Source: Candidatus Ozemibacter sibiricus (GTDB lineage Bacteria; Muiribacteriota; Ozemobacteria; Ozemobacterales; Ozemobacteraceae). From it: a stretch of 64,000 bases of DNA. Position numbers and translations under genes: made by a program. The DNA lies in contig QOQW01000003.1 in the NCBI GenBank assembly GCA_003327425.1, forward strand, positions 124,001 through 188,000, read 5' to 3'. The first letter of the stretch is position 1. Every line of letters begins with the position of its first letter. This document shows, piece after piece, positions 1 through 64,000 of this stretch. Below the pieces are notes generated by a model. The model did not search any database, was not told the origin of the DNA, and worked only from the letters and a program-made list of their open reading frames with translations.

Positions 1-1686
1 ATCGCCCACATTGAAGCTGGAGGCTTCGGCAACCCAGGCGGGAAACTGCGGCGGCCCCCGGTAGGTTCGGAGAATGCCGGCCAGGATGGTCCAGGTGGGG
101 GCAGGATGAACACCATCCAGATTGACATCAGCAATGCCCGTGTTGACATCGCGAAAGGCGAGATGGGCATCGATGGTGGTGGTCCCTGTCGCAGACGTGA
201 CCGCGACATCGAGATCGAACCGCACCGTGGTGGCCAACCCACCTGGCACATAGACGGGGAATGGGACCTGCGGCGTGATGTTCAGATACTCCCCCAATTG
301 AAAGACCAGCTCGGTATCATCCCACCAGGCATCTGCCTCGCCGTCGTTGAGAATCTCGAGATATAGGGGAACGCCGGTCTGATCGCGATAGACCAGAGAA
401 GGGGCCGAGATGGCGCGCACGGTAAGATGGGCCGGTTCCTGCACCAACCAGGCAGCTCGCTGATCAGCAGCCATGTCGCTGATCGCCGCCCCGGTCTGGG
501 CGTTGACGCCTCTCACAGTGGCATCGATGAAATCAAGCCCCGACGCGCTATCGGTGCCCACCCCGACCAGGAATTCGCAGACGATGCTCCCGCCGGGCGG
601 AATCAAGGTCCCCGAAGCAGGCGTCGGAGTTCGCTGCCAGGAATACACCCCGTTGGCAGGCAGGACGAACGTCAGGCTGGCTCCACCGAACAACGCAGGA
701 GAATTGCCAGGGTTGGTGATGTACACCTTGACGGGAAGGCCAGTCTGCCCCTTGGTGACCTTGGACGTGAAATTCTCCACCTTGGTGATTTGGAGAGCCG
801 CTCGCTTGAAGGAAGCGACCGGAGAGAGAGGCGATTGCTCATTGTTGACATCCACGTCGGAAAGGCAGAAGTAGTATTCATCAGCCGGCGGAGAGGCGAT
901 GAAGAGACCTGGATTGGTCGTGGTCGCCATGTTCGTCCAGGGCCCGGTCGCGGTCGGCCCGCTCCAGACGAGGTACCCATTGGTGGGTTTGAGAGGGGGC
1001 ACTCCTGTGGCCGGCCAGGTACTCGAGGCCCAGGTCAGCAGACATGCTCCGGTGGCCGTCTCGGAAGCCACCAAACCGCAGGGACTGACATTGCAGGTCA
1101 ACACATCGACCCAGGCGGTGAGCGTGTTGCCTTTCCAGCAGGAAAAATCGGCATACACACGATAGACATACGTCGTGCTCGCCGCCAGCACGGTCGTGAC
1201 CGAGGCCGGCTGGTTCCAGGTCAGATGCAGACTGGCATAACTGCTGTGAATCTCTTCGAAGAGGGTCAGCAGAACCGTTTCGGTGGCCAACGCGTTGCGC
1301 AGCGTGCCACTCAAAGTCATGATCCATTCCTGGTTGTTGGGAGCGCTCTCACGGTGAGCGAATCCGAAGACCGCATTCGAGGGAGCCGGTCGCTGATTGG
1401 CCAGGATGACTTGCTGAATGTAGGCATCGGCGGGATAGAACAGGTTGTTCGACCCGCTGTTGTCTTTGACATACTGTAGGATGCACGAATTGCTGGGAAA
1501 GCCTGTGGAGGTATCTCTGGCAATCGAAGAAAAAGCCTGGGCGGAAAGGAAGGGAGTCTTGATCGTCCATCCGCCGAGATCAAGCGTGAAGCTCCCGTTC
1601 TGGATCTGATGAAGTCCTTCCAGGCGAGTCGCCCACAGGCACCACCACACCACGACCAGGCCCAGGATTCTCCCCAGCGATTTCAT
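1..1686 (-). CDS. Secreted multidomain surface protein (C-terminus beyond window)
   Basis: An open frame of 562 codons runs from an ATG at 1686 off the left edge, so the C-terminus is missing. Residues 1-24 form a signal peptide (MKSLGRILGLVVVWWCLW then a short polar end). The mature start, QNGSFTLDLGGWTIKTP, resembles the opening of CBM4/9-type jelly-roll modules. A fibronectin-III-like stretch follows near residues 190-290 and then CARDB-like beta repeats (VYITNPGNSPALF). The start overlaps the stop of the upstream TPR gene as ATGA, and GGAGG/AAAGGG lies just upstream, so the two are probably translationally coupled. Likely an exported adhesin or polymer-binding protein; family assignment is by eye and weak. 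Confidence 0.7.
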   Translation of the reverse strand, partial: MKSLGRILGLVVVWWCLWATRLEGLHQIQNGSFTLDLGGWTIKTPFLSAQAFSSIARDTSTGFPSNSCILQYVKDNSGSNNLFYPADAYIQQVILANQRPAPSNAVFGFAHRESAPNNQEWIMTLSGTLRNALATETVLLTLFEEIHSSYASLHLTWNQPASVTTVLAASTTYVYRVYADFSCWKGNTLTAWVDVLTCNVSPCGLVASETATGACLLTWASSTWPATGVPPLKPTNGYLVWSGPTATGPWTNMATTTNPGLFIASPPADEYYFCLSDVDVNNEQSPLSPVASFKRAALQITKVENFTSKVTKGQTGLPVKVYITNPGNSPALFGGASLTFVLPANGVYSWQRTPTPASGTLIPPGGSIVCEFLVGVGTDSASGLDFIDATVRGVNAQTGAAISDMAADQRAAWLVQEPAHLTVRAISAPSLVYRDQTGVPLYLEILNDGEADAWWDDTELVFQLGEYLNITPQVPFPVYVPGGLATTVRFDLDVAVTSATGTTTIDAHLAFRDVNTGIADVNLDGVHPAPTWTILAGILRTYRGPPQFPAWVAEASSFNVGD

Positions 1687-2306
1687 AGGAATCCCTTTCT
1701 TCCTTCCTCCACCGATCGCTTTGGATCGATGACTCGCTCCACTCGGAACGCCCCGCGACGACGCCAATCGACGAATACCCACCAGCCTTGCCAGATAAGG
1801 AAGACGGCCCCGGCGAAAAACAGCCCGCGACCGACCAGTTCAACCAAGGTAAGCGGAGGAGGTGGCGGCGGCGGATGAGACGCCAGGGTCAGACTGGCCC
1901 CGGCGTGATCGCCCCGTGCCAATTGCAGCATGGCCAGCCGCTCCCGCACCGCCCCATCGTCGGGATACCGCCGAAGGTAGGCTTCGAATTGGTGCCGCAC
2001 GTGGGGCTGCCACCGATCGGCGGTGAGGCCAAGCAAAAAGTCGCGAGATGGCATAGACTCAGAATCTTCGGCCGAAGGCACCGCAGGAACGGACGGAAGA
2101 GAAAGCCACGTCGGAACGGCCAGAGAAGGGTCGAGCGCCTGGGCACGCCGCCACCATTCCATGGCCTCTTCGCGATTTCCCCCGACCATGGCTCGTTTCG
2201 AGCGCCGGAGATACTCCCGGACGGCCGGATTCGCCAGCGAAGCAGCCCCCAGGCAATCGCCCAGCAGAATCACGGTGAGAAGGAAGATCGCCTTTGCTCC
2301 TCTCAT
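1683..2306 (-). CDS. Membrane-anchored TPR-like exported protein
   Basis: This 207-aa protein has a signal peptide (residues 1-22), TPR-like helices around residues 30-65 (SKRAMVGGNREEAMEWWRRA) and 100-135, a run of seven prolines near residue 147, and one membrane helix near residues 155-175. That predicts a periplasmic helical domain tethered by a C-terminal anchor. It is the first gene of a two-gene unit with the surface protein, sharing ATGA at 1683-1686. It may help deliver or position that protein; no specific family is recognised. Confidence 0.7.
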   Translation of the reverse strand: MRGAKAIFLLTVILLGDCLGAASLANPAVREYLRRSKRAMVGGNREEAMEWWRRAQALDPSLAVPTWLSLPSVPAVPSAEDSESMPSRDFLLGLTADRWQPHVRHQFEAYLRRYPDDGAVRERLAMLQLARGDHAGASLTLASHPPPPPPPLTLVELVGRGLFFAGAVFLIWQGWWVFVDWRRRGAFRVERVIDPKRSVEEGRKGFL

Positions 2307-2351
2307 GCCTTTTTCGTACCTTCCCGCGTTCCGTCCCTGCTCCCTGTTTCC

Positions 2352-2381
2352 ATTTTCGTGGTTTTAACCTCCCTTTGTCAA
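2352..2381 (-). promoter_or_regulatory. Candidate sigma70-type promoter for the TPR/surface-protein pair
   Basis: On the minus strand a perfect TTGACA (2376-2381) is followed after 18 bases by GAAAAT (2352-2357, four of six matches to TATAAT). It would start RNA about 40 bases before the ATG at 2306. The 266-base stretch 2307-2572 holds no gene. Confidence 0.4.
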
Positions 2382-2572
2382 ACCTTTGACGCCAGAAACA
2401 CCGCGATCTGGTGCAGCCTGATGATCAGGCACCCCGATGGTCAGAACAGAAGGGACGCAGGCAATCACGCCGCTTCACGTCGAGGGGACCTCGCGGAAAG
2501 ACTGGGGAGGATTGGAAGTCTGGGCCCCCATTCCCAATCACAAGGGCCGTACTGGAAAAGGATGACCTGCGC

Positions 2573-3865
2573 CTACAGATCCGGCTCGCTGGCGGGAACG
2601 TCTTCGAACGAGAGGGCCGCCTCGGCCTGGTCGCCCTGGGCCGCGGCAGCAGCCAGCGCGGAGGCAGCCGCGGGGTCATCGGCGGGCTCGGCCTCGGTAT
2701 CGGCCAGGTCGCTGGCCCCATCATCAAGGTCGCTCGTCGCCGACTCGGCGGCCGAAGCGAGCCCCAAGCCGGCGACAACGGGCGACGGAGAAGCGATGAT
2801 GGTCACAGGGCCGGCGGTACCAGCGGCAGTATCTGACGATGGAGGCCCTACCAATGAGGCGACCGGAGAGGCAACCCCTCTGGCCTCTGGGTTCACCGTG
2901 GCCGAGAAGCTGGCCACCGTGGCGGTCACCGCCCGCGACGCCGGGGCGGCCAGCCCGGCGACCACCTCGGCCAGAGCCGCCGGGAGAGCCGAACGACCGA
3001 GAACGGCCGGACAGTTGGCCAGGCCGGGCGAGCGCTCCCAGGCCTGCAGGGCCAGCCGGCCCAGCTCGCGGGCGCGCGGCAGGTAGACGGGCAGCAGATG
3101 GGTGACCACGGCGGCCGGATCGAGCCGGCCGGTGCGCAGCCAGGCAGCGACGAGCGGCCACAGCGGGTGGGCCGCCGGACCGAGCCGGCCGAGGACCTCG
3201 GCCAGCACCACCCGCACCGGGTGACCGGGCTGGCGCAGCATGGCCCGGATTTCGGGCCAGAGGCCCTCGCGACGGGCCCACCAGGCCAGCAGGCTGTCGG
3301 CGGCGGCCAACCGCAACCGCAGGTCGGGATCGCGCAGCGCGGCGCTCAAGGCGGGCAGCACCTGCTCGAGCGGGCCGCCGACCCGCCCCAGGAGGCGAGC
3401 GGCGCGGCGACGCAGGCCGCCCAGCCGGCGGTCGGTCACGATGGCGCGCAGATCCTGGGTCAACCCCTGGCCCAGCTCGCCGGCCTGATCGAGACGATCG
3501 CCCAGCTCCTCCCCCAGGCTGTCGGCCAGATCGAGGGCCGCCCGCACCAGGCGCAGATTGCGACCACGCAACATCGCGCGCACCGCGGGCAGGGCCTCGC
3601 GACCCAGCCCCTGCAGCCGCTGGAACGCCGCCCGCGCCCCGCGGGGCTGCAGCAGCCCTCGCACCAGGTCGTTCCACCCGCTGGTCGCCCCGAGAGCCGA
3701 GCGGTCGGCCCGCGCTTCGACCGCGGGAGCATCGGCGAGGGAAGCCGAGGGCCCTTCGGCGGCCAGCGCCGGAGCGAGGCGCAGGCCACCCGGCCAGAAC
3801 GCCCAACAGACCAGGACGATGGCGACCCAACGCGTCGGCATGGGGCGAGCGGCAGCGCCCGACAT
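2573..3865 (-). CDS. Exported HEAT-repeat protein with acidic low-complexity tail
   Basis: The frame encodes about 430 aa from ATG 3865; an ATG at 3841 is also possible, and the longer upstream extension reads into the neighbouring gene. The N-terminus is a signal peptide (MPTRWVAIVLVCWAFW to about APALAAE). Residues 80-290 are HEAT-like helical pairs (ALPAVRAMLRGRNLRLVRAA; ALSAALRDPDLRLRLAAADS). The last 130 residues are Ala/Ser/Asp/Glu-rich and probably disordered. The gene starts 20 bases after the stop of the propeller-like gene and ends the three-gene unit at 5877-2573. Likely a periplasmic scaffold; function unknown. Confidence 0.7.
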   Translation of the reverse strand: MSGAAARPMPTRWVAIVLVCWAFWPGGLRLAPALAAEGPSASLADAPAVEARADRSALGATSGWNDLVRGLLQPRGARAAFQRLQGLGREALPAVRAMLRGRNLRLVRAALDLADSLGEELGDRLDQAGELGQGLTQDLRAIVTDRRLGGLRRRAARLLGRVGGPLEQVLPALSAALRDPDLRLRLAAADSLLAWWARREGLWPEIRAMLRQPGHPVRVVLAEVLGRLGPAAHPLWPLVAAWLRTGRLDPAAVVTHLLPVYLPRARELGRLALQAWERSPGLANCPAVLGRSALPAALAEVVAGLAAPASRAVTATVASFSATVNPEARGVASPVASLVGPPSSDTAAGTAGPVTIIASPSPVVAGLGLASAAESATSDLDDGASDLADTEAEPADDPAAASALAAAAAQGDQAEAALSFEDVPASEPDL

Positions 3866-3885
3866 CCGAGGCAGCCGTGACGGGT

Positions 3886-4899
3886 TCAGGGCAGGGTGAC
3901 CTCGGCCAGCGCGATCTCGTCGGGACGACGCATGACGAGCACCAATAGCTGGCGGGGGGCGATGATCTGGGCGATGCGGCCGGCATCGGCCGGGAAGCGC
4001 CAAGGCCCCGCCAGGGCGAAGCGCTCGGGCGCCTGGCCCGCGACGAACCGCAGCAGGGCAGGTCCGCGACGATCACGCACGTAGGCGAAGGCGGTGCCGG
4101 TCTCGTCGACGTCGAGCAGACGCACCTCCTCGGCCTCGAGCGTGGCGAGGACGAGCGGCTCGGCCGTCGGATCGGCGGCCGGGCGGCGCGTGATGATCCA
4201 GTCGACGTCGCCTTCGCGGTCAGCGACGACGAGGTGCCCGTGCCGCGCCGCCAGCGAATCGGCCGACAAGGGAAACTCGGGGCCGGGCGCGTCCCGGTCG
4301 GGGTCGGGAGCGTTTTCGCAACTGCGCAACAACAGCAGCCCGCGACCCCGATCATAGAGCCAGAATTTCCCCGGACCGGCCGGCCAGAAGCGGGTGATGA
4401 TCGCCCCCTCAGCCTCGGTCAGCAGCCAGGTGGCATCGATCGTGCCATCGGCGCGGGCCCGCCGGATGGTGGCGGTCGACTGCTCGAGCAGCCAGATCCA
4501 GGGGCCGGCCTCGATGAGATCGGAGAAGAACCGGGCCGCCAGTTTGCGGTCTTCGTCATGCGCCACCGGGGCGACCTGGGTCAAGATGGGTTGTCCGCCT
4601 TCGTATTCGACCAGACACGGCTCGAACCGATTGACGAACCGCACCCGCGATCCCTCGGCCCAGAAACTCTGGGGAGCGAAACGGAACTCCTTGCCGCCAT
4701 AGGAGAGGACCGTGGTCTGTCCATCGGTCAATGGCCAGGACTGCCGCAACCGCAAGATGAGCGGACGGGGGGCGCGACGCGAGCGAGCCCACACGGGATC
4801 AAGACTGACCAGCATGGTCAGCCCGACGGCCAACCCCAACAGGAGAGGCAGGCTCCCCCGCGAGACCCTGACGAAAGCCGAGGACGCAGGCGTGAACAT
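3886..4899 (-). CDS. Exported protein, predicted beta-propeller-like fold
   Basis: This 337-aa protein has a signal peptide (about residues 1-38, ending VWARS). The rest consists of short repeating beta units with aromatic strands (GPWIWLLEQSTATIRRA; GKFWLYDRGRGLLLLRS; GTAFAYVRDRRGPALLRF), as in propeller proteins. AGGAG precedes the ATG. It lies 9 bases after the SH3b-3D gene stop and 20 before the HEAT gene, so the three are probably co-transcribed and act in the periplasm. I do not recognise a family; the propeller call rests on repeat spacing alone. Confidence 0.65.
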   Translation of the reverse strand: MFTPASSAFVRVSRGSLPLLLGLAVGLTMLVSLDPVWARSRRAPRPLILRLRQSWPLTDGQTTVLSYGGKEFRFAPQSFWAEGSRVRFVNRFEPCLVEYEGGQPILTQVAPVAHDEDRKLAARFFSDLIEAGPWIWLLEQSTATIRRARADGTIDATWLLTEAEGAIITRFWPAGPGKFWLYDRGRGLLLLRSCENAPDPDRDAPGPEFPLSADSLAARHGHLVVADREGDVDWIITRRPAADPTAEPLVLATLEAEEVRLLDVDETGTAFAYVRDRRGPALLRFVAGQAPERFALAGPWRFPADAGRIAQIIAPRQLLVLVMRRPDEIALAEVTLP

Positions 4900-4908
4900 G
4901 GGTGACTC

Positions 4909-5877
4909 CTATCGGATGACGCGCAAGGTGACCTGGGATGGCAGGCGATACGTATCGGCCTTGGTCTTGCAGCAGATGTCGAGGCGGTTCCCCTTGATGG
5001 CGCTGCCGACATCGCAGGCCAGGAACCGGACTCCCGGAAATTGATCGAGGGTGAAGAAGGTGCCGGTCTTGATCACTCGCGGGTCGGTGGCGCAACTGAC
5101 ATAGGCGTTGGGATCTCTGGGATCATAGTCCTGAAGGGTGCGCAGTTTCTTGCCGCGACAGTCGTAGGCCCCTCCTTCGAGGCGGGCCTCCGCTTTCGAC
5201 TTGTACCCGCCAGGAGGCGGCGGGTAGTAGCCGGTGGTTCGCATGGTCATAGGTGCGCCCTGGCCGGGAGGAAGGCGACCCGCGTCGGGCGCACGCCCCT
5301 TGGCCCCGGGCGTGCCCGGCGTGGTGGCAGCCGGGCGACCCGCGGCGCCCGGGCGGCGCGACGGACCGGCCCCAGGCGCGATGTATCGGGCATAGGCATA
5401 GCCGATCTGGGTGCCGACACGGATCTTGTACCAGGCGCCTTCCCGACCCAGGATCTCGACCTGATCGCCATGGTACAAGCGCGACAGCACCGGCCCGTTG
5501 GGCCTGATCCGGAAGTTCAGGTAGGAATTGACCCGGACCGTTCCAGGCTGGCCAGCGGGAACGGTGGCCACCGCCCCTGCTGGGGAGCGGTTGGTCAGAG
5601 CCGTCGTCGGCAGCGAGCGCGCCGCTTCGCTGAGAATCTGGTCGAGCCACGACAGCAGACGATCAAGACCGGCCACGACGCGGGCGATGCTCTCGGCCGT
5701 GCGGTCAGGGCCGGAAGGAGCGGTGGAGGTCTCCGGCATGGGAGCGACGGGGCGGTCCGCGAACGGGTCGTGGACCGCGAGGGTCTGGTCCAGGTCGAGC
5801 TGGCCCCAGGCATGGCCGGCGAGGAGCAGAACGGCGAGCACCACGCCCGCCAGTTGGGTCCTGGTACGGTCACGCAT
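4909..5877 (-). CDS. Exported SH3b-3D domain protein, possible cell-wall enzyme
   Basis: This 322-aa protein has a signal peptide (residues 1-25), a Pro/Ser-rich spacer, a bacterial SH3 domain at about 112-168 (VNSYLNFRIRPNGPVLSRL, then GREGAWYKIRV), a Pro/Gly linker, and a C-terminal 3D-type double-psi barrel at about 255-315. The motif FLACDVGSAIKGNRLDICC matches the 3D consensus A-D-x-G-x-AIKG-N-x-(I/L)-D, including its Asp residues. In MltA and resuscitation-factor-like proteins this fold cleaves peptidoglycan glycan strands, so a lytic transglycosylase or wall-binding role is inferred. GGGAGG lies about 11 bases before the ATG. It heads a unit with the next two genes. Confidence 0.75.
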   Translation of the reverse strand: MRDRTRTQLAGVVLAVLLLAGHAWGQLDLDQTLAVHDPFADRPVAPMPETSTAPSGPDRTAESIARVVAGLDRLLSWLDQILSEAARSLPTTALTNRSPAGAVATVPAGQPGTVRVNSYLNFRIRPNGPVLSRLYHGDQVEILGREGAWYKIRVGTQIGYAYARYIAPGAGPSRRPGAAGRPAATTPGTPGAKGRAPDAGRLPPGQGAPMTMRTTGYYPPPPGGYKSKAEARLEGGAYDCRGKKLRTLQDYDPRDPNAYVSCATDPRVIKTGTFFTLDQFPGVRFLACDVGSAIKGNRLDICCKTKADTYRLPSQVTLRVIR

Positions 5878-5920
5878 GGACTGGTTGCCTCCCGAAAAAT
5901 GCTCCGGGCATCTTACCAGG

Positions 5921-5934
5921 ATTTCCGCGGAAAT
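5921..5934. promoter_or_regulatory. Perfect 14-bp palindrome upstream of SH3b-3D gene
   Basis: ATTTCCGCGGAAAT is its own reverse complement and lies 44 bases before the ATG of the SH3b-3D gene. A TAAGAT hexamer, a possible -10 element, sits between palindrome and gene on the minus strand. The placement fits an operator; no regulator is identified. Confidence 0.4.
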
Positions 5935-6067
5935 GAAAGTCCGCTGGTCGCCCTGACAAGAGGCCGTTTTCGGATGTCGGAACCAGGATTCAGCGGGACA
6001 GTCAGGCGGGAAGGGAATCGGCCAGGACCGCCTCGCGGCTGTTAAACCCGCGCCGATCGGTCATCCT

Positions 6068-7324
6068 TTACGGCGTTGTACCAGACGCCGGCACCAGAGC
6101 GAAGGTGATGGTCGCCAGCACCGGCAGGTGATCGGAGACCCAGGGTTCGAACAACGGACGCGAGTCGATCCGGACCCGCAGCCCAGGCGCGGCCAGGGGC
6201 GAGGGGGCGAGCGTGGCCAGCTCGGACCAGCCCTGGCGGCCCGGCGACGATTCATCCGATCCAGCTGGCGCGGGCGAGTTCGCGCCGCCGGTCCAGACCA
6301 GAATGTGGTCGATCTTGTGGTGAGGGCGATACGGCACCGACTGCATTGACAGATCGGCTTCTTGTACCAAACGGCCGGCCACCACGTCGGTGACCGCACT
6401 GGCGGTGAGATTGAGATCGCCGGCCACGATGACCGGCGACGGCAGGGCCAGCACCCGGTCGACCAGCCCGGCCAGCTGGGGCCGGGTGAGCAGCTGCCGT
6501 TCGCGCTCGGGGCCGGCCGCATACAGGTGCGTGTCGACGACCTCGAGCCGGCCGTACGGGGTGGCGAGACGCGCCCCGAGACAGCCCTTGGCGGCGATCA
6601 GCTCGATCAGGTTGTGATGCCGGGTCCGATCGAAGGCGGACCACCAGGCCGCCACGACCGGCCATCTTGTACAAATAACAAGACCCATCGGAAGGTACCA
6701 GGAAAATGGCCCGGTTACCATGTGATACTGCGGCAGGCGCTCCCGCAACCGGACGAGGAAGGAGGGCAGCCACACCTCCTGCAACAGGACGAGATCGGGG
6801 CGGCGAGCCAGCACCAGCTCGGCGAACCGGTCGAGCCGACCGACATGGTCGATGGCGGCCGGCGGCGGCAGCAACCACAGATTGGCGGTCAGCACCGTCA
6901 GGGTGGCGACCACCACGGGCGCGGGAGACGTTCGGCCATCGCCCGCCAGGGGCAGGGACCAGGCCGCAGCCGCCTCACCCGCCAGGAAAGGATCGGCCGG
7001 AGCGGGCCAGGCCGTCCACGCCGGGAAAACCAGGGCCGGGGCGGGCGGAGAGAGCCGGCCGGGCTGACCCGGCCACGCCTCTCGCCAGGGCGCGAGCCAG
7101 TGGCGGAGCCCTGCGGGGAGAGGGGGCAGGCGGAAGGGGACATACGCTCGCGGATGGTGGCGCGCGATGGCGGGCACCCCTTCCCGGATGCCCTCGCGCA
7201 GCGAGCTGAGCGCCGGCAAGCCGGCGGGCCACGACCAGCCGGCGCCCGAGGCGAGCCACCAGAAGCCGACGAGACCGAGGATTCCCCCGGCCATCGCCAG
7301 CCAACGCCGATTCGACCGCGCCAT
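6068..7324 (-). CDS. Endonuclease/exonuclease/phosphatase (EEP) family hydrolase, membrane-anchored
   Basis: The 418-aa protein has an N-terminal membrane anchor (LAMAGGILGLVGFWWLASGA) and an EEP domain from about residue 145. All family motifs are visible: TANLW, the metal Glu in LLQEVW, the His in DTHLYAA, GDLNLT, and the terminal SDHLPV. EEP enzymes cleave phosphodiesters in DNA, RNA or phospholipids such as sphingomyelin; the anchor and periplasmic orientation favour a lipid or extracellular substrate, but this is inferred. The ATG at 7324 has GAGG upstream; a TTG at 7333 overlapping the upstream stop is an alternative. It follows the TPR-ankyrin gene within 6 bases. Confidence 0.85.
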   Translation of the reverse strand: MARSNRRWLAMAGGILGLVGFWWLASGAGWSWPAGLPALSSLREGIREGVPAIARHHPRAYVPFRLPPLPAGLRHWLAPWREAWPGQPGRLSPPAPALVFPAWTAWPAPADPFLAGEAAAAWSLPLAGDGRTSPAPVVVATLTVLTANLWLLPPPAAIDHVGRLDRFAELVLARRPDLVLLQEVWLPSFLVRLRERLPQYHMVTGPFSWYLPMGLVICTRWPVVAAWWSAFDRTRHHNLIELIAAKGCLGARLATPYGRLEVVDTHLYAAGPERERQLLTRPQLAGLVDRVLALPSPVIVAGDLNLTASAVTDVVAGRLVQEADLSMQSVPYRPHHKIDHILVWTGGANSPAPAGSDESSPGRQGWSELATLAPSPLAAPGLRVRIDSRPLFEPWVSDHLPVLATITFALVPASGTTP

Positions 7325-7329
7325 GCGCC

Positions 7330-8469
7330 TCAATTCGGGGTCGCGCCGGGCGGGTACTGCTCGGCGCCATGTTTGCGCAGCAACTCGACCATGCCGGGCT
7401 GGTTCGCTTTGATGGCCCAGAAGAGCGGCGAGCGCCGGAACAGCCCGCCTTTGACGTTGGTCAGGGCATTGACGTTGGCACCGGCCTTGATGAGCAATTC
7501 GGCGGTCGCCACCGCACCGCTCTGGGCGGCGAGAATGAGGGGGGTCGACTCGGTCGGGCCGTCGGTGGGAGAATCGAATCCGGGCAGGTCGACCGCGGCG
7601 CCGGCCTCGAGCAGGAGGCGGGCGGCTTCGGCGTTGTCGACCAGGGCCGCGATGTGGAGCGGCACGCGATTGAGGCGGTCGCGGGCGGTGAGATCGGCCT
7701 TGCCCTGGATCAGCAGGGCGACGATGTCATTCGACCCGGCCTGGACGGCCACATGCAACGCCGGGTTGCCCTTGCCATCGGCCTGGTTGGGATCGGCCCC
7801 CTCCTGCAGGAGACGGGCGACCGCCTCGGCGTCACGGCCGGCCACGGCCGCCGCCAGCTCGCCGAGCGGCGATACGGCGGGGCCCGGCTGGCTCTGGCGA
7901 TATTGGAAATAGAGATCGTCGGCCCGTCGCCGGTCGAGGGCAGCCAGCACATGGTACTGCTCTTCGGCCGCCTGGGTCTGCCCGGTCTGCAGGAGCATCC
8001 AGGCGAGGCCGAACTGCGCCTCGACGTCGCCCGGCTTGAGGCGGGTTGCCTGGCGATAGGCGTCAGCCGCGGCTTCGAACCGACCGGCACCCTGCAAGGC
8101 AGTGCCGAGATTGGTCCAGGCCGCGGCATCCTCCGGTTCGAGGTCGGTGACCCGCTGCAGGGCGGCGATCGCCTCGTCGAACCGCTTGAGATCGCGCAGA
8201 ATCAGGCCGAGGTTGGAGAAGGCGGAGACCATCTCAGGATCACGTTCGGTGGCCATGGTCAGATACTCGGCCGCTTCGGCGAGACGGTTCTTCTGGGCGA
8301 GCAGAGTCCCGAGGGTATAGGCTGACCGGGCATCATCGGGGTTGTTCTCGACCGCTTCCTTCAGGCGATCGATCTGGGAAGTCTGGGCCGCGATCGGCAG
8401 CGCACCGGCGAGGATCGCCCCCACGAGCAGGAGCCAGGAAAGAGGATGCCACGTCCGTTTCCAGTTCAT
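7330..8469 (-). CDS. Exported TPR-ankyrin repeat protein
   Basis: This 379-aa protein has a signal peptide (residues 1-29, ending LPIAAQ). Three to four TPR motifs follow at about 33-160 (DDARSAYTLGTLLAQKNRLA; VSAFSNLGLILRDLKRFDEA), then ankyrin repeats at about 215-372 (NPALHVAVQAGSNDIVALLI; STPLILAAQSGAVATAELL). Both modules bind proteins and have no catalytic motif here. TPR plus ankyrin on one exported chain is uncommon. It is co-directional and almost contiguous with the EEP hydrolase gene, so it may act as that enzyme's adaptor or immunity-type partner; that is inference. Confidence 0.8.
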   Translation of the reverse strand: MNWKRTWHPLSWLLLVGAILAGALPIAAQTSQIDRLKEAVENNPDDARSAYTLGTLLAQKNRLAEAAEYLTMATERDPEMVSAFSNLGLILRDLKRFDEAIAALQRVTDLEPEDAAAWTNLGTALQGAGRFEAAADAYRQATRLKPGDVEAQFGLAWMLLQTGQTQAAEEQYHVLAALDRRRADDLYFQYRQSQPGPAVSPLGELAAAVAGRDAEAVARLLQEGADPNQADGKGNPALHVAVQAGSNDIVALLIQGKADLTARDRLNRVPLHIAALVDNAEAARLLLEAGAAVDLPGFDSPTDGPTESTPLILAAQSGAVATAELLIKAGANVNALTNVKGGLFRRSPLFWAIKANQPGMVELLRKHGAEQYPPGATPN

Positions 8470-8863
8470 CGAGTACCTCCCAGGGAATGATCGCCCACGT
8501 TCGGGTGCTCCATCATATCACGTCGCGACCTGCCGCAACGGGCAGACAGGCCTCTCTCCCCCGGGCGGCCCCCCCCTTGTGCAGACGGGTCGCCCGGGTG
8601 GGAAGCCTCTTCCCATGTGGAAACCGCCAGGGAGCCACCGGCCCCACCCCTCTGGTCGCCCTGACCGAACGCGCCGCCGTCGGCCGGCAGGTCGCGGCTT
8701 CACCAGCGACCTGGTCGAGGCGCCCGGCCTGACGAGGAGGGCGGCAGGGCGGCGTGGGAATGGCCAGCCCCGAGTTGCAGCCCGCCAAGAGGTTCTGGTA
8801 GATTGCCGATTCCGCGGGAACCGCCCCGTTCGATCCGATGGTTCCCGGTGAGAGGTGATGCGC
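8470..8863. other. Divergent intergenic region with a stem-loop
   Basis: These 394 bases separate the divergent TPR-ankyrin and transketolase genes. I see no credible gene. An inverted repeat CAGGTCGC/GCGACCTG (8688-8695 and 8706-8713, 10-base loop) is the only clear structure. No convincing sigma70 boxes were found for either gene. Confidence 0.5.
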
Positions 8864-10939
8864 ATGGCCGAAGGTTCCTGGTTTCTTCCCCCCGACGCGG
8901 TCGGGCAGCGACTGCGAGCGGCGCTGCATCAGCCGGGCGGCGATCAGGCCGCGACGCTGGCCCGCCTGGCCGATCTGTACCGCCTCGATACGCTGGCCGG
9001 CCTGCGCGCGGCGCGCCATGGCTGGCTGGGCGCCTCGTTCTCGGCCATGGAGCTGCTGACCACGATCTACCACGCCTTCATTCCCGAGCCCGCCCGCCCC
9101 ATCACCGAGCGGAACGCCCTGATCCTGTCGAAAGGCCACGCCGCGATGGCCCAGTATGCGGTGCTGGCGGGCCTGGGCGCCTTGCCGCGCGAACGCCTGC
9201 TGACCTACAAGGACTGGCAGGGCCTGCCAGCGCACTGCGACCGCACCGTGCCCGGGGTCGATGCCGACAGCGGTTCGCTGGGCATGGGCCTGTCGAAGGG
9301 GGTCGGCCTCGCCCTGGCCCACCGGGCGGCCGGGCGTCCCCATCGGGTCTTCGTCATCCTCGGCGATGGCGAGCTGCAGGAAGGCCAGGTCTTCGAGTCG
9401 CTGCTCACGCTCCGTTCCCAGAATCTGCGCGCCTGCCTGCCGATCATCGACCGCAACCTGCTGCAGACCGACAGTCAGACCGCCGAGATCAAGGATGCCG
9501 AAGACTGGGCGTCGGTCTTGCGCGGCATCGGCTTCCTGCCGGTCGCGGTCGACGGCCATGACCCTGGCGCCCTGCTGGCCCTCCTGCGCCAACCCAATCA
9601 GGGCCCCCGCCCCCTGGCCGTGCTCGCCCACACCCGCAAAGGCCAGGGCAGCCTGGTGACCGTGATGCCCTCCGATACCCCGCGCCGGGCGGGAATCTGG
9701 CATGGTCGCATCCCTGACGATCGGGAATATGCCGAGATGGTCGACGAACTGGTCGAGCGGATCGACGATGCGGAGCTGCGGGCCGCCTGGCAGGCCTTCC
9801 GCCCCACGCTCACCGCCGCCCCGGCCCTCTCGGCCACCGCCGAACCGGCGGGGCCGGTCGCCACCGCGTCGACCGCCGGGCCGACCACCGCGCCGACCGA
9901 CCCCGCCGCCACCGGGGCCTGCTCCACTGGCGAAGGCTTCGGGGAAGCGCTCGTGGCCCTGGCCGAGCGGTTCCCCGGCTTCCATGTGCTCGATGCCGAT
10001 CTCGAGAAAGCCTGCCGGCTGACCGCCTTCGCCCGCGCCTGCCCCGACCGGTTCCACGAAGTGGGCATCAGCGAGCAGGACATGGCCTCGATCGCGGCCG
10101 GCCTCGGGTTGGGCGGCCGCATCGCCGTGGTCAACACCTACGCCGCGTTCCTGCGACGGGCCATCGACCAGATGGCGGCGGCGGCGGCCGAACGCCTGCC
10201 CGTCATCTTCGCCGGGCATTATGCCGGCCTCGATTACACGACCGACGGCAAATCCCACCAATCGCTGCAGGATATCGGACTGGTGCGGGCCCTCGGCGAG
10301 TTCGACCTCTTCGAACCGATCACCGCCGACGAAGCGGGTCTCGTGTTGAACCATCTGCTGGAGCGCTTCACGGCCGACCTGACCGCCGGACGGCCCTCGC
10401 GCCCCGCTTACGTGCGCCTGCATCGCACACCGGTCCCCGAGCTGCCAACGCTGCTGCCGGCCCCCGCCGACGGCTCCCCTTCCCCCAGCATCCATCCTCA
10501 GGGCGCGAGCGCCGCACCGGGAACCGCGCCCACCCCCGCCCCGCGCCCCCTGGTGGTCCAGGGCAAGCACCCAGCCGTCGGCACCTTGTTCGCGGCCAGC
10601 CCGCAGTTCGTAGCTCTGGCGCTGCGGCTGCAGAAGCGCCTGCACGACGCCGGACGACCGATCGACGTCATCGGCGTCAGCCACTACGCCGGCGGGGAAG
10701 GACCGGACAGTCTGGCCGCCCTCGCCCACTGCGCCCCCCGACCGATCAGCCTGGAAAGCCACCTGCCGGTCGGCGGCCTGGCCGACCTGCTGCGCCCGTG
10801 GTGCCGTGAGCCCGTGCTGGCCCTGGGCCCGACCTGCCAGACCGGCTCGGCCCGCCGCTTCGACGACCTGCTGACCGCTCATCGGCTGCGGGAAGACGAC
10901 CTGTTCCCGCGCCTGTGCGAGCACCTGGACCGACCATGA
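8864..10939 (+). CDS. tkt: Single-chain transketolase
   Basis: Transketolase moves two-carbon ketol units between sugar phosphates in the pentose phosphate pathway using thiamine diphosphate (ThDP). This 691-aa chain has the ThDP domain with GDGE (167-170) and the Asn of IIDRN (N198), a pyrimidine-binding domain with the activating Glu in GISEQDM (E404), and a C-terminal domain. Two Ala/Pro/Thr-rich linkers (about 313-356 and 526-565) join the domains. The sequence resembles the split two-subunit type more than the classical long enzyme, so it may be a fusion of half-genes. The ATG at 8864 has GAGAGG 8 bases upstream; GTG 8855 and ATG 8858 sit too close to it. It overlaps the msrBA gene by ATGA. 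Confidence 0.88.
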
Positions 10940-11913
10940 CGCCCGCCCCCCGCCCGTTCCTGCTCCTGCTGGCCATGCTCCTGGCCATCGGGGCATTCAT
11001 GCTGACAGGAGAAGAACCCATGAAACTGAATCCTCTGACGCCCGAAGAAGCCCGTGTCATCCTGCACAAAGGCACCGAGCCTCCATTCTCGGGCCAGTAT
11101 CACGACCATCATGCCACCGGCACCTACCACTGCCGGCAGTGCGATGCCCCGCTCTATCGGTCGGCCGACAAATTCGACTCCGGCTGCGGCTGGCCCAGCT
11201 TCGATGATGAGATCCCCGGCGCCGTACGCCGCCAGCCCGATGCCGACGGACGGCGCACCGAAATCGTGTGTGCGCGCTGCGGCGGGCATCTCGGCCATGT
11301 GTTCCTGGGCGAAGGCTTCACCCCCAAGAACACCCGGCATTGCGTCAACTCGCTGTCGCTGGCCTTCCGGCCGGCCGAGTCCGTTGCGTCCACGGCCAGC
11401 GGGGTCGGCAGCGGCACATCACCCGCGACCTCCCGCGGGCGGGCCATCTTCGCGGGTGGCTGTTTCTGGGGCGTGGAGCACCTCATGCAGCAGCAGGAAG
11501 GCGTGATCGAGGTCACCTCGGGCTACATCGGCGGCCACACCGAGAACCCCACCTATCGCGAGGTCTGCAGCCACCAGACCGGCCACGCCGAGGCCGTCGA
11601 GGTGATCTATGACCCCGCGCGGGTCAGCTATGAAACCCTGGCCAGGCTGTTCTTCGAGATCCATGATCCGACGCAAGCCGATGGCCAGGGCCCCGACCTC
11701 GGCGACCAGTACCGTTCGGAAATCTTCTACCTCGATGAGCACCAGAAAGCCGTGGCCTTGCAGCTCATCGAACAGTTGCGCGCCCAGGGCCTGGCCGTGG
11801 TGACCAGGGTGACGCCCGCCGGCCGCTTCTGGAAAGCCGAAGACTACCATCAGGATTACTACGTGAAAAAAGGGGGGACCCCCTACTGCCATCGCCGGGT
11901 CAAGCGGTTCTGA
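10936..11913 (+). CDS. msrBA: Exported MsrB-MsrA fusion methionine sulfoxide reductase
   Basis: This repairs oxidised methionine: MsrB acts on the R- and MsrA on the S-sulfoxide. The 325-aa protein starts with a signal peptide or anchor ([17 protein letters not shown]), placing repair in the periplasm. The MsrB domain (about 35-150) has the Zn cysteine pairs CRQC and CARC and the catalytic Cys136 in RHCVNS. MsrA (about 170-320) has the catalytic Cys176 in GGCFWGVEH. The order is B then A, the less common arrangement of the fusion. The ATG at 10936 shares ATGA with the transketolase stop; a GTG at 10915 would extend into that gene and is rejected. Coupling to the NADPH-producing pentose phosphate pathway makes functional sense. 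Confidence 0.93.
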
Positions 11914-12275
11914 CCAGGCGGCCCGCGCTTGCCCGAATAGCAGCGCAGAGGTGGCGCCGCGCGGCAGCGGTTGAGGATCGGCAGGCCGATCTGACCTCGG
12001 CGCGCGCCAGGGAGGTGTTTTCCAAGCAGCGCCGCGCAACGGGGCATGGCCGCCTCTTGCGCGCGTGAAATCCGGCGACCGCTCATCACCGCAGCCGCCG
12101 ATGGCAACCGTATCCCCCGCGCGCGCGAAGTTCTGGCAGTGACTGCTGGATTTCCATCGGCTGCCGCCGGCCTTGAGGCGGCAGGGCCGATGCCAAGCCT
12201 CCTTCCTTCTGGCACACCTTTTGCTTTGGGGAGCATTTCGCCTCTACCGATGCCTACCCAGTCCAGGAGTCACCG
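11914..12275. other. Intergenic region with GC-rich stem-loop at 12156-12191
   Basis: The 362 bases between msrBA and a small gene hold no recognised coding sequence. A strong hairpin has arms CTGCCGCC (12161-12168) and GGCGGCAG (12177-12184) with an 8-base loop, extended by ATCGG/CCGAT across a two-base bulge. It is followed by a pyrimidine-rich stretch rather than a clean T run. It could terminate msrBA transcription or act as a leader structure for the gene at 12276. Confidence 0.5.
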
Positions 12276-12572
12276 ATGGAAGATCAGATCTGCAGCGTGC
12301 GCGAATTCATCGCCCCCGAGCTGAGTCCCGAGGAATACCAGGCGTTGTCGGGCCGAGCCCTGCTCGCCGTCGCCCACTGGCGCAAGCGGCACCCTGAGTT
12401 CTACCGGCGTCTCCTGGCCGATGGCACCTTGATCCAGCGGGCCAACGACGCGGCCCGCCAGGCCGAGATGGCCATGCGGGCGCTTACCGCCCAGGGCTAC
12501 AGTCGCGAAGAGGCCTGGGCCATCTCAGGACGGGAATGGATGTTCGGCGCGAACCGCCCATCCGGACGTTGA
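12276..12572 (+). CDS. Small helical soluble protein of unknown function
   Basis: The 98-aa frame begins at an ATG preceded by AGGAG about 9 bases upstream and shows normal codon usage for the window. It is predicted helical, with charged and alanine-rich segments (LSPEEYQALSGRALLAVAHW; DAARQAEMAMRALTAQGYS) and no membrane segment or cysteine cluster. It ends two bases before the next small gene, so the pair is probably co-transcribed and may feed into the cyclase genes that follow. No family recognised. Confidence 0.6.
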   Translation: MEDQICSVREFIAPELSPEEYQALSGRALLAVAHWRKRHPEFYRRLLADGTLIQRANDAARQAEMAMRALTAQGYSREEAWAISGREWMFGANRPSGR

Positions 12573-12574
12573 CC

Positions 12575-12946
12575 ATGCACCATCCGTTTTTCCCTTTGAT
12601 CCAGAAAGGACGGCAGACTCGCGCGACGGCCTGGCAGCGCGCCATGCAAACCGGTTCGCTGCCGGCGCCTGGTCAGGCTCCGCCGGCGCCCCTGGGGCGC
12701 ACCCTTGCGCTCGGCCTGGTGGTGAGCGCCATCTTCACCCTTCTCGTGCTGGGCCTGGCCTGGTCGTGGAACCCCATGCACCTCTTCCACACCCCCGACG
12801 GAAGCGCGGTCTGGAGCGAAATCCTGCCGCTCGGCGCCATCGTGTTCCTGTTGACCTTCCTGCTGTGGCTGCCGGTGTCCTTCCTGCTCACCCTGACCGG
12901 CCCGCGGCCCCACGACCCGAACCAGCTCACCACCCCTGACCTCTGA
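12575..12946 (+). CDS. Small two-helix membrane protein
   Basis: This 123-aa protein starts at ATG 12575, two bases after the upstream stop; a longer frame from 12536 would overlap that gene. Two membrane helices are clear: about 44-65 (LGLVVSAIFTLLVLGLAW) and about 85-110 (IVFLLTFLLWLPVSFLLTLT). Both ends are polar. It ends 74 bases before the first cyclase gene. Function unknown; position suggests an accessory membrane partner. Confidence 0.6.
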   Translation: MHHPFFPLIQKGRQTRATAWQRAMQTGSLPAPGQAPPAPLGRTLALGLVVSAIFTLLVLGLAWSWNPMHLFHTPDGSAVWSEILPLGAIVFLLTFLLWLPVSFLLTLTGPRPHDPNQLTTPDL

Positions 12947-12979
12947 CCACCGCCGGTCGTTCTTCCCGCTGAACCATCT

Positions 12980-13008
12980 TTGACATCGGGTCCCGTATGG
13001 GCTAGTAC
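12980..13008 (+). promoter_or_regulatory. Weak candidate promoter before the cyclase pair
   Basis: A perfect TTGACA at 12980-12985 is followed after 17 bases by TAGTAC (13003-13008), a poor -10. RNA would start almost at the GAGGGA ribosome site before ATG 13021, leaving little leader, so this is only a possibility. Confidence 0.25.
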
Positions 13009-13020
13009 CAGAGGGAACCG

Positions 13021-16000
13021 ATGAAGCGCACCCGTACCTCCGCCGGACAACTGCTATTTCTGGCCGTGTTGTCGGCGTTGCCATTGGCGATCATCTGGGC
13101 GGACGGCGTGCTGCGGCAGGGCTTCGTCCGCGAGCAGGAACGGCAGGACTGGGAACAGGATGTCGCCCGTCTGTTCGAGGGATTCCGCTCAGGGATGACC
13201 CTGGAAGGCCAGTATGCCACCATGGTCGAGCGCTTCCGCCGCCGCTTCCAACGAATCACGGAACCGGCCTGGGAACTGACCGCGAGCGAGCTGACGGCGC
13301 GATTTCGTGCCGCTTTCCCGCCCAGTCACCGACCGGCCAGCACCTTGCTGTACGGTTTCAAACCGCGCCATCGAGACGGGGGCTTCATCCCTCTGGCCGG
13401 CCCCGGCCTTGAAAGCCGCGGGGCCCGAGTGCTGGCCGAACTGACCGGATGGCTCTTGAGTCCGCCTGATCGGCGACCGCCGGCGAGTTCGAGCCTGATC
13501 AAGCGGTATCAGGCGATCTTCGGCCTGCAGATGCCGCTCGATCTGCTCGCGCAAGGACGCCAGGGACGCCTGACGCCCGCCTCGTTCTTCGGCCAGGAAG
13601 CCGTCTTCCTGTGGGATGCCCTGACCGGCGCCCGCGGTCAGGTGCTGGGCGCGTTCCTGGCCGTGCTCCCCTTCGAGCTGACCATGGGCGATCTGGCGTT
13701 GCGCCATGCCTTGCAGCGCGCCCATCGCCAGCACCCCGGCATGGTCCCGGTGTTGATCCCGCTGGCCGGCGAACCCCGGGAGCGGCCGATCCTGTTCCCG
13801 CGCGGCTACCGGCCTTCCCGCCGCTTCGTCCGGCTGGTCGAGCGGATCGCGCGGTGCCGAGATCGCGATCGGATCGCCCTGCCCGCGCAGGTTTCCGACT
13901 TCCCGCCCGGACATTGGGCGATCAGACGGTTCCCGGCGGCCGATGTCCCCTACGAATTGTGGGTCTTCCGCCGGTTTCCCCGCCGCCTGCCGCCCGAGAC
14001 GATCGCCGCCATGCAGCTCTGGGTGTTGATCGGTGGCGGCCTGTGGCTGATGCCCTTGCTTCGCCATCTGACCTCCCCCACCGGCTTCGCCCTGTCGATG
14101 CGGCAGTGGGTGATGACCTGCATGGTGTCTCTGGCCGTGCTGGCCCTGGCCGCCTTGCGCTTCGCCGGGGTGTACTATCTGGAAACCTCCACCGTGCGGC
14201 AGGCCCGCGACCGGATCGCCCAGGCCCGCGCCGCCCTGGAAGCCATCGACACCGGTGTCAGCAGCATCTTCGACCATTTCGGTCGGGTCTGCCGTCATCT
14301 CGCCTACGATCCCCAGTGGGTGGCGACCCTGTTCTCCTCTGACCCGGCCCAGGCCGCCGGCGCCTTCACCACGGCCAGGTCGCATTTGACCCGCCAGCAC
14401 CCCAGACTCCCCCTGGACTATCTGCTGCGATTCCAAGCCGATGCCGAGATGCGAGGGGAAGTGCTGGCCGCCACCGACCACGAGCGCCGGGCCGGTCAGG
14501 CCGTATTGCTGATCCTGCGTCCGTTCATGCAAGGAGCCGCCGGCCAGCTCGCCAGCGATCCTCCCCTCCTCGTTCCGGGCGACGCCCCAGCGGTCGCCTC
14601 CCTCCCTCTTACCGATGGGTTCGGAACCGCTGCGGCCGCCGCCGCGGGCGAGCCTCGCCCCCCGCCGACGGCTGGGGACGACCACCGTGATGCCCTCCCT
14701 GAGCCCTTTCCCGCCGAGACGAATACACCGGCGACCGCGCAGGCGACGCCGACCGACTCCTCCGGCCCCGCTCGCCACGGCCTCGAACCGGAACGCTCCG
14801 GCCCGTCCCGGCGGGGAACGGATACCCTGTTCGCCGACTTCCTGCGTTCCTCGCTCCACCCGATCGCCTTCCGGCGGTTTCTGCGGTTGCGGCAGCAACC
14901 CGCTTTGATGCCCTCCATCCGCCGGCCGCTCCTGCAGTACTACGATTTCCTCGCCACCGGGAAGCGCTTCAGCGGAGCGCTGGTCTTCCTGTCCGATGCG
15001 GCGACCGCCTACCGTCGGTACCTCCAGCTCGCCATGCCCGGTCTGGCCCTGAGCCGCCAGGGGTGGTACGCCATCGGCGAACGGACCGCCGAGGGCTGCC
15101 GTCTGCTCCCGCCCGGTCTCGGCGCTGCCGAGCGCAGCCGGTTCGGGCGACGGTTGGAACGGCTGATGCAGGTCGCGGCGCGGGCCGGCTCGACCCAGGA
15201 GGAACGCGCGGGCGGCTTCTCGCTGCTGGCGGTGCCCTGCCTCCATGCCCAGGGGTTCGTGCTGGGCGCGGCCATTCCCCTCGACGATCTGGAGGTCTGG
15301 CGGAGCCATCGCTGGCGTCAGCTCAGCGTCGCGCTTCTGAGCTTCCTGGGGCTGGTCCTGTGGCTGGGCTGGGCCACCGCCAGCCATCTGCTCGACCCGT
15401 TGCGCGAAGTCGAGCATGGTTTGCGCCAGGTGGCGAGGGGCAACCTCGACCTCACCATGACCCTTGATCGGGACGATGAACTAGGAGATCTCTCGGCGAC
15501 CTTCGATCGGCTGTTGCAGGGCCTCCGCGAGCGACGCGAACTGGGCCGATTCGTCTCCGGCCAGGTCGATGCCCTGGTGGCTGCTCGCGATCATGCCGCC
15601 GTCCTGCGCCCGCAACGCCGGATGACCACCGTCCTGGCATCGGATCTGCGGGAGTTCACCACCTTGTCGGAGCGGCATCCGCCGGCAACCATCGTCGCGA
15701 TGCTCAACCGCCACCACCAGGAGATGGTCGAAGCCATCCTGGCCCACCAGGGATCGGTCGAACTCTTCATCGGCGATGCGGTGATCGCGGTCTTCCACGA
15801 TCTGGAAGGCGAGGATGGGCCGCGACGAGCCGTCGCGGCAGCCCGCGAGATGCGACGCCGCCACCGCCGCATCCTGGCCGAGCGCACCGCGGCCGGCCTG
15901 TTCCCCTATGGAATGGGAGTCGGGATCGATCGCGGCGAAGTGCTGATCGGCACCTTCGGGCGGGAAGGGAAACTCGAGCATACCCTGCTGGGACCACCGC

Positions 16001-16152
16001 GCCAGCGCGCGGAGGCCCTCGAAGCCGCCTCCAAGCGAGGCCGCCACAGCCTGATCGTGGTTTCTCCGGCCGTGGCGCGCGCCTGCCCCGAGCTGGCCTG
16101 CGTGCCCATCACCTCTGAGGCCCTCGAAATCGTCGAGGAGGAGAGGGGATGA
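13021..16152 (+). CDS. Membrane class III nucleotide cyclase, C1-like half (lacks base- and transition-state residues)
   Basis: This 1,043-aa protein has a membrane helix (about 10-28), an extracytoplasmic domain (to about 330), two helices (331-347, 362-387), a second extracytoplasmic domain, a fourth helix (769-792), a HAMP linker (about 790-845) and a class III adenylate/guanylate cyclase domain (866-1030). Both metal-binding aspartates are present: D875 in ASDLREFT and D919 in FIGDAVIAVF. The other half of the site is gone: the purine Lys is L915, and the canonical D-T-V-N-x3-R reads P992, Q995, A999. It therefore cannot form a complete homodimer by family rules, but could supply the metal-binding half to the next gene's product, which it overlaps by ATGA. 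Confidence 0.9.
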   Translation: MKRTRTSAGQLLFLAVLSALPLAIIWADGVLRQGFVREQERQDWEQDVARLFEGFRSGMTLEGQYATMVERFRRRFQRITEPAWELTASELTARFRAAFPPSHRPASTLLYGFKPRHRDGGFIPLAGPGLESRGARVLAELTGWLLSPPDRRPPASSSLIKRYQAIFGLQMPLDLLAQGRQGRLTPASFFGQEAVFLWDALTGARGQVLGAFLAVLPFELTMGDLALRHALQRAHRQHPGMVPVLIPLAGEPRERPILFPRGYRPSRRFVRLVERIARCRDRDRIALPAQVSDFPPGHWAIRRFPAADVPYELWVFRRFPRRLPPETIAAMQLWVLIGGGLWLMPLLRHLTSPTGFALSMRQWVMTCMVSLAVLALAALRFAGVYYLETSTVRQARDRIAQARAALEAIDTGVSSIFDHFGRVCRHLAYDPQWVATLFSSDPAQAAGAFTTARSHLTRQHPRLPLDYLLRFQADAEMRGEVLAATDHERRAGQAVLLILRPFMQGAAGQLASDPPLLVPGDAPAVASLPLTDGFGTAAAAAAGEPRPPPTAGDDHRDALPEPFPAETNTPATAQATPTDSSGPARHGLEPERSGPSRRGTDTLFADFLRSSLHPIAFRRFLRLRQQPALMPSIRRPLLQYYDFLATGKRFSGALVFLSDAATAYRRYLQLAMPGLALSRQGWYAIGERTAEGCRLLPPGLGAAERSRFGRRLERLMQVAARAGSTQEERAGGFSLLAVPCLHAQGFVLGAAIPLDDLEVWRSHRWRQLSVALLSFLGLVLWLGWATASHLLDPLREVEHGLRQVARGNLDLTMTLDRDDELGDLSATFDRLLQGLRERRELGRFVSGQVDALVAARDHAAVLRPQRRMTTVLASDLREFTTLSERHPPATIVAMLNRHHQEMVEAILAHQGSVELFIGDAVIAVFHDLEGEDGPRRAVAAAREMRRRHRRILAERTAAGLFPYGMGVGIDRGEVLIGTFGREGKLEHTLLGPPRQRAEALEAASKRGRHSLIVVSPAVARACPELACVPITSEALEIVEEERG

Positions 16153-19100
16153 TGCACCAGCCCGAATCCTCCCGCCCCCACCTGTCCCCTGCGGCGGCGC
16201 CGGCCGACGCCAGAGGCGAACGTCAGGGACGCCCGCGATCTTCCTGGACGCTGCGAGGGTTGGGCGTCCTGTTCGTCGGGTTGCCCCTGATCCTGGGAGT
16301 GGTCAACGACCGCATCGCCCTCTCTCTCGCCCGACAGCAAGCCGAGAAACGCGCCCTGGACCAGGCTCGGCGAGTGGTCGCCACCCACCTACAGGGCATC
16401 TCGATCCCCCACCAGATCAGCCTGACCCTGGAAGGATTCCTGAAGGAGGCCGAGCGCCTCACTCGCGAGGGGGACCCACCGGCGATCGCCGCCCGCCTGC
16501 GCCGCCTCCACCGTCGTCGCCTGGCTCGCCGGCTGCCCCGTCACGATCTGTGCCTGGCCCGGTTCGATCCCTTCCTGGAACGACCACAACGGCTGCTCAC
16601 CCACCAGGACGGCCTGGGCTTCACCGGCCCGCTCGCCACGGCCTTTTTCGAAGCCCTGCCCCGCTCCTTCCTGGCCCCGCCGCTTCTCGACCGGGTTCTG
16701 ACCGGTCTGCGCGAAGCCCTTGCCTTTCCCGTCGGACCGGAGCTCTGGCAGAGCGAGGCGGCCGGACAACTGACGCTGATGAATGCCCGGGAAGGCCGGC
16801 GTGGCCTGTTCTGGAGCACTCTCCCCCGCTTCAGCCCTACGACCGACCGCTATCGGCTGCTGCTGGCCTGCGTTCTCGATCTGACCGCCCTGCCGCGCGA
16901 TTATGCCGCCCGGCTCCTGGTGTCCCGATGGTCCAGACCGTATGTCGGCATCGGGTACCTGAGGCTGGGGCAGGAGCGGTCATTCGTCGCCTCCCGGTTC
17001 TTTCGGGGCCATCCCCGCTTGTTGCAGGATCTGCCAGCCCGGCTGGCCGCCCATCCCGAGCGTGAGATGCTCCAGCAAGAATCTGGACTCCTCATCCTGT
17101 CCCCTCCTCCTGCCCCTGGTCAAGGTCTGCGCTGGGTCGTCGCCATTCCCGTGGCCGCCACCGACACCGGTTCCTTGCTTCGACGGTATCCCTGGGTCTC
17201 CATCCAGATCCTGATCCTGGCCGGCCTCGGCACGCTGCTCGGACTGCGCGAGCGGGTGTTCCGGATCCCGATCCGCTGGTCGGTCAGCGCGATCCTGACG
17301 GGAACCTTCCTGCTGGTGGTCATCGGCCCCGGCGCCGGGCTCTACGCCATCGGACAGGCCGCTGCCGTCGAACTCGAAGAACGCGAACGACAGGAAGCCG
17401 GGCGGCGGCTGCACCAACGCCTGCAATCCTGCGATCAGATTTTGTTGAGCTATCAGGGGAGGGTGATCCAGGCCATGCGGCAGGTCGCCGCTCGCCCCTC
17501 CACCCTGGCTCACCTCGAGGCAGAACTGGCCTCGCCGTCCGATGGTCGGCTGCGGGCGATCGCCAATTCCCTCTTCGACGTCGCGCCCGACATCGTCGGC
17601 CGGGAAGGGGTGCGCGATTTCACCGGCATCCTCATCGCCGTCGGCGCGGGCAATCTATGCCGGGTCTGGATCAACTCCGACTCCGGACAGAACAGCGAAG
17701 CCGCCGGCGAACCGTTGGTCCGCCTGATCGCCCCCTTCTCGCGACAGGCCTGGGCCATCATGGAAAGACGCTGGCAGAACGCCCGCAAGGATTCGTCGCC
17801 CCTTCCCGGTCGGACGCCCCTCCCCCCCGCCTCGCCGGGCCCAGAGCGCCTCGATTTGCAGCTGGTCCGCGATGAGATCATGATCGAGGATTTGCGACGA
17901 CTGTTCTCTGGCATGGTCGACAGCGACCTCTACACCCGATTGCTTTTCTACCCCGAGAGGCAGACCCAGTTGACGATGAACATCGGCCGCGTCTTCACCC
18001 TGGGCACGTTCGTCCCCCACCGACGCCACCCCCGGTTCCTGCTGTCCTGGCTGTTCGACGAACAGATGGCCCGCGGGACCTTCGTCGAACGCGTCACCCG
18101 CACCTGGCCCGAATCGTCGAAAGGGCGGATCTTCCTGCTCAATCGCGAAGTGCCGTCGCTGCCCAGCGAACCCCCGGGATACGACCGGCACCCCGGGCTG
18201 CGTTCGCTGGTCGACCGGTCCCGCGAGGGAATGCAGGTTCGCCGGGAGATCTACCGCGGCCCGCAGGGCGATGAGGTCCTGGAGACACTGCCCAGCCAGT
18301 ATCAGAATACCTTGCTGTTCGCCGGAACCGAGGAAGCGGGCAATCCCGCCCTGACGGTGCGCCGCGGGTTCTTCACCCTGGCGACGCTGGGATTCGCCCT
18401 GGCGATCGGCCTGGCGCTGCTGGCCACCTGGTTCTTCCTGGCTCCCCTGGGCAGGATCCTCGCGGCTCTGCAACGGTTCCAGCCCGGACAACCCGTGGAA
18501 GAACAGCCGGATGCCGCCCGCGGCGACGAATTCGGCACGCTGGCGACCGCCTTCCAGGCCATGGGCGAAGGGATCCGCCAGAAGGATGTGCTGGGGCGCT
18601 TCGTTTCGCCGACCGTGCGGCGTCTGGTCGCCGATGAGGAATTCCGGCGACGGGCCCGGGCCGGCGAGAACCGGCAGGTGACCGTGCTGTTCTCGGAAGT
18701 GGGCGACCCGGCGGCAGCGGACCACGAGGCCACCGTCGAAGCCGTCTTCCACCGACTGGAACGGCATTGGAGCGCGCTGCACGCCGTCGCCGAAGAGACG
18801 GGCGGGGAGATCAACAAGGTGATGGGCGACAAGATCCTGGTCGTCTTCGATCACGAAGCCCTGGGGGGTGCTACCGCCGCCGCCCGGGCCGCGGTGCAGG
18901 CGGCCTGGCGGCTGCGCCAGCGCCTGCTGGCCGATGGGCTGCCGGCGCCCTTGATCGGGCTCAATGCCGGACCGGTGATCGCCGGGTTGATGGGATCGGC
19001 CAATTTCCGCCTCGATTATACCGTCATCGGCGACACGGTCAACCTCGCCTCGCGGCTGGCCACCCTCGCCCACACCGTAGGGGGAAGCGGCATCGTCCTG

Positions 19101-19241
19101 GCGGGCGCGCTGGTCGACCTCCTGCCCGGCACCTTGACCGTGACCCGCCTGCCGTTCACCCGCGTGAAAGGCAAGACCCAGGCCGTCGAGGCCTATCCGC
19201 TCGAAGGAGTGACCGACGCTGGCAGCGGCTCGAGAAGCTGA
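16149..19241 (+). CDS. Membrane class III nucleotide cyclase, C2-like half (first metal Asp replaced by Glu)
   Basis: This 1,030-aa protein is a divergent paralogue of the preceding cyclase with the same plan: helix 34-52, sensor domain, helices 347-366 and 377-400, a second sensor domain, helix 740-768, HAMP and C-terminal cyclase (843-1020). The substrate half of the catalytic site is intact: K890 in INKVMGDK, then D962, N965 and R969 in VIGDTVNLASRL. The second metal Asp is D894, but the first metal position reads Glu (E850 in LFSEVGD). Together with the upstream protein all canonical residues are present once. The ATG at 16149 overlaps the upstream stop by four bases, fitting stoichiometric co-synthesis. 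The product is probably cAMP, judged from Lys/Asp, and is unproven. Confidence 0.9.
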   Translation: MMHQPESSRPHLSPAAAPADARGERQGRPRSSWTLRGLGVLFVGLPLILGVVNDRIALSLARQQAEKRALDQARRVVATHLQGISIPHQISLTLEGFLKEAERLTREGDPPAIAARLRRLHRRRLARRLPRHDLCLARFDPFLERPQRLLTHQDGLGFTGPLATAFFEALPRSFLAPPLLDRVLTGLREALAFPVGPELWQSEAAGQLTLMNAREGRRGLFWSTLPRFSPTTDRYRLLLACVLDLTALPRDYAARLLVSRWSRPYVGIGYLRLGQERSFVASRFFRGHPRLLQDLPARLAAHPEREMLQQESGLLILSPPPAPGQGLRWVVAIPVAATDTGSLLRRYPWVSIQILILAGLGTLLGLRERVFRIPIRWSVSAILTGTFLLVVIGPGAGLYAIGQAAAVELEERERQEAGRRLHQRLQSCDQILLSYQGRVIQAMRQVAARPSTLAHLEAELASPSDGRLRAIANSLFDVAPDIVGREGVRDFTGILIAVGAGNLCRVWINSDSGQNSEAAGEPLVRLIAPFSRQAWAIMERRWQNARKDSSPLPGRTPLPPASPGPERLDLQLVRDEIMIEDLRRLFSGMVDSDLYTRLLFYPERQTQLTMNIGRVFTLGTFVPHRRHPRFLLSWLFDEQMARGTFVERVTRTWPESSKGRIFLLNREVPSLPSEPPGYDRHPGLRSLVDRSREGMQVRREIYRGPQGDEVLETLPSQYQNTLLFAGTEEAGNPALTVRRGFFTLATLGFALAIGLALLATWFFLAPLGRILAALQRFQPGQPVEEQPDAARGDEFGTLATAFQAMGEGIRQKDVLGRFVSPTVRRLVADEEFRRRARAGENRQVTVLFSEVGDPAAADHEATVEAVFHRLERHWSALHAVAEETGGEINKVMGDKILVVFDHEALGGATAAARAAVQAAWRLRQRLLADGLPAPLIGLNAGPVIAGLMGSANFRLDYTVIGDTVNLASRLATLAHTVGGSGIVLAGALVDLLPGTLTVTRLPFTRVKGKTQAVEAYPLEGVTDAGSGSRS

Positions 19242-20284
19242 TCAGGAAGATCGGCAGCCAGGAGCGGCCGGGCCGGGGTCGGGCGGCCGACCGCCCGACG
19301 CAGCCAGGCCGCCCGGCGCCGGGCCTCCGCGATGAGATGGGCCTGGGACATCGCCCGCGGATGGAAGAGGCGGGCGGCCTGCTCGAACGCATGGATGGCG
19401 GCCTCACCGTCGGCCGGCGCCCCGGCGGTCGCTTCGAGCAGGGCCCCCAGAGCGGCCCAGGCCCGACCGCTGCCCAGCCTGGCCCCGACGTCAAAACACT
19501 GCCGGGCCACCGCCGGATCGCATGGCAGGCCGCCCCACCCCTTCAGGTGGAACAGCCCCAGCACGTACCACGCGTCGCCCAGCCCCTGGCGGGCCGCTTC
19601 CTCCACATATCGCAAGGCCTGTTCGAAATCGGGAGTCAGATCGCGCTGCCCGCTCATCAAGGTCTGGGCGCACCGCAGACGAGCGACGGCGCTGCCCTGG
19701 GCGATCGCCCGTCTATACCACATGCGAGCTTGCTGTACCATCGACAGGGTGAGATTTTCGCGAATCAACAGATCGCCCATCAGGATTTGGGCAGCCACAT
19801 GCCCGGCGGAGGCCACCTGTTCGAGCCGACGCATACCTTCGTGCAGATCGGCCTCGCCGCCGATCCCCCAGATCTGGCAGACGCTCAGGCGATAGGCCGC
19901 CTCGGGATCGCCCCGCTCCGCCCCGACCTGGAACCAATGCCGGGCCATGGCCAGCGCCTCCGGTGTGGTCGCGGACAGCAGGAGATGATGGCCCAGGAAG
20001 GCCGGCGCCCTGGCATCCCCGCGGGCGATGGCGGCCTCGCAGGCCTGGCGATCGAACGGCGGGGGCGGAGCCGGCGGCGTTGCCACGACTTCAGGAAGCA
20101 GTCGGGCCGAGCGCACGGGTTCCGCCGCCGCCGTCTCTGGCGATGCCGGCTCGGCCAGGAGGGCGACCGCCCCGCTGGCGACCAGCACCAGGAGCAGGAA
20201 CGCACGGCTCGTCGTCCAGGCGGCAGGTCTGCCTCCAGAACCAGCGTGCGCCGCTGGTGGGCATGTTCCCTTGCTCTCGTCCAT
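19193..20284 (-). CDS. Membrane-anchored Sel1-like repeat protein
   Basis: The 363-aa protein from ATG 20284 (GAGG about 8 bases upstream) has a short cytoplasmic start, a membrane helix (about 25-45, AFLLLVLVASGAVALLA) and Sel1-like repeats at about 75-320 (GDPEAAYRLSVCQIWGIGG; GLGDAWYVLGLFHLKGWGG). Longer in-frame extension to 20563 lacks support. Its 3' end overlaps the convergent cyclase gene by 49 bases. Sel1 repeats bind partner proteins, often in envelope signalling or quality control; no partner is known. Confidence 0.75.
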   Translation of the reverse strand: MDESKGTCPPAAHAGSGGRPAAWTTSRAFLLLVLVASGAVALLAEPASPETAAAEPVRSARLLPEVVATPPAPPPPFDRQACEAAIARGDARAPAFLGHHLLLSATTPEALAMARHWFQVGAERGDPEAAYRLSVCQIWGIGGEADLHEGMRRLEQVASAGHVAAQILMGDLLIRENLTLSMVQQARMWYRRAIAQGSAVARLRCAQTLMSGQRDLTPDFEQALRYVEEAARQGLGDAWYVLGLFHLKGWGGLPCDPAVARQCFDVGARLGSGRAWAALGALLEATAGAPADGEAAIHAFEQAARLFHPRAMSQAHLIAEARRRAAWLRRAVGRPTPARPLLAADLPDQLLEPLPASVTPSSG

Positions 20285-20625
20285 TCCGACTTCCTCGCTC
20301 CCTTTCCCAAGATATTCTCTCACAGGCGTGGCAGCCCTGCCAGTCGGCCCCACACCCGAACTACCCCTGGGAAAAGGCGGGGGGCGCCCAGGGTCCCCCG
20401 CCCTCGCTGGCGACATTTCCACGAGCCCTGGAGCGGCCGGCGGCAACGCGTTCGGCCCGCCGATCACCCGCTTCGCCAGGGTCCAGTCGATGGAGCGTTG
20501 CGGACCACGAGACCTCCCGCTTGCCGTCAACCCTGAATCGGCGATTGCATTCCCGGTCAGCATCGACTACCCTGGAAAGAGCAGGACCGTGGAGCAACCA
20601 CCTGATCAACGAGGGGAGGGAAACC
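20285..20625. other. Divergent intergenic region with G-rich stem-loop
   Basis: These 341 bases separate the divergent Sel1 and carboxypeptidase genes and contain no credible gene. A hairpin with arms GGCGGGGG (20376-20383) and CCCCCGCC (20395-20402) and an 11-base loop is visible. No strong promoter pair was found; a minus-strand TATCTT near 20309 is a possible -10 for the Sel1 gene. Confidence 0.45.
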
Positions 20626-22110
20626 ATGCGACGAGCGTTGGCCGTGATCTGTCTGTTGGTGCTGACCACAGGGGTAGCCGCAGCCTGGACCCCCAAAGCC
20701 CTGGTCCGCCTGTCCGGGTTGTCCGATCAGGAGATGAAAGCCTTCCTGGGCAGCGATTTCGATCTCGCGGCGACCGGCCCTGATTTCGTCGAAGTGGTTC
20801 TGACCCACGACGAACTGGCGATGATGAAGAAGGCCGGCAAGAAGGTCCGGGAATTGATTCCCGACCTCGATGCCTACGTCGCCCGACGCCTGGCCGAGCA
20901 GACTCCTACCGCCGCCTACCTGACCTACGAGACCATGACCACCCGCCTGCGCGAGCTGGTGGCCGCCCATCCCGCCATCGCCGTGCTGTCGTCGCTCGGC
21001 CAGAGCATCGAGGGCCGCGAAATCTGGGCGGTCAAGGTCAGCGACCACCCCGAACGCGACGAGAAAGAACCCGCCTGCCTGCTGGCTGGCGCCCACCACG
21101 CCCGGGAGTGGACCACCTTCGAAGTGCCGATGGCCGTGCTGCAGACCCTGCTGGAAGGCTACGGCAAGGATGAACGTCTGACCCGCCTCGTCAATGAGCG
21201 GGAGATCTGGATCGTGCCCATGGTCAACCCTGACGGCGTGACCTGGTCGCAGACCCAGGCGAAATACTGGCGCAAGAACCGGCGCCCGGTCGGCAGCAGC
21301 TTCGGGGTCGACCTGAACCGCAACTATGGCTATCAATGGGGTCCGACCGGTTCCAGCGATTACCCCTACAGCGACACCTACCACGGCACCGGCCCCTTCA
21401 CCGAGCCGGAGATCGTGGCCCTCAAAGGGTTGGCCGAGCGCGAGCAGTTCCAGGTCAGCCTCTGCTACCACAGCTATTCTGAACTGGTGCTCTACCCGTT
21501 CGCCTACGCCTACAACGCCCCCAACCCCGACGAACTCATCTTCAAGACGGTGGGCAGGGAAATGGCGGCGTTCAACAAGTACAAGGTGCAGAACTGCACC
21601 GAGCTGTATCCTTGCATGGGCGTCAGCGACGACTGGTTCTACGGGGCTGGCAAGACCATCGCCTTCACCTTCGAGATGGGCCGCGAGTTCATTCCGCCGG
21701 CCACCGAGATCGCCCGGCAATGCGCCCTCAATGTGCCGGCCAGTCTGCACCTGATCGAACGGGCTGGCGCCATCGCCGTCAACACGCCGACCGGCGCCGA
21801 CGATCTGCCCGCCCACCTCGACCTGACCGATGCCCTGGCCGGCCTGGCCCTGGGCCAGCGCCTGCTGCCGCAGCTGACCGGCACCGACCGCGAGCGAACG
21901 GCCGCTCGCTGGCAACTGGCCGCCCGCCGGGCCGCCGAGCTGGCGGTGGCCGAACTGGGCCGCGGCGATCCCGGCGCCTGGCGTCGGTTGGTGGCCGAGC
22001 CGGCCGCCCGCACCGTGCTGCCCCTGGCGCGGGCCCGCGCCCTCTTCGAGCACTGCCACGGCCGCCCGTTGCCCGCCGACCTGCTCGCCGAAGTGCTCGC
22101 GACCCGCTGA
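20626..22110 (+). CDS. Secreted M14 zinc carboxypeptidase
   Basis: The 494-aa protein begins at ATG 20626 behind GAGGGGAGGG and has a signal peptide (residues 1-20, ending VAAAW). A propeptide-like segment (about 25-100) precedes the M14 domain. Zn ligands H158 and E161 (HAREW) and H282 (CYHSYSE), the substrate-carboxylate residues N231-R232 (DLNRNYG) and the catalytic Glu350 (TFEMGREF) are all present. It should remove C-terminal residues from peptides outside the cytoplasm. The last 120 residues are an Ala/Leu/Arg-rich helical extension not typical of the family. It stands alone on the plus strand. Confidence 0.92.
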   Translation: MRRALAVICLLVLTTGVAAAWTPKALVRLSGLSDQEMKAFLGSDFDLAATGPDFVEVVLTHDELAMMKKAGKKVRELIPDLDAYVARRLAEQTPTAAYLTYETMTTRLRELVAAHPAIAVLSSLGQSIEGREIWAVKVSDHPERDEKEPACLLAGAHHAREWTTFEVPMAVLQTLLEGYGKDERLTRLVNEREIWIVPMVNPDGVTWSQTQAKYWRKNRRPVGSSFGVDLNRNYGYQWGPTGSSDYPYSDTYHGTGPFTEPEIVALKGLAEREQFQVSLCYHSYSELVLYPFAYAYNAPNPDELIFKTVGREMAAFNKYKVQNCTELYPCMGVSDDWFYGAGKTIAFTFEMGREFIPPATEIARQCALNVPASLHLIERAGAIAVNTPTGADDLPAHLDLTDALAGLALGQRLLPQLTGTDRERTAARWQLAARRAAELAVAELGRGDPGAWRRLVAEPAARTVLPLARARALFEHCHGRPLPADLLAEVLATR

Positions 22111-22320
22111 CCCCGTTCTTCCCGGCGCCACCGCCGGTCGCCCCGCCGGCCATGACCAAGCAGGCGAGGCCGGGCCAGAGCCTGCAGGCCACCGCCGATG
22201 GGCCGGACCGTGCAGCTTCCTCCCCCACGCCGCCGGTCCGCCTGTTGGGGGGCCCAGGGCTCCGCTGATCAGCCTCCAGGCAGACAGTGGCGGTCTGCCG
22301 GAGAATCGGGTAGACTGAAG

Positions 22321-22941
22321 ATGATGGCAGGTACCGAGAGCCCGGCCAGATCGGTTCGCTTCCGGTTCAAGAACCCCCGCTACGACCGCATCGTCCGTCT
22401 GAACACGGAGTCGATCGCTCGCACCATGGGGTTCGACGAAGACCGGGTCTTCGATATCACCCTGGCCGTGGAAGAAGCGTATGCCAACGCCCTCGAACAC
22501 AGTGTCGCCGCCCAGACCGGCGCCGAACTCGAACTCGAGATCGTCTATCAGCTGTTTCCCGACCGGCTCGTGGTGACCATTCAAGATTCGGGGTGCGGCT
22601 TTCACGCCCGCGAACAGGAACTGGTCGCTCTTTCCGAAGAAACCATGGCCCTGCGCGGTCGCGGGCTCGGCCTCATCCGCACCCTCTCCGACCACGCCGA
22701 AATCCTGTCGGCACCTGGGCTCGGCACCCTCATCCGCATCACCAAATTCCTGCCCGGCCAACAGGGAAAACCCGACCCAGCCAGCCAGACCGTGCCGGCT
22801 GGTCAGACCGCTCAGGCAGAGCAGAGCGCCGTCGCCGCCCGAACCGACCAGGTGGGCAGTGACCGCGGCGCCCCGCCCCGGCGAGCCGGCCGGGCCCGCT
22901 CCTCATCTCGCCAGGCCACGGCCGTCGGCCGCAAAGCCTGA
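22321..22941 (+). CDS. RsbW-like serine-protein kinase / anti-sigma ATPase
   Basis: This about 206-aa GHKL ATPase has the N-box EEAYANALEHS, the G1 box DSGCGF and the G2 box RGRGLGLI at about 45-125, typical of RsbW/SpoIIAB-type kinases that bind sigma factors and phosphorylate STAS anti-anti-sigma proteins. The C-terminal 65 residues are a Gln/Ala then Arg-rich, disordered basic tail. The start is ATG 22321 (or 22324); the longer frame to 22198 lacks coding character. No sigma factor or phosphatase lies beside it; the only STAS protein in the window is at 34397, a possible partner. Confidence 0.8.
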   Translation: MMAGTESPARSVRFRFKNPRYDRIVRLNTESIARTMGFDEDRVFDITLAVEEAYANALEHSVAAQTGAELELEIVYQLFPDRLVVTIQDSGCGFHAREQELVALSEETMALRGRGLGLIRTLSDHAEILSAPGLGTLIRITKFLPGQQGKPDPASQTVPAGQTAQAEQSAVAARTDQVGSDRGAPPRRAGRARSSSRQATAVGRKA

Positions 22942-23009
22942 CGGCCGGTGGCTCAGCCGCCCTTGCGCTCGGGCTGAGAGGTCCGACGCGGGGTGGTCGA
23001 GACGCCTGG

Positions 23010-25145
23010 TCAGGGCATCGAGCCCGCCGGCGCTGCCACCCCCTCGAGGATGCGGAAGATCTCCGCCCGATCTTCCCTGATGATGGCAGCCAGCCGGTCC
23101 AAGCCCTGGCCATGGTAGAGCGCCGCCATCTCCTCATCGAAGGTGTAAGAATTACGCAAGGTCAACACCCACTGCGGCCGATTCCAGCCATCCACGTCGA
23201 ACAGGCTCATGTGATCGGCACGCCGCAAGACCAGCCGATTGTTGGCCGAGATGTCGGTGCCCAGAACCGCGGTGCGGGAAGCGGACAACGGGTTGATCCC
23301 CTGCACGTCTTCCGCTTCGAACCCGAGGAAATGGGCCAGCAAGGGAATGAGATCGACATGCACGGTGGGGTGCTCGATCCGGCCGGGCGCGACCCCCGGC
23401 CCCAGCAGCAGTAAGGGTGTTCGGAACTGCATGGCGTGGGGTTGGGTGGCATGGAAGACCGATCCGTCTTCCCCGAACGTCTCGCCATGGTCGCCCAGCA
23501 ACACCACCAGAGTGTGTGAGGCCAGCCCTCGACGATCCAGCTCGCCCAGGAAGCGATCGAGTTCGTCATCAAGAAACCGGCAGGCGTTCCAATACCGGTT
23601 CCGCAAACCCGCCAGATCGTCGTCGCTCACCCCTTTGAGCACGTAATCGATCCGGAAATCCGCTACCGGCTGGAAGAAGGTGTAAGCATCAGGGAAGTAG
23701 TAGTTGTAATGGGTCGGATACAGGAACGCATCGACGAGCCGTGGCCCGGAAGCCTCCGCCGCCCGCTCCTGCAAGGCATGCATCACCACCTCCAGGGCCA
23801 AACGGGTCCGGACGGGAATGGAGTCGTCCGCCGGCACGGCCATCCCATGCTGCGCGGCATACTCGGAAGCCAGGAAGAGCGACGTTTCGGCGAGGTTCAC
23901 CCGCGGCTGGAAATCGGCCACCCGCAAAGATCGGTAGCCCTGGGCTCTGAGGAAAGCCAGCCAGGCCGATGGCCCGAACAGCTCTGGCATAAGGCGGTAC
24001 AGGTTCAGAGGGTAGACTCCAAAGGTGGCCCCGATGACCCCGCCCGACGTGTCGTTGCTGGTCGAATAATGGTTGGCCAGCCATAGACCATGGGCCGCTC
24101 GCGCCGTCAGTTTCGGCATGATATCCGGGGAGAGGACATCGGGGCGCCAGCTTTCGACGAACAGGAAGACCAGGTGGGGAAGCGGTCGCGAATCTCGGCG
24201 GCGGAATCGACCCTGCCGGACCATGCGGGCCCGATCGAAGGGGCGGGTTTCGGCGATCGCTCGCTGGAGGGCAGGATGGCGGAACGCCTCCGGCTGCGGC
24301 AGCGGAAACAGCCGATTGTTCATCCGCCATTGCAGATAGTCGTGAAAGGGTCGTGCCTCCAGACACGGCTGGGCCAGCCTCCAGACCCCCACCAGGGCAA
24401 CCAGGAAGGTCAGGCCGCCCCAGAGGGGTCTCGCTCGCCATGCGGCGCCGAGCGCTACGGGATGCCCCCGCCAGCTCCGCAGCCAGACGCCGAAGAGGGC
24501 CAGGCCCAGCAGCGGCCAGGCCAGATACCAGGCCAGCGTGCGGTCAAGCCCGACCCCAGGGCCGGTGGTACCAGTACTGAAGAACAACCCGATCAGTTCG
24601 AGATTGAGATGAACCCGCAGCACAAGGTAGAGTTGCAGGTCGACATACAACCACAGGGTCGCGGTGCCGGTCGCCACGACCAGGACAGGAGCCAGTCGGG
24701 GCCAGCGCCCCACCGCGCCATGCTGCACGCGCCACGATCCCCAGATGACCAGCCAGCCCATGGCCAGGAGCCACCAGGCCAGCTCGGGTTCCCAGAGGAA
24801 CTGCCCGACCAACCCGATCAGGATGAACCCTGGCCAGGTTTCCAGCACCACACGAAAGGCCCGCGGCCACCGCCACCCCGCCAGCACGGTCACGCCACCC
24901 ACCACCAACGCCCACACCGGCAACGGGAAGATCGCCGCCACCAGGCTGAATCCGCTGCTCCGATCGGGGGTCAGCTGCTGCAGCAGGCCGAAGACCAGCA
25001 GGCCGCAGGCCAGATGCATCCAGAACAGGGCGGAGCGAACGACCGCGACGCCACAGGCGGCGCCGCTGCCTATGATGCCTTCCTGCCGGGAACAGGCCGG
25101 GGGCGCGGCTTGATCGCCCGATACCGTTGTCCTGCTCTGGCTCAT
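23010..25145 (-). CDS. Membrane sulfatase/phosphoethanolamine-transferase-fold protein (YejM/LtaS-like)
   Basis: The 711-aa protein has seven or eight membrane helices in its first 280 residues and an alkaline-phosphatase-superfamily domain after them. Metal-site motifs FLFVESWRPDV and GDHGETFGEDG are clear. The stretch ANHYSTSNDTSGGVIGATFG covers the usual nucleophile Thr/Ser region and resembles the YejM/PbgA family; THYNYYFPD and GLRNRYWNA are also family-like. Such proteins modify or sense lipids at the outer face of the inner membrane (lipoteichoic acid, phosphoethanolamine or LPS control). The ATG at 25145 shares ATGA with the YgbA stop, which fixes the start. Confidence 0.85.
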   Translation of the reverse strand: MSQSRTTVSGDQAAPPACSRQEGIIGSGAACGVAVVRSALFWMHLACGLLVFGLLQQLTPDRSSGFSLVAAIFPLPVWALVVGGVTVLAGWRWPRAFRVVLETWPGFILIGLVGQFLWEPELAWWLLAMGWLVIWGSWRVQHGAVGRWPRLAPVLVVATGTATLWLYVDLQLYLVLRVHLNLELIGLFFSTGTTGPGVGLDRTLAWYLAWPLLGLALFGVWLRSWRGHPVALGAAWRARPLWGGLTFLVALVGVWRLAQPCLEARPFHDYLQWRMNNRLFPLPQPEAFRHPALQRAIAETRPFDRARMVRQGRFRRRDSRPLPHLVFLFVESWRPDVLSPDIMPKLTARAAHGLWLANHYSTSNDTSGGVIGATFGVYPLNLYRLMPELFGPSAWLAFLRAQGYRSLRVADFQPRVNLAETSLFLASEYAAQHGMAVPADDSIPVRTRLALEVVMHALQERAAEASGPRLVDAFLYPTHYNYYFPDAYTFFQPVADFRIDYVLKGVSDDDLAGLRNRYWNACRFLDDELDRFLGELDRRGLASHTLVVLLGDHGETFGEDGSVFHATQPHAMQFRTPLLLLGPGVAPGRIEHPTVHVDLIPLLAHFLGFEAEDVQGINPLSASRTAVLGTDISANNRLVLRRADHMSLFDVDGWNRPQWVLTLRNSYTFDEEMAALYHGQGLDRLAAIIREDRAEIFRILEGVAAPAGSMP

Positions 25146-25501
25146 CGCCGACGGAGAGGGCGGGCAGGACAGGGCCGAAGGGTATCGAGGCCATGACCGA
25201 GGGCCAGCAGCGGGCGGACCATGAGCAGACGCGGCCCGGCCGTCCGCATCACCTCCCGCATGCGTTCCCGCATGGCCGGCCGATAGCAATGAATGGGACA
25301 CCGCGCACAGGTCGGCTTGCGCGAGCCGAAGGGACAGCAGGCCAGCCGCGCCCGCGCATAGGCCAGCAACTCCTGGCAGGCCGGGCACAAGCCCGCCCGT
25401 TCACCATGCTCGCGCCTACAGTACAAGACAAATAGGGCGATCAGCGTCCGCTGCTCGCGGATCAACCTGGGCGACGCCGCCCCTGCCGTCGTTCGGTGCA
25501 T
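25142..25501 (-). CDS. YgbA-family (nitrous oxide-stimulated promoter) cysteine protein
   Basis: This 119-aa protein matches the YgbA/PF11756 family over its length: IREQRTL, a YCRREHG motif, LCPACQELLAYARARL, CPFGSRKPTCARCPIHCY and VMRTAGPRLL. The conserved Cys pattern (C-x2-C, C-x5-7-C-x2-C-x3-C) suggests metal or Fe-S binding. In enterobacteria ygbA is induced by nitric oxide and linked to recovery from nitrosative stress. Here it is translationally coupled to the membrane sulfatase-fold gene, an association I do not know from elsewhere. The ATG at 25501 lacks a strong ribosome site. Confidence 0.88.
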   Translation of the reverse strand: MHRTTAGAASPRLIREQRTLIALFVLYCRREHGERAGLCPACQELLAYARARLACCPFGSRKPTCARCPIHCYRPAMRERMREVMRTAGPRLLMVRPLLALGHGLDTLRPCPARPLRRR

Positions 25502-25759
25502 GGGGCCATTCTATCGCATCATAGGGTTCCCCGCCATGTGGGAAGCCTGCGGCAGGAAACGATTGATGGTGCGGCAGGTCGCCCTGAACACGCCGGCCAT
25601 GATCCCGGTCGACCAGCCAGCCAACCTCGACGCCCTCCTCTCGGCAGGTGTCCCGGCAAGATCATCGATGCTCCAGGGTCCTTGGTCGGCCGCCGCTTCC
25701 CACCACGCGGCGCGACTCGGGTTGGGGGACAGGGAGTGGCCCTTCGCGATCACCACGTG

Positions 25760-25774
25760 TAGAATACCCGTATT
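25760..25774 (+). promoter_or_regulatory. Possible -10 and operator for the HTH gene
   Basis: TAGAAT (25760-25765) overlaps the inverted repeat AATAC-CC-GTATT (25763-25774), about 20 bases before ATG 25795. No good -35 is present, as at activator-dependent promoters; autoregulation by the HTH protein is a reasonable guess. Confidence 0.35.
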
Positions 25775-25794
25775 ACCACATCAGGGAGAAATCC

Positions 25795-26397
25795 ATGGGA
25801 GCACCACGTCGATTGCTGACGGTCCAGGAGACCGCCGAGATCCTGCACATGAATCCCGAAGTGGTCAGGCGATGGTTGCGCAACGGCACCCTGAAAGGGA
25901 CCAAGGTCGGTTCCGACTGGCGCATCGCCGAAGCCACCATTGACGCCTTCCTGAACAAAGCGGCCGCGGTGCCCACCGACCCCGCCACCCAGGGACCGAA
26001 GATGTGCGTCAAATTCCCCAAATGGCTCGACTTTTCGGGGCTGCCCGCCCAGCTCAACGAGGCGCTCGGCCCGACCGGCTGGCCCGTCTTCAAAAAACTC
26101 GTGGAAATCGATTTCGAGAAAGAGGACAAGGTCACTCCCCGCTTCCCCCTCGACCTGCCGACCTTCTGCCAGCGGGTCGGCTACGAGGAGAAGACCGTCC
26201 TGAAGACCATCCAGGGGCTGGCTCGCCTGGGCTTTCTCACCCTCGACCAACGCCATGACCCGCCAGAGTGGGTGCAGATCAAAACACCGGTCAAAACCCC
26301 CCGTTCCATTCTCGATATTCCCTTTTCGGAAGGCGGCATCAAAGGGGCCCCGGAAAAGGCCTGCGAAAGCCGCTGCCTGCGCCGGTATCTGCTCTAA
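25795..26397 (+). CDS. Excisionase/MerR-type HTH DNA-binding protein
   Basis: The 200-aa protein starts at ATG 25795 with GGGAGA 8 bases upstream. Residues 1-55 are an excisionase-type winged helix (LTVQETAEILHMNPEVVRRW, then GTKVGSDWRIAEATIDAFL). The middle, KMCVKFPKWLDFSGLPAQL onward, and a second wHTH-like region (FCQRVGYEEKTVLKTIQGL) have no name I recognise. Paired Cys residues near the C-terminus (CESRC) could bind metal. It precedes DUF134 and DUF5320 genes, so control of the metal-cofactor cluster is plausible. Confidence 0.75.
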   Translation: MGAPRRLLTVQETAEILHMNPEVVRRWLRNGTLKGTKVGSDWRIAEATIDAFLNKAAAVPTDPATQGPKMCVKFPKWLDFSGLPAQLNEALGPTGWPVFKKLVEIDFEKEDKVTPRFPLDLPTFCQRVGYEEKTVLKTIQGLARLGFLTLDQRHDPPEWVQIKTPVKTPRSILDIPFSEGGIKGAPEKACESRCLRRYLL

Positions 26398-26552
26398 GCG
26401 CGGCGTTTCTGCCAGGTGATCCGGCTGGGCAGGAGCCGCCCCGACCGAACCAGGAGGTCAGCCGCAGGGGGCAGACGGCATCTCGAGGCAGGGGTGGGCG
26501 TATCGCTGCCGCCCGTTCCAGCTCCATTCCATGGCTGTGAAGGAAACCACGC

Positions 26553-27035
26553 ATGGTCCGTCCGCATTCGTATCGCCGAGTGACCGGTCAACCCGGCGCC
26601 AGCATCTTCAAACCGGCCGGCATCCCCGGCCGTGTCCTTGATCGGGTCGTCATGACCCTCGACGAGTTCGAGGCCATCCGCCTGGCCGATGCCGAGGGCC
26701 TCCAACAGGAGGAGGCCGCCGCTCATATGCAGGTATCGCGACCGACCTTCGGCCGCATCCTGGAAAGCGCCCACCGCAAACTCGCCCAGATGCTGGTCCA
26801 AGGGCTGGCCCTCCACATCGAGGGCGGCCCGGTCCACACCGGCCCCTGGCACGGCTTCGCCTGCCGATCGTGCGACCACGTATGGCTGGCTCCGCGCCTG
26901 GCCTCCACCTGCCCGCGCTGCCGCGGCCACGATCTGGAACGACGATCGTCTGACGATCGCCCCCCTTCCGAGTCGCCCAGCCACCGACGCCTGCCGACCA
27001 CCAACCCTCGACCTGGCAAGACGCAGCGGGCCTGA
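26553..27035 (+). CDS. DUF134 family predicted DNA-binding protein
   Basis: The 160-aa protein matches DUF134/UPF0251: an N-terminal RPHSYRRV, the FKPAGIPG motif, LDEFEAIRLADAEGLQQEEA, then the helix-turn-helix VSRPTFGRILESAHRKLA and an ALHIEGG end. A C-terminal zinc ribbon (CRSC and CPRC, residues about 105-125) and a basic tail follow. DUF134 proteins are commonly encoded beside NifX/NifB-type and DUF5320 genes in anaerobes and are thought to regulate them; the same layout occurs here. It is a good candidate for binding the inverted repeat described at 27152. Confidence 0.88.
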   Translation: MVRPHSYRRVTGQPGASIFKPAGIPGRVLDRVVMTLDEFEAIRLADAEGLQQEEAAAHMQVSRPTFGRILESAHRKLAQMLVQGLALHIEGGPVHTGPWHGFACRSCDHVWLAPRLASTCPRCRGHDLERRSSDDRPPSESPSHRRLPTTNPRPGKTQRA

Positions 27036-27143
27036 CCGGCCAGTCCGGACCCGCCTGGCCCCCGACCACAGCCAGGGAATGAGGCTCTCTCGCCCAGTTG
27101 GTCCGATGGTTCCGCGCCGCTGAGTCAGCAAGATCATGACGGC

Positions 27144-27172
27144 TTGACGGGTTATGAGCATAGGCTTATAAT
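27144..27172 (+). promoter_or_regulatory. Sigma70-type promoter with embedded inverted repeat (DUF5320 gene)
   Basis: TTGACG (27144-27149), a 17-base spacer and a perfect TATAAT (27167-27172). The near-palindrome TTATGAGC-ATAG-GCTTATAA (27152-27171, seven of eight arm positions pair) fills the spacer and overlaps the -10, so a bound protein would block RNA polymerase. A similar arrangement lies upstream of the NifX gene at 37192-37220. Confidence 0.65.
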
Positions 27173-27222
27173 GAGACGGTCGGGAATTCCCCGTCGAATG
27201 GTGAAAAACTGGAGGTCATGAC

Positions 27223-27627
27223 ATGCCACATGGAGATGGAACCGGCCCGCTGGGCCAGGGTGCGCGCACCGGTCGCGGACTGGGATTCTGCAACGGTTTC
27301 GATGCCCCCGGCTTCGCCCGCGGAACCGGGTGCCACCGCGGTCGCGGCTGGGGTCGACATCCGGGCCGCCGCGGCCGGGGCGGTCAGGGGTGGGGACGCC
27401 TCGCGCTCTCCCACACCTGGACCGAGGCGCCTCCGCCGCCGATGCCCCCCACGGCGCGCCCCGTCGCCCCAGCCTCGGTGCGAGACGAGATCGCCACCTT
27501 GCATGCTCGACTCGATGGGCTGCAACAGCAAATGGCCGAACTGACCCGCCTGCTGAAGAAGCAGGGCGATGAGCCAGCGGCCACCACCCACCCGGAAGGC
27601 GCTCCCAGCGGTTCGCCGCAGGCATGA
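27223..27627 (+). CDS. DUF5320 family glycine-rich protein
   Basis: The 134-aa protein opens with the DUF5320 signature MPHGDGTGPLGQGARTGRG followed by a Gly/Arg/Cys-rich stretch (GFARGTGCHRGRGWGRHPGR), a proline-rich linker and a C-terminal coiled coil (about 82-115, EIATLHARLDGLQQQMAELT). GGAGG lies 8 bases before the ATG. Members usually sit next to dinitrogenase iron-molybdenum cofactor (NifX/NifB) proteins and DUF134 regulators; their biochemical role is unknown. Here it has its own promoter. Confidence 0.85.
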   Translation: MPHGDGTGPLGQGARTGRGLGFCNGFDAPGFARGTGCHRGRGWGRHPGRRGRGGQGWGRLALSHTWTEAPPPPMPPTARPVAPASVRDEIATLHARLDGLQQQMAELTRLLKKQGDEPAATTHPEGAPSGSPQA

Positions 27628-27752
27628 CGCCACCGTTCCGAGTCTCCGCTCCCGGCTTCCGGCCTGGGCGCCCGGGCCAGCCTGAGGCACGGCCCCCGGG
27701 CGCCCGGGTCGGTCATCGCTCGGATCGCTGATCCAATCGAGAAGGAGAGAGC

Positions 27753-28040
27753 ATGCCCTGGTATGAATTCCAGTGCGCCATCTGCGGCACCGTTTTCGAA
27801 GCGTCCGAAGATCGTCACGCCCAGGCCCATCCGCCCTGCCCATCGTGCGGCGGCGCCACTCGGCGGCGCCTGGGCGGGGGCGGGGGCATCCTGATCCGCC
27901 CCGCCACGAACTTCCCATCCTCCGCTTCCCCATCGGCCAGTTGTCGCCGCGAGCGCGCAGGGGTGGGGTGCTGCGGATCCACGGCGAGGTGCGACCACCC
28001 CGGCCCCGGAGATGGATCCTGCCACCGGTCTCGCGAGTGA
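27753..28040 (+). CDS. FmdB-type zinc-ribbon protein
   Basis: The 95-aa protein begins MPWYEFQCAICGTVFE, the FmdB family signature, and has the second knuckle CPSCGGATRRRLGGGGG, giving a CxxC...CxxC ribbon in residues 8-35. FmdB was first named as a putative regulator of formamidase and formylmethanofuran dehydrogenase operons. The C-terminal 50 residues are low-complexity with extra cysteines. Its stop overlaps the ATG of the scaffold gene by one base (TGATG), so the pair is coupled. Confidence 0.8.
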   Translation: MPWYEFQCAICGTVFEASEDRHAQAHPPCPSCGGATRRRLGGGGGILIRPATNFPSSASPSASCRRERAGVGCCGSTARCDHPGPGDGSCHRSRE

Positions 28041-28702
28041 TGTCCCGCTATTCCGCCCGCGTTCTCGACCACTTCCAGAATCCACGGCACGTCGGCCATG
28101 TGACCCCGCGCGACGGCCTGGGGCGCCTTGGCGACCCCGACTGCGGCGATTTCCTCGAAGTCTCCGTCCGCTTGTCCGAAGATCATCAGCGGCTCGCCGC
28201 CGTCGGCTACCTGATCAAGGGCTGTCCGGCAGCCATCGCGACGGCCAGCATGATGGCCGAGCTGGTCGACCAACGGACGGTCGAAGAAGCCCTGCAGTTG
28301 ACCGACCAGCAGGTCATCGACGCCCTCGATGGCCTGCCCCCCGGCAAGGAGCATTGTTCCGTGCTCGCCGTCAAGGGGTTGCACCTGGCCCTGCAGGATG
28401 CGCTGATCCGCCGGTTGTTCAAGAAAGCCGGCCTCGCCAGAGATGACGAGGAGTTCGACCGCCTGGTGGCCAGCGGCCAGATCGCCGAGATCCTCCGGAT
28501 CCACACCTGCGATGGAAGCTGCGAGCAGGATGGGCATGAAGGGTGTTCCAGCGACTCTCCGCCGGCCTCCGCCACGGCAGCCCCCGACCCGATCGGGAAC
28601 CGCCCCGGCCGCAACGATTCGCCGGCCGCCGCCTCCGAACAGATTGCCAGCGTCGATTCCGCCCTCAACCCACCTCTGCCGGGGAGGCCTGCTCCGGAAT
28701 GA
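28040..28702 (+). CDS. IscU/NifU-type Fe-S cluster scaffold
   Basis: The 220-aa protein is an IscU-fold scaffold (residues 1-130): YSARVLDHFQNPRHVG and the three cluster cysteines C35 (DPDCGD), C62 (KGCPAA) and C106 (EHCSVLA), at nearly the positions of E. coli IscU. The scaffold builds [2Fe-2S]/[4Fe-4S] clusters from cysteine-desulfurase sulfur. A second Cys cluster (TCDGSCEQDGHEGCSSD, about 155-171) and a disordered tail follow, which is not standard. No desulfurase or chaperone gene lies nearby, so it may serve a specialised metal cofactor in this cluster. Confidence 0.9.
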   Translation: MSRYSARVLDHFQNPRHVGHVTPRDGLGRLGDPDCGDFLEVSVRLSEDHQRLAAVGYLIKGCPAAIATASMMAELVDQRTVEEALQLTDQQVIDALDGLPPGKEHCSVLAVKGLHLALQDALIRRLFKKAGLARDDEEFDRLVASGQIAEILRIHTCDGSCEQDGHEGCSSDSPPASATAAPDPIGNRPGRNDSPAAASEQIASVDSALNPPLPGRPAPE

Positions 28703-28813
28703 CCGCTGAGCGGGCTCTTTCATCTCAACCCGCAGGTTCTCTTTTCGCCCTGGCGTGACCGCCATGTTCCCTTGATGACTTAGCGGCTTGGCTGCCAATT
28801 CCTGCCCACCATT

Positions 28814-28845
28814 GAGAGGCACAATGCTGGGCAGTAATGCCTCTC
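28814..28845 (+). other. Inverted repeat in leader of first DUF364 gene
   Basis: GAGAGGCA (28814-28821) pairs with TGCCTCTC (28838-28845) across 16 bases, with an overlapping GCCCA/TGGGC pair (28804-28808/28828-28832). It lies about 105 bases before the GTG start and could be an RNA switch or protein site. I do not recognise a riboswitch class. Confidence 0.35.
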
Positions 28846-28950
28846 CCTCGATCGAGCGCGGTTATCATCCCTCGCCGCAACGAAAAAGGCTGGCATCGAA
28901 CCTGCGTACCGGTCGACGCTTGCCCATTCAACATTTCCCAGGAGGGTCCC

Positions 28951-29790
28951 GTGTGTCGTGACACTGCTCTCAATTTGAGACAGCGCCTGGCCGATCTGGC
29001 CCGTGAGATGCCCGATGCGCCCGTCCGGCGCGTGGTCGTCGGGGTCCATAAGACCGCTGTGGCCAGCCGCACCGTGGGGTGCGCCTACACGCTCCGCGAC
29101 GAGGTGGGGGCGGCCCATCTCTGCGCCGAAATCCAGGACAGCGGTCGGTTGCGCAAACGCTCGGCCCATGACCTGGCCGGTCGCCTGACTTCAGCCCGTT
29201 GTCTCGAGCGCAGCCTCGGCATGGCCGCGGTCAATTCGCTGCTCACCCAACCCGCCCCAGAATGGCAGTCGGGCGACATCCTGGCCTGGATGAAGACCCG
29301 GTTCACCGGCGCCCGCGTCGGCATGATCGGACATTTCCCCTTCGCCCCGGAAATCAGGTCCTGGGCCGGCGAGTTCCGGGTCATCGAACAACGGCCCATC
29401 GCGGATGACCTGCCGGCCTCCCAGGGAGCGGCCTGGCTGGCGAAGTGCGATGCCGTCATCATCACCGGCGTGACGCTGCTCAACGACACGCTGCCCGAGA
29501 TCCTGCGCGCCGCGGCGGGCGCCTGGAAGCTGATGCTCGGGCCGACCGTCCCGCCGCATCCGCTGCTGCTCGATCTGGGCCTCGATGCGCTGACCTGCGT
29601 GGTCTGCGATGATGAAGACACCTACTGGCCGTACCTCCTGGAAGGCGCGATCGTGCCGCGCTACCAGGGCACCCGCCTGGTGACGCTGGCCCAGGAGCGC
29701 CTGGCCCTGCCCCCCGGCGATTTCCGGGAACGCCTGACCCGCGCCCTTGACCGCTCCAACCAACCGGAGGCCGCGGCGGGGACAGCTTGA
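28951..29790 (+). CDS. DUF364 putative heavy-metal chelation protein
   Basis: The 279-aa protein starts at GTG 28951 behind AGGAGGG; earlier ATG-type starts have no ribosome site. It shows the DUF364 pattern: SLGMAAVNSLL, VGMIGHFPFAPEIRS, CDAVIITGVTLLNDTLPEIL, MLGPTVPPHPLLLDLGLDAL. The N-terminal half contains the associated DUF4213-type region (GVHKTAVASRTVGCAYTL). These proteins are proposed to chelate metal or act on a metal-linked small molecule and are often next to Mo/W uptake genes; the activity is unproven. A second copy is at 30870. Confidence 0.88.
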   Translation: MCRDTALNLRQRLADLAREMPDAPVRRVVVGVHKTAVASRTVGCAYTLRDEVGAAHLCAEIQDSGRLRKRSAHDLAGRLTSARCLERSLGMAAVNSLLTQPAPEWQSGDILAWMKTRFTGARVGMIGHFPFAPEIRSWAGEFRVIEQRPIADDLPASQGAAWLAKCDAVIITGVTLLNDTLPEILRAAAGAWKLMLGPTVPPHPLLLDLGLDALTCVVCDDEDTYWPYLLEGAIVPRYQGTRLVTLAQERLALPPGDFRERLTRALDRSNQPEAAAGTA

Positions 29791-29823
29791 GGACAGCGCA
29801 GGCATTCTTTTCGTACGCCACGA

Positions 29824-29854
29824 CAAAATTTGCATGGCAACGCGGCGAATTTTG
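29824..29854. other. Inverted repeat upstream of DUF302 gene
   Basis: CAAAATT (29824-29830) and AATTTTG (29848-29854) flank 17 bases, about 90 bases before the DUF302 ATG. It is an A/T-rich island in G+C-rich DNA, suiting an operator or promoter region. Confidence 0.35.
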
Positions 29855-29942
29855 CCAGGTGCCAACGCGCCATTGATGGCATTCCCCTTGCGTTCCATGG
29901 CTGCAACGTTGGCCACATCTCGTCTCTCTCCAGGAGGCCCCT

Positions 29943-30428
29943 ATGAGAAGCGCTGTATTGCTTGGAACTGGTGTTCTGGCAGGCTTGCTGCTGGCCGTCG
30001 TCGTCGGCATCATGGCCGCGCCTGGCATGATGATCCGCGAGACCGTCAGCCCCCTGGGCGTCGATGACACGGTCGCCCGCCTGCAGGATACGATCAAAGC
30101 GGCGGGCTGGTCGCTCCAGAGCATCGAGCGCCTCGATGAAAAACTGCAAGAGAAAGGTCAGACCGGCATTCGGCCCACTCGGCTGATCAACATCTGCCGC
30201 GCCGATTACGCCGGGCCCATCCTGCGCGACGACCACGCCCACAAGGCGTCGGTGCTGATGCCCTGCACCATCGCCGTCTACCAGAAGGAAGACGGTCGAA
30301 CCTACGTCGCCACCATGAACGCTGGCCTGATGGGCAGGCTTTTCGGCGGCGTCATCGCCGAGATCATGGGCGGACCCGTCGCCCGCGACCAGGACGGCTT
30401 CCTGGCCGCCCTCACCGCCAAGCCGTGA
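29943..30428 (+). CDS. DUF302 family membrane-anchored protein
   Basis: The 161-aa protein begins with a membrane anchor (residues 4-28, VLLGTGVLAGLLLAVVVGI), followed by a DUF302 domain: VSPLGVDDTVARLQDTIKAA, GWSLQSIERLDEKL, a central NICRADYAGPIL and VLMPCTIAVYQKEDG. Cysteines in NIC and MPC could bind metal or be redox active. AGGAGG precedes the ATG. DUF302 has an alpha/beta fold of unknown activity and is often found with sulfur or metal metabolism genes, consistent with flanking DUF364 genes. Confidence 0.85.
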   Translation: MRSAVLLGTGVLAGLLLAVVVGIMAAPGMMIRETVSPLGVDDTVARLQDTIKAAGWSLQSIERLDEKLQEKGQTGIRPTRLINICRADYAGPILRDDHAHKASVLMPCTIAVYQKEDGRTYVATMNAGLMGRLFGGVIAEIMGGPVARDQDGFLAALTAKP

Positions 30429-30466
30429 ACACGAGCCTCAAAGGAGGCGAGACGCGGCGTGAATGA

Positions 30467-30873
30467 TCATGCCCCCGACCCTCGTGATGAAGAGGCGGCG
30501 CACAACCGGCAGAGATCTTGACCATCCCGGGTGAGATGGCGACCATCCATGACCGGCTCGTGACAGACGCTGCACGGCGTACGCGCGCGCGGGTACCCTG
30601 GCAGGTCGTTGTCATCCCAGGTGATGGGCAGCACCTCGACCGTGAAATGCTCCTGCCAGGGATAGGCGAAAAACACGCCGGCCGCCTTCTCCCGGTCGTG
30701 GGGATCGATGCCGGCGACTTCCATCCGTCGGTTGATCTCTTCGAAAGAGCGAGCGGTGGTAGCCAGTCGGAATCCCTGGCCATGCTTCAGGCGGCAGAAG
30801 GTGGCGGTGAATTTGCCCAGATCGCGGAATGGCAACCTTCACCGGCCCAGGAGCACCCAGCCATACCGCTCAT
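30467..30873 (-). pseudogene. Truncated, frameshifted FmdE-like remnant
   Basis: The frame 30467-30835 reads RDLGKFTATFCRLKHGQGFR and ends in a zinc ribbon (CSVC...CRLC), matching the C-terminal half of FmdE-type proteins. An ATG at 30873, overlapping the DUF364 stop, opens GCSWAGEG in another frame; dropping one frame gives GCSWAGEG-LPFRDLGKF, which aligns to the FmdE stretch GCTxGKGNLxxRDxGKF. So a single-base shift near 30835 separates two parts, and the N-terminal HGHxCPG half is absent. FmdE is linked to molybdenum formylmethanofuran dehydrogenase but is widespread outside methanogens. A short functional zinc-ribbon protein from TTG 30835 cannot be excluded. Confidence 0.55.
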
Positions 30874-31667
30874 GATGCAATCTCCGGCGGCGGGACGATG
30901 ACCGGCAGACCCTCGAGCAGCCGAGGATCGCGTGCGGTCAGCACGTTCCGCAAGCCGCGCAGCACGCGAGCCGTCGCCCCTTGGGCCATCATGGGCAAGG
31001 CCACGCGTTCGTCATCGACCCAGGCGCCGCCGATCACGTCGACCCCCGCCTCGAACAACACCGGGCTGATGGGCACGGTGGGGCCCAGCATGATGCAGAT
31101 GGCGCCGGGACGTTTGAGCGCCAGCAATCCCTCGACCGTGTCGTTCAGGCAGGTGACGCCGGTCATGGTGATGACATCGGCCTCGGGCACGACCTGGGGC
31201 GCCGCTTCGGCGGGCAAATCGCCCGGCTGGGGCCGCTTTTCCAGGATGTGGAGCTGCCGGGCCGCGGCCCGCACGGTCTCGAGATGCGGGAAATGCCCGA
31301 CCACCACGACCTGCCGACCGGCCCCCAGGCGCGCGGTCAGATCGAGCGCGTTCCCTTCTCGAAAAGGGAGACCCGCCAGCGGCAGGGCGGAATTGAGCGC
31401 CGCCATGCCGACCGACCGTTCGATGGGCTGGTCGGAGGCGGTCCAGGTGACCAGTTCGGCCAGGGGCCGGGTTTCCATCTCCCCCATGTGGCGGACCGGG
31501 CGATGGACCCCGCCATGGTAGATAGCATCGTCGGTCAAGGTCATGGCCAGGCCGAGTCGCCAGGAGCGCACCACGGTGAAGAAGGCATGCACGGCCACCA
31601 GCGAGGGACGCCGAGCCAGCCGCTCGGCGGGCAAGGTCTGGATGATGGAATCGATCAGTCTGGACAT
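30870..31667 (-). CDS. Second DUF364 putative heavy-metal chelation protein
   Basis: The 265-aa protein from ATG 31667 (GAGGAGGG upstream) parallels the first DUF364 protein: SVGMAALNSALPL, VVVGHFPHLETVRAAARQL, ADVITMTGVTCLNDTVEGLL, CIMLGPTVPISPVLFEAGVD and a Pro-rich end. The extra reading frame up to 31922 belongs to an overlapping transporter remnant. It is sandwiched between remnants of an ECF transporter and an FmdE gene, whose coordinates overlap its two ends, so it is probably the surviving member of a once larger metal or cofactor uptake operon. Confidence 0.88.
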   Translation of the reverse strand: MSRLIDSIIQTLPAERLARRPSLVAVHAFFTVVRSWRLGLAMTLTDDAIYHGGVHRPVRHMGEMETRPLAELVTWTASDQPIERSVGMAALNSALPLAGLPFREGNALDLTARLGAGRQVVVVGHFPHLETVRAAARQLHILEKRPQPGDLPAEAAPQVVPEADVITMTGVTCLNDTVEGLLALKRPGAICIMLGPTVPISPVLFEAGVDVIGGAWVDDERVALPMMAQGATARVLRGLRNVLTARDPRLLEGLPVIVPPPEIAS

Positions 31668-32019
31668 GACAGCCCTCCTCTCAATTCGCACAGAATGGTA
31701 CGCACCCGGGCGGGCGACACCAGGGCCCGCCGCCGGGCCGGATCGACCCCGCGCGCCCGCAGGGCGAACGCGACCCGATCGGCCATCCGGAAGACGCGAG
31801 CCAAGGAGGGGAACACCACCGCTTGCAACCGCTGCGACCAGGGCCCACGCCGAAAGGCGCCCCGTTGCCGCTGCAACCGGAAGACGTCGCTCGCTTCTTG
31901 TACCAACAGCGGCAGGAAGCACAGGGCGACCTTCAGGCTTGGAAGCATGCGGCCGTCACCAGGCCAACCCCGCCGGCCGTTCCCAGCAGCCCGATGAGTA
32001 ATAAATCCTTCAAAGTCAT
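31655..32019 (-). pseudogene. Remnant of an ECF transporter: S-component start joined to EcfT C-terminus
   Basis: From ATG 32019 the minus strand encodes MTLKDLLLIGLLGTAGGVGL and stops after 28 codons, resembling the first helix of an ECF S-component. In the next frame the sequence continues as KVALCFLPLLVQEASDVFRL, then FPSLARVFRMADRVAFALRA and RGVDPARRR, the signature of the C-terminal half of EcfT/CbiQ transmembrane subunits, ending at 31655 and overlapping the DUF364 start by 13 bases. The bulk of both genes and the ATPase genes are missing, so a large internal deletion is inferred. It retains a plausible promoter. Confidence 0.55.
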
Positions 32020-32035
32020 ATAGAATGGCGTTCAA

Positions 32036-32064
32036 AATGTACTCTTTTTTCCGCGGTCATACAA
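32036..32064 (-). promoter_or_regulatory. Candidate promoter of the ECF/DUF364 remnant operon
   Basis: On the minus strand TTGTAT (32059-32064), a 17-base spacer containing an A run and TACATT (32036-32041) precede the ATG at 32019. It lies in a short A/T-rich island. The surviving DUF364 gene may still be transcribed from here. Confidence 0.4.
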
Positions 32065-32391
32065 CGCGAAATAATTTAACCTACGACCCGGCCCCCGGCC
32101 GCTCGCGCCCCCGGCCGGCCCCGGCATCCCTCTCACGCCGGGGCCGCGGTTCGATCGGGCGAGCCTTGGCGGTCGCCTGAGCCACGCCCCGCCGAGGCAC
32201 CAGACCGGTCGGCCAGCGGCAGCAGATTCGTCGGCAGGGGAATGGCCGCCAGAGGAAGGCGCTCGCTCATTCGCGCTTTGCCCTCGTCACCGCGGGTCGC
32301 CACACGTGATGGGGGGTGGCGAGCCCATCCGCCCCTAGACACGAGCGTCATTCGATGCTACGGTGTCTGCATCCTTCGGGAGGAGGTGGTC
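32065..32391. other. Divergent intergenic region with strong hairpin at 32117-32145
   Basis: No gene is evident in these bases before the ankyrin gene. Arms GGCCCCGGC (32117-32125) and GCCGGGGCC (32137-32145) form a perfect 9-base stem, extended by one more pair, with an 11-base loop. There is no T run, so a rho-independent terminator is uncertain. Confidence 0.45.
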
Positions 32392-32991
32392 ATGGTCGCC
32401 CTCGATGCGTCTGCAGGTTCGCTGGTGACTCGCCTGCTGGCCGCGGTCAGTGCCGGCCGGGAAGAGGAAGTGGCCGCCCTGCTGGCCGCCGGCGCCGACC
32501 CGAATGGCATGGATGAGGCCAGACTGCTGACGCCGCTCCTCAATGTCGCCAAGACCGCCCACCTCGGCATCGCCCGCCGACTGCTGACCGCCGGCGCCCG
32601 CCTCGACCTGGCCAATGTCCATGGCGTGACGCCCTTGCATTGGGCCGCCGCCAAGCAGAAAGACGACATGGCCCGGCTGTTCCTGGAAGCCGGCGCCTCG
32701 GTGCATGCCGTCGAGCACGACGGCTGGACCCCCCTGCATTGGGCCTCCTTCCGCGGGGCCACTGCCATGGTCGAGCGGTTCCTGGCCGCCGGAGCGCTGA
32801 TCGACCAGCCCGATCACGACGGCTGGACCCCGCTGCACCTGGCCGCCCAGCAGCGGCATCTGCCGACCGTGCAATGCCTGCTCCGCCATGGCGCCGATCC
32901 GAACCGGCGCGATCACGACGGGCGGCGGCCGGTTGACCTGGCCGCCGGCCGCGGCTACCATGAACTCGTGGCGGTGCTCGGCGAACGCTGA
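32392..32991 (+). CDS. Cytoplasmic ankyrin-repeat protein
   Basis: The 199-aa protein starts at ATG 32392 behind GGAGGAGG. It is almost entirely ankyrin repeats of about 33 residues, with good consensus in the middle ones (GVTPLHWAAAKQKDDMARLF, GWTPLHWASFRGATAMVERF, GWTPLHLAAQQRHLPTVQCL) and weaker capping repeats. No signal peptide or membrane helix is seen. It is a protein-binding scaffold of unknown partner. An inverted repeat (32999-33020) follows its stop. Confidence 0.85.
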   Translation: MVALDASAGSLVTRLLAAVSAGREEEVAALLAAGADPNGMDEARLLTPLLNVAKTAHLGIARRLLTAGARLDLANVHGVTPLHWAAAKQKDDMARLFLEAGASVHAVEHDGWTPLHWASFRGATAMVERFLAAGALIDQPDHDGWTPLHLAAQQRHLPTVQCLLRHGADPNRRDHDGRRPVDLAAGRGYHELVAVLGER

Positions 32992-32998
32992 CCCCCGG

Positions 32999-33020
32999 AC
33001 CGGTCGCCCTGCCGACCGGT
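32999..33020 (+). terminator. Stem-loop after ankyrin gene
   Basis: ACCGGTC (32999-33005) pairs with GACCGGT (33014-33020) across an 8-base loop, 8 bases after the stop codon. No T run follows, so termination is tentative. Confidence 0.35.
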
Positions 33021-33074
33021 AACCAGTCGCTCCCCGTCCTGACCACTTGTAGATTCCTTTTACGGAGGCTCCAG

Positions 33075-33341
33075 ATGATTCAGATTACGGTGATCAAGAA
33101 CCCCACCGGATGCGACATGTGCGAAGAGACCGGGCGGATCGTCGCCGAAGCCGCCAAGAAATTTCCCGGCGAAGAAATCAAGCTCGACCTGATCAACAAC
33201 GGCACTCCCGAGGCGGCGTCCTTCGGCATCATCACGACGCCGGTGGTGGCCATCAATCGGAAGATCTACTCCATGGGCAAACCCGTCATCGCCGAGAAGG
33301 TCGAAACCTGGATCCGCAAGGAACTCGGCCGCCCGGCGTGA
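33075..33341 (+). CDS. Small thioredoxin/glutaredoxin-like protein
   Basis: The 88-aa protein has a minimal thioredoxin fold: beta strand MIQITVIKN, the redox motif C-D-M-C (in TGCDMCEETG), helix, and the cis-proline strand GIITTPVVAINRKIYSMGKP. It resembles small archaeal/bacterial redox proteins of 75-90 aa that reduce specific disulfides. CGGAGG precedes the ATG. It is close to an ankyrin gene and a protein of unknown function, without a visible reductase. Confidence 0.85.
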   Translation: MIQITVIKNPTGCDMCEETGRIVAEAAKKFPGEEIKLDLINNGTPEAASFGIITTPVVAINRKIYSMGKPVIAEKVETWIRKELGRPA

Positions 33342-33419
33342 ATTCGGCCTCCGACCACCGCCGACGGCAGCCCGAGCCGGCGGTGGCCAGTCTCTGGAAG
33401 GCACCGCGGTGAACCGACC

Positions 33420-34178
33420 ATGCCAGATGTAGCCGCTCTGGCCGCAGAGCTGAAAAGCTATCAGCGACTGTGCTACTACCCCTCCTGCGGCACCGACCTG
33501 AGCGACCTCGATTTCTTCTGCTCCGGCCAGCTCCCCTGGGGCGAACGGACCGACCCCGGCCGTCGCCCCGCCCCGTCGTCCGCACCGCCACCGCTGGCCC
33601 CCGAGCCGCCCGATCTGTTCGTCCACACCGACGTTTCCTTCTACCAGGAATTCGCGGCCGGCGATTGGACGCCAACGGCCGAGCACGGGCTGCACGGCTC
33701 GTTCGAGATCCTCGGCTTCCGCGAGCGGCCGCCCCTTTCCCATCCCAACCGCATCTGGCCCAACCTCCCCCATAGCGGAAAATGCTTCGAGTACAAACTG
33801 CGAGTCTGGGACTCGCCTCGTACAATTACGCTGCTCTACTGCCTGTGCGAGAACGAATGGTTCGTGGCCGACGTTCTGCTGGCCCATGGCGTCCGCGTTC
33901 CCCTCATCTGGACGAAGAACTGGGCCGGCGGCCGCACCTACGGCACCTGGCTGGTGAATGTCCTGGACCGACTGCGCACCGAAACATTCTATGCCGATTG
34001 GCTCTGCCGCCCGGGCCAGCGAGGCGAGCCGCGCAACCCGCTGGTCGCCGCCCACTACCCTGAGCTCATGGTCCCGCCGACCGTCCGCCTCGAACGCGAT
34101 GAACGCCTGCATTGGATCGACGAAGGCAGCCACGGCTGGGTCGAAGCCTTCCACGTCCGCCCAGCCGCTCGCCCCTGA
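33420..34178 (+). CDS. Conserved-looking protein of unknown function
   Basis: The 252-aa soluble protein has good coding character. Near the N-terminus it has YYPSCGTDLSDLDFFCSG, reminiscent of proteins that return a value from a sequence with an early YPSCG/D motif. A Pro-rich linker follows (about 50-60), then aromatic-rich beta sequences (FEYKLRVWDSPRTITLLYCL; WTKNWAGGRTYGTWLVNVL). No signal peptide or membrane helix and no catalytic motif that I recognise. It follows the mini-thioredoxin by 78 bases, co-directional. Confidence 0.65.
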   Translation: MPDVAALAAELKSYQRLCYYPSCGTDLSDLDFFCSGQLPWGERTDPGRRPAPSSAPPPLAPEPPDLFVHTDVSFYQEFAAGDWTPTAEHGLHGSFEILGFRERPPLSHPNRIWPNLPHSGKCFEYKLRVWDSPRTITLLYCLCENEWFVADVLLAHGVRVPLIWTKNWAGGRTYGTWLVNVLDRLRTETFYADWLCRPGQRGEPRNPLVAAHYPELMVPPTVRLERDERLHWIDEGSHGWVEAFHVRPAARP

Positions 34179-34396
34179 GCCTGCCGCCACCTTGCCACGG
34201 CCGGCGGTCCGGCCTTCGAATGAACTGACAACCGGCCCAGCGCCGAAAGCACCCATCACCCGGCTCGCAGGCAACGCGAACGTTCCTGACCAGCGCGCCT
34301 GGGCATGGACAAATCCATCCAGGCAGGCTATCTTTTCTGGAGATGACATTCTCGCTCGGGGTCTTCGCTCATCCGGCCCCAGCCTGGGGGAGGCGC

Positions 34397-34777
34397 ATGG
34401 AACCCTATCAGATCACCCACCGGATCGTCGACAAGATCGTCGAGTTCTCGGTCAAAGGCTATTTCTCTTCCGAGGCGGCCAATGAGATCTACGACGCCCT
34501 CGATGGCCTGTACGCCAGGGGCATCCGGGTCTTCGTGCTGGAATTCAGCGAATGTCGGATGTTCAACAGCACGGGGGTCGCCGTCCTGCTCGACATCGCC
34601 GGCAAGGTGCGCGAGGAATGGCAGGCCGAACTGTATTTCGACGGCATGAACGAAGTCTGCTTCCAGACCTTGTGCATGACCGGCCTGATGAAACCCGCCG
34701 ACCGCCACCTCCTCCATCAGAAGTACCCGATGCTCAAGAAAACCGCCCCCCCCAAGCCCATCACGCTACGGCGCTGA
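34397..34777 (+). CDS. STAS-domain anti-anti-sigma-like protein
   Basis: The 126-aa protein starts at ATG 34397 with GGGGGAGG just upstream. It is a single STAS domain (about 8-105) with the core VFVLEFSECRMFNSTGVAVL, where S58 and T59 sit at the usual phosphorylation site. STAS partners of RsbW-type kinases release sigma factors when unphosphorylated. The window's RsbW-like kinase is 12 kb away at 22321. The C-terminus (KKTAPPKPITLRR) is a short basic tail. Confidence 0.85.
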   Translation: MEPYQITHRIVDKIVEFSVKGYFSSEAANEIYDALDGLYARGIRVFVLEFSECRMFNSTGVAVLLDIAGKVREEWQAELYFDGMNEVCFQTLCMTGLMKPADRHLLHQKYPMLKKTAPPKPITLRR

Positions 34778-34804
34778 GACGTTCGAATCGACGGCGGCCG
34801 TACG

Positions 34805-34837
34805 CCAACCTGGGGCGCTGACCGCGCCCCAGGTTGG
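34805..34837. terminator. Bidirectional-type hairpin between convergent genes
   Basis: A perfect 14-base stem, CCAACCTGGGGCGC (34805-34818) with GCGCCCCAGGTTGG (34824-34837), encloses TGACC. It lies between the convergent STAS and subtilase genes. It lacks a T run on either strand but is the strongest hairpin of the window. Confidence 0.6.
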
Positions 34838-34888
34838 AAAATCGTCGGCGGTTGAGCCCAGCCGGAGGCACCGCCGCCTGGAAAATGA

Positions 34889-36379
34889 TCAGAAGACGGC
34901 GGAGAAGTACAAGTCGCGGATCAGCTTGTCCGACAGATCGGGGCCCTTGTACGGACTGCGCCGAATGGTCATGTCGGGCACCGCCTGCCGGGCCTCGGCA
35001 ATGGCTTCGTCCAGAGATTTCCCCTGTTTGACCAGGCCAGCCGCATGGACCGCCCGCCGCGGATTGACCACGCCGCCCGACACCACCTTGTCGGCCAGCC
35101 AGTCTTTCTTGTCGACCGTCCCCATCAGGATCTTCTTCACTTCTACGGCTGACAGGCCTGGATGCTCTTGGAGGACCTGGGTGGCGAAGCGAGCCGCCAT
35201 GGGACAGGCCATCGACGTGCCCGACATGTACCCCATCTTGTTATTGGGGAAGGTCGCGTAGATGTTCACTCCGGGGACGGCCACGTCGACCTTGGTCTTG
35301 CCGTAGCACGAGAAATCGGCCAGCTTCTTGTTCTCGAGGGTCGCCGCCACCACCAGCTTGTTGGGGATATCGACGTCGTTGGGCGAAACGACGATCTCTT
35401 CGAGGCAGTCGCCGGAATTGCCGGCGGCGATGCAGTACAGCGTCTTGGGCGACCCGGCGAACAAGGCCTTGTCACGCACCAGCAGGACCTTCTCGACGAA
35501 CAGGTTGACCACCTGCTGCACCTCCTGGTCGGTGGGGTTGGTCCAGCCCCATTCCTCGACCATGTTCTGCTTGAAGACGGCGAGCAGGGCGGCATTCTCG
35601 GAGCCGAAGGAACAATTCGCCACGCGCGGGGCCAACGCTCCCAGGTAGGCGGCTTCCTTCCTGATCTGCGCGGCATACTCCTGCCCGAGCTGCGTGAAGA
35701 GCAATTTCAGCTCGGCCAGCGAAACCGGTTCGGCAGCCGCCGGCGCCGCAGCGTCCGGGGCGGCGGCGGGGCGGGCTTCGACTCGCGTCGCCCGGGCCGC
35801 GGCTTGGCGACGAGGGCGAGCATGCAAGCGCCGGTGCCGGATCTGGGCGATGGCCGCCTGCGCCATCTGTTCCGGCGCTTGACCGGCCGGAAGGTGCGTG
35901 ATCGCGTTCAGTCTGACGCCAGGGTTCTCGGTGGACAGGATGCCGGCGCAGTGGGTGCCGTGGGCCCAGCCGCCCGTGAATTCGACCCAGGGCCAGAACT
36001 GCTGATCCTGGTAGTTTTTGAGGAGGGTCTGGAATTCCTCGGGCTTCAGCGCTTCTTTGCCATACGCCTGCAGGATGTTGAGCAGGCGAAGCGTTTCGAT
36101 CACGCGATCATAGGCCGGGGGCGTCTTGCTCAGATCGACCAGCGTCGCGCAATTGTCGGGAAAATTCCAGCCGTAGACATCATCGACGTAGCCATTGCCA
36201 TCATCGTCGACGCCGGGCTGGCCACGCAGTTCGGCCAGATTGGGACGCGCCAGGGGAGCCAGGAGAGGATGGGTGAAATCAGACCCTGAATCGATGACCA
36301 CGGCGGTCACCGGTTCGCCGGCCATCCCCAGATTGGCGCACGTCAGCACCAACACCACACACCAGATCGCCTTCTTCAT
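34889..36379 (-). CDS. Secreted subtilisin-family (S8) serine protease
   Basis: The 496-aa protein starts at ATG 36379, six bases after GAGGAG. It has a signal peptide (1-20, ending LGMAG) and no obvious propeptide. The triad is D30 (VVIDSGSD), H140 (GWAHGTHCAG) and S389 (MSGTSMACP), with the oxyanion Asn in IAAGNSGD. Between D and H are calcium-loop-like residues (VDDDGNGYVDDVYGWNF). An Arg/Ala-rich low-complexity insertion (about 175-220) interrupts the domain. It should cleave proteins outside the cytoplasm. Stand-alone gene with a hairpin after its stop. Confidence 0.92.
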   Translation of the reverse strand: MKKAIWCVVLVLTCANLGMAGEPVTAVVIDSGSDFTHPLLAPLARPNLAELRGQPGVDDDGNGYVDDVYGWNFPDNCATLVDLSKTPPAYDRVIETLRLLNILQAYGKEALKPEEFQTLLKNYQDQQFWPWVEFTGGWAHGTHCAGILSTENPGVRLNAITHLPAGQAPEQMAQAAIAQIRHRRLHARPRRQAAARATRVEARPAAAPDAAAPAAAEPVSLAELKLLFTQLGQEYAAQIRKEAAYLGALAPRVANCSFGSENAALLAVFKQNMVEEWGWTNPTDQEVQQVVNLFVEKVLLVRDKALFAGSPKTLYCIAAGNSGDCLEEIVVSPNDVDIPNKLVVAATLENKKLADFSCYGKTKVDVAVPGVNIYATFPNNKMGYMSGTSMACPMAARFATQVLQEHPGLSAVEVKKILMGTVDKKDWLADKVVSGGVVNPRRAVHAAGLVKQGKSLDEAIAEARQAVPDMTIRRSPYKGPDLSDKLIRDLYFSAVF

Positions 36380-36479
36380 ACTCATCTCCTCGATCGCAGG
36401 TGATATCTCCATGATACCGCAAAGCGGCCGCCCGCCACCAGCCCCTCATCATATCGCGCGAGGCAGGGGCACGAGCGGC

Positions 36480-36911
36480 TCAGCCCCCGGCCTTGCGGCC
36501 ATGCCCCGGACCATGGCCGTGGCCCGCCCCCGGGCCGTGACCGACGCCATGCCCCGCGCAGACATGATCAGGACCATGATCACAGGCATTGTCGCCGGAG
36601 GCCAGGCGCCCCGCCAGATATTCTTCGGCCAGGCGGGCGGGCGGCAGGGTCGGCGCCCCCATGATCACCTGGACCCCGGCCTGCTCGAGCATCTGCCTGG
36701 CGCGCGTGCCCATGCCGCCCACGATCGCGACCGTGGTGCGATGCTGGATCAGCCAGGTCGGCAAGACCCCCGGCTGGTGCTCAGGGGGCTGTTCTCGCTG
36801 TTCTTTGATGATCTTCCGGGTCTGGTCATCGACTTCGATGAACGCGAACTCGTCGCAGTGCCCGAAATGGCCAGAGAGAACCTGGTTGGCGACCGGAATG
36901 GCGATGATCAT
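36480..36911 (-). CDS. NifX/NifB-type dinitrogenase cofactor protein with His-rich tail
   Basis: The 143-aa protein has the family fold (about 1-105): MIIAIPVANQVLSGHFGHCD, VAIVGGMGTRARQMLEQAGV. Such proteins bind iron-molybdenum-type cofactor precursors; outside nitrogen fixers they are thought to handle Fe-S or Mo clusters. The tail (CDHGPDHVCAGHGVGHGPGA and more His-Gly) would bind metal. AAAGGAG precedes the ATG. No nif genes are nearby. It is preceded by about 280 bases of leader and a promoter with the same inverted-repeat logic as the DUF5320 promoter. Confidence 0.9.
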   Translation of the reverse strand: MIIAIPVANQVLSGHFGHCDEFAFIEVDDQTRKIIKEQREQPPEHQPGVLPTWLIQHRTTVAIVGGMGTRARQMLEQAGVQVIMGAPTLPPARLAEEYLAGRLASGDNACDHGPDHVCAGHGVGHGPGAGHGHGPGHGRKAGG

Positions 36912-37191
36912 GACGATGCTCCTTTTTATTCACAAGAAAATGTGGGGGAAACCGGGAGGGCATAGACCACGCTGGGGAAGTTGCGCAAGACTGGGGGACA
37001 TCCAGGGGACCACCGCACCACCATGGGCGAGGCCCATCTGCCACCCCGCCACTGTCAGTCGGGTACCATGCCAGCCATCTGGGCGGCCCAGCCGCTCGCC
37101 GGCACCCGTCGGCAACCCTGATCTGGCCATAGGGGAACCTCCTTGGCAGGGGGCAGAACCCTCGAACCGGGCCGGCCCCGTCACCCCCTCC
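36912..37191 (-). other. Long leader of the NifX gene with two hairpins
   Basis: About 280 bases lie between the proposed promoter and the NifX ATG. No gene is evident. Two short hairpins are visible: ATGGGC-GAG-GCCCAT (37023-37037) and CTGGGC-G-GCCCAG (37079-37091). A cis-acting RNA element is possible; no known class is recognised. Confidence 0.35.
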
Positions 37192-37220
37192 AAGATATGA
37201 GCATTCGCTCAAAAAGTCAA
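37192..37220 (-). promoter_or_regulatory. Sigma70-type promoter with embedded inverted repeat (NifX gene)
   Basis: Minus-strand TTGACT (37215-37220), a 17-base spacer and TATCTT (37192-37197). The spacer contains TGAGC-ATTC-GCTCA (37198-37211), the same TGAGC-N4-GCTYA pattern as in the DUF5320 promoter at 27155-27168. A repressor bound here would sit between the boxes. Confidence 0.6.
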
Positions 37221-37229
37221 GTCGACGGC

Positions 37230-38270
37230 CTACCACTCCTCGCCGGCGCGAAATCGCTCGAGCAGCCGTTCATCCTGCTGACGATCGACGGGGGACCGAG
37301 CTGGATCGCGGGCCACGGCCTCCAGCCAGGCGATGGCTTCGGCCCGTCGCCCCATCGCCACCAGGGTGATGGCCCGCAGCCGAAAGGCGTAGCCCGGCGC
37401 ATCCGACAGGCGACAAGCGGTGGTGAAGGCCTCCAGGGCTTCGGGAAGCCGGCGGACCGGACCATGCCGCTGACGGAAATTCAGGCATTGCACGCCGATC
37501 TGGATGGGGAGTTCGCTCCGCCAGGGATTGTTGCGCATCCCGGCGCGCAGCACCTGCAATGAGCGGTCATAGTCGCCCTTCTCATCATACAGGTAGGCGA
37601 GCAGCAGGTAGGCCTCGACAAAATGGGGATCGATGGCGGGAATCAGCTCGAGCGCGAATTCCACCCGGTGCCAGAGCCCCCGATGGGAATCGGCATCCAT
37701 CTGGATCCAGAGCAGGTTGGCCGCTAGCTCCCGCAAGCCGAGCTGCTCGAGCAGCACGATCAGCCCGTGCGAAATGGCGGGCCCGCCCTCCCCTTCTTCC
37801 ATCGACAGATGGGCATGAGCGTGTCCGCAGCCTGGGCCATGCACATGTGGCACAGGAGCCTCGTCGACCGCCGGCGGTCGCGAGCCGGCAGGAGCGCCCA
37901 TCATGGCGGCCGGCCCGGTGGCCGGCTCCCGATGAGCGGCCGCGGTCGGACCATGGCAGGAGCACGGGGCAGCGCCAGGCCGATGGTCATGAGGATGATC
38001 ATGATCATGGTCATGGTCATGCCCCTCCCCATCATGTTGGGCCAGGGCATGAGAATCAGAGGAGCCGTGGGGATGCCCTGGCGATGGCGGCGCGGCATGA
38101 GGGGTCCCCGCCCGGGCTTCCTCGAGCGGAGCGCGAGCCAGCACCTGCCAACTGCCAGCGACGGCCAACCCCTGGGTCTCCTGGCGCCACGCCGCCCGCA
38201 ACCCCCGGCCAAACCAGGCCAGCGCGGTCACGAGAAGACCGGCCAGCAGCCATCGGCCACCTGCCCTCAT
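37230..38270 (-). CDS. TPR membrane protein with His-rich metal-binding linker
   Basis: The 346-aa protein starts at ATG 38270, sharing ATGA with the permease stop; the frame up to 38348 is overlap only. A membrane helix (about 5-24) is followed by a His/Asp/Gly-rich segment (about 65-165: repeated H-D, HPHDH, CSCH, HVHGPGCGHAHAHL), then TPR helices (about 190-340; FVEAYLLLAYLYDEKGDYDR, RLRAITLVAMGRRAEAIAWL). The His-rich part should chelate Zn, Ni or Cu. As the last gene of the ABC operon it may be the extracytoplasmic partner of the ABC-2 permease. The coding DNA there is a near-repeat of GATCAT/GGTCAT units. Confidence 0.75.
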   Translation of the reverse strand: MRAGGRWLLAGLLVTALAWFGRGLRAAWRQETQGLAVAGSWQVLARAPLEEARAGTPHAAPPSPGHPHGSSDSHALAQHDGEGHDHDHDHDHPHDHRPGAAPCSCHGPTAAAHREPATGPAAMMGAPAGSRPPAVDEAPVPHVHGPGCGHAHAHLSMEEGEGGPAISHGLIVLLEQLGLRELAANLLWIQMDADSHRGLWHRVEFALELIPAIDPHFVEAYLLLAYLYDEKGDYDRSLQVLRAGMRNNPWRSELPIQIGVQCLNFRQRHGPVRRLPEALEAFTTACRLSDAPGYAFRLRAITLVAMGRRAEAIAWLEAVARDPARSPVDRQQDERLLERFRAGEEW

Positions 38271-39040
38271 AGGTCTTGCCGCTCCATCAGCCGGATGCCC
38301 ACCGCCACCACGCAGAGCACGTAGACGAACCCGTACCCGGCCGCCCACCCGACGAGGGCGGGCGAGATGCTCAGTTCTTTGAGAACACGCGCCTTGATGT
38401 TGAAATACGCGAAGTTGGGAATCACCACGTACGCCAGGCCGACCAGAGCTTCGAGGGCGGGCCAGCCGGTTTCAGCCGCCAGATGGCGGACATATTCGGC
38501 CAGATTGCCCATGATGACCAGAAACAAGGTGAAGGAAAACGCCAGCACCGTCGAATCGGACAGCGAGAAGACCAGAACGAGGGCCCCGATGATGGCGAAC
38601 TCCATGGCCATGAAGACGATGATCCAGAGGAAGGAAGGCCCGACCACCCCGAATTTCACGTACAAGAGCCCCGCGAAGATCCCGATCATCACCGCCACAT
38701 TCACGACGACCGCGGCCAGCGTTCCCGCCAGCTTGCCCAGGAAATATTCCCAGCGGGCGATGGGCAAGGTCAGGACCGCGTAGGCGGTGCGGCGATTGAG
38801 ATCGTCGCGCATGGTCGACACCCCGATGAACAGGGTCAACAGCAGGCCGAACAACGAGATCACCGAGATCCCCACATCCTGGATCATCCGGAACTCGAGG
38901 GTGGGAGTGGTGGCGAAATGCCCGAACAGGTGGAACAGGCCCAGAGCGATCAGCACGAAGATGAGATGGACCGACAGCATCTTGTGCCGCGCCACCTCGC
39001 GCAGGGCATCCCAGGCGATGAGGCCGATGCGACGCATCAT
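38267..39040 (-). CDS. ABC-2-type transporter permease
   Basis: The 257-aa protein has six predicted helices typical of ABC-2 permeases: about 22-42, 58-80 (SVISLFGLLLTLFIGVST), 103-128, 135-160, 170-190 and 230-250. The cytoplasmic RDDLNRRTAYAVLTLPIARW segment, with DxxxRT...PI-R-x-E/Y-L-G-K, is characteristic. It overlaps the ATPase stop at 39037-39040 and the TPR start at 38267-38270, so the three form one coupled unit. Substrate unknown; NosY-like and Na-exporter-like permeases are the nearest known types. Confidence 0.85.
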   Translation of the reverse strand: MMRRIGLIAWDALREVARHKMLSVHLIFVLIALGLFHLFGHFATTPTLEFRMIQDVGISVISLFGLLLTLFIGVSTMRDDLNRRTAYAVLTLPIARWEYFLGKLAGTLAAVVVNVAVMIGIFAGLLYVKFGVVGPSFLWIIVFMAMEFAIIGALVLVFSLSDSTVLAFSFTLFLVIMGNLAEYVRHLAAETGWPALEALVGLAYVVIPNFAYFNIKARVLKELSISPALVGWAAGYGFVYVLCVVAVGIRLMERQDL

Positions 39041-39996
39041 GCGGACCCCTCCGAAACCCCGCCGACCACCCGGGCGAAGACCTCATCGAGGGTCGTGGTC
39101 TCGGGCGTCACCTCCAGGATGTCGGCGCCCTGGCGCACGAGGGCCGCCACGGTCGGCGCCACGTCTGCGGGCGCGAGCACCCGCCACCACCCTTGCTGGC
39201 CTTCCCTGGGCAGGGCGAGAACGCCCGCCGGCGGCGTCGGCCACGCCGCCTCGGCCCCCGTCGGCACCCGGAACCGGAGGCGGGTCGCCCCCGACCGCAG
39301 CAGATCGGCCACCCGCCCCTGCCGCACCAGCCGGCCCCGCACCAGGAAGCCGACTTCATCGCAGACCTCGGTCAGGATGCCCACCGCGTGACTGCTCAAC
39401 AAGATGGTGATCCCTTCCTGGCGCAATTGGAGCAGGAGGTCTTTCAGCATTTTCTGGCCGAGCGGATCGAGCCCGCTGGCCGGCTCATCGAGGAAGAGCA
39501 GGCGGATGTCGCCCAACAACACACGGGCCAGATCGACCCGCTGCCGCATGCCCTTCGAGCACTGGCCGAGCAGACGGTGCGGTGCGGCCGTCATCTCCAG
39601 GCGCTGCAGGACCGCGGCCACCTTCTCGGCAGGGCGGGACAAACCGCGCAGGCGGGCATGGAAGCCCAGGTATTCGGCCACCGTCAGGTGCTCCGGGTGG
39701 ATGACCACTTCCGGCAGGAAGCCGACCCCCTCGCGGGAGGAAGGGTGCGGGACCTCCCGTCCCAGCAGGAAGGCTCGCCCCGCCGTTGGCCGCATCAGCC
39801 CGAGCAGCAGTTTGAAGGTGGTGGTCTTACCGGCGCCATTGGGCCCGAGCAAGCCGAAGATCCGACCGGGCGCCACTTCCAGGTCGAGCCCATCGAGCAG
39901 GATCTGCGGGGTCCACCACCCGACCCGCTTGACCAGCCCCTCGATCGCGATGGCGGAACCGTTCACGACCGGGGCACGGCCACTTCCAGGGTTCAT
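39037..39996 (-). CDS. ABC transporter ATP-binding protein
   Basis: The 319-aa ATPase starts at ATG 39996, sharing ATGA with the TauE-like stop. Walker A GPNGAGKTTT, the signature-region QCSKGMRQRVDLA (degenerate LSGGQ, usual in ABC-2 exporters), Walker B LLFLDEPASGLD and the switch His in LLSSHAV are present. The C-terminal 90 residues form the regulatory-type extension common to ABC-2 exporters. A longer frame to 40923 is a run-through of the opposite-frame neighbour and is not used. Confidence 0.93.
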   Translation of the reverse strand: MNPGSGRAPVVNGSAIAIEGLVKRVGWWTPQILLDGLDLEVAPGRIFGLLGPNGAGKTTTFKLLLGLMRPTAGRAFLLGREVPHPSSREGVGFLPEVVIHPEHLTVAEYLGFHARLRGLSRPAEKVAAVLQRLEMTAAPHRLLGQCSKGMRQRVDLARVLLGDIRLLFLDEPASGLDPLGQKMLKDLLLQLRQEGITILLSSHAVGILTEVCDEVGFLVRGRLVRQGRVADLLRSGATRLRFRVPTGAEAAWPTPPAGVLALPREGQQGWWRVLAPADVAPTVAALVRQGADILEVTPETTTLDEVFARVVGGVSEGSA

Positions 39997-41015
39997 ACGG
40001 CGGATTCCTCTTCGGTTGGCCGGTACCGGCACCACCGCAGCCACGCCATGACCAGACTCGACAGGAGCAGGAAGGCGAGACTGAAGAGCGCGATGCGACG
40101 GTCGATGGGCACCAGCCAGAGCGTGGTGACGAATTCCAGCAGGATCAGGCCGATCAGGAAGGCCACTACGTGTTCGCGCTTCTGCCAGCTGCAGAACAGC
40201 GCCCCCAGCGGCGCCCCGAAAGCCACCACCGGCACGGCCGCCTGCCACATCGGCAGCACACGTGGATCGAGGCGCCCGGACAACAGGCTGAAGGCGAACC
40301 CGACCAGCGAAACGCTGGCCATGACGAAGACCGTGGTGCGCGTGCCGATCTTCTCGTCGATGTCGTAGCGCAGGCACAGCAAGATGAACAGGACCACATC
40401 GGCCCCGCTCCCGACGATCGAAGCGACCAGGCCGCCGACGAGGCCGGCCAGGATGAACTGGCCGCGCGTCGCCCACGAGCGGCAGTCGACCGCCTCGCGC
40501 AAGGCCCGGTGATGACCCCAGTTCAACCACACCAGGAACCCGCCGAACACCAGGGTGAACAACGAGAAGAAGATCTTGGGATACGGCGGCACCACCAACG
40601 GGGCCACCCAGACCAGCCCGATGATCACGGCGGGAGCCGCTCCCGCCAGCGTCCAGGCGAAGACATCGGCCAGATACCGATACCCGCTGCGCGCGATCAG
40701 CAAGGCCCCGCACGTCATGCCCACCGACTGGATCGCCAGCGCGAAATCCCGGGCCGTGGCGGGCGGAATGGCCAGAGCTTTGGTGAAGACAGGGAAGGCG
40801 ACCGCGCCCCCGCCCTCGGCCGTGGCCCCGGCCACGAACGAACCGAAGACCATGGTCAGGGCCACCGGCCAATGCTCGACCAGCACGGCGAAGGCATCGC
40901 CCACCGCATGACAGACCAGCCATCCCCCCAGGATGGCGAACGACACGGCGAACCGAGGCCAGACCGGGGGCCGGGGCAACACCGCGTCAGGGCTGACGCT
41001 TGTCGAATCGGTCAT
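39993..41015 (-). CDS. TauE/SafE family sulfite/anion exporter-like protein
   Basis: The 340-aa protein from ATG 41015 has about eight to nine helices. The first family repeat contains FGSFVAGATAEGGGAVAFPV and the second GQFILAGLVGGLVASIVGSGAD, with R-x-T-T in IGTRTTVFVM. TauE/SafE proteins export sulfite, sulfoacetate or related anions, or move other small anions. Its start overlaps the TrmO coding end by 29 bases, and its end overlaps the ATPase start. In the operon it may supply or remove a sulfur anion linked to the ABC exporter; that is inference. Confidence 0.88.
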   Translation of the reverse strand: MTDSTSVSPDAVLPRPPVWPRFAVSFAILGGWLVCHAVGDAFAVLVEHWPVALTMVFGSFVAGATAEGGGAVAFPVFTKALAIPPATARDFALAIQSVGMTCGALLIARSGYRYLADVFAWTLAGAAPAVIIGLVWVAPLVVPPYPKIFFSLFTLVFGGFLVWLNWGHHRALREAVDCRSWATRGQFILAGLVGGLVASIVGSGADVVLFILLCLRYDIDEKIGTRTTVFVMASVSLVGFAFSLLSGRLDPRVLPMWQAAVPVVAFGAPLGALFCSWQKREHVVAFLIGLILLEFVTTLWLVPIDRRIALFSLAFLLLSSLVMAWLRWCRYRPTEEESAV

Positions 41016-41487
41016 CGGCGACCATCCGGGCATCGGGAGCGGCCAACCGCTGCTCGTACCACCCGATGCGGGTGGGCTGGAAATGATCGAAATCGGGCAC
41101 ATAGGGCTTGATATCGAGGAGAGGGGTGCCATCCAGCATGTCGGCGCCTTCGAACTCCAGGTGCGCCCCTTCCACTTTCAGGAGGCGGACGATCGACAGA
41201 CCGATCGGGTTGGGCCGCCGCGGCGCGCGGGTCGCGAACACCCCATGCTCCTTGCCGTCGAGGAAGGGGGTCACCTTGAGCGCGGGGGAAGCCATCTGAT
41301 CGAGAACATACAGGAGGTAGATGTGCGAAAACCCATCGAGATCGGCCAACCCTTCCGCATACCGCGGAAAGATCTCGATGGATCCTCGTTCGAGGGTGGC
41401 TTTGGCCTGGATCGGCGTGCCGGCGGGCCGCTGGAACGGCGTATGGATGATGCCGATCGCATGGAAGGCGAAGATCGGCTCAGCCAT
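40987..41487 (-). CDS. trmO: tRNA t6A37 methyltransferase TrmO (TsaA family)
   Basis: The 166-aa protein matches the TsaA/YaeB beta-barrel methyltransferases: an FHAIGIIHTPF start, GLADLDGFSHIYLLYVLD, the diagnostic RAPRRPNPIGLSIVRL and DGTPLLDIKPYVPDFD. TrmO uses S-adenosylmethionine to N6-methylate t6A37 in some tRNAs. It lacks the extra C-terminal domain of the E. coli enzyme and is close to the archaeal-type length. Members with other roles (metal-associated, as with VirR-type contexts) exist, so a non-tRNA role in this metal/anion operon is possible. Start overlaps the BMC stop by 8 bases. Confidence 0.9.
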   Translation of the reverse strand: MAEPIFAFHAIGIIHTPFQRPAGTPIQAKATLERGSIEIFPRYAEGLADLDGFSHIYLLYVLDQMASPALKVTPFLDGKEHGVFATRAPRRPNPIGLSIVRLLKVEGAHLEFEGADMLDGTPLLDIKPYVPDFDHFQPTRIGWYEQRLAAPDARMVADDRFDKRQP

Positions 41488-41830
41488 GGAAGACCGCCTC
41501 GCCCAGATCGGCCTCGACCGCGGTCAGGGCCGCGCTCACCGCCGAGGTGTCACCATAGACCGCGATCACGGCGATATGCGAGGGGCACACACCCTTGATC
41601 TCGGCCACCCGCACCGCGGCGGCTTTCTCGGCGAGGTCGGCCGCCGCGAAGATGACCGCGGCCGGACCCTGGATGAGGCCGACCGCGTCGGTGGCAGGAA
41701 AGGGATCAGGGAAGGTGGGCAGCCGGACGCGCCGCTGCTCGAGCATGGCCCAGAAACCCGGGGAAGGACGCTTCACCAGGTAGAGCTTCAACCCACCGCT
41801 CTGGGCCCCTGAACCGCCATGCATGGCCAT
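41480..41830 (-). CDS. Orphan EutS/PduU-like bacterial microcompartment domain protein
   Basis: The 116-aa protein starts at ATG 41830 with AGGAG 8 bases upstream; the frame to 42007 overlaps the PadR gene. The C-terminal core is BMC-like: DAVGLIQGPAAVIFAAADL, then AEKAAAVRVAEIKG, IAVIAVYGDTSAVSAALTAV, lining up with the EutS pattern GAIGIM...PGETAMIAGDLALKAADV...VIYGSVGAVEEAL. The N-terminal LKLYLVKRPSPGFWAML strands fit the permuted EutS/PduU order. Shell proteins form hexameric tiles, but no shell vertex protein or encapsulated enzyme is in the window. It might instead be a ring-forming adaptor in this transport operon. Confidence 0.7.
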   Translation of the reverse strand: MAMHGGSGAQSGGLKLYLVKRPSPGFWAMLEQRRVRLPTFPDPFPATDAVGLIQGPAAVIFAAADLAEKAAAVRVAEIKGVCPSHIAVIAVYGDTSAVSAALTAVEADLGEAVFHG

Positions 41831-41865
41831 GCCATCATCTCCTGCACATCGCGCCAACGAGCCGC

Positions 41866-42294
41866 TCAACCGGCGCTCGCCGACACCCCGCGCCCGCGCG
41901 GGCGCCCGGGCCGCCCCCAACCACGCCCCGCCTTCGACGCCGGCGGACCGATCTCGGCCACGAACCGCCGCAGCGCCACCTGCAGATGGTCGAGCACCTC
42001 CCGCCATTCCTGCAGGTGGCGACGCCCTTTGGCCGTCACCGCATACCGACGCCGGGCCGGCCCCCGCCCGGTCTCCCAGGCCGAGACCACCTGCCCGTTC
42101 TGCTCCAGGATGCGCAGGGTGCGATACAGAGCCGGCCCGTCGATCGGCGTCTCGGTCAGCGCATGCCCCTGCAGCGTGGACAGCAGCTCATAGCCATGGG
42201 CCGGCCCCTCTTCGCGCAAGGCATACAGGATGAGCGGCTCGAGGAATCGGTACAGGCTGCCCATGGCGCACGTGCATCCCTGGCCCCGGGACAT
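41866..42294 (-). CDS. PadR-family transcriptional regulator
   Basis: The about 142-aa protein is a PadR winged-helix regulator: LEPLILYALREEGPAHGYEL, ALYRTLRILEQNGQVVSAW, GPARRRYAVTAKGRRHLQEW, then a short C-terminal helix and Gly/Arg-rich tail. PadR proteins repress efflux or detoxification operons and release on ligand binding. Start at ATG 42294 is preferred (AAGG about 10 bases upstream), but 42264 and 42321 are possible. It heads a seven-gene minus-strand series to 37230, with an operator-like palindrome at 42333-42359 upstream. Confidence 0.87.
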   Translation of the reverse strand: MSRGQGCTCAMGSLYRFLEPLILYALREEGPAHGYELLSTLQGHALTETPIDGPALYRTLRILEQNGQVVSAWETGRGPARRRYAVTAKGRRHLQEWREVLDHLQVALRRFVAEIGPPASKAGRGWGRPGRPRGRGVSASAG

Positions 42295-42332
42295 GGCAAC
42301 ACGACCTTGTCGATCGACCATAAGAACAATGT

Positions 42333-42359
42333 TATATAGGTGTAGTCAACACTTAGATA
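42333..42359 (-). promoter_or_regulatory. 27-bp imperfect palindrome, candidate PadR operator
   Basis: TATATAGGTGT (42333-42343) and ACACTTAGATA (42349-42359) are inverted repeats (nine of eleven positions) around AGTCA. The core GTGT-N5-ACAC resembles the ATGT/ACAT-type half-sites of PadR regulators. A minus-strand TTGACT (42344-42349) overlaps the centre and could be a -35 box. It lies 38-65 bases before ATG 42294. Confidence 0.55.
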
Positions 42360-42482
42360 GCAAAATCATGCATGTCTGTCAAGGTGGCGAGCCTCTCCAG
42401 AGCGGCTCCTCGGGCACGGCAATCGAGCCAGGAACGGGGGTCGAACGACCACCCCGACCGCGCGGCGGCGTGACGCCCTCAC

Positions 42483-42501
42483 GTTGGCGGTACGCGCCAA
42501 C
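42483..42501 (-). terminator. Stem-loop at the end of the PspA/ABC operon
   Basis: GTTGGCG (42483-42489) pairs with CGCCAAC (42495-42501) around GTACG, about 60 bases after the Sel1 stop at 42560. No T run follows on the minus strand, so it is only a tentative terminator. Confidence 0.35.
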
Positions 42502-42559
42502 CCGGCGCGGCGGCGACAGGCATCGTCTGGCGACCTTCCCCAGGCCGCCAACCAGGAGG

Positions 42560-43213
42560 TCAGTCGTCGTCCGGCTGCGGAATGCGACGTTCGAGATCCT
42601 CATAGAGCCGCCGTCCGGCGGCCAGCTCTTCCGAAGAGAACGTCCGCTGCATGAACTCGAGCATGTCGCTGAGATCCCGTTTCTCTTGCGCGGCGTAGGA
42701 TCGCGAGAAGGCCAGCTGCATCCAGGCATAGGCCGCAGCATGATCCGGCTCGACCACGTCCTGCCAGCCGCGGGTCAGCATCCGAGCGTATTCGATCATG
42801 GCCGGCGGCAGGCCGCGTGCCGCCGCGCCACGCAGCAGGGCCACGCCCCGCACCCGATCTTCCCGGCAGCGGGCGCCATCGATCAGCATGAACGCCACAT
42901 TCAGCATCAGCATGGGGTCGCGGCCCTCCTCGGCGGCAGCCACCATCCGGGTGAAGATCTCCCCCGGATCGATGACTCCGCTGGCCGTCTCGGGCGCCGC
43001 GCCGAGTCTCGGGCCCCCGCTGCTCAGCCAGAGCAGCCCGGCGACTCCCAGCACCAGCCCGCGCCGAACCAGCCGAGCCAAGACCGGTCGCGACGCATGG
43101 TCCGCGCCGGATCGCCAGCCGAAACCAGCGCGGCGCTCCCTGGCCCGGCCGGGCTCGGCCTGGGCCGCCGCCGCCGGCCGCGATCGGCCGGCCCCCGCCA
43201 TCATCAGCCTCAT
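42560..43213 (-). CDS. Membrane-anchored Sel1-like repeat protein
   Basis: The 217-aa protein from ATG 43213 has a basic Ala-rich N-terminus, a membrane helix or signal peptide (about 48-68, RRGLVLGVAGLLWLSS) and one or two Sel1-like repeats (VRGVALLRGAAARGLPPAMI; EPDHAAAYAWMQLAFSRSYA). It follows the AAA+ stop by 23 bases and closes the eight-gene operon. Likely a small envelope adaptor; no function recognised. Confidence 0.7.
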   Translation of the reverse strand: MRLMMAGAGRSRPAAAAQAEPGRARERRAGFGWRSGADHASRPVLARLVRRGLVLGVAGLLWLSSGGPRLGAAPETASGVIDPGEIFTRMVAAAEEGRDPMLMLNVAFMLIDGARCREDRVRGVALLRGAAARGLPPAMIEYARMLTRGWQDVVEPDHAAAYAWMQLAFSRSYAAQEKRDLSDMLEFMQRTFSSEELAAGRRLYEDLERRIPQPDDD

Positions 43214-43236
43214 CGGTCCGATCTCTCGACCAGGCG

Positions 43237-45045
43237 TCAGTCGCCGAGCCGCATCTTCAATTGCTCGACCCGCTGCTTGACCTTGCCCAGATCGAGATCG
43301 GCGAACTTCGCCGGCAGGAACCGCCGGTCGGTGCATTCCAGCACCGCGACCAGATCCATGTACTCGAGCCGCTCGGCATGCGCCATCGGGCGATAGGTCG
43401 CCATCGCCTCTTTCACCAGTTCGGCGATCGGTTTCTTGGGTGCCTCGTCTTCCTGCACCTCATAGAGACGGGAAGCCATGATCAGAATGCCCTCCATCTC
43501 GTTGCCCCCGATGTCGAGGTCGGGCGGGAAGTCCGGCACGTCTTCCGGACGCAGGTCGATCTTGTTCTTCTTGGCCAGCGACAGGAACAATTCTTTCTTG
43601 TCTTCGGGAGTCTGCGGCGCGAACAGCGGAATATGCACATCGAGGCGGCCCACCCGCTTGAGGTCGACCTCGAGCAGATCGGGCCGCGAAGTGGCGAAGA
43701 TCCAGAAGATGCGACCCCGGTTGCGGGTATCGGCCATCTCCCGGGCCAGCATCGCGTAGATACGCCCCGACAGCCCCGCATCGGTCCCGCCCGAGTCACG
43801 TTTGCCCGCCACCTGATCGGCTTCGTCGACGAAGACGATGACCTGCCCCATGGCATGCAGGATCTTGAAGATGGCTTCCAGATTGCCTTCGGTCGCCCCC
43901 ACCCATTTGTCGCGGAAGTTCTTCAGTTCGACGCAGGGCACGCCCGCCTCGCCGGCGAAGCACTCGACGAGATAGGTCTTGCCGGTGCCGATGCGCCCGG
44001 TGATCAGATAGCCCATGGGCAGGGCCTTGGCCTTGCCCTTCTTCATCAGCATGGCGTCCTGGCGCATCCAGGTCTTGGCTTCGCGATGGCCGGCCACCGC
44101 GTCGAGGGTGCGGGTCGATTCGACGAACTCGATGCGGCCGCCCGCCGACTTCTCGATCATCTCCTTCTTGACCGAGCGCAGGTAGTCCATGGTGATGCGC
44201 CGGTTGTTCTTGACCGCGCGATTGATCAGGTTCTGGATGTCGAGCCGGGCCAGACCTTCGAGCTTCTGGCTGAGCGCGGCCCGATCGACATCGCAGACCG
44301 TGCTGAAATCGGTGATGGCGGCGGTGATGGCGTCGATGAATTCCCGCACCTCCTCGGCGTCGGGCAGATCGATCCGCAGTTTGGCGGTGCGAGGGTTCTC
44401 GACGATGTCGCGGTTGAGGTCGGTGAGGTTCTCGGCGATCAGGCAGGTGGCGATGAAGGCGCTGTTGATGCTGGGATCGGACGCCCAGTCGGAGACCCGG
44501 ATCAGCGTCTCGACCGTCTCGGGATTGGTATAGGCCGGATCGGTGCGCGGCAGCAGGTACTGGGCGTAGTCGAGAATGACGGCCACCTTGACCGGATCGG
44601 GGATCCGCTTGCCGTCGGGGCCGGCCCGGGTGCGGAACAGCCCGTTGCGCAGGAACCGATCGATCAGGGCCAGGGCCCGCTTCGGCTCCTTGGGCAGCAG
44701 GTTGCCCATCTCCAGCGTGCGGGCGGGGTCTTTGTCGGGAACCGGCGTCACCCCCGCGAAGCCGGTGCGATGGAAGTCATCGAAGACCTTCAGGAAGGCC
44801 TGGAACTGGTCTCCGCCTTTGAGGGTGCGGATGCCATTGCCCCGGTCATACGCCAGCACCACTTCGAACGGTTCGAACATGATCCGGGCCAGGAAATCCC
44901 GTAGCGAGAACAGTTGCAGCGCGGCGCCCGGCCCCGACCGATAGGAGACCCAGTCGTCGACATTCCCGTATAGAATGAACTGGCTGACGCTGCCGCTCTT
45001 GAAGATCTCGGCCATCTCGCGGGCCCACTTGGGGGAATCTGGCAT
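43237..45045 (-). CDS. AAA+ ATPase (CDC48/Vps4-like core)
   Basis: The 602-aa protein has a degenerate N-terminal ATPase-like domain (about 1-300, FILYGNVDDWVSYRSGPG) and a C-terminal AAA+ module. Walker A is GRIGTGKT (K356), Walker B VIVFVDEAD (D407, E408); the sensor-1 region IFATSRPD and an arginine region LKRVGRLDVHI follow. A helical lid domain (about 490-600) ends the chain. This classic AAA type uses ATP hydrolysis to unfold or disassemble protein assemblies. Its placement with PspA, an ESCRT-III-superfamily protein, parallels Vps4/ESCRT-III and suggests it remodels PspA filaments; this is inference. GGAGG precedes the ATG. Confidence 0.9.
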   Translation of the reverse strand: MPDSPKWAREMAEIFKSGSVSQFILYGNVDDWVSYRSGPGAALQLFSLRDFLARIMFEPFEVVLAYDRGNGIRTLKGGDQFQAFLKVFDDFHRTGFAGVTPVPDKDPARTLEMGNLLPKEPKRALALIDRFLRNGLFRTRAGPDGKRIPDPVKVAVILDYAQYLLPRTDPAYTNPETVETLIRVSDWASDPSINSAFIATCLIAENLTDLNRDIVENPRTAKLRIDLPDAEEVREFIDAITAAITDFSTVCDVDRAALSQKLEGLARLDIQNLINRAVKNNRRITMDYLRSVKKEMIEKSAGGRIEFVESTRTLDAVAGHREAKTWMRQDAMLMKKGKAKALPMGYLITGRIGTGKTYLVECFAGEAGVPCVELKNFRDKWVGATEGNLEAIFKILHAMGQVIVFVDEADQVAGKRDSGGTDAGLSGRIYAMLAREMADTRNRGRIFWIFATSRPDLLEVDLKRVGRLDVHIPLFAPQTPEDKKELFLSLAKKNKIDLRPEDVPDFPPDLDIGGNEMEGILIMASRLYEVQEDEAPKKPIAELVKEAMATYRPMAHAERLEYMDLVAVLECTDRRFLPAKFADLDLGKVKQRVEQLKMRLGD

Positions 45046-45090
45046 GGTGACCTCCGGTGGTGGGTGAAATCAGGAAGGGAGCATCGCCCT

Positions 45091-45963
45091 TCACTGCCGC
45101 TCGAGGTTGGCCGGCGGGATGGGCATGACCGGATCTTCGACCGCCGGTCCGCTCAACCGGCCCAGGAACTCGGAATGGGAGCTCATGAACTGCTCGGTCT
45201 CGCCGAGGGTGGCCGCGATGCGATCGATGCCGGCCGACAGGGCTTCGGGACTGCGATCGAGCGCGATCTCTTCGCGGATCAGCTGCACCTGGTTCTCGAT
45301 GCGATTGAGTTCCATCTCGACCAGCCGCAGGTTCTCCTGGGCCCGCCGGATGTTGTCGAGCCGGCGCTGCTGGATCTCGATGGTGCCGCGCAGCGATTTG
45401 CCCAGGGCTTCGTTGAGGTCGGGCGTGTCGAGCTGGCGGGTCAGGTCTTTGATCTCGGCCTTGAGCTTGTCGACGTCGGTGCGCTCCAGGCTCTGGCAGA
45501 TCAGACGCCGGGTCACCAGCAGCTTCAAGAACAGGGTCGGCAATTGCGCCAGCGTCTGCTGCTTGCTTTCCTTGACGAAGGCCACCGGCCCCTCGGCGCT
45601 CATGTCCATCAGCCGATTGATCTCGGCCAGGTTGAGGTTGAGGGTTTCGAGCCGCTTCGTCGAGTCGCGATCGAGGGTGGCCATCATGGCCTGCAAGCGC
45701 TCGTTCTTGCTCTGCGAGATGAGATTCATGCGATTGGCCTGCACGTAGCGCTGGAAGCGCGGATCGGTCGAGGTCATCCACAGGAAGACCACCTCGAGCG
45801 CGGCCCCGATGAACCAGAAGCCGGGGTTGGCCAGCCCGAGGATGGCCACGCCCGCCAGGGCCAGCTTGTTGATCGGCATCTTGCCCAGGCCGGGGATATC
45901 CCAACGAACGTCGAAGGCGGCTTTGAGATAATCCATGAAGCCGAGCTGCGGCAGAGGCGGCAT
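45091..45963 (-). CDS. Membrane protein with long coiled coil
   Basis: The 290-aa protein has two adjacent helices near residues 32-62 (LALAGVAILGLANPGFWFIG, ALEVVFLWMTS) and a long helical coiled-coil region (about 95-265: ERLQAMMATLDRDSTKRLET, QENLRLVEMELNRIENQVQL). Topology predicts most of the protein in the cytoplasm next to the membrane. It starts one base after the ATPase stop and precedes the AAA+ gene by 45 bases. It could be the membrane receptor linking AAA+, PspA and the transporter. Family not recognised. Confidence 0.75.
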   Translation of the reverse strand: MPPLPQLGFMDYLKAAFDVRWDIPGLGKMPINKLALAGVAILGLANPGFWFIGAALEVVFLWMTSTDPRFQRYVQANRMNLISQSKNERLQAMMATLDRDSTKRLETLNLNLAEINRLMDMSAEGPVAFVKESKQQTLAQLPTLFLKLLVTRRLICQSLERTDVDKLKAEIKDLTRQLDTPDLNEALGKSLRGTIEIQQRRLDNIRRAQENLRLVEMELNRIENQVQLIREEIALDRSPEALSAGIDRIAATLGETEQFMSSHSEFLGRLSGPAVEDPVMPIPPANLERQ

Positions 45964-45964
45964 G

Positions 45965-47404
45965 TCAGAACTTCCCTTCTTCGATCTTCAGGAATTCATC
46001 GGTGACGTATTTGAGGAATTCCTTGAATTTCGGCGATTCCTGCACCTCGAGGGGACCGAGCCCCGGCTCCTTCCCGATGTCGCTGGGCTTGACCGGGATC
46101 TGGCGCACGAGCCGCCCGGGCGCCGGCGCGAAGATGAAGATGCGATCGCCCAGGTAGCAGGCCTCGGCCACCGAATGGGTGACGATGAACACGGTCGCCT
46201 CGACTTCGTGCCACAGATCGGTGATCAACTGCTGCATGTCGATGCGGGTCGGTTCGTCGAGCGCGCTGAACGGCTCGTCCATCAAAATGATGCGTGGCTT
46301 GAGCACCAGGGTGCGGGCGATGGCCACCCGCTGCTGCTGGCCGCCCGACAGCTGGTAGGGGTATTTGTGCTCATGCCCGCTGAGCCCCACCTTCTTGATG
46401 ATCTCCATGGCGCGCGCCTTCATGGCAGCGTGATCGCCATAGGCCGGGGCATTGATCTCGAGGCCGAACATGACGTTTTCGAGAACCGTCTTGTGCGGGA
46501 AGGAACTGTACTTCTGGAAGATCATCCCCCGGTCTTTGCCGGGCCCGGTGACCGGGACATTGCGCACCAGCACTTCGCCGGTGGTCGGCGGCCAGACCTC
46601 CGGGAACCCCTGGATCAGATTCAGCACCGTCGATTTGCCGCATCCCGAAGGGCCGATCAGGGCGATGAATTCCCCGACATCGGGCAGGTCATCGATCGAG
46701 AAGTTGATGTTCTCGAGGGCTTTGAATTCGAGAGGCGTGCCGGGGTTGAACACCTTGCTGACATTCCGGAAGGTCACCACCGGCGGCCGGGGATTGACCG
46801 GCGCGGGGCCAGGCGCACTCGGGGCCGACCGCGCGGCGTCGTCGCCGGTCACCCGAGGCCCCGGCGCGGGCTCATGGCCGGGCGCGGTCGTGGTCTGGGC
46901 GCCCACCGACCCTGGCGCCCCCACCCCCGGAGCGGCCGCGGCCGGCCCCGGCGATTGGCTCGGGAAGGGAAACGCCTCGGAGGGGGGGACCGAGGTCGGC
47001 GCCGCCGCCGGCGGTGGGGCGGCTGGGGACGGAGCGGCTGCGTCAACGCTCGATGGCGACCGGCCGGGGTCTGCCGCGGGCCGGGGTTCTCCGAGCGAAC
47101 CGTCCATCGTGCGCGGCGGCAGGGAAGACTTCGTGGAAGGAGCATGGCCGGGTGCGGGGGCGGCCGCCGACGGCTGGCTGCTGCCCGAGCCGGCCCCAGG
47201 GCCCGGCTCGCGCGGACGGTCACCGACCGGGCCAGGCTTGCCGGCGGGGTGGGCCACCAACGAGCGCGGCGGCGCCTTGGCCGGCACCGTCGGCGGCGAC
47301 GGCGGCGGCAGTTCCGGCGGGGCGGGCTCGTCGGGCAGATGCCAGAAGGCGCCGATGATGCGGCGCCACAGGGGCCGCCGCTTGGGTTCGGACGGCCCGC
47401 TCAT
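45965..47404 (-). CDS. NitT/TauT-type ABC ATPase with about 200-residue disordered N-terminal extension
   Basis: The 479-aa protein starts at ATG 47404, sharing ATGA with the permease stop. Residues 1-25 are basic/aromatic (KRRPLWRRIIGAFWHLPD), 26-205 are Pro/Ala/Ser/Gly low-complexity, and the ATPase domain starts at about 208. Walker A GPSGCGKST, signature LSGGQQQRVAIA, Walker B IILMDEPFSALD and the switch His in IVTHSV are intact; the domain resembles SsuB/TauB/NrtD (nitrate, sulfonate, taurine uptake). The extension is absent from those relatives. Fusion to a different basic/aromatic segment suggests membrane or partner docking. A frame to 48115 is overlap with the permease gene. Confidence 0.92.
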   Translation of the reverse strand: MSGPSEPKRRPLWRRIIGAFWHLPDEPAPPELPPPSPPTVPAKAPPRSLVAHPAGKPGPVGDRPREPGPGAGSGSSQPSAAAPAPGHAPSTKSSLPPRTMDGSLGEPRPAADPGRSPSSVDAAAPSPAAPPPAAAPTSVPPSEAFPFPSQSPGPAAAAPGVGAPGSVGAQTTTAPGHEPAPGPRVTGDDAARSAPSAPGPAPVNPRPPVVTFRNVSKVFNPGTPLEFKALENINFSIDDLPDVGEFIALIGPSGCGKSTVLNLIQGFPEVWPPTTGEVLVRNVPVTGPGKDRGMIFQKYSSFPHKTVLENVMFGLEINAPAYGDHAAMKARAMEIIKKVGLSGHEHKYPYQLSGGQQQRVAIARTLVLKPRIILMDEPFSALDEPTRIDMQQLITDLWHEVEATVFIVTHSVAEACYLGDRIFIFAPAPGRLVRQIPVKPSDIGKEPGLGPLEVQESPKFKEFLKYVTDEFLKIEEGKF

Positions 47405-48693
47405 CGTTTCATCCTCCGGTAGGGGAAGGCCCAATCGCCGCCCCACTCCCACAGTTTGTCCGTGACAAAGGCGATCAGCACGATGATCAGCAGCACGAGG
47501 TAGATATGCTCGCGCGGCCCCTGCCGCTGGCTGACCAGGATCATGGCCCCGACGCCGCCGCTGCCCATGTCGACCATCTCGGCCAGGATGATATAGCCCC
47601 ACCCGATGCCGAACCCCATGCGCATGGCATCGTAGATGTTGGGCCAGGCGATGCCCAGCAGCACGTGCCAGACGGCCTGGGCCCGCGTCGCGCCCAGGGT
47701 ATAGGCGGTCTGCAGGTAGACGTTGTCGACCTCCTCGATGGCCTTGACGAACAGCGGCAGCAGGTAGATGCCGAAGCCCAGCGCCAGGAACATCACCTTC
47801 TGCAGCTCGGAGGTGCCGAACAGGCTCATGGTCAGGGGCACCAGGGTCGGAATCGGCAGGTAGCCGCCGAACGTCATCAGCGGGGCGAACAGGGATTTCC
47901 AGCGGCTGAAGCTGCCCATGAAGATGCCGAGGGGGAAGGTCACCAGCAGCGCGACCAGGAAGCCCAGCGCCACCCGCTTGAAACTGTGACCGACATTCCA
48001 GAACGGGCGGCGGTCGTACCAGAGGCTCCGGATCGAGCGCACCACCTCGCCCGGACTGGGCAGGATGGCTGCCGAGATGAGCCGGGTCTCGACATTCTCG
48101 AAGGCATAGACCCACAGCGTCACGGTCAGCGTAGCCGGCGGCGCCGGCAGGCGGCTGCCGCCGCGCCCGATCGGCGGGGTCTCGGCACCGCTGGTCACCG
48201 CGATGTCGTGCGCCTCGGTCCCGAGGAAGCGGCCGCGGCGCAACCGCACCCGGACCCCGCCCTCCACCTCGCGTGAAGGCAGCCCCTTCAGGGGGTAGCT
48301 GGCTACCGTCCCGACCAGGAAACTGTCGACCTCGTCGACCTGGAGGCGGAACCCCGGCACCACATAGGCGGTGCCGTCATCGCAACGCAACCCGGCGTGC
48401 GGGGCCGCGGCGTCGTCTCCCAGCTTCCCTTCGGGGAGGCGAACCCGTTCCGTGCTCCCCCAGGTGGCGAAGGTCCAGAGGAGGAGGATGCCGAGAACGG
48501 GCAGCAATCCCAGCACCGCACTCTCGGTGCTGGGCACCTTGACCCGGATGCGGAAAAAGCTATCGAGATACCTGGCGACGTCCACGGCGAGGGGCGAAGA
48601 CGCGCCCCTCCTCGAACCCGCCGGGGGAAAAGCGCGGCGGCCGAAACCGCTCGTTTCCTGGTCGGAAGCCGCAGCCAGCGCCTGAGCGGGCAC
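47401..48693 (-). CDS. NitT/TauT-type ABC transporter permease with large extracytoplasmic insert
   Basis: The 430-aa protein starts at GTG 48693 (GAGAGGAG upstream). A first helix (about 60-80, LGLLPVLGILLLWTFATW) is followed by a soluble beta-rich insert (about 85-190) absent from SsuC/TauC permeases. Five or six C-terminal helices follow, with the coupling-loop motif YTLGATRAQAVWHVLLGIAW (EAA-type). Substrate cannot be read, but related permeases import nitrate, sulfonate, taurine or thiamine precursors. It overlaps the ATPase gene and follows the SBP-OmpA gene by 45 bases; the insert may dock on that protein. Confidence 0.9.
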   Translation of the reverse strand: MPAQALAAASDQETSGFGRRAFPPAGSRRGASSPLAVDVARYLDSFFRIRVKVPSTESAVLGLLPVLGILLLWTFATWGSTERVRLPEGKLGDDAAAPHAGLRCDDGTAYVVPGFRLQVDEVDSFLVGTVASYPLKGLPSREVEGGVRVRLRRGRFLGTEAHDIAVTSGAETPPIGRGGSRLPAPPATLTVTLWVYAFENVETRLISAAILPSPGEVVRSIRSLWYDRRPFWNVGHSFKRVALGFLVALLVTFPLGIFMGSFSRWKSLFAPLMTFGGYLPIPTLVPLTMSLFGTSELQKVMFLALGFGIYLLPLFVKAIEEVDNVYLQTAYTLGATRAQAVWHVLLGIAWPNIYDAMRMGFGIGWGYIILAEMVDMGSGGVGAMILVSQRQGPREHIYLVLLIIVLIAFVTDKLWEWGGDWAFPYRRMKR

Positions 48694-48738
48694 CCCGCCG
48701 CGGCTCCTCTCCCCCGGCCGACCCGAGGAGGGTCGCTC

Positions 48739-50418
48739 TTACTGGCCTTCCGGCGGGTAGACCGAGATCTCCACCCGACGGTTGAGGGCCTGGTTCATCG
48801 GGTCGGACTCATCGGCCGGGACCTCCCAGCCTTTGCCCTCGACGACGAACTTGTTAGGATCGAACTTGTACTTCTGCACCAGCGCCTCTTTGACGCCGTT
48901 GGCGCGGGCGGTGCTCAGCTCTTTGACGATCTCGACCGGCACCTTCCCCTTCATCGAGCTGTCGGTGTGCCCGACGATGGCGACGACCGCCCGCTCGTAG
49001 GCGCCGACCAGCCGCGCCACCTTCTCGAGGGTGGCTTCGACGTTGGGATCGTACAAGGTATTGGGGATCGGCCGTCCGAGATCATCGTGCTGCGGTTCGT
49101 AGATGTTGGCCGAGTTGGGATAGAAGTTGATGCGCACCGTCTGGGTGATGATCGGCGCTTCGGCGTTGAGCTTCTTGTAGGTGGTGGGGACGAACTTGCT
49201 GATGTACTGGTCCTGGTGCGATTTGAAGGCCCCTTCCTTGTCGAGCGCCATCAGGACCGAGAAGTCCATCACCTGGTCGAACGGCACTTCGGTGTCGATG
49301 AGGCCGACCTGCTTGTAGACCGACGTGATGTTCTTCCAGGTGCGCTCGAAGTTGGTGGGATTGTTGGCGTTGAGGAAGAAGCTCTTGTTCTCGGCGAAGT
49401 TGGTCGAGTGCGCATCGTTCTGCATGCCCTTGATGTCATCGACCTTCATGCCGTAGCCGTCGGCCATCCATTGGAAGGCCTTGGCCTTGAAGGTGGCATC
49501 CTGCAGCAGGTCCATCCCTTCGAAGATGCCAGCCACCAACCCCTTGACGATCTCGGGTTTATCGCGGGCGAAATCGGCTCGCACCGCCCAGACGTCGGCG
49601 ATCAGCTTGTTGGCTTCGGCCGTGGTGGTCAGCACGCGCGTGCCGGCGACCTTTTCGGGAATGGTGTAGATGTCGGGCGCCCAGCTCACGCAGGCGTCGA
49701 TCGACTTGTCGGAGACGAAGGCGGCGGCGGCCTCGAAGGCGGTCGAGGTGTACTTGTGCTTGACCTGGTCGAGCGGAATGCCGGCGTTGATCAGCAGGTT
49801 GCTGATGAAATACTGCGAGGGGCTGTTCTGGGCGTAGACGATGGTCTTGCCCTTGAGATCGGCCACCGAACGGATGTTGGAGCGCACCACGATCCCGTCG
49901 CCCCCGTTCGACCAGTCGATCTGCTGATAGATCCGGGGCGCGGTGCGGCTGTCTTTCATCAGCTCGCCGGCGAACAGCACCATCATGTCGAGGGTGCCCC
50001 ACAGCACGTGGCTGTTGCCGGCCGCGAAAGAATCGCGCGCCGCCACCGGGTCATCGATCAGCTTGAGATCGACCTTGAAGCCGTATTTCTTGAAGAACAC
50101 GCTCTCTTCATTGGGCGCGAACCCGTGGTTGGCGGCGACGATGGGCAGCCAGCCGATCCAGACGTTGATGGGGAAGACGACGACTTTGTTGTTATCGTCC
50201 CATTTGTAGCCCGAAGTGCCCTTGACCGGAGGCAGCTTCTCCTGCGGCACGTATTTGTATTCCGACACCGTCGTGATGCCGGCCGTGTCCGGGGCTTCGA
50301 CCATGACCCCTTGATTGCCGCCGGCGGTGCCCGCGGCCTGGGCCAAGGAGATGGACGGTACGAGACACCCGGCGGCGACGAACACCGCCAGGCCGAACCA
50401 CGCGAACCAACGCTTCAT
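48739..50418 (-). CDS. Substrate-binding protein fused to OmpA-type peptidoglycan-binding domain (copy 1)
   Basis: The 559-aa protein starts at ATG 50418 (GGAGG upstream) with a signal peptide (about 1-28). Residues 75-385 are an NMT1/SsuA-like type II solute-binding domain (PINVWIGWLPIVAANHGFAP; DWSNGGDGIVVRSNIRSVAD; GKTIVYAQNSPSQYFISNLL). Residues 420-555 are an OmpA-like domain with GHTDSSMKGK and the diaminopimelate-contacting Asp and Arg (HTD, STARANGV), ending NRRVEISVY. The binder would thus be held on peptidoglycan. It is about as long as and very similar to the protein at 51377. In the operon it lies between PspA and the permease. Confidence 0.92.
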   Translation of the reverse strand: MKRWFAWFGLAVFVAAGCLVPSISLAQAAGTAGGNQGVMVEAPDTAGITTVSEYKYVPQEKLPPVKGTSGYKWDDNNKVVVFPINVWIGWLPIVAANHGFAPNEESVFFKKYGFKVDLKLIDDPVAARDSFAAGNSHVLWGTLDMMVLFAGELMKDSRTAPRIYQQIDWSNGGDGIVVRSNIRSVADLKGKTIVYAQNSPSQYFISNLLINAGIPLDQVKHKYTSTAFEAAAAFVSDKSIDACVSWAPDIYTIPEKVAGTRVLTTTAEANKLIADVWAVRADFARDKPEIVKGLVAGIFEGMDLLQDATFKAKAFQWMADGYGMKVDDIKGMQNDAHSTNFAENKSFFLNANNPTNFERTWKNITSVYKQVGLIDTEVPFDQVMDFSVLMALDKEGAFKSHQDQYISKFVPTTYKKLNAEAPIITQTVRINFYPNSANIYEPQHDDLGRPIPNTLYDPNVEATLEKVARLVGAYERAVVAIVGHTDSSMKGKVPVEIVKELSTARANGVKEALVQKYKFDPNKFVVEGKGWEVPADESDPMNQALNRRVEISVYPPEGQ

Positions 50419-50581
50419 GGGAACCTCCGTTATTGAAATGACCCCGACGCCAGGCGCCGGCGGACATACCCGGAAACCAGAGAACGACCAGAGGACCGAG
50501 CGACGCCGCACCAGCCCGTGCCAACAAGCCCGGTCCGGCCTTCTCTCTCGACCGGCCCGCGACGCCGCTCGACCGTGTCTC

Positions 50582-51346
50582 TCACTGACGGGGCCCGAGT
50601 TCCTTCTCGGTCGGCAGGGGCGGTGCCAGGGGCCCTTCTTTCGCTTCGGGCAACGCCTCGCCGGTCTGGATGTCGAGCCCGTACATGGCCGAGAACTCGG
50701 CCAGGGCCTGCTCGCCCAGGGCCTGCTCTTCGGCTTCCTTCATCTTGATGCCGCTCATGTCGATGCTGTTGCCCGCCACCCGGGCCCGGCCGGCCGCTTT
50801 GTCCCGCCGTTCCTGGATGACTTCCTGGGCCCGGGCGATGGTATCGCCGGCCACGCTGATGCCGCCGATCATCCCCTTGGCCATCTCCTGCAGCTCGGCC
50901 TGCGCTTCCATCATCTCGGCCTCGGTCACCATCGCCTGCAGCTTTTCGATCTTGGCCTGGGCCTCACGCACCGAGACATCCCGCGACCGTTCCAGGTCCT
51001 TGAAGGTCTTCTCGGCCATTTCGAGCTGCTGCTTGTTCTCTTCGAGCTGGGCCTTGACGGTCTGCAACTGCAGGGCCAGCTGCCCGGCCACCTGGCGGTT
51101 GCCCGCCTTGATGTTGGCAGCGATCTTGGCCGCCAGCTCTTTCTCTTTGGCGCCCAGGCTCTTGACCTGCCGGATCAGCCGCTCGACGAACGCGGCATGG
51201 TTGGCCAGCGCTTCGTTGAAGCGGGCGATCTGCGAGCGCAGATTCTCCTTCTCGGCCTCGATGAGGGCGTGGGGATTCTGGGCCTCCAACCCACGGATGA
51301 AGAGGCTGAAAAAACCCCGGATCAGATTCATGAGTCGGCCGAACAT
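50582..51346 (-). CDS. pspA: PspA/Vipp1-family (ESCRT-III superfamily) protein
   Basis: The 254-aa protein shows the family pattern: amphipathic N-terminus (MFGRLMNLIRGFFSLFI) for membrane binding and long helical hairpins (ANHAAFVERLIRQVKSLGAK; ENKQQLEMAEKTFKDLERSR). PspA and Vipp1 polymerise on membranes, maintain the proton barrier, and belong structurally to ESCRT-III. A short Gly/Met-rich region, then an acidic Pro-rich tail (about 225-254), follows. GAGGAGA precedes the ATG. Usual partners PspB, PspC and PspF are absent; instead it sits between two SBP-OmpA fusion genes. Confidence 0.88.
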   Translation of the reverse strand: MFGRLMNLIRGFFSLFIRGLEAQNPHALIEAEKENLRSQIARFNEALANHAAFVERLIRQVKSLGAKEKELAAKIAANIKAGNRQVAGQLALQLQTVKAQLEENKQQLEMAEKTFKDLERSRDVSVREAQAKIEKLQAMVTEAEMMEAQAELQEMAKGMIGGISVAGDTIARAQEVIQERRDKAAGRARVAGNSIDMSGIKMKEAEEQALGEQALAEFSAMYGLDIQTGEALPEAKEGPLAPPLPTEKELGPRQ

Positions 51347-51376
51347 GGTTGTCTGTCTCCTCTACGGTGGATTTGC

Positions 51377-53140
51377 TTACTGTTCAGGCGTGAAGACCTG
51401 GATCTCGACACGACGATTGAGAGCATGGTTGGCCGGATCGTTGGGATCGGCCGGTTCCTCCCAGCCCTTGCCGACGGCGATCAGCTTGTTGGGCGGGAAG
51501 CGATACTTGCGGATCAACGCATCGCGCACCGCCTGGGCGCGTGCTTCCGACAGCTCCTTGACCGCCTTTTCCGGGACCTTCCCTTTCATCGAGCTGTCGG
51601 TGTGCCCGACGATGCCGATCAGCGCCCGTTCATATTGCCCCACCAGACGGCCCACCTTCTCGAGGGTCGCATCGACCGAGGGATCGTACAGGGTGTTGGG
51701 GATCGCCACCCCGAACTCGTCGTGTTCAGGCTCGTAGAGGTTGGCCGAGTTGGGGTAGAAGTTGATGCGAACCGTCTGGGTCAGCACGGGGGCCTCGGCC
51801 GACACTTTCTTGTAGCTGGTCGGCACGAAGGTCGAGCGGGCCACCTGGTCCTGGTCTTTGAAGGTGCCGGCCTTGTCGAGGGCCTGGATCACCGAGAAAT
51901 CCATCACCTCGTCGAAGCGCACCGGGGTGCCGACCAGCCCCAGCTCGCGGTAGACCGCCGTGATGTTGTTCCAGGTGCGTTCGAAGTTGGTCGGGTTGTT
52001 CTTGTTGAGGAAGAACTCCTTGTTGTCGCCGAAGCCCGTGATATAGGCATCGTTTTCCATGCTCTTGATGTCTTCGACCTTCATGCCATAGCCATCGGCC
52101 ATCCATTGGAAGGCTCGGGCCTTGTGGGCGCTGTTCTTCAGCAGGGCCATCCCCTCGAAGATGCCGGCGACCAGCCCTTTGACGATCTCGGGATGGTCTT
52201 TCGCGAAATCGGCCCGCACCGCGTAGACATCGGCGATCAGCCGGTTGGCCTCGGCCGTGGTGGTCAGCACGCGGGTGCCCGCCACCTTCTCGGGAATGGT
52301 GTAGATGTCGGGGGCCCAGCTGACGCAGGCATCGATCGTCTTGTCGGAGACGAAGGCGGCGGCCGCCTCGAAGGCGGTGGCGGTATACTTGTGGGTGACC
52401 TGGTTGGGCCGCACCCCGGCATTGATCAACAGGTTGTTGATGAAATACTGGGACGGGCTGTTCTGGGCATAGACCACCGTCTTGCCTTTCAGATCCTTCA
52501 CCGAGCGGATCGCCCCGCGGACGACGATGCCATCGCCGCCGTTCGACCAGTCGATCTGCTGGTAGATGCGCGGGGCGGTCCGACTGTCTTTCATGAGTTC
52601 CCCGGCGAACAGCACCATCATATCGAGGGTGCCCCACAGCACGTGCGATTTGCCGGCGGCATAGGCGTCACGGGCCGCCACCGGATCATCGACCAGCTTC
52701 AGGTTGACCCGGAATCCGTATTTCTTGAAGAACACGCTCTCATCGTTGGGGGCGAACCCGTTGTTGGCCGCCACGATCGGCAACCAGCCGATCCAGACGT
52801 TGATCGGGAACTCGACCGTCTTGCGGGTTTCGTCCCATTCGTAGCCGGAAACGCCCTTGACCGGCGGCAGCTTCTCCTGCGGCACGTAGGAATATTCCTG
52901 GACGGTGGTGATCCCTTTGGTGTCGGGAGCTTCGACCTTCACGGGCTCGGGACTGCCCGTGGGGCCTGGCCCGGCCGGCCCGCCGGAAGAAGAAGAGGGA
53001 GTGCCGCTGGAAGACCCGATGCCCATGATGGCGTTCTTCAGCGACGGGGAGAAATTCATGGCTGCGAATACCAGACAGCCCAGGATGAACAGAACCATGA
53101 CCGCTTTGCCCAGGGGGGTTGGGCCGATTTCCTGGTTCAT
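51377..53140 (-). CDS. Substrate-binding protein fused to OmpA-type peptidoglycan-binding domain (copy 2, membrane-anchored)
   Basis: The 587-aa protein starts at ATG 53140 (GAGGAGG upstream). Unlike copy 1 it has an uncleaved-looking anchor (about 13-30, AVMVLFILGCLVFAAMNF) and a Ser/Gly/Pro linker, then the same NMT1/SsuA-like domain (VWIGWLPIVAANNGFAPNDE) and OmpA domain (GHTDSSMKGKVPEKAV, SEARAQAV, NRRVEIQVF). It would tie the inner membrane to the wall by its two ends. Sequence identity to copy 1 is high throughout, with variable stretches in the hinge regions, so the ligands may differ. It is the first gene of the operon. Confidence 0.92.
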   Translation of the reverse strand: MNQEIGPTPLGKAVMVLFILGCLVFAAMNFSPSLKNAIMGIGSSSGTPSSSSGGPAGPGPTGSPEPVKVEAPDTKGITTVQEYSYVPQEKLPPVKGVSGYEWDETRKTVEFPINVWIGWLPIVAANNGFAPNDESVFFKKYGFRVNLKLVDDPVAARDAYAAGKSHVLWGTLDMMVLFAGELMKDSRTAPRIYQQIDWSNGGDGIVVRGAIRSVKDLKGKTVVYAQNSPSQYFINNLLINAGVRPNQVTHKYTATAFEAAAAFVSDKTIDACVSWAPDIYTIPEKVAGTRVLTTTAEANRLIADVYAVRADFAKDHPEIVKGLVAGIFEGMALLKNSAHKARAFQWMADGYGMKVEDIKSMENDAYITGFGDNKEFFLNKNNPTNFERTWNNITAVYRELGLVGTPVRFDEVMDFSVIQALDKAGTFKDQDQVARSTFVPTSYKKVSAEAPVLTQTVRINFYPNSANLYEPEHDEFGVAIPNTLYDPSVDATLEKVGRLVGQYERALIGIVGHTDSSMKGKVPEKAVKELSEARAQAVRDALIRKYRFPPNKLIAVGKGWEEPADPNDPANHALNRRVEIQVFTPEQ

Positions 53141-53215
53141 GCCCGCCAACCTCCTCGCCAGTGATTGCTCCCGTCGCGGGTCTGCCCCGATGGGGAGGAA
53201 GATCTCTGAGGCCCT

Positions 53216-53244
53216 ATGATACCGGGAATCACCCCCCCCTGCAA
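53216..53244 (-). promoter_or_regulatory. Candidate promoter of the PspA/ABC operon
   Basis: On the minus strand TTGCAG (53239-53244), a 17-base spacer with a C run and TATCAT (53216-53221, five of six matches) precede the first SBP-OmpA gene by about 76 bases. No PspF-type sigma54 site (GG-N10-GC with TGGCA/TTGC) was recognised in 53141-53423. Confidence 0.4.
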
Positions 53245-53423
53245 CCGGCAATTCCATCCCGCCGAAATTCTCACGCCGCGGTCTGCCGCAGGATTGGGAC
53301 GAACTGGTCTGTCGCGCGCCCGGTCTCCGCGACCTCCCCTTCTCGGCCAGACCCGCCGCCGCAGCCTCGTCTCGCCGCGATGGCGAGGTCAGCCGCTCGT
53401 CGGTTTCTGCCGATAACAGGGGC

Positions 53424-54017
53424 ATGCCCTCCCCCTGCCGCTCCGCTTGGCCCGTCTGGTTGTGCGCCATCTTCCTGCTGGTGGTCGGAATGCCGCGCCC
53501 GGCGGCCGCCGGGCGCGAACCCCGCCTGCTGGTGGAGATCGATCCCCAGTCCCCCAAACCGGTGGGGGCGGGCGGGTTGACCACTCGCTACAAGCGGGTG
53601 TCGGGACCGATGGGCTTCGGGGGCGACATGCTGATGTGGGGCCTGCGCGGCTTCGGCGGCCGCCTGAACGACCCCAAGATCGGCTTGATGGCGGCCCAGG
53701 GCACCCTCAACGGCCGCTCCTTGAAGCTCAACCTGCAGCAATTCGGCCTGACGCTGGAAAACGGGTTCCGCCCCGATCCCCGTTTCAAGTGGCGAGCCAA
53801 CTTCGGCGGCGGCACCTACGACCTGGCCTCTCGCATCAGCGGGTTCTCGGTGAACAAAGGCTCTTTCACCTTCCTCGAACCCATGCTGGTCGGCGTGCTG
53901 CCCATGACCCGCCACATCGTGCTCGAAGGCGCGGCCGGCTACACCTTCGCCGGATCCACCGGGGTGCGGTTCGAAGGGCTCTTCCTCGAGGTCAACCTCC
54001 TGCTCGGCCAGTTCTGA
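53424..54017 (+). CDS. Small outer-membrane beta-barrel-like exported protein
   Basis: The 197-aa protein has a signal peptide (1-29, ending PAAAG) and then alternating Gly/aromatic beta strands ending in F (LLEVNLLLGQF), with strands such as MGFGGDMLMWGLRGFGG and LEGAAGYTFAGSTGVRFEGL, resembling an eight-strand barrel. It is divergent from the SBP-OmpA operon and only 283 bases from its start; the two may share regulation. The family is unnamed; outer-membrane location is inferred from strand pattern and terminal Phe. Confidence 0.7.
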   Translation: MPSPCRSAWPVWLCAIFLLVVGMPRPAAAGREPRLLVEIDPQSPKPVGAGGLTTRYKRVSGPMGFGGDMLMWGLRGFGGRLNDPKIGLMAAQGTLNGRSLKLNLQQFGLTLENGFRPDPRFKWRANFGGGTYDLASRISGFSVNKGSFTFLEPMLVGVLPMTRHIVLEGAAGYTFAGSTGVRFEGLFLEVNLLLGQF

Positions 54018-54233
54018 CCTGCCGGTGGCCTCACGCCGCCGCGGGGCACCACCGCCCACGCCCGGCGGGCCACCGACGAACGGGCGACCAGGGGCACGCC
54101 GCCCGGCCATCCCCAGCCATCAGACAGAGCAGAAGGGCGTGATCCGCTTTGGCGGAATGCGCGAAGAAGGGGAGGGTGTCCGACGGCGCGCCGTCCCGCC
54201 TGGTGGCCAGGGACCGCGCCAGACCTGAATCCC

Positions 54234-55256
54234 TCAGAAAAATCCGGCCAGGTCTTTCAGCGTGACGAGCAGGAACACCAGGCCGAGCCCCACCGTGCCC
54301 CACTGGTAGATGGGAAGCAGGATCCGTTCTTCGAGAGGGCGGCGACGGATCGCCTGCAGCAGCGCCAGGACCATCCGGATCCCGTCGAGGGGCGGAATGG
54401 GCAGCAGATTGAACACGCCCAGGTTGATGCTCAAGACGGCCAGCAGGGCCAGAAAGGCCCACCACGAGACCGCGGCCTGACTGATGTGATCGATGATGGC
54501 CAGGGGCCCGGCCACCTCCCCTCCCCCGGCCGCGAAGAGCATCCCAACCAGGCCGGCGACCACCTGCCTGATCTCGGTGATGGTGCGCACCAACGCCAAG
54601 CCAGCGGCCCGCGCCCAGGGGACGGGCTGTCGTGGCGCCTGAACGGGCACCACTCCGACCACGCACCGGCCGCCCTCGGTCTGCGGCGTCACGGTCAGAT
54701 CCTGCCGGACGCCTTCCCGCTCCACCGTCACTCGCGCCGGCCGCGCGCCATTGATCTGGATCAGTCGGACGAACTCATCCCAGGTGCGTACCCGCACCCC
54801 GTTCATCTCCACCACGCGATCGCCCGCGTGCAGGCCCGCGTCGGCTCCCGGCCCATGCTTGAGGACCGAGGCCACGACCGGGATCGGTTGCGGCAGACCG
54901 ACGCCACCGATCAGTCCCCAGTACAGGGCCCAGGCCAGCAGGAAATTGGCCAGGGGCCCGGCCAGCGCGACCAGGAATTGATCGCGCGGGCGCGGCGCGC
55001 CGCGCGGGGCGGCGGCCACCGGCGCGGCAGGATCCTCGGCCAGGACGTAGCCGCCCAGGGGCAGCCAGCCGAGGCGGTATTCGGTCCCCTGCCAGCGCAG
55101 CCGGCACCACGGACGGCCGAACCCCAACGAGAAGGCGAAGACGGGAAAGCCCCGCCATTTCAGGGCCAGCAGGTGCCCCATCTCATGAACCAGGATCAGC
55201 AGGCCGAACCCGAGAATGGCTTTTCCCCACCCCGCGAGCGTCATCCAGGAGATCAT
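54234..55256 (-). CDS. rseP: RseP-like M50 site-2 zinc metalloprotease
   Basis: The 340-aa membrane protease has H24-E25-x2-H28 (LVHEMGHLLALKWRG) in its first helix, one PDZ domain (about 130-200, GADAGLHAGDRVVEMNGVRV) and the third-ligand helix motif FNLLPIPPLDGIRMVLALL. RseP cleaves anti-sigma factors and signal-peptide remnants inside the membrane. Typical members have two PDZ domains; only one is visible, and total length is shorter than E. coli RseP (450 aa). AAAGGA precedes the ATG. It follows the giant TPR gene by 83 bases on the same strand. Confidence 0.9.
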   Translation of the reverse strand: MISWMTLAGWGKAILGFGLLILVHEMGHLLALKWRGFPVFAFSLGFGRPWCRLRWQGTEYRLGWLPLGGYVLAEDPAAPVAAAPRGAPRPRDQFLVALAGPLANFLLAWALYWGLIGGVGLPQPIPVVASVLKHGPGADAGLHAGDRVVEMNGVRVRTWDEFVRLIQINGARPARVTVEREGVRQDLTVTPQTEGGRCVVGVVPVQAPRQPVPWARAAGLALVRTITEIRQVVAGLVGMLFAAGGGEVAGPLAIIDHISQAAVSWWAFLALLAVLSINLGVFNLLPIPPLDGIRMVLALLQAIRRRPLEERILLPIYQWGTVGLGLVFLLVTLKDLAGFF

Positions 55257-55339
55257 CGGTGGAACGGTCCTTTCTGGCGCCGAGGCGCGCTGCGTCTTCG
55301 ACGACCGCTCATGCTCTTCGGCCGAAGCCGGGGTTTTGC

Positions 55340-58300
55340 TTACTTCTTCCTCTGGCTGTAGAGCCGATCAGAGCGATCGAACGCATCACGGTAATTGATG
55401 TCGACATTGCAGATCAGATCGTACAACGTCAGGGCGGCCTCGGTCTGCTTGGCCTCTTCGAGCGCCACCGCCACCCGATAGAGGATGTCTTTCACCTCTT
55501 CGGGCATCAACTCCCGGTCGAATTCGAGCGTTTCGACGATCTCCTTGGCCAGGATCGGCTGGCGCTGCTTCAGGTAGGCTTCAGCCAGCAGAATGCCCAC
55601 GGCCCGCTCCCGGCGCGAGGCGAACACGGGGGTGAGGAGCTTGACCACCTCCTCCCATTTGCCCCGCTTGGCCAGATCGCGCGCCTTGGCCACCTCGGCC
55701 TCCCCGACCGGGGCCGGCTTGCCGGCCGAGCCGCCCGCCGCCGGGCGGGCGCCGCTTTCGGCAGGCGACGGTGCGGCAGCCGAGGGCTGATCAGGCTCTG
55801 GCCGGTCTTCGTCTCGCGGCGCCGACGGCTCAGGGCGAGGCGCTTTCGGCCCCGATCGGCTCGCCCCGGACGCCGGCGCCGGCGGCGCCGACGGCACTGA
55901 CGGCACCGCCTTCGGCTTCGACACCGGACCAGCCGCGCCGCCAGCGGGGGCCGCCGGCGGCTCGCCGGCCGGCACCTGCGGCCCGATGCCGTCTGGCTCG
56001 AGGAGAGCGTCGGGGTGGTCGGCGAAGGGATCCATGATGGGAATGGCCTCGAGTGCCTCCAGGTCGGAGACGGTCGGCGGCGGACTGGCTGGCGGCGCCG
56101 GAGTGGGGCCGGTCGAGCGCGCAGGAGCGGCAGACGCGGCCGGCGCCGGCGGCGCGCCGCCGCTCGGCGCGAGCCCTCCCCCTTCCTTCATGAAATCAGG
56201 AACCGGGACAGGCTTGTCGGGAGGCTCGAATCCTTCCGGCGGGGGCTCGACGAACCCCTCGACATCGGTCTGGGCGGCGCCGGTCGGCAGTGGCCCGCCG
56301 CCGAGGTCGCCCAGGCCATCCACCAGCAGATCTTCCGCGAAAGGCGAGAGATCCTCGAGCGGCGCGAGGGGATCGCGTCCGCCCGGATGGGAGGCCTCCA
56401 GCTCTTTGCGGAGCCCGGTGATGATCTCGGCCAGCTGGGCATTGCCAGGATGCTTCTGCAGGAACTCCTCGTATTGCAGGATCGCTTCGTCCAGCATGTT
56501 CATCTTCTTCATGCTGGTCGTATAGACCACATGGATGCCCATGTTGTTGATATTGACCTTGAGGATGGCCAGGCATTCCCGGGCGGCTTCGGCATACATG
56601 CCCTTCTTGGCGTAGTTGCGCGCCAGCAGTTCCCGGAACTCGGTCTGCTCGGGCTTGTGCTTCAACGCCGCCTCGAGCACCGCGATCACCTCGTCGCCCA
56701 TCCGCTTGTTCTGCACGTAGGCTTCGGCCAGGGCCAGCACGTTGGCAGCATCGTTGGGATCGGTCTGGAAGGCGGCATACATGATCTCCATGGTCTCGAC
56801 GGTGTAGACCTTGTGGGTGGCATAGTGCCGCGCCAGGATCGGCAGGTATTCCTTGTTCTCGGGATTCTGCCGGTAGATGGTCTCGTAGAGCGTGACCGCC
56901 TCTTCCGACGTATCGTTGGTCTCCAGGTAGGCCTTGGCCAGGTATTTCCAGGCGATGGGGTTGTCGGGGAAGAGGTTCAGCAGGTGCTTGGCATGATCCT
57001 GGCATTTGAAGAAATTGCGCAAGGCGAAGTGGCTCTGGATGCAGATCTCCAGCAACTGCCGCTGGATCTGGATGGGGTGCTTGCCGCGGCGGAGGGCATC
57101 TTCGGCGATGCTGACCGCCTTCTCGAAGTGCTGGTTCTCGAAGGCCCCCTGGGCCCGCTTCAAAGGATCGAAGACGAAGATGCCGAGAGAGGGAACGACC
57201 ATGAGGAGGAAGACCAGCAGAGTCGCCCCGGCGAAGACGGCCAGACCGATGTGAATCTCGGTGCGGTAGTGCCGGTACCAGAGGGTGTACTTCAACCGCC
57301 AGTAGGTGCGCTGGTTGCGGGCATACTCCGGTTCTTTCGCCTCGAACTCGTGGAACCGGCGGTAGGCCTCCTCATTGTCCTGGTCGTCGGTCAGCAGGCC
57401 GATCATCACCCATTCGACATCCCGTTTGAGATCGGGATTGACGTTGGGGTTGGCCAGGAATTTCTCGAAATAGCTGCGGGCCTTCTTCAGATCGCGCTCC
57501 GAACCGAGGATATAGATTTTGCCGAGATAGAAGGTGGCTTCGGCAAACTTTTCGGGGTTGCTGTCATAGGCTTTCTGGATGCCGGGCCGAGCCAGGTCAT
57601 ACTTTTCGTTCTCGTACAAGGTCTTGGCGAACTGGTATTCCTTCTCGATCGCTTTCTTCTCTTCGATCTTCTGTTTCAGTTCGGCCCGCCCAGGCAACCC
57701 GGGATAGATGCCCTCGGCCTTGGCCAGGGTCTCCTCGGCCGTCGTGACATCGCCGGATTCAAACTTCCGGCGCGCCTGCTCGAACCAGTAGTCGGCCTCT
57801 TTCATCCGCTTCTTCTCGGGGTCTTCCGCGACGGTGGGGCGGGAGGGACTGGCCACTTTGATGGGCGGCGGGGACGGTTCGGGCGTCGGTTCCGGCGGGA
57901 ACGGCTCGGTATCGTCCGGCTCGGCATCGCCTCCATCGGGTTCATCGGGCAGCGGCGGCTCGACCGGACGAGGCGGTTCGGGCGGTTTGACCGCGACCAC
58001 AGGCTCTTGGCCCGGGGTAGGCTCGGGGGGCAGCACGACATCGGGCGGCGGCGTCGGATCATTCTCGAACGGATTGTCGGGCATGACCGCCGTGCTGCCG
58101 GTGCTGGCCACCGGGGTGGCCCGCCGGGGGAAGCCGGCCCCGCCGCCCAGCCGTTTGGCCGAGGCGACGCCGTAGTTCTTGCAGTTGTAGAGGAACTGGA
58201 AGTCTTCGAAGATCACCTCGGAGGAGGGATCGGCCTGCAAGGCCTTTTCCATCTCGTCGAAGGCCTGATTGATGTTGCCTTTCTGGAAGAGGATGCGCGC

Positions 58301-58744
58301 GAAGATGTGATGGGTGAGGGCATTGGGATTGCCCTGCCGGGCCGTGGAGATCCGGCGCATCGCCTCGTCGAGCCGGCCCTCCTGGAATTCCACATCGGCG
58401 AGGATGGTGAAGACCGCCGAATCGTCAGGATTGAGACGGGCCCGCTTTTCGGCTTCCTTCCGGGTGCCGGGCAGCAGCTCTTTTTTGAGCTTGGTCAGCC
58501 GGGGATCTTCCTCCTTGCGGGCCAGCTCGAGATTGAGCAGCTCGAGATAGGCCTCGCAGTACATGCGGGCGGTCAGGAACTTCTTGAGCGTGGAATAATC
58601 GGCGGGCGGAGCCCCCTCGGCTGGCGAGCTGGCGCCCGACGCCCAGACCAGACCCGCCAGACCCAGGAGGAAGAGCCGCGCCCATCGCCCGGCCGCCCCC
58701 GGCCGCCGGCCGCGCCCAGCTATCGTGGGAAACGGCTCAAGCAA
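55340..58744 (-). CDS. Giant TPR protein with central membrane helix
   Basis: The about 1,134-aa protein has no good ATG near the upstream stop; TTG 58744 (8-base overlap with the upstream TPR gene) or GTG 58756 is likely. A signal-type helix (about 22-45, WARLFLLGLAGLVWASG) is followed by TPRs, a Pro/Glu-rich disordered stretch (about 220-320), more TPRs, a second helix (about 510-535, AVFAGATLLVFLLMVVPSLG), cytoplasmic TPRs (to about 830), a Pro/Ala-rich disordered region and a C-terminal TPR domain. It therefore spans the membrane with protein-binding domains on each side. It probably belongs with the PilO/PilP-type assembly proteins upstream. No enzyme motif. Confidence 0.8.
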   Translation of the reverse strand: MLEPFPTIAGRGRRPGAAGRWARLFLLGLAGLVWASGASSPAEGAPPADYSTLKKFLTARMYCEAYLELLNLELARKEEDPRLTKLKKELLPGTRKEAEKRARLNPDDSAVFTILADVEFQEGRLDEAMRRISTARQGNPNALTHHIFARILFQKGNINQAFDEMEKALQADPSSEVIFEDFQFLYNCKNYGVASAKRLGGGAGFPRRATPVASTGSTAVMPDNPFENDPTPPPDVVLPPEPTPGQEPVVAVKPPEPPRPVEPPLPDEPDGGDAEPDDTEPFPPEPTPEPSPPPIKVASPSRPTVAEDPEKKRMKEADYWFEQARRKFESGDVTTAEETLAKAEGIYPGLPGRAELKQKIEEKKAIEKEYQFAKTLYENEKYDLARPGIQKAYDSNPEKFAEATFYLGKIYILGSERDLKKARSYFEKFLANPNVNPDLKRDVEWVMIGLLTDDQDNEEAYRRFHEFEAKEPEYARNQRTYWRLKYTLWYRHYRTEIHIGLAVFAGATLLVFLLMVVPSLGIFVFDPLKRAQGAFENQHFEKAVSIAEDALRRGKHPIQIQRQLLEICIQSHFALRNFFKCQDHAKHLLNLFPDNPIAWKYLAKAYLETNDTSEEAVTLYETIYRQNPENKEYLPILARHYATHKVYTVETMEIMYAAFQTDPNDAANVLALAEAYVQNKRMGDEVIAVLEAALKHKPEQTEFRELLARNYAKKGMYAEAARECLAILKVNINNMGIHVVYTTSMKKMNMLDEAILQYEEFLQKHPGNAQLAEIITGLRKELEASHPGGRDPLAPLEDLSPFAEDLLVDGLGDLGGGPLPTGAAQTDVEGFVEPPPEGFEPPDKPVPVPDFMKEGGGLAPSGGAPPAPAASAAPARSTGPTPAPPASPPPTVSDLEALEAIPIMDPFADHPDALLEPDGIGPQVPAGEPPAAPAGGAAGPVSKPKAVPSVPSAPPAPASGASRSGPKAPRPEPSAPRDEDRPEPDQPSAAAPSPAESGARPAAGGSAGKPAPVGEAEVAKARDLAKRGKWEEVVKLLTPVFASRRERAVGILLAEAYLKQRQPILAKEIVETLEFDRELMPEEVKDILYRVAVALEEAKQTEAALTLYDLICNVDINYRDAFDRSDRLYSQRKK

Positions 58745-61352
58745 TGCTCTTCCCACAATGCTGGCAGTAGTAGTCGGCGGCGGAATTCGGCTTCTGGCAA
58801 TGGGGACAGAGCACCGCCCCATCGGCCGGCGCGGCGCCGCCCCCCCCTTCTGCCCCTGGGGTTTCGGCCGGCGGCGCGGAGCCACCCATGCCGACGTTCT
58901 GCCCCAGCCGCTGCATGACTTTCATGGCCTCGGTCAACCCCTTCTGGAAAGCGACATTGTAGGGGTTGTCGGCCAGGAACGCCCGGTAGACCTCGACCAG
59001 TTCGGGGAGCTTGCCCATCTTCAAGTAGCACTCGCGCAGCACATTGTGGACCAGCTCGTTGTTCACATCCATCGACAGCACCTGCTCGCAGAGCTTGAGG
59101 CACTCCTCATACTGCTGCAGTTTCAGATGGAGCTTGGCCACGCCGAGGTAGAACTCGGGTTCGGCTTTCTGCGTGGCCAGCATGGCCTGGAAGACCTTCA
59201 TGGCCACCTCGTCGGTGCGCCCTTTCTGCAAATAGAACTTGCCGAGCGGCTTGAGCACGTCGGGGTTGTTGGGCTCCAGTTCGAGCCAGCGCTCGAGCAC
59301 CTGGACCCCTTCGGGCGAAAGCACCTTCTGCGAGGTATAGTGCTGCCCGAGGAGCTGGACCAGCGCCAGGTTCTTCGATTCGGTCTTGTAGAGGTTGAGC
59401 AGTTCGGGCAGGCTTTCGGGCGTCATCATCCGGCGCCCCAGGTAGGCGAAGCCCAACCAGCGGTGCGCTTCTTCATCTTGCGGATTGGCCGTCAAAAGGT
59501 GCTTGCATTCGCCGATGGCCCGATCATAGGCGGCCGTCTTGAGGAAGGCCTGGGCCAGGATCCGCGAGATCAGCAGACCATCGAAGGGGGTCAGGATCGG
59601 CAGGCGTTTGACGGCGTTCAGCTCGTTGATGCACTCTTTGTACATGCCCTTGTTCAGGAAGTTGCGGGCGCGTTTGATGGCGGCGTTCTTGTTGTACTCG
59701 GGCAGGTTGTTGTAGATGATGTAGCCGATCCAGAGCAGCAATCCGATGATGATGAGGGGGATGACCACCGGCCCCCATTTGAAGGTGCCCGCCTTGTACA
59801 GAATGTCATCGATGCCCGGATAATCGGGATCGGCCTCCTTGATCTCCTGCAGGATCTTGAAGGCCGCCGCGGAATCGCCTGATTCGTAATACAGATTCCC
59901 CAAGATGAACTTGGCCCGGTTGTTCTCGGGTTGTTTGGCCAGCTGCAGATTGGCCAACTCCTTGGCTTTCTCGTTGTTGCCGGTCTTCCAGTAGCAGTAG
60001 GCGAGGTAGCTCAACTGGTCGATGGCATAGTCGGGCGGCAGCTGCTCGAGGGTCTTGAGGGCTTCCTCATACTCGCCGCTGCGGTACTGCTCCCGTCCCT
60101 TGTCCCACAGCTCGCGGTTGGTATCGACCACGGCGATCTGCGCCAGTTCGGCATCGATGTCGGGGCGGTATTTCTCGAGCTTGGCATCGTGTGTGATGAT
60201 GGCCAGCGCCTTGTCGAAGGCGCCGCGGGCATCCTTGAAGTTCTTGGCTTCGCGGTACCGCCGCCCTTCATGGTACAAGGCTTCGACCAGCTTGGCCCGC
60301 TCGGGGCTCGACCGCGGCAACCGCTCGGTGCGCCCCAGCTTCTTCATCAGCTCTTCTTCGATCGCCACCGCCTTGGCCAGATGCTTCTTGGCCTCGGCGT
60401 TGGCCGGATCGAGGTAGACGACCTGTTCGAGCAGATCGCGGGCTTCCAGCCACTTCTCGGCCGACACCTGCTGCATGGCGAGCGAGAACAGATGCTTGGC
60501 CTGCTTGGTGCTCTCCATCGAGTCGAGAGCGGCTTTCAGCTCCTCGTTGTCGGGATCGAGAGCGAGGCCGGCCTCGAACTCGCTTTTGGCGCCCTCGAGA
60601 TCGCCTTTGCCCAGGGCGGCCCGGCCCAGTTTCAGATGGCCGAGGGCCCCTTCGCGCTGGGCCTTCTTGACATCGGCCAGCAGCTCTTTGGCCCGTTCCG
60701 GGTGATCGATGGGATAGCGCGAGGCTTTGTCGGCATACTCGCGGGCCTTGACCAGATTGTTGGCGGCGAACTCGGTCTTCCCCAGCATCAGGAAGATCTC
60801 GCCCAGGGCCGCCGAACGATAGCTCGGCAGCTCTTTCTTGTTCTTCTCGAGCAGCTCGAGGCCGAGCCGCCGCACCTCTTCGGTACGCTTGGCCTCGAAA
60901 TGCTCCCGCAGGATGGAGACCCCGATCTCCAGCTCTTCGGGATTGACCTTGAGGATCTCCTGGCGGAGGCTCTTGATCAGGGCGGCGTCTTTCTTGTCCT
61001 CGGCCAGCCGCAGATCTTCTTTGAGGACCTTGACATATTCGTCGCGGTAGGTGACATTGCCGGGCTCGAGTTCCCAGGCGATCTTGAGCTGCCGCTTCAT
61101 GTCCTCGCGTTTGTTGACGAGACGCAGCAGCAGGGCCGCGTTGTAATGCGGCTCGGCCCATTTGGGTTCGAGCTTCATGGCCCGAGCCAGCAGATCCTTG
61201 GCCTCATTGTAATTGCCGCTACGGATGGCCAGAGCGCCCCGCCGGTTCAGCTCTCGGGCATCTTCCTGAGCCAGAGCCAGCAGGGGACAGACCAGCAGCA
61301 GCCACCCCGCCCACCGGATCGCCGACGCTCGGACCGTGATCGTGCCGTTCAT
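58737..61352 (-). CDS. Giant TPR protein with central membrane helix and C-terminal zinc ribbon
   Basis: The 871-aa protein has a signal peptide (1-28, LLALAQ), about ten TPR motifs outside the membrane (SGNYNEAKDLLARAMKLEPK; LGKGDLEGAKSEFEAGLALD), a helix (about 535-560, VVIPLIIIGLLLWIGYIIYN), further TPRs in the cytoplasm and a C-terminal zinc ribbon, CPHCQKPNSAADYYCQHCGK. Same plan as the next gene, so they may be paired platforms on each side of the inner membrane. GGAGG and GAGG precede the ATG. It starts 32 bases after the HEAT gene. Confidence 0.85.
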   Translation of the reverse strand: MNGTITVRASAIRWAGWLLLVCPLLALAQEDARELNRRGALAIRSGNYNEAKDLLARAMKLEPKWAEPHYNAALLLRLVNKREDMKRQLKIAWELEPGNVTYRDEYVKVLKEDLRLAEDKKDAALIKSLRQEILKVNPEELEIGVSILREHFEAKRTEEVRRLGLELLEKNKKELPSYRSAALGEIFLMLGKTEFAANNLVKAREYADKASRYPIDHPERAKELLADVKKAQREGALGHLKLGRAALGKGDLEGAKSEFEAGLALDPDNEELKAALDSMESTKQAKHLFSLAMQQVSAEKWLEARDLLEQVVYLDPANAEAKKHLAKAVAIEEELMKKLGRTERLPRSSPERAKLVEALYHEGRRYREAKNFKDARGAFDKALAIITHDAKLEKYRPDIDAELAQIAVVDTNRELWDKGREQYRSGEYEEALKTLEQLPPDYAIDQLSYLAYCYWKTGNNEKAKELANLQLAKQPENNRAKFILGNLYYESGDSAAAFKILQEIKEADPDYPGIDDILYKAGTFKWGPVVIPLIIIGLLLWIGYIIYNNLPEYNKNAAIKRARNFLNKGMYKECINELNAVKRLPILTPFDGLLISRILAQAFLKTAAYDRAIGECKHLLTANPQDEEAHRWLGFAYLGRRMMTPESLPELLNLYKTESKNLALVQLLGQHYTSQKVLSPEGVQVLERWLELEPNNPDVLKPLGKFYLQKGRTDEVAMKVFQAMLATQKAEPEFYLGVAKLHLKLQQYEECLKLCEQVLSMDVNNELVHNVLRECYLKMGKLPELVEVYRAFLADNPYNVAFQKGLTEAMKVMQRLGQNVGMGGSAPPAETPGAEGGGGAAPADGAVLCPHCQKPNSAADYYCQHCGKSIA

Positions 61353-61384
61353 CCTCTATCCTCCGTGGAGTGACGGCCTTCAGT

Positions 61385-62701
61385 CTAAGCGATTTTCGCG
61401 ACTTTGGCCAGGGCCTTCAACGCGCACTTGCGCACATCCGGATCGGCATCGTTGCTGAGATCCTGGAGCAGGTCGGAAAACTGCACCGCCCCGATCTCGC
61501 CCAGCGCCCAGGCGGCCGAGGCCCGCATCTGCTTGTGCGAGGACCGCAGCATCTGCTTGAGGGTGATGACCGCCCCCATCCCGCCCAGTTTCCAGAGGGC
61601 CGCGGCCGCGTTGCTGCGGACCCGATTGTGGGAATCGTTGAGCAGCGGATAGAGCAGATCGGCCAGCGACGGATCGCCATGCATGGCCACGCCTTCGATG
61701 GCATTGGCCCGCACCCGGGGGTCGTTGTCGCGCAACGCCCGCGACAGCAGCACCAGCGTCTTGGGATGACGGGTCGCCCCGATGCTCTTGATCAGATTGG
61801 CCCGCACCCGGGGATCTTCTTCGCTGGCGAATTTCTCGACCAGCCGCGACACCGCCAGATCGGGGCTGATGTTGAGGCAGGCGCTGACGATGTTGTCGCG
61901 GATGTTCGGCTCTTCCTCCTTGGGATAGGCGGCCAGCAGATGCCCGATGGCCCGGGCGGTGCCGACCCGGCCGAGACTGAGGACGGCCCGATTGCGCACG
62001 GTCGGCGAGATGTCGCCCAGCAGGCCGAGCAGCAGATCGAGCGAGCGCTCCTCTTTCACGATGCCCAGAATGTAGGCGACCGACGCCCGTTTGCGCGGAT
62101 TGGGCGAACGCAGCTCGTCGGGCAGGGTGTTGAGCCCGAACCGGATGCCCCGCTCCCACAGGGCTTTGATGGCATTGGCCCGCACCCGATTGTTGCGGTC
62201 GGAGACCAGCGCCTTGAGGATCTCAGGCACCTCGGGATGGTCGATCTCACCCAGGGCCTCGACGGCATTGGCCCGCACCCGTTCATCTTCGAACGTGAGG
62301 AAGGCCTTCAGCATCGGAATGAACTCGGCCGAGCGATAGGTCCCGATGATGCGGATGCCGGAAGCCAGAAGATTGGCATCCTCCTCGCGCTTGAGGAACT
62401 CGCACAACGCTCCTTTGACCTGGGCCGAGCGCTTCCCTTCGAGGGCGAACAGGGCCTCGGTGCGCAACAGGAGATTGGGCGACTCGAGGTAAGTGAGGAC
62501 CATGCCGTTGATCTCGGCATCGTCGACGCGGCGCGCCCCCTTGAGCGCGGCAGCCACCACATCGGGCCGCTCGTCCCGCAAGCCTTCCTTCAAGAACTCT
62601 TCGAGGCCGGGCACGTTGTCGCGCAGGGCCGTCTTCAGACAGAACAGGCGGACCATCTTGTCGCGGTCCTTGAACAGCTTCTTGAGAGTTGCGTAATCCA
62701 T
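61385..62701 (-). CDS. HEAT-repeat protein of the pilus-like cluster
   Basis: The 438-aa protein begins at ATG 62701, overlapping the PilP-like stop by one base (TGATG), with GGGAG upstream. It is an unbroken series of about 13 HEAT/PBS-lyase-like repeats with recurring R-V-R-A-N-A-(V/I)-(E/K)-A-L (DERVRANAVEALGEIDHPEV; DNDPRVRANAIEGVAMHGDP). No signal peptide, so cytoplasmic. It likely scaffolds the assembly ATPase or the TPR platforms. The frame to 62797 overlaps the upstream gene. Confidence 0.88.
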   Translation of the reverse strand: MDYATLKKLFKDRDKMVRLFCLKTALRDNVPGLEEFLKEGLRDERPDVVAAALKGARRVDDAEINGMVLTYLESPNLLLRTEALFALEGKRSAQVKGALCEFLKREEDANLLASGIRIIGTYRSAEFIPMLKAFLTFEDERVRANAVEALGEIDHPEVPEILKALVSDRNNRVRANAIKALWERGIRFGLNTLPDELRSPNPRKRASVAYILGIVKEERSLDLLLGLLGDISPTVRNRAVLSLGRVGTARAIGHLLAAYPKEEEPNIRDNIVSACLNISPDLAVSRLVEKFASEEDPRVRANLIKSIGATRHPKTLVLLSRALRDNDPRVRANAIEGVAMHGDPSLADLLYPLLNDSHNRVRSNAAAALWKLGGMGAVITLKQMLRSSHKQMRASAAWALGEIGAVQFSDLLQDLSNDADPDVRKCALKALAKVAKIA

Positions 62702-63492
62702 CACCGGGAACTCCCCTTTCGAGCCAAACTCCGACCCGGGGGAAAATACACGCCATACGCGCCTAGGGTGGCTTGGGTGTCGCGCAACGTGATCCAATGA
62801 TCTTCGACACTATCACGATTACGTTGGGTAGCCGCCTGCTCTTTCGCTGCTTGCTCCCGAAGGATTTGGGCAAGCTCCACCCGTTTCTCGGCATCGCTCA
62901 ATAGCACTTCGAATTCCTGCCCCGACTCGGTGGTATCTCTCAGCAGGATCCGATCGAGAGCAATGGCGGAAAGCAGGTAGGGGGTACCCGGCAGGCGAGA
63001 TCCCGCTGGACGCAGCAAGACACGCTGATTTTGCTTCAGGATGGCCACCCGTTCTTCGCCGATGACGAAGAATCCATGATAGGAGACCTCGGGCCGCTGC
63101 ACGACCTCGGGCGCGAGCGGCTTTTCCGACGAGGTGGGGGCGATCACCACCGGTCCTTCGGCTTTGACCGGCGGCAGGAAGATGTTCTTGGTGGCTGGAT
63201 AGGGATAGGTGTCGACGGCCAGGAATCGGCGTTCGACCTCGGCTTTGAGCGGCGGAATCACCGGCACGTTCAAGGGTGCCGGCGGGGCGAGCGGATCAGC
63301 CGCCGGCCCTCCCGCCACCGGGGCCACCTCGGCGGTCGTGGTGGTGACGGCCGGCTGGGTGCCTTCGGTCTTCTTGCGGCGCCCGGGCTTCAACACCAGC
63401 ATGTCGAGCAGCAGGATCCCGATGATGATGGGCACCCCGATCACGGCGACCTTGTTCTTCTTGTAGAATTCCTGGAATTCCTGGTTGGTCAC
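62701..63492 (-). CDS. PilP/GspC-like inner-membrane assembly protein
   Basis: The 263-aa protein has an N-terminal helix (about 14-34, VAVIGVPIIIGILLLDML), a Thr/Ala/Pro-rich linker and a beta domain (about 135-200: YHGFFVIGEERVAILKQNQR, VLLRPAGSRL, LSAIALDRILLRDTTESGQE) as in PilP and GspC HR domains. A helical region ends the chain. In type IV pili, PilP joins PilN-PilO to the secretin. The upstream gene encodes a PilO-like protein, supporting the assignment. It continues without gap into the HEAT gene. Confidence 0.75.
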   Translation of the reverse strand: MTNQEFQEFYKKNKVAVIGVPIIIGILLLDMLVLKPGRRKKTEGTQPAVTTTTAEVAPVAGGPAADPLAPPAPLNVPVIPPLKAEVERRFLAVDTYPYPATKNIFLPPVKAEGPVVIAPTSSEKPLAPEVVQRPEVSYHGFFVIGEERVAILKQNQRVLLRPAGSRLPGTPYLLSAIALDRILLRDTTESGQEFEVLLSDAEKRVELAQILREQAAKEQAATQRNRDSVEDHWITLRDTQATLGAYGVYFPPGRSLARKGSSR

Positions 63493-63502
63493 AAGGCCCT
63501 CG

Positions 63503-64000
63503 CTATTGAATGAAGTAGGTCTTCAAGGTGAGGGTGAGGTTCATCTTCCCTTCCTTGTCGCAGATCGGCGGCTTGATGACGAGATTGGCGACCTTGGTCA
63601 GCCGACCCATCGAGTTCTCCAATTCCCACAGGAAATGCTTCATCTGCTCATAGGCGCCGGTCACGTTCATGGTGAACCCGAACTCGAGGTAGGTGGGCGG
63701 CGCGTTGGGGACCGGCGCCGGCCGCGAGCATTGGAAATTCAGGATGGCGATGCCGAAATTCTGCGCCTTGCGCTGCACCTGATCGATGAACTGCGTGTAG
63801 TTGGCCGTCTTGCCCAACCGTCGCTCGAAGCTCTCGAGTTCGGCCTGCCGCGCCTGGACCGTCTTCATGATCCCCTCGATCTGTTTCTGCCGCTCGGCGA
63901 ACTGCTTCTGTCCCTCTTCGATCCGAGCCTTGAGCTGCGCAAGATCATTGGCCTTCTTGGCCAGGGCCGCCTTCTGGTTCTTGTCGACCGACCCCTGGAA
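63503..64000 (-). CDS. PilO-like pilus assembly protein (start beyond window)
   Basis: The minus-strand frame is open from 64000 to the stop at 63503, giving at least 165 residues; an internal ATG at 63868 is unlikely to be the start. The visible part is a coiled coil (ALAKKANDLAQLKARIEEGQ) followed by a ferredoxin-like domain, with YLEFGFTMNVTGAYEQMKHF and KMNLTLTLKTYFIQ as in PilO/GspM. PilO forms the periplasmic alignment complex of type IV pili with PilN and PilP. PilN and PilM would be expected beyond the window. Confidence 0.8.
   Translation of the reverse strand, partial: FQGSVDKNQKAALAKKANDLAQLKARIEEGQKQFAERQKQIEGIMKTVQARQAELESFERRLGKTANYTQFIDQVQRKAQNFGIAILNFQCSRPAPVPNAPPTYLEFGFTMNVTGAYEQMKHFLWELENSMGRLTKVANLVIKPPICDKEGKMNLTLTLKTYFIQ

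Follow-up and report, generated by a model that had tools for sequence, protein, structure and literature searches.

As judged from their sequences, two adjacent genes, A and B, very probably encode a transmembrane adenylyl cyclase of class IIIb that works as an obligate heterodimer of their two products. They are located in the window, the 64,000-nucleotide stretch of the Candidatus Ozemibacter sibiricus genome analyzed here. By alignment, A retains the two-metal half of the catalytic site, and B retains the Lys/Thr substrate half together with the Asn/Arg pair and a VKGK motif (Table 1). An initial annotation had proposed such a heterodimer on the basis of complementary residue losses. Both open reading frames, the four-base gene overlap and every residue that it named were found in place (D875, D919, L915, P992, Q995, and A999 in A; E850, K890, D962, N965, and R969 in B). 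A strong GAGGAGAGGGG element is located before the overlap.

Table 1 Features of the cyclase gene pair (window coordinates).
Feature	Coordinates	Strand	Details and evidence
Gene A: membrane cyclase subunit, predicted metal-donating (C1-like)	13021..16152	+	1043 aa; ORF, Pfam, residue census
Gene B: membrane cyclase subunit, predicted substrate/transition-state-donating (C2-like)	16149..19241	+	1030 aa; ORF, Pfam, residue census
4-base ATGA overlap, stop of A / start of B	16149..16152	+	Sequence
HAMP linker of A, residues 787-837	15379..15531	+	PF00672, E=1.4e-9
HAMP linker of B, residues 760-811	18426..18581	+	PF00672, E=3.1e-6
Class III cyclase domain of A, residues 869-1018	15625..16074	+	PF00211, E=4.5e-6
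Class III cyclase domain of B, residues 841-1017	18669..19199	+	PF00211, E=1.9e-9
D875, first metal Asp (Me1), kept in A	15643..15645	+	Alignment, census
L915, replaces substrate Lys in A	15763..15765	+	Alignment, census
D919, second metal Asp (Me2), kept in A	15775..15777	+	Alignment, census
T988, class IIIb substrate-specifying position, kept in A	15982..15984	+	Census; spacing from PMC4215837
Q995, replaces transition-state Asn in A	16003..16005	+	Alignment, census
A999, replaces transition-state Arg in A	16015..16017	+	Alignment, census
E850, replaces first metal Asp in B	18696..18698	+	Alignment, census
K890, substrate Lys, kept in B	18816..18818	+	Alignment, census
T958, class IIIb substrate-specifying residue of B	19020..19022	+	Census; spacing from PMC4215837
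N965, transition-state Asn of B	19041..19043	+	Alignment, census
R969, transition-state Arg of B	19053..19055	+	Alignment, census
V-K-G-K motif of B, residues 1006-1009	19164..19175	+	No counterpart in A; 118/121 B vs 2/121 A domains

The C-terminal part of both proteins is composed of a HAMP linker followed by a class III cyclase domain, as identified by Pfam, and the PF00211 bit scores of A (26.8) and B (37.8) both lie above the curated cut-off of 21.9. By hydropathy, A has three clear membrane segments and B has four, about four per half, and the two large inter-segment regions of each subunit are presumably located outside the cytoplasm. The same layout, with four membrane segments by hydropathy, is found in intact relatives (L162-L167). 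A profile comparison of A with B gives a near end-to-end alignment of 887 columns at 22% identity, which fits two whole-gene paralogues. In the sensor halves of A, B, the intact relatives and one fused protein, Pfam returned no credible match beyond the HAMP and cyclase domains. In addition, at E<1e-3, a profile of the N-terminal half of the intact relatives matched just 32 of 230 pair members, indicating that the sensors are strongly diverged. AlphaFold monomers of full-length A and B, obtained from three-row alignments, reached pLDDT values of 35 and 37, and both models are unusable. At its 3' end, gene B overlaps by ~49 bases with a converging neighbor gene (19193-20563, minus strand) that has putative Sel1-like repeats, judged by eye. 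Upstream of the pair, a putative fused peptide methionine sulfoxide reductase of the MsrB-MsrA type was likewise recognized by eye (10915-11913, plus strand).

The residues of A and B were placed in the class III motifs by PDB and Pfam alignments. A possesses both metal aspartates, Me1 (D875) and Me2 (D919), together with T988, and lacks the Lys, Asn, Arg, and VKGK. B possesses K890, T958, N965, R969, VKGK, and the Me2 aspartate D894, and lacks Me1, which is replaced by E850. The full catalytic set of a single domain is present in neither protein and is complete for the pair together. The list given in the initial annotation was correct for the residues it named, but left out VKGK (K1007-G-K1009 in B) and the retained D894. 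Moreover, its assignment of P992 and D962 as the substrate-specifying aspartate position gave these residues the wrong role. In Ma1120, the substrate-specifying residue (D157) precedes the Asn position (A164) by seven residues, and R168 follows (PMC4215837). By this spacing, T988 in A and T958 in B are the second substrate residues, as in class IIIb, and P992/D962 occupy a separate "GD" aspartate position three residues before the Asn.

The same division was found throughout a census of 121 recognizable cyclase pairs, adjacent or fused. One of these comes from a different family of the phylum, and the rest are from 12 Ozemobacteraceae (Riflebacteria) genomes. These genomes are probably mostly metagenome bins. 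The scan covered Riflebacteria, and similar pairs may exist in other phyla. The genome of the window (G000, a 5.68-Mb bin) contains 53 class III cyclase domains and 17 pairs lying side by side or in a single chain. A pair was scored as complementary when one member has both metal aspartates without Asn plus Arg and the other has Asn plus Arg without both metal aspartates. All 119 scorable pairs show this split, one three-gene array having been reassigned, so that the losses noted for the window co-occur in its homologues and chance can be dismissed as their source. The remaining two pairs, cut by contig ends, agree with the split as far as their sequence goes. Misalignment was also considered as the source of the losses and rejected, as the motifs can be recognized by eye and the trees exclude the scored columns.

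Particularly, both Me1 and Me2 are Asp in every scorable A domain, and none of these domains keeps both Asn and Arg. Among the 121 B domains, the Lys is found in all 121 and the Thr in 120, Asn and Arg are present in 120/120, and both metal aspartates together occur in none. The Me2 Asp is retained in 70 of the 121 B proteins, including that of the window, and two B domains that retain Me1 (L111, L136) have lost Me2 instead. Loss of the Lys from A, which the initial annotation took as part of the pattern, holds for the window and for 62/121 A domains but is not universal, the other 59 keeping it. On these alignments, the defining losses are Asn/Arg and VKGK in A and, in B, one metal Asp, which is Me1 in nearly all cases. 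Whereas the A domain of the window lacks Lys, Asn, and Arg, 17 of the 121 A domains have lost just one of the three, and some A homodimers might therefore be weakly active, given that the natural cyclase Ma1120 lacks the Asn and is still active (PMC4215837).

Two unseen genomes of the same family were used as a hold-out set, and the complementarity rule holds there for 26 of the 27 scorable pairs. It is broken once, by a fused protein (G029, L191, position 9457) whose first domain retains D, D, K, N, and R. The initial annotation had held that a homologue with a full residue set would contradict its reading; this domain matches by letter, yet its Thr is changed to Ser and the GD Asp and VKGK are lost. 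A single genome contains up to 28 different pairs. Outside the family, adjacent cyclase domains are rare among the matches listed (eight genomes sampled).

An apparent A-A pair (L065) was rejected as a counter-example, being in fact a three-gene array of A, A, and B in which the second A adjoins B. This array, from genome G001, places two different metal-side subunits beside one substrate-side subunit, which they possibly share. Another conserved three-gene array was observed in three genomes (L029, L080, and L147), where a third, intact cyclase of a divergent subfamily precedes a B-A pair. This third cyclase carries the motifs FTDVKG / KKIGDA, and a related protein (L158) has no predicted membrane segment.

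The two sides of the pairs are constrained in a mirrored fashion. A domains have zero entropy at the metal aspartates, with the Asn position at the 93rd and the Arg position at the 82nd percentile of column variability, and B domains have zero entropy at Lys, Asn, and Arg, with Me1 at the 44th percentile. This is predicted by one shared active site and not by general decay. It also bears on the alternative that one member is a dead pseudo-cyclase, acting only as regulator or scaffold, with the activity coming from the homodimer of the other member or from unrelated intact cyclases. Many intact cyclases are indeed present in the genome, and non-cognate heterodimers are compatible with the sequence. 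That a fully dead orphan of B-side kin can arise is illustrated in G000 by a 786-aa pseudo-cyclase (L048, position 3918) with Gly at Me1, Glu at Me2, and Arg and His in place of the Asn and Arg. However, with an incomplete site in each half of the window pair, activity is not expected of either homodimer, and the kept halves are under near-absolute constraint whereas the missing halves drift freely. Moreover, 43 of the 121 pairs are single polypeptides, and inside contigs no unpaired A was seen except the extra A of the L065 array, other main-family ones lying near contig ends. We regard this alternative as very improbable.

The fused proteins are 1457-2681 aa long (typically about 2,000-2,700), the shortest running off contig ends, and all 43 have the A-B order with the metal half first. 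Reverse gene order is found in 26 split pairs. In 73 of the 78 split pairs, a start for the second gene is available from -40 to +60 bases of the stop of the first, and in 49 of the 78 the exact four-base overlap (NTGA) is available. The distance matrices of A and B correlate at r=0.77, against a permuted maximum of 0.10; within single genomes the correlation is 0.72-0.89, and 0 of 2000 permutations were as high. Identity between A and B averages 26% across pairs. The agreement of the matrices indicates that the pairs largely duplicate as units; the matching trees show co-inheritance rather than contact, since co-duplication without contact would also yield them.

In a FastTree phylogeny of 277 domains, with the scored catalytic columns left out, A and B form sister clades adjoining intact ~1000-aa cyclases of like layout. 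An IQ-TREE mixture model of 84 domains places A+B apart from the intact cyclases at 100/97, with the A clade at 87/90, and does not settle the inner branching order of B. On these trees, the main family goes back to a single ancient duplication, that of an intact cyclase of the homodimer type. Together with the near end-to-end alignment of A and B, this fits the earlier proposal of two specialized paralogues. The unpaired intact cyclases L162-L167, considered as counter-examples, are in fact the nearest intact relatives of the pairs.

Two further pairs, G003 L094 and G016 L160 (other family of the phylum), are placed among other intact cyclases, and trees constrained to place their A domains within the main A clade were rejected (AU p 6e-5 and 9e-5). 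In L094, the Arg of A is changed to Asp and its VKGK to LGE, and B has Thr at Me1 and Glu at Me2. In L160, the Asn of A is changed to Ser and its VKGK to DGK, and B has Lys at Me1. As both pairs lie outside the main A clade and each follows a like split logic, the split arose at least three times, in the main family and in L094 and L160, these two independently. The branching of the pairs beside intact cyclases of the same phylum, in trees that do not include animal sequences, points to convergence with the animal enzymes.

These data support the interpretation given in the initial annotation, with a heterodimer that we infer from sequence. The HAMP-linked catalytic domains of A and B would join head to tail in one heterodimer. 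Of its two sites, one would work, with A supplying the metals and B providing base recognition, transition-state and phosphate contacts, and the other would be a dead mirror site. Neither the A-A nor the B-B homodimer would be functional. Each subunit would carry its own pair of extracytoplasmic domains between the transmembrane helices, so that the output would be set by two different sensors. Translational coupling or fusion would keep the right partners together in cells with up to 28 pairs.

The Lys/Thr combination suggests that the product would be cAMP, made from ATP. A heterodimer producing cGMP or another cyclic nucleotide appears very improbable: the Thr at the second substrate position does occur in some guanylyl cyclases (PMC4215837) and the genome has 14 cNMP-binding domains against its 53 cyclase domains, but the first substrate position is Lys in all 121 B domains, an adenylyl signature, where guanylyl cyclases have Glu (PMC4215837). 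The same ratio in G000, with the cNMP-binding domains counted by PF00027, is an observation in its own right, as numerous inputs seem to feed into few effectors. That both domains are catalytically dead and serve only as dimerization or nucleotide-binding modules is extremely improbable, since the weak Pfam scores and the loss of half of each site are outweighed by the near invariance of the composite-site residues over ~120 divergent pairs and by the persistence of complementary halves in three separate origins, which a dead fold would not need.

According to a recent account, bacterial class III cyclases homodimerise, fused dimeric species are unknown in bacteria, and the advantage of duplication plus fusion is an open question (Schultz 2022; PMC9552081). 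Our full-text search of the open-access literature found no report of a bacterial heterodimeric or fused class III cyclase. The ~150 examples found here represent several stages: an intact single-gene relative, pairs that are split, reversed in order or fused, and one young pair of independent origin (G003 L094). At the scored positions, the A of this young pair has lost only VKGK and, by a single change, its Arg. It thus becomes directly testable how a homodimer turned into an obligate heterodimer and what is gained by fusion, and our results suggest that evolution arrived at the animal arrangement on more than one occasion. More tentatively, and on balance leaning against it, one may picture enzymes of the animal C1/C2 type as having arisen at least three times in one bacterial phylum, with up to 28 pairs per genome and many of them fused, as two-input detectors in which the degenerate site might be a regulatory pocket like the forskolin site.

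In animal C1/C2 enzymes, the metal aspartates lie on one half, and the Lys, the second substrate residue, the Asn/Arg pair and the C-terminal Lys motif lie on the other. Soluble guanylate cyclase alpha/beta and the chytrid rhodopsin guanylyl cyclase/NeoR are likewise class III obligate heterodimers of two gene products, but they are eukaryotic and guanylyl-specific and have other sensor domains. The bacterial homodimers Rv1625c/Cya, Pseudomonas CyaB, and Anabaena/Spirulina CyaC have the fold and motifs in common with A and B; they carry all residues on one chain and form two equal sites, whereas A and B carry half each. The intact ~1000-aa Ozemobacteraceae cyclases have the same TM/HAMP/cyclase layout as A and B. 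In catalytic arrangement, the bacterial pairs resemble the pseudoheterodimers of animal ADCY1-9, which are also membrane-bound, with complementary half-sites and one working site (inferred for the bacterial pairs), and which, like the 43 fused pairs, consist of a single chain with the metal half before the substrate half. Unlike ADCY, the bacterial pairs have about four hydrophobic segments and two large extracytoplasmic regions per half in place of six TM helices, possess HAMP linkers and the class IIIb Thr instead of the class IIIa Asp, and are often encoded by two separate genes, sometimes in reversed order. The pair would thus work like C1/C2, yet by TM count and substrate residue it is no member of the ADCY family.
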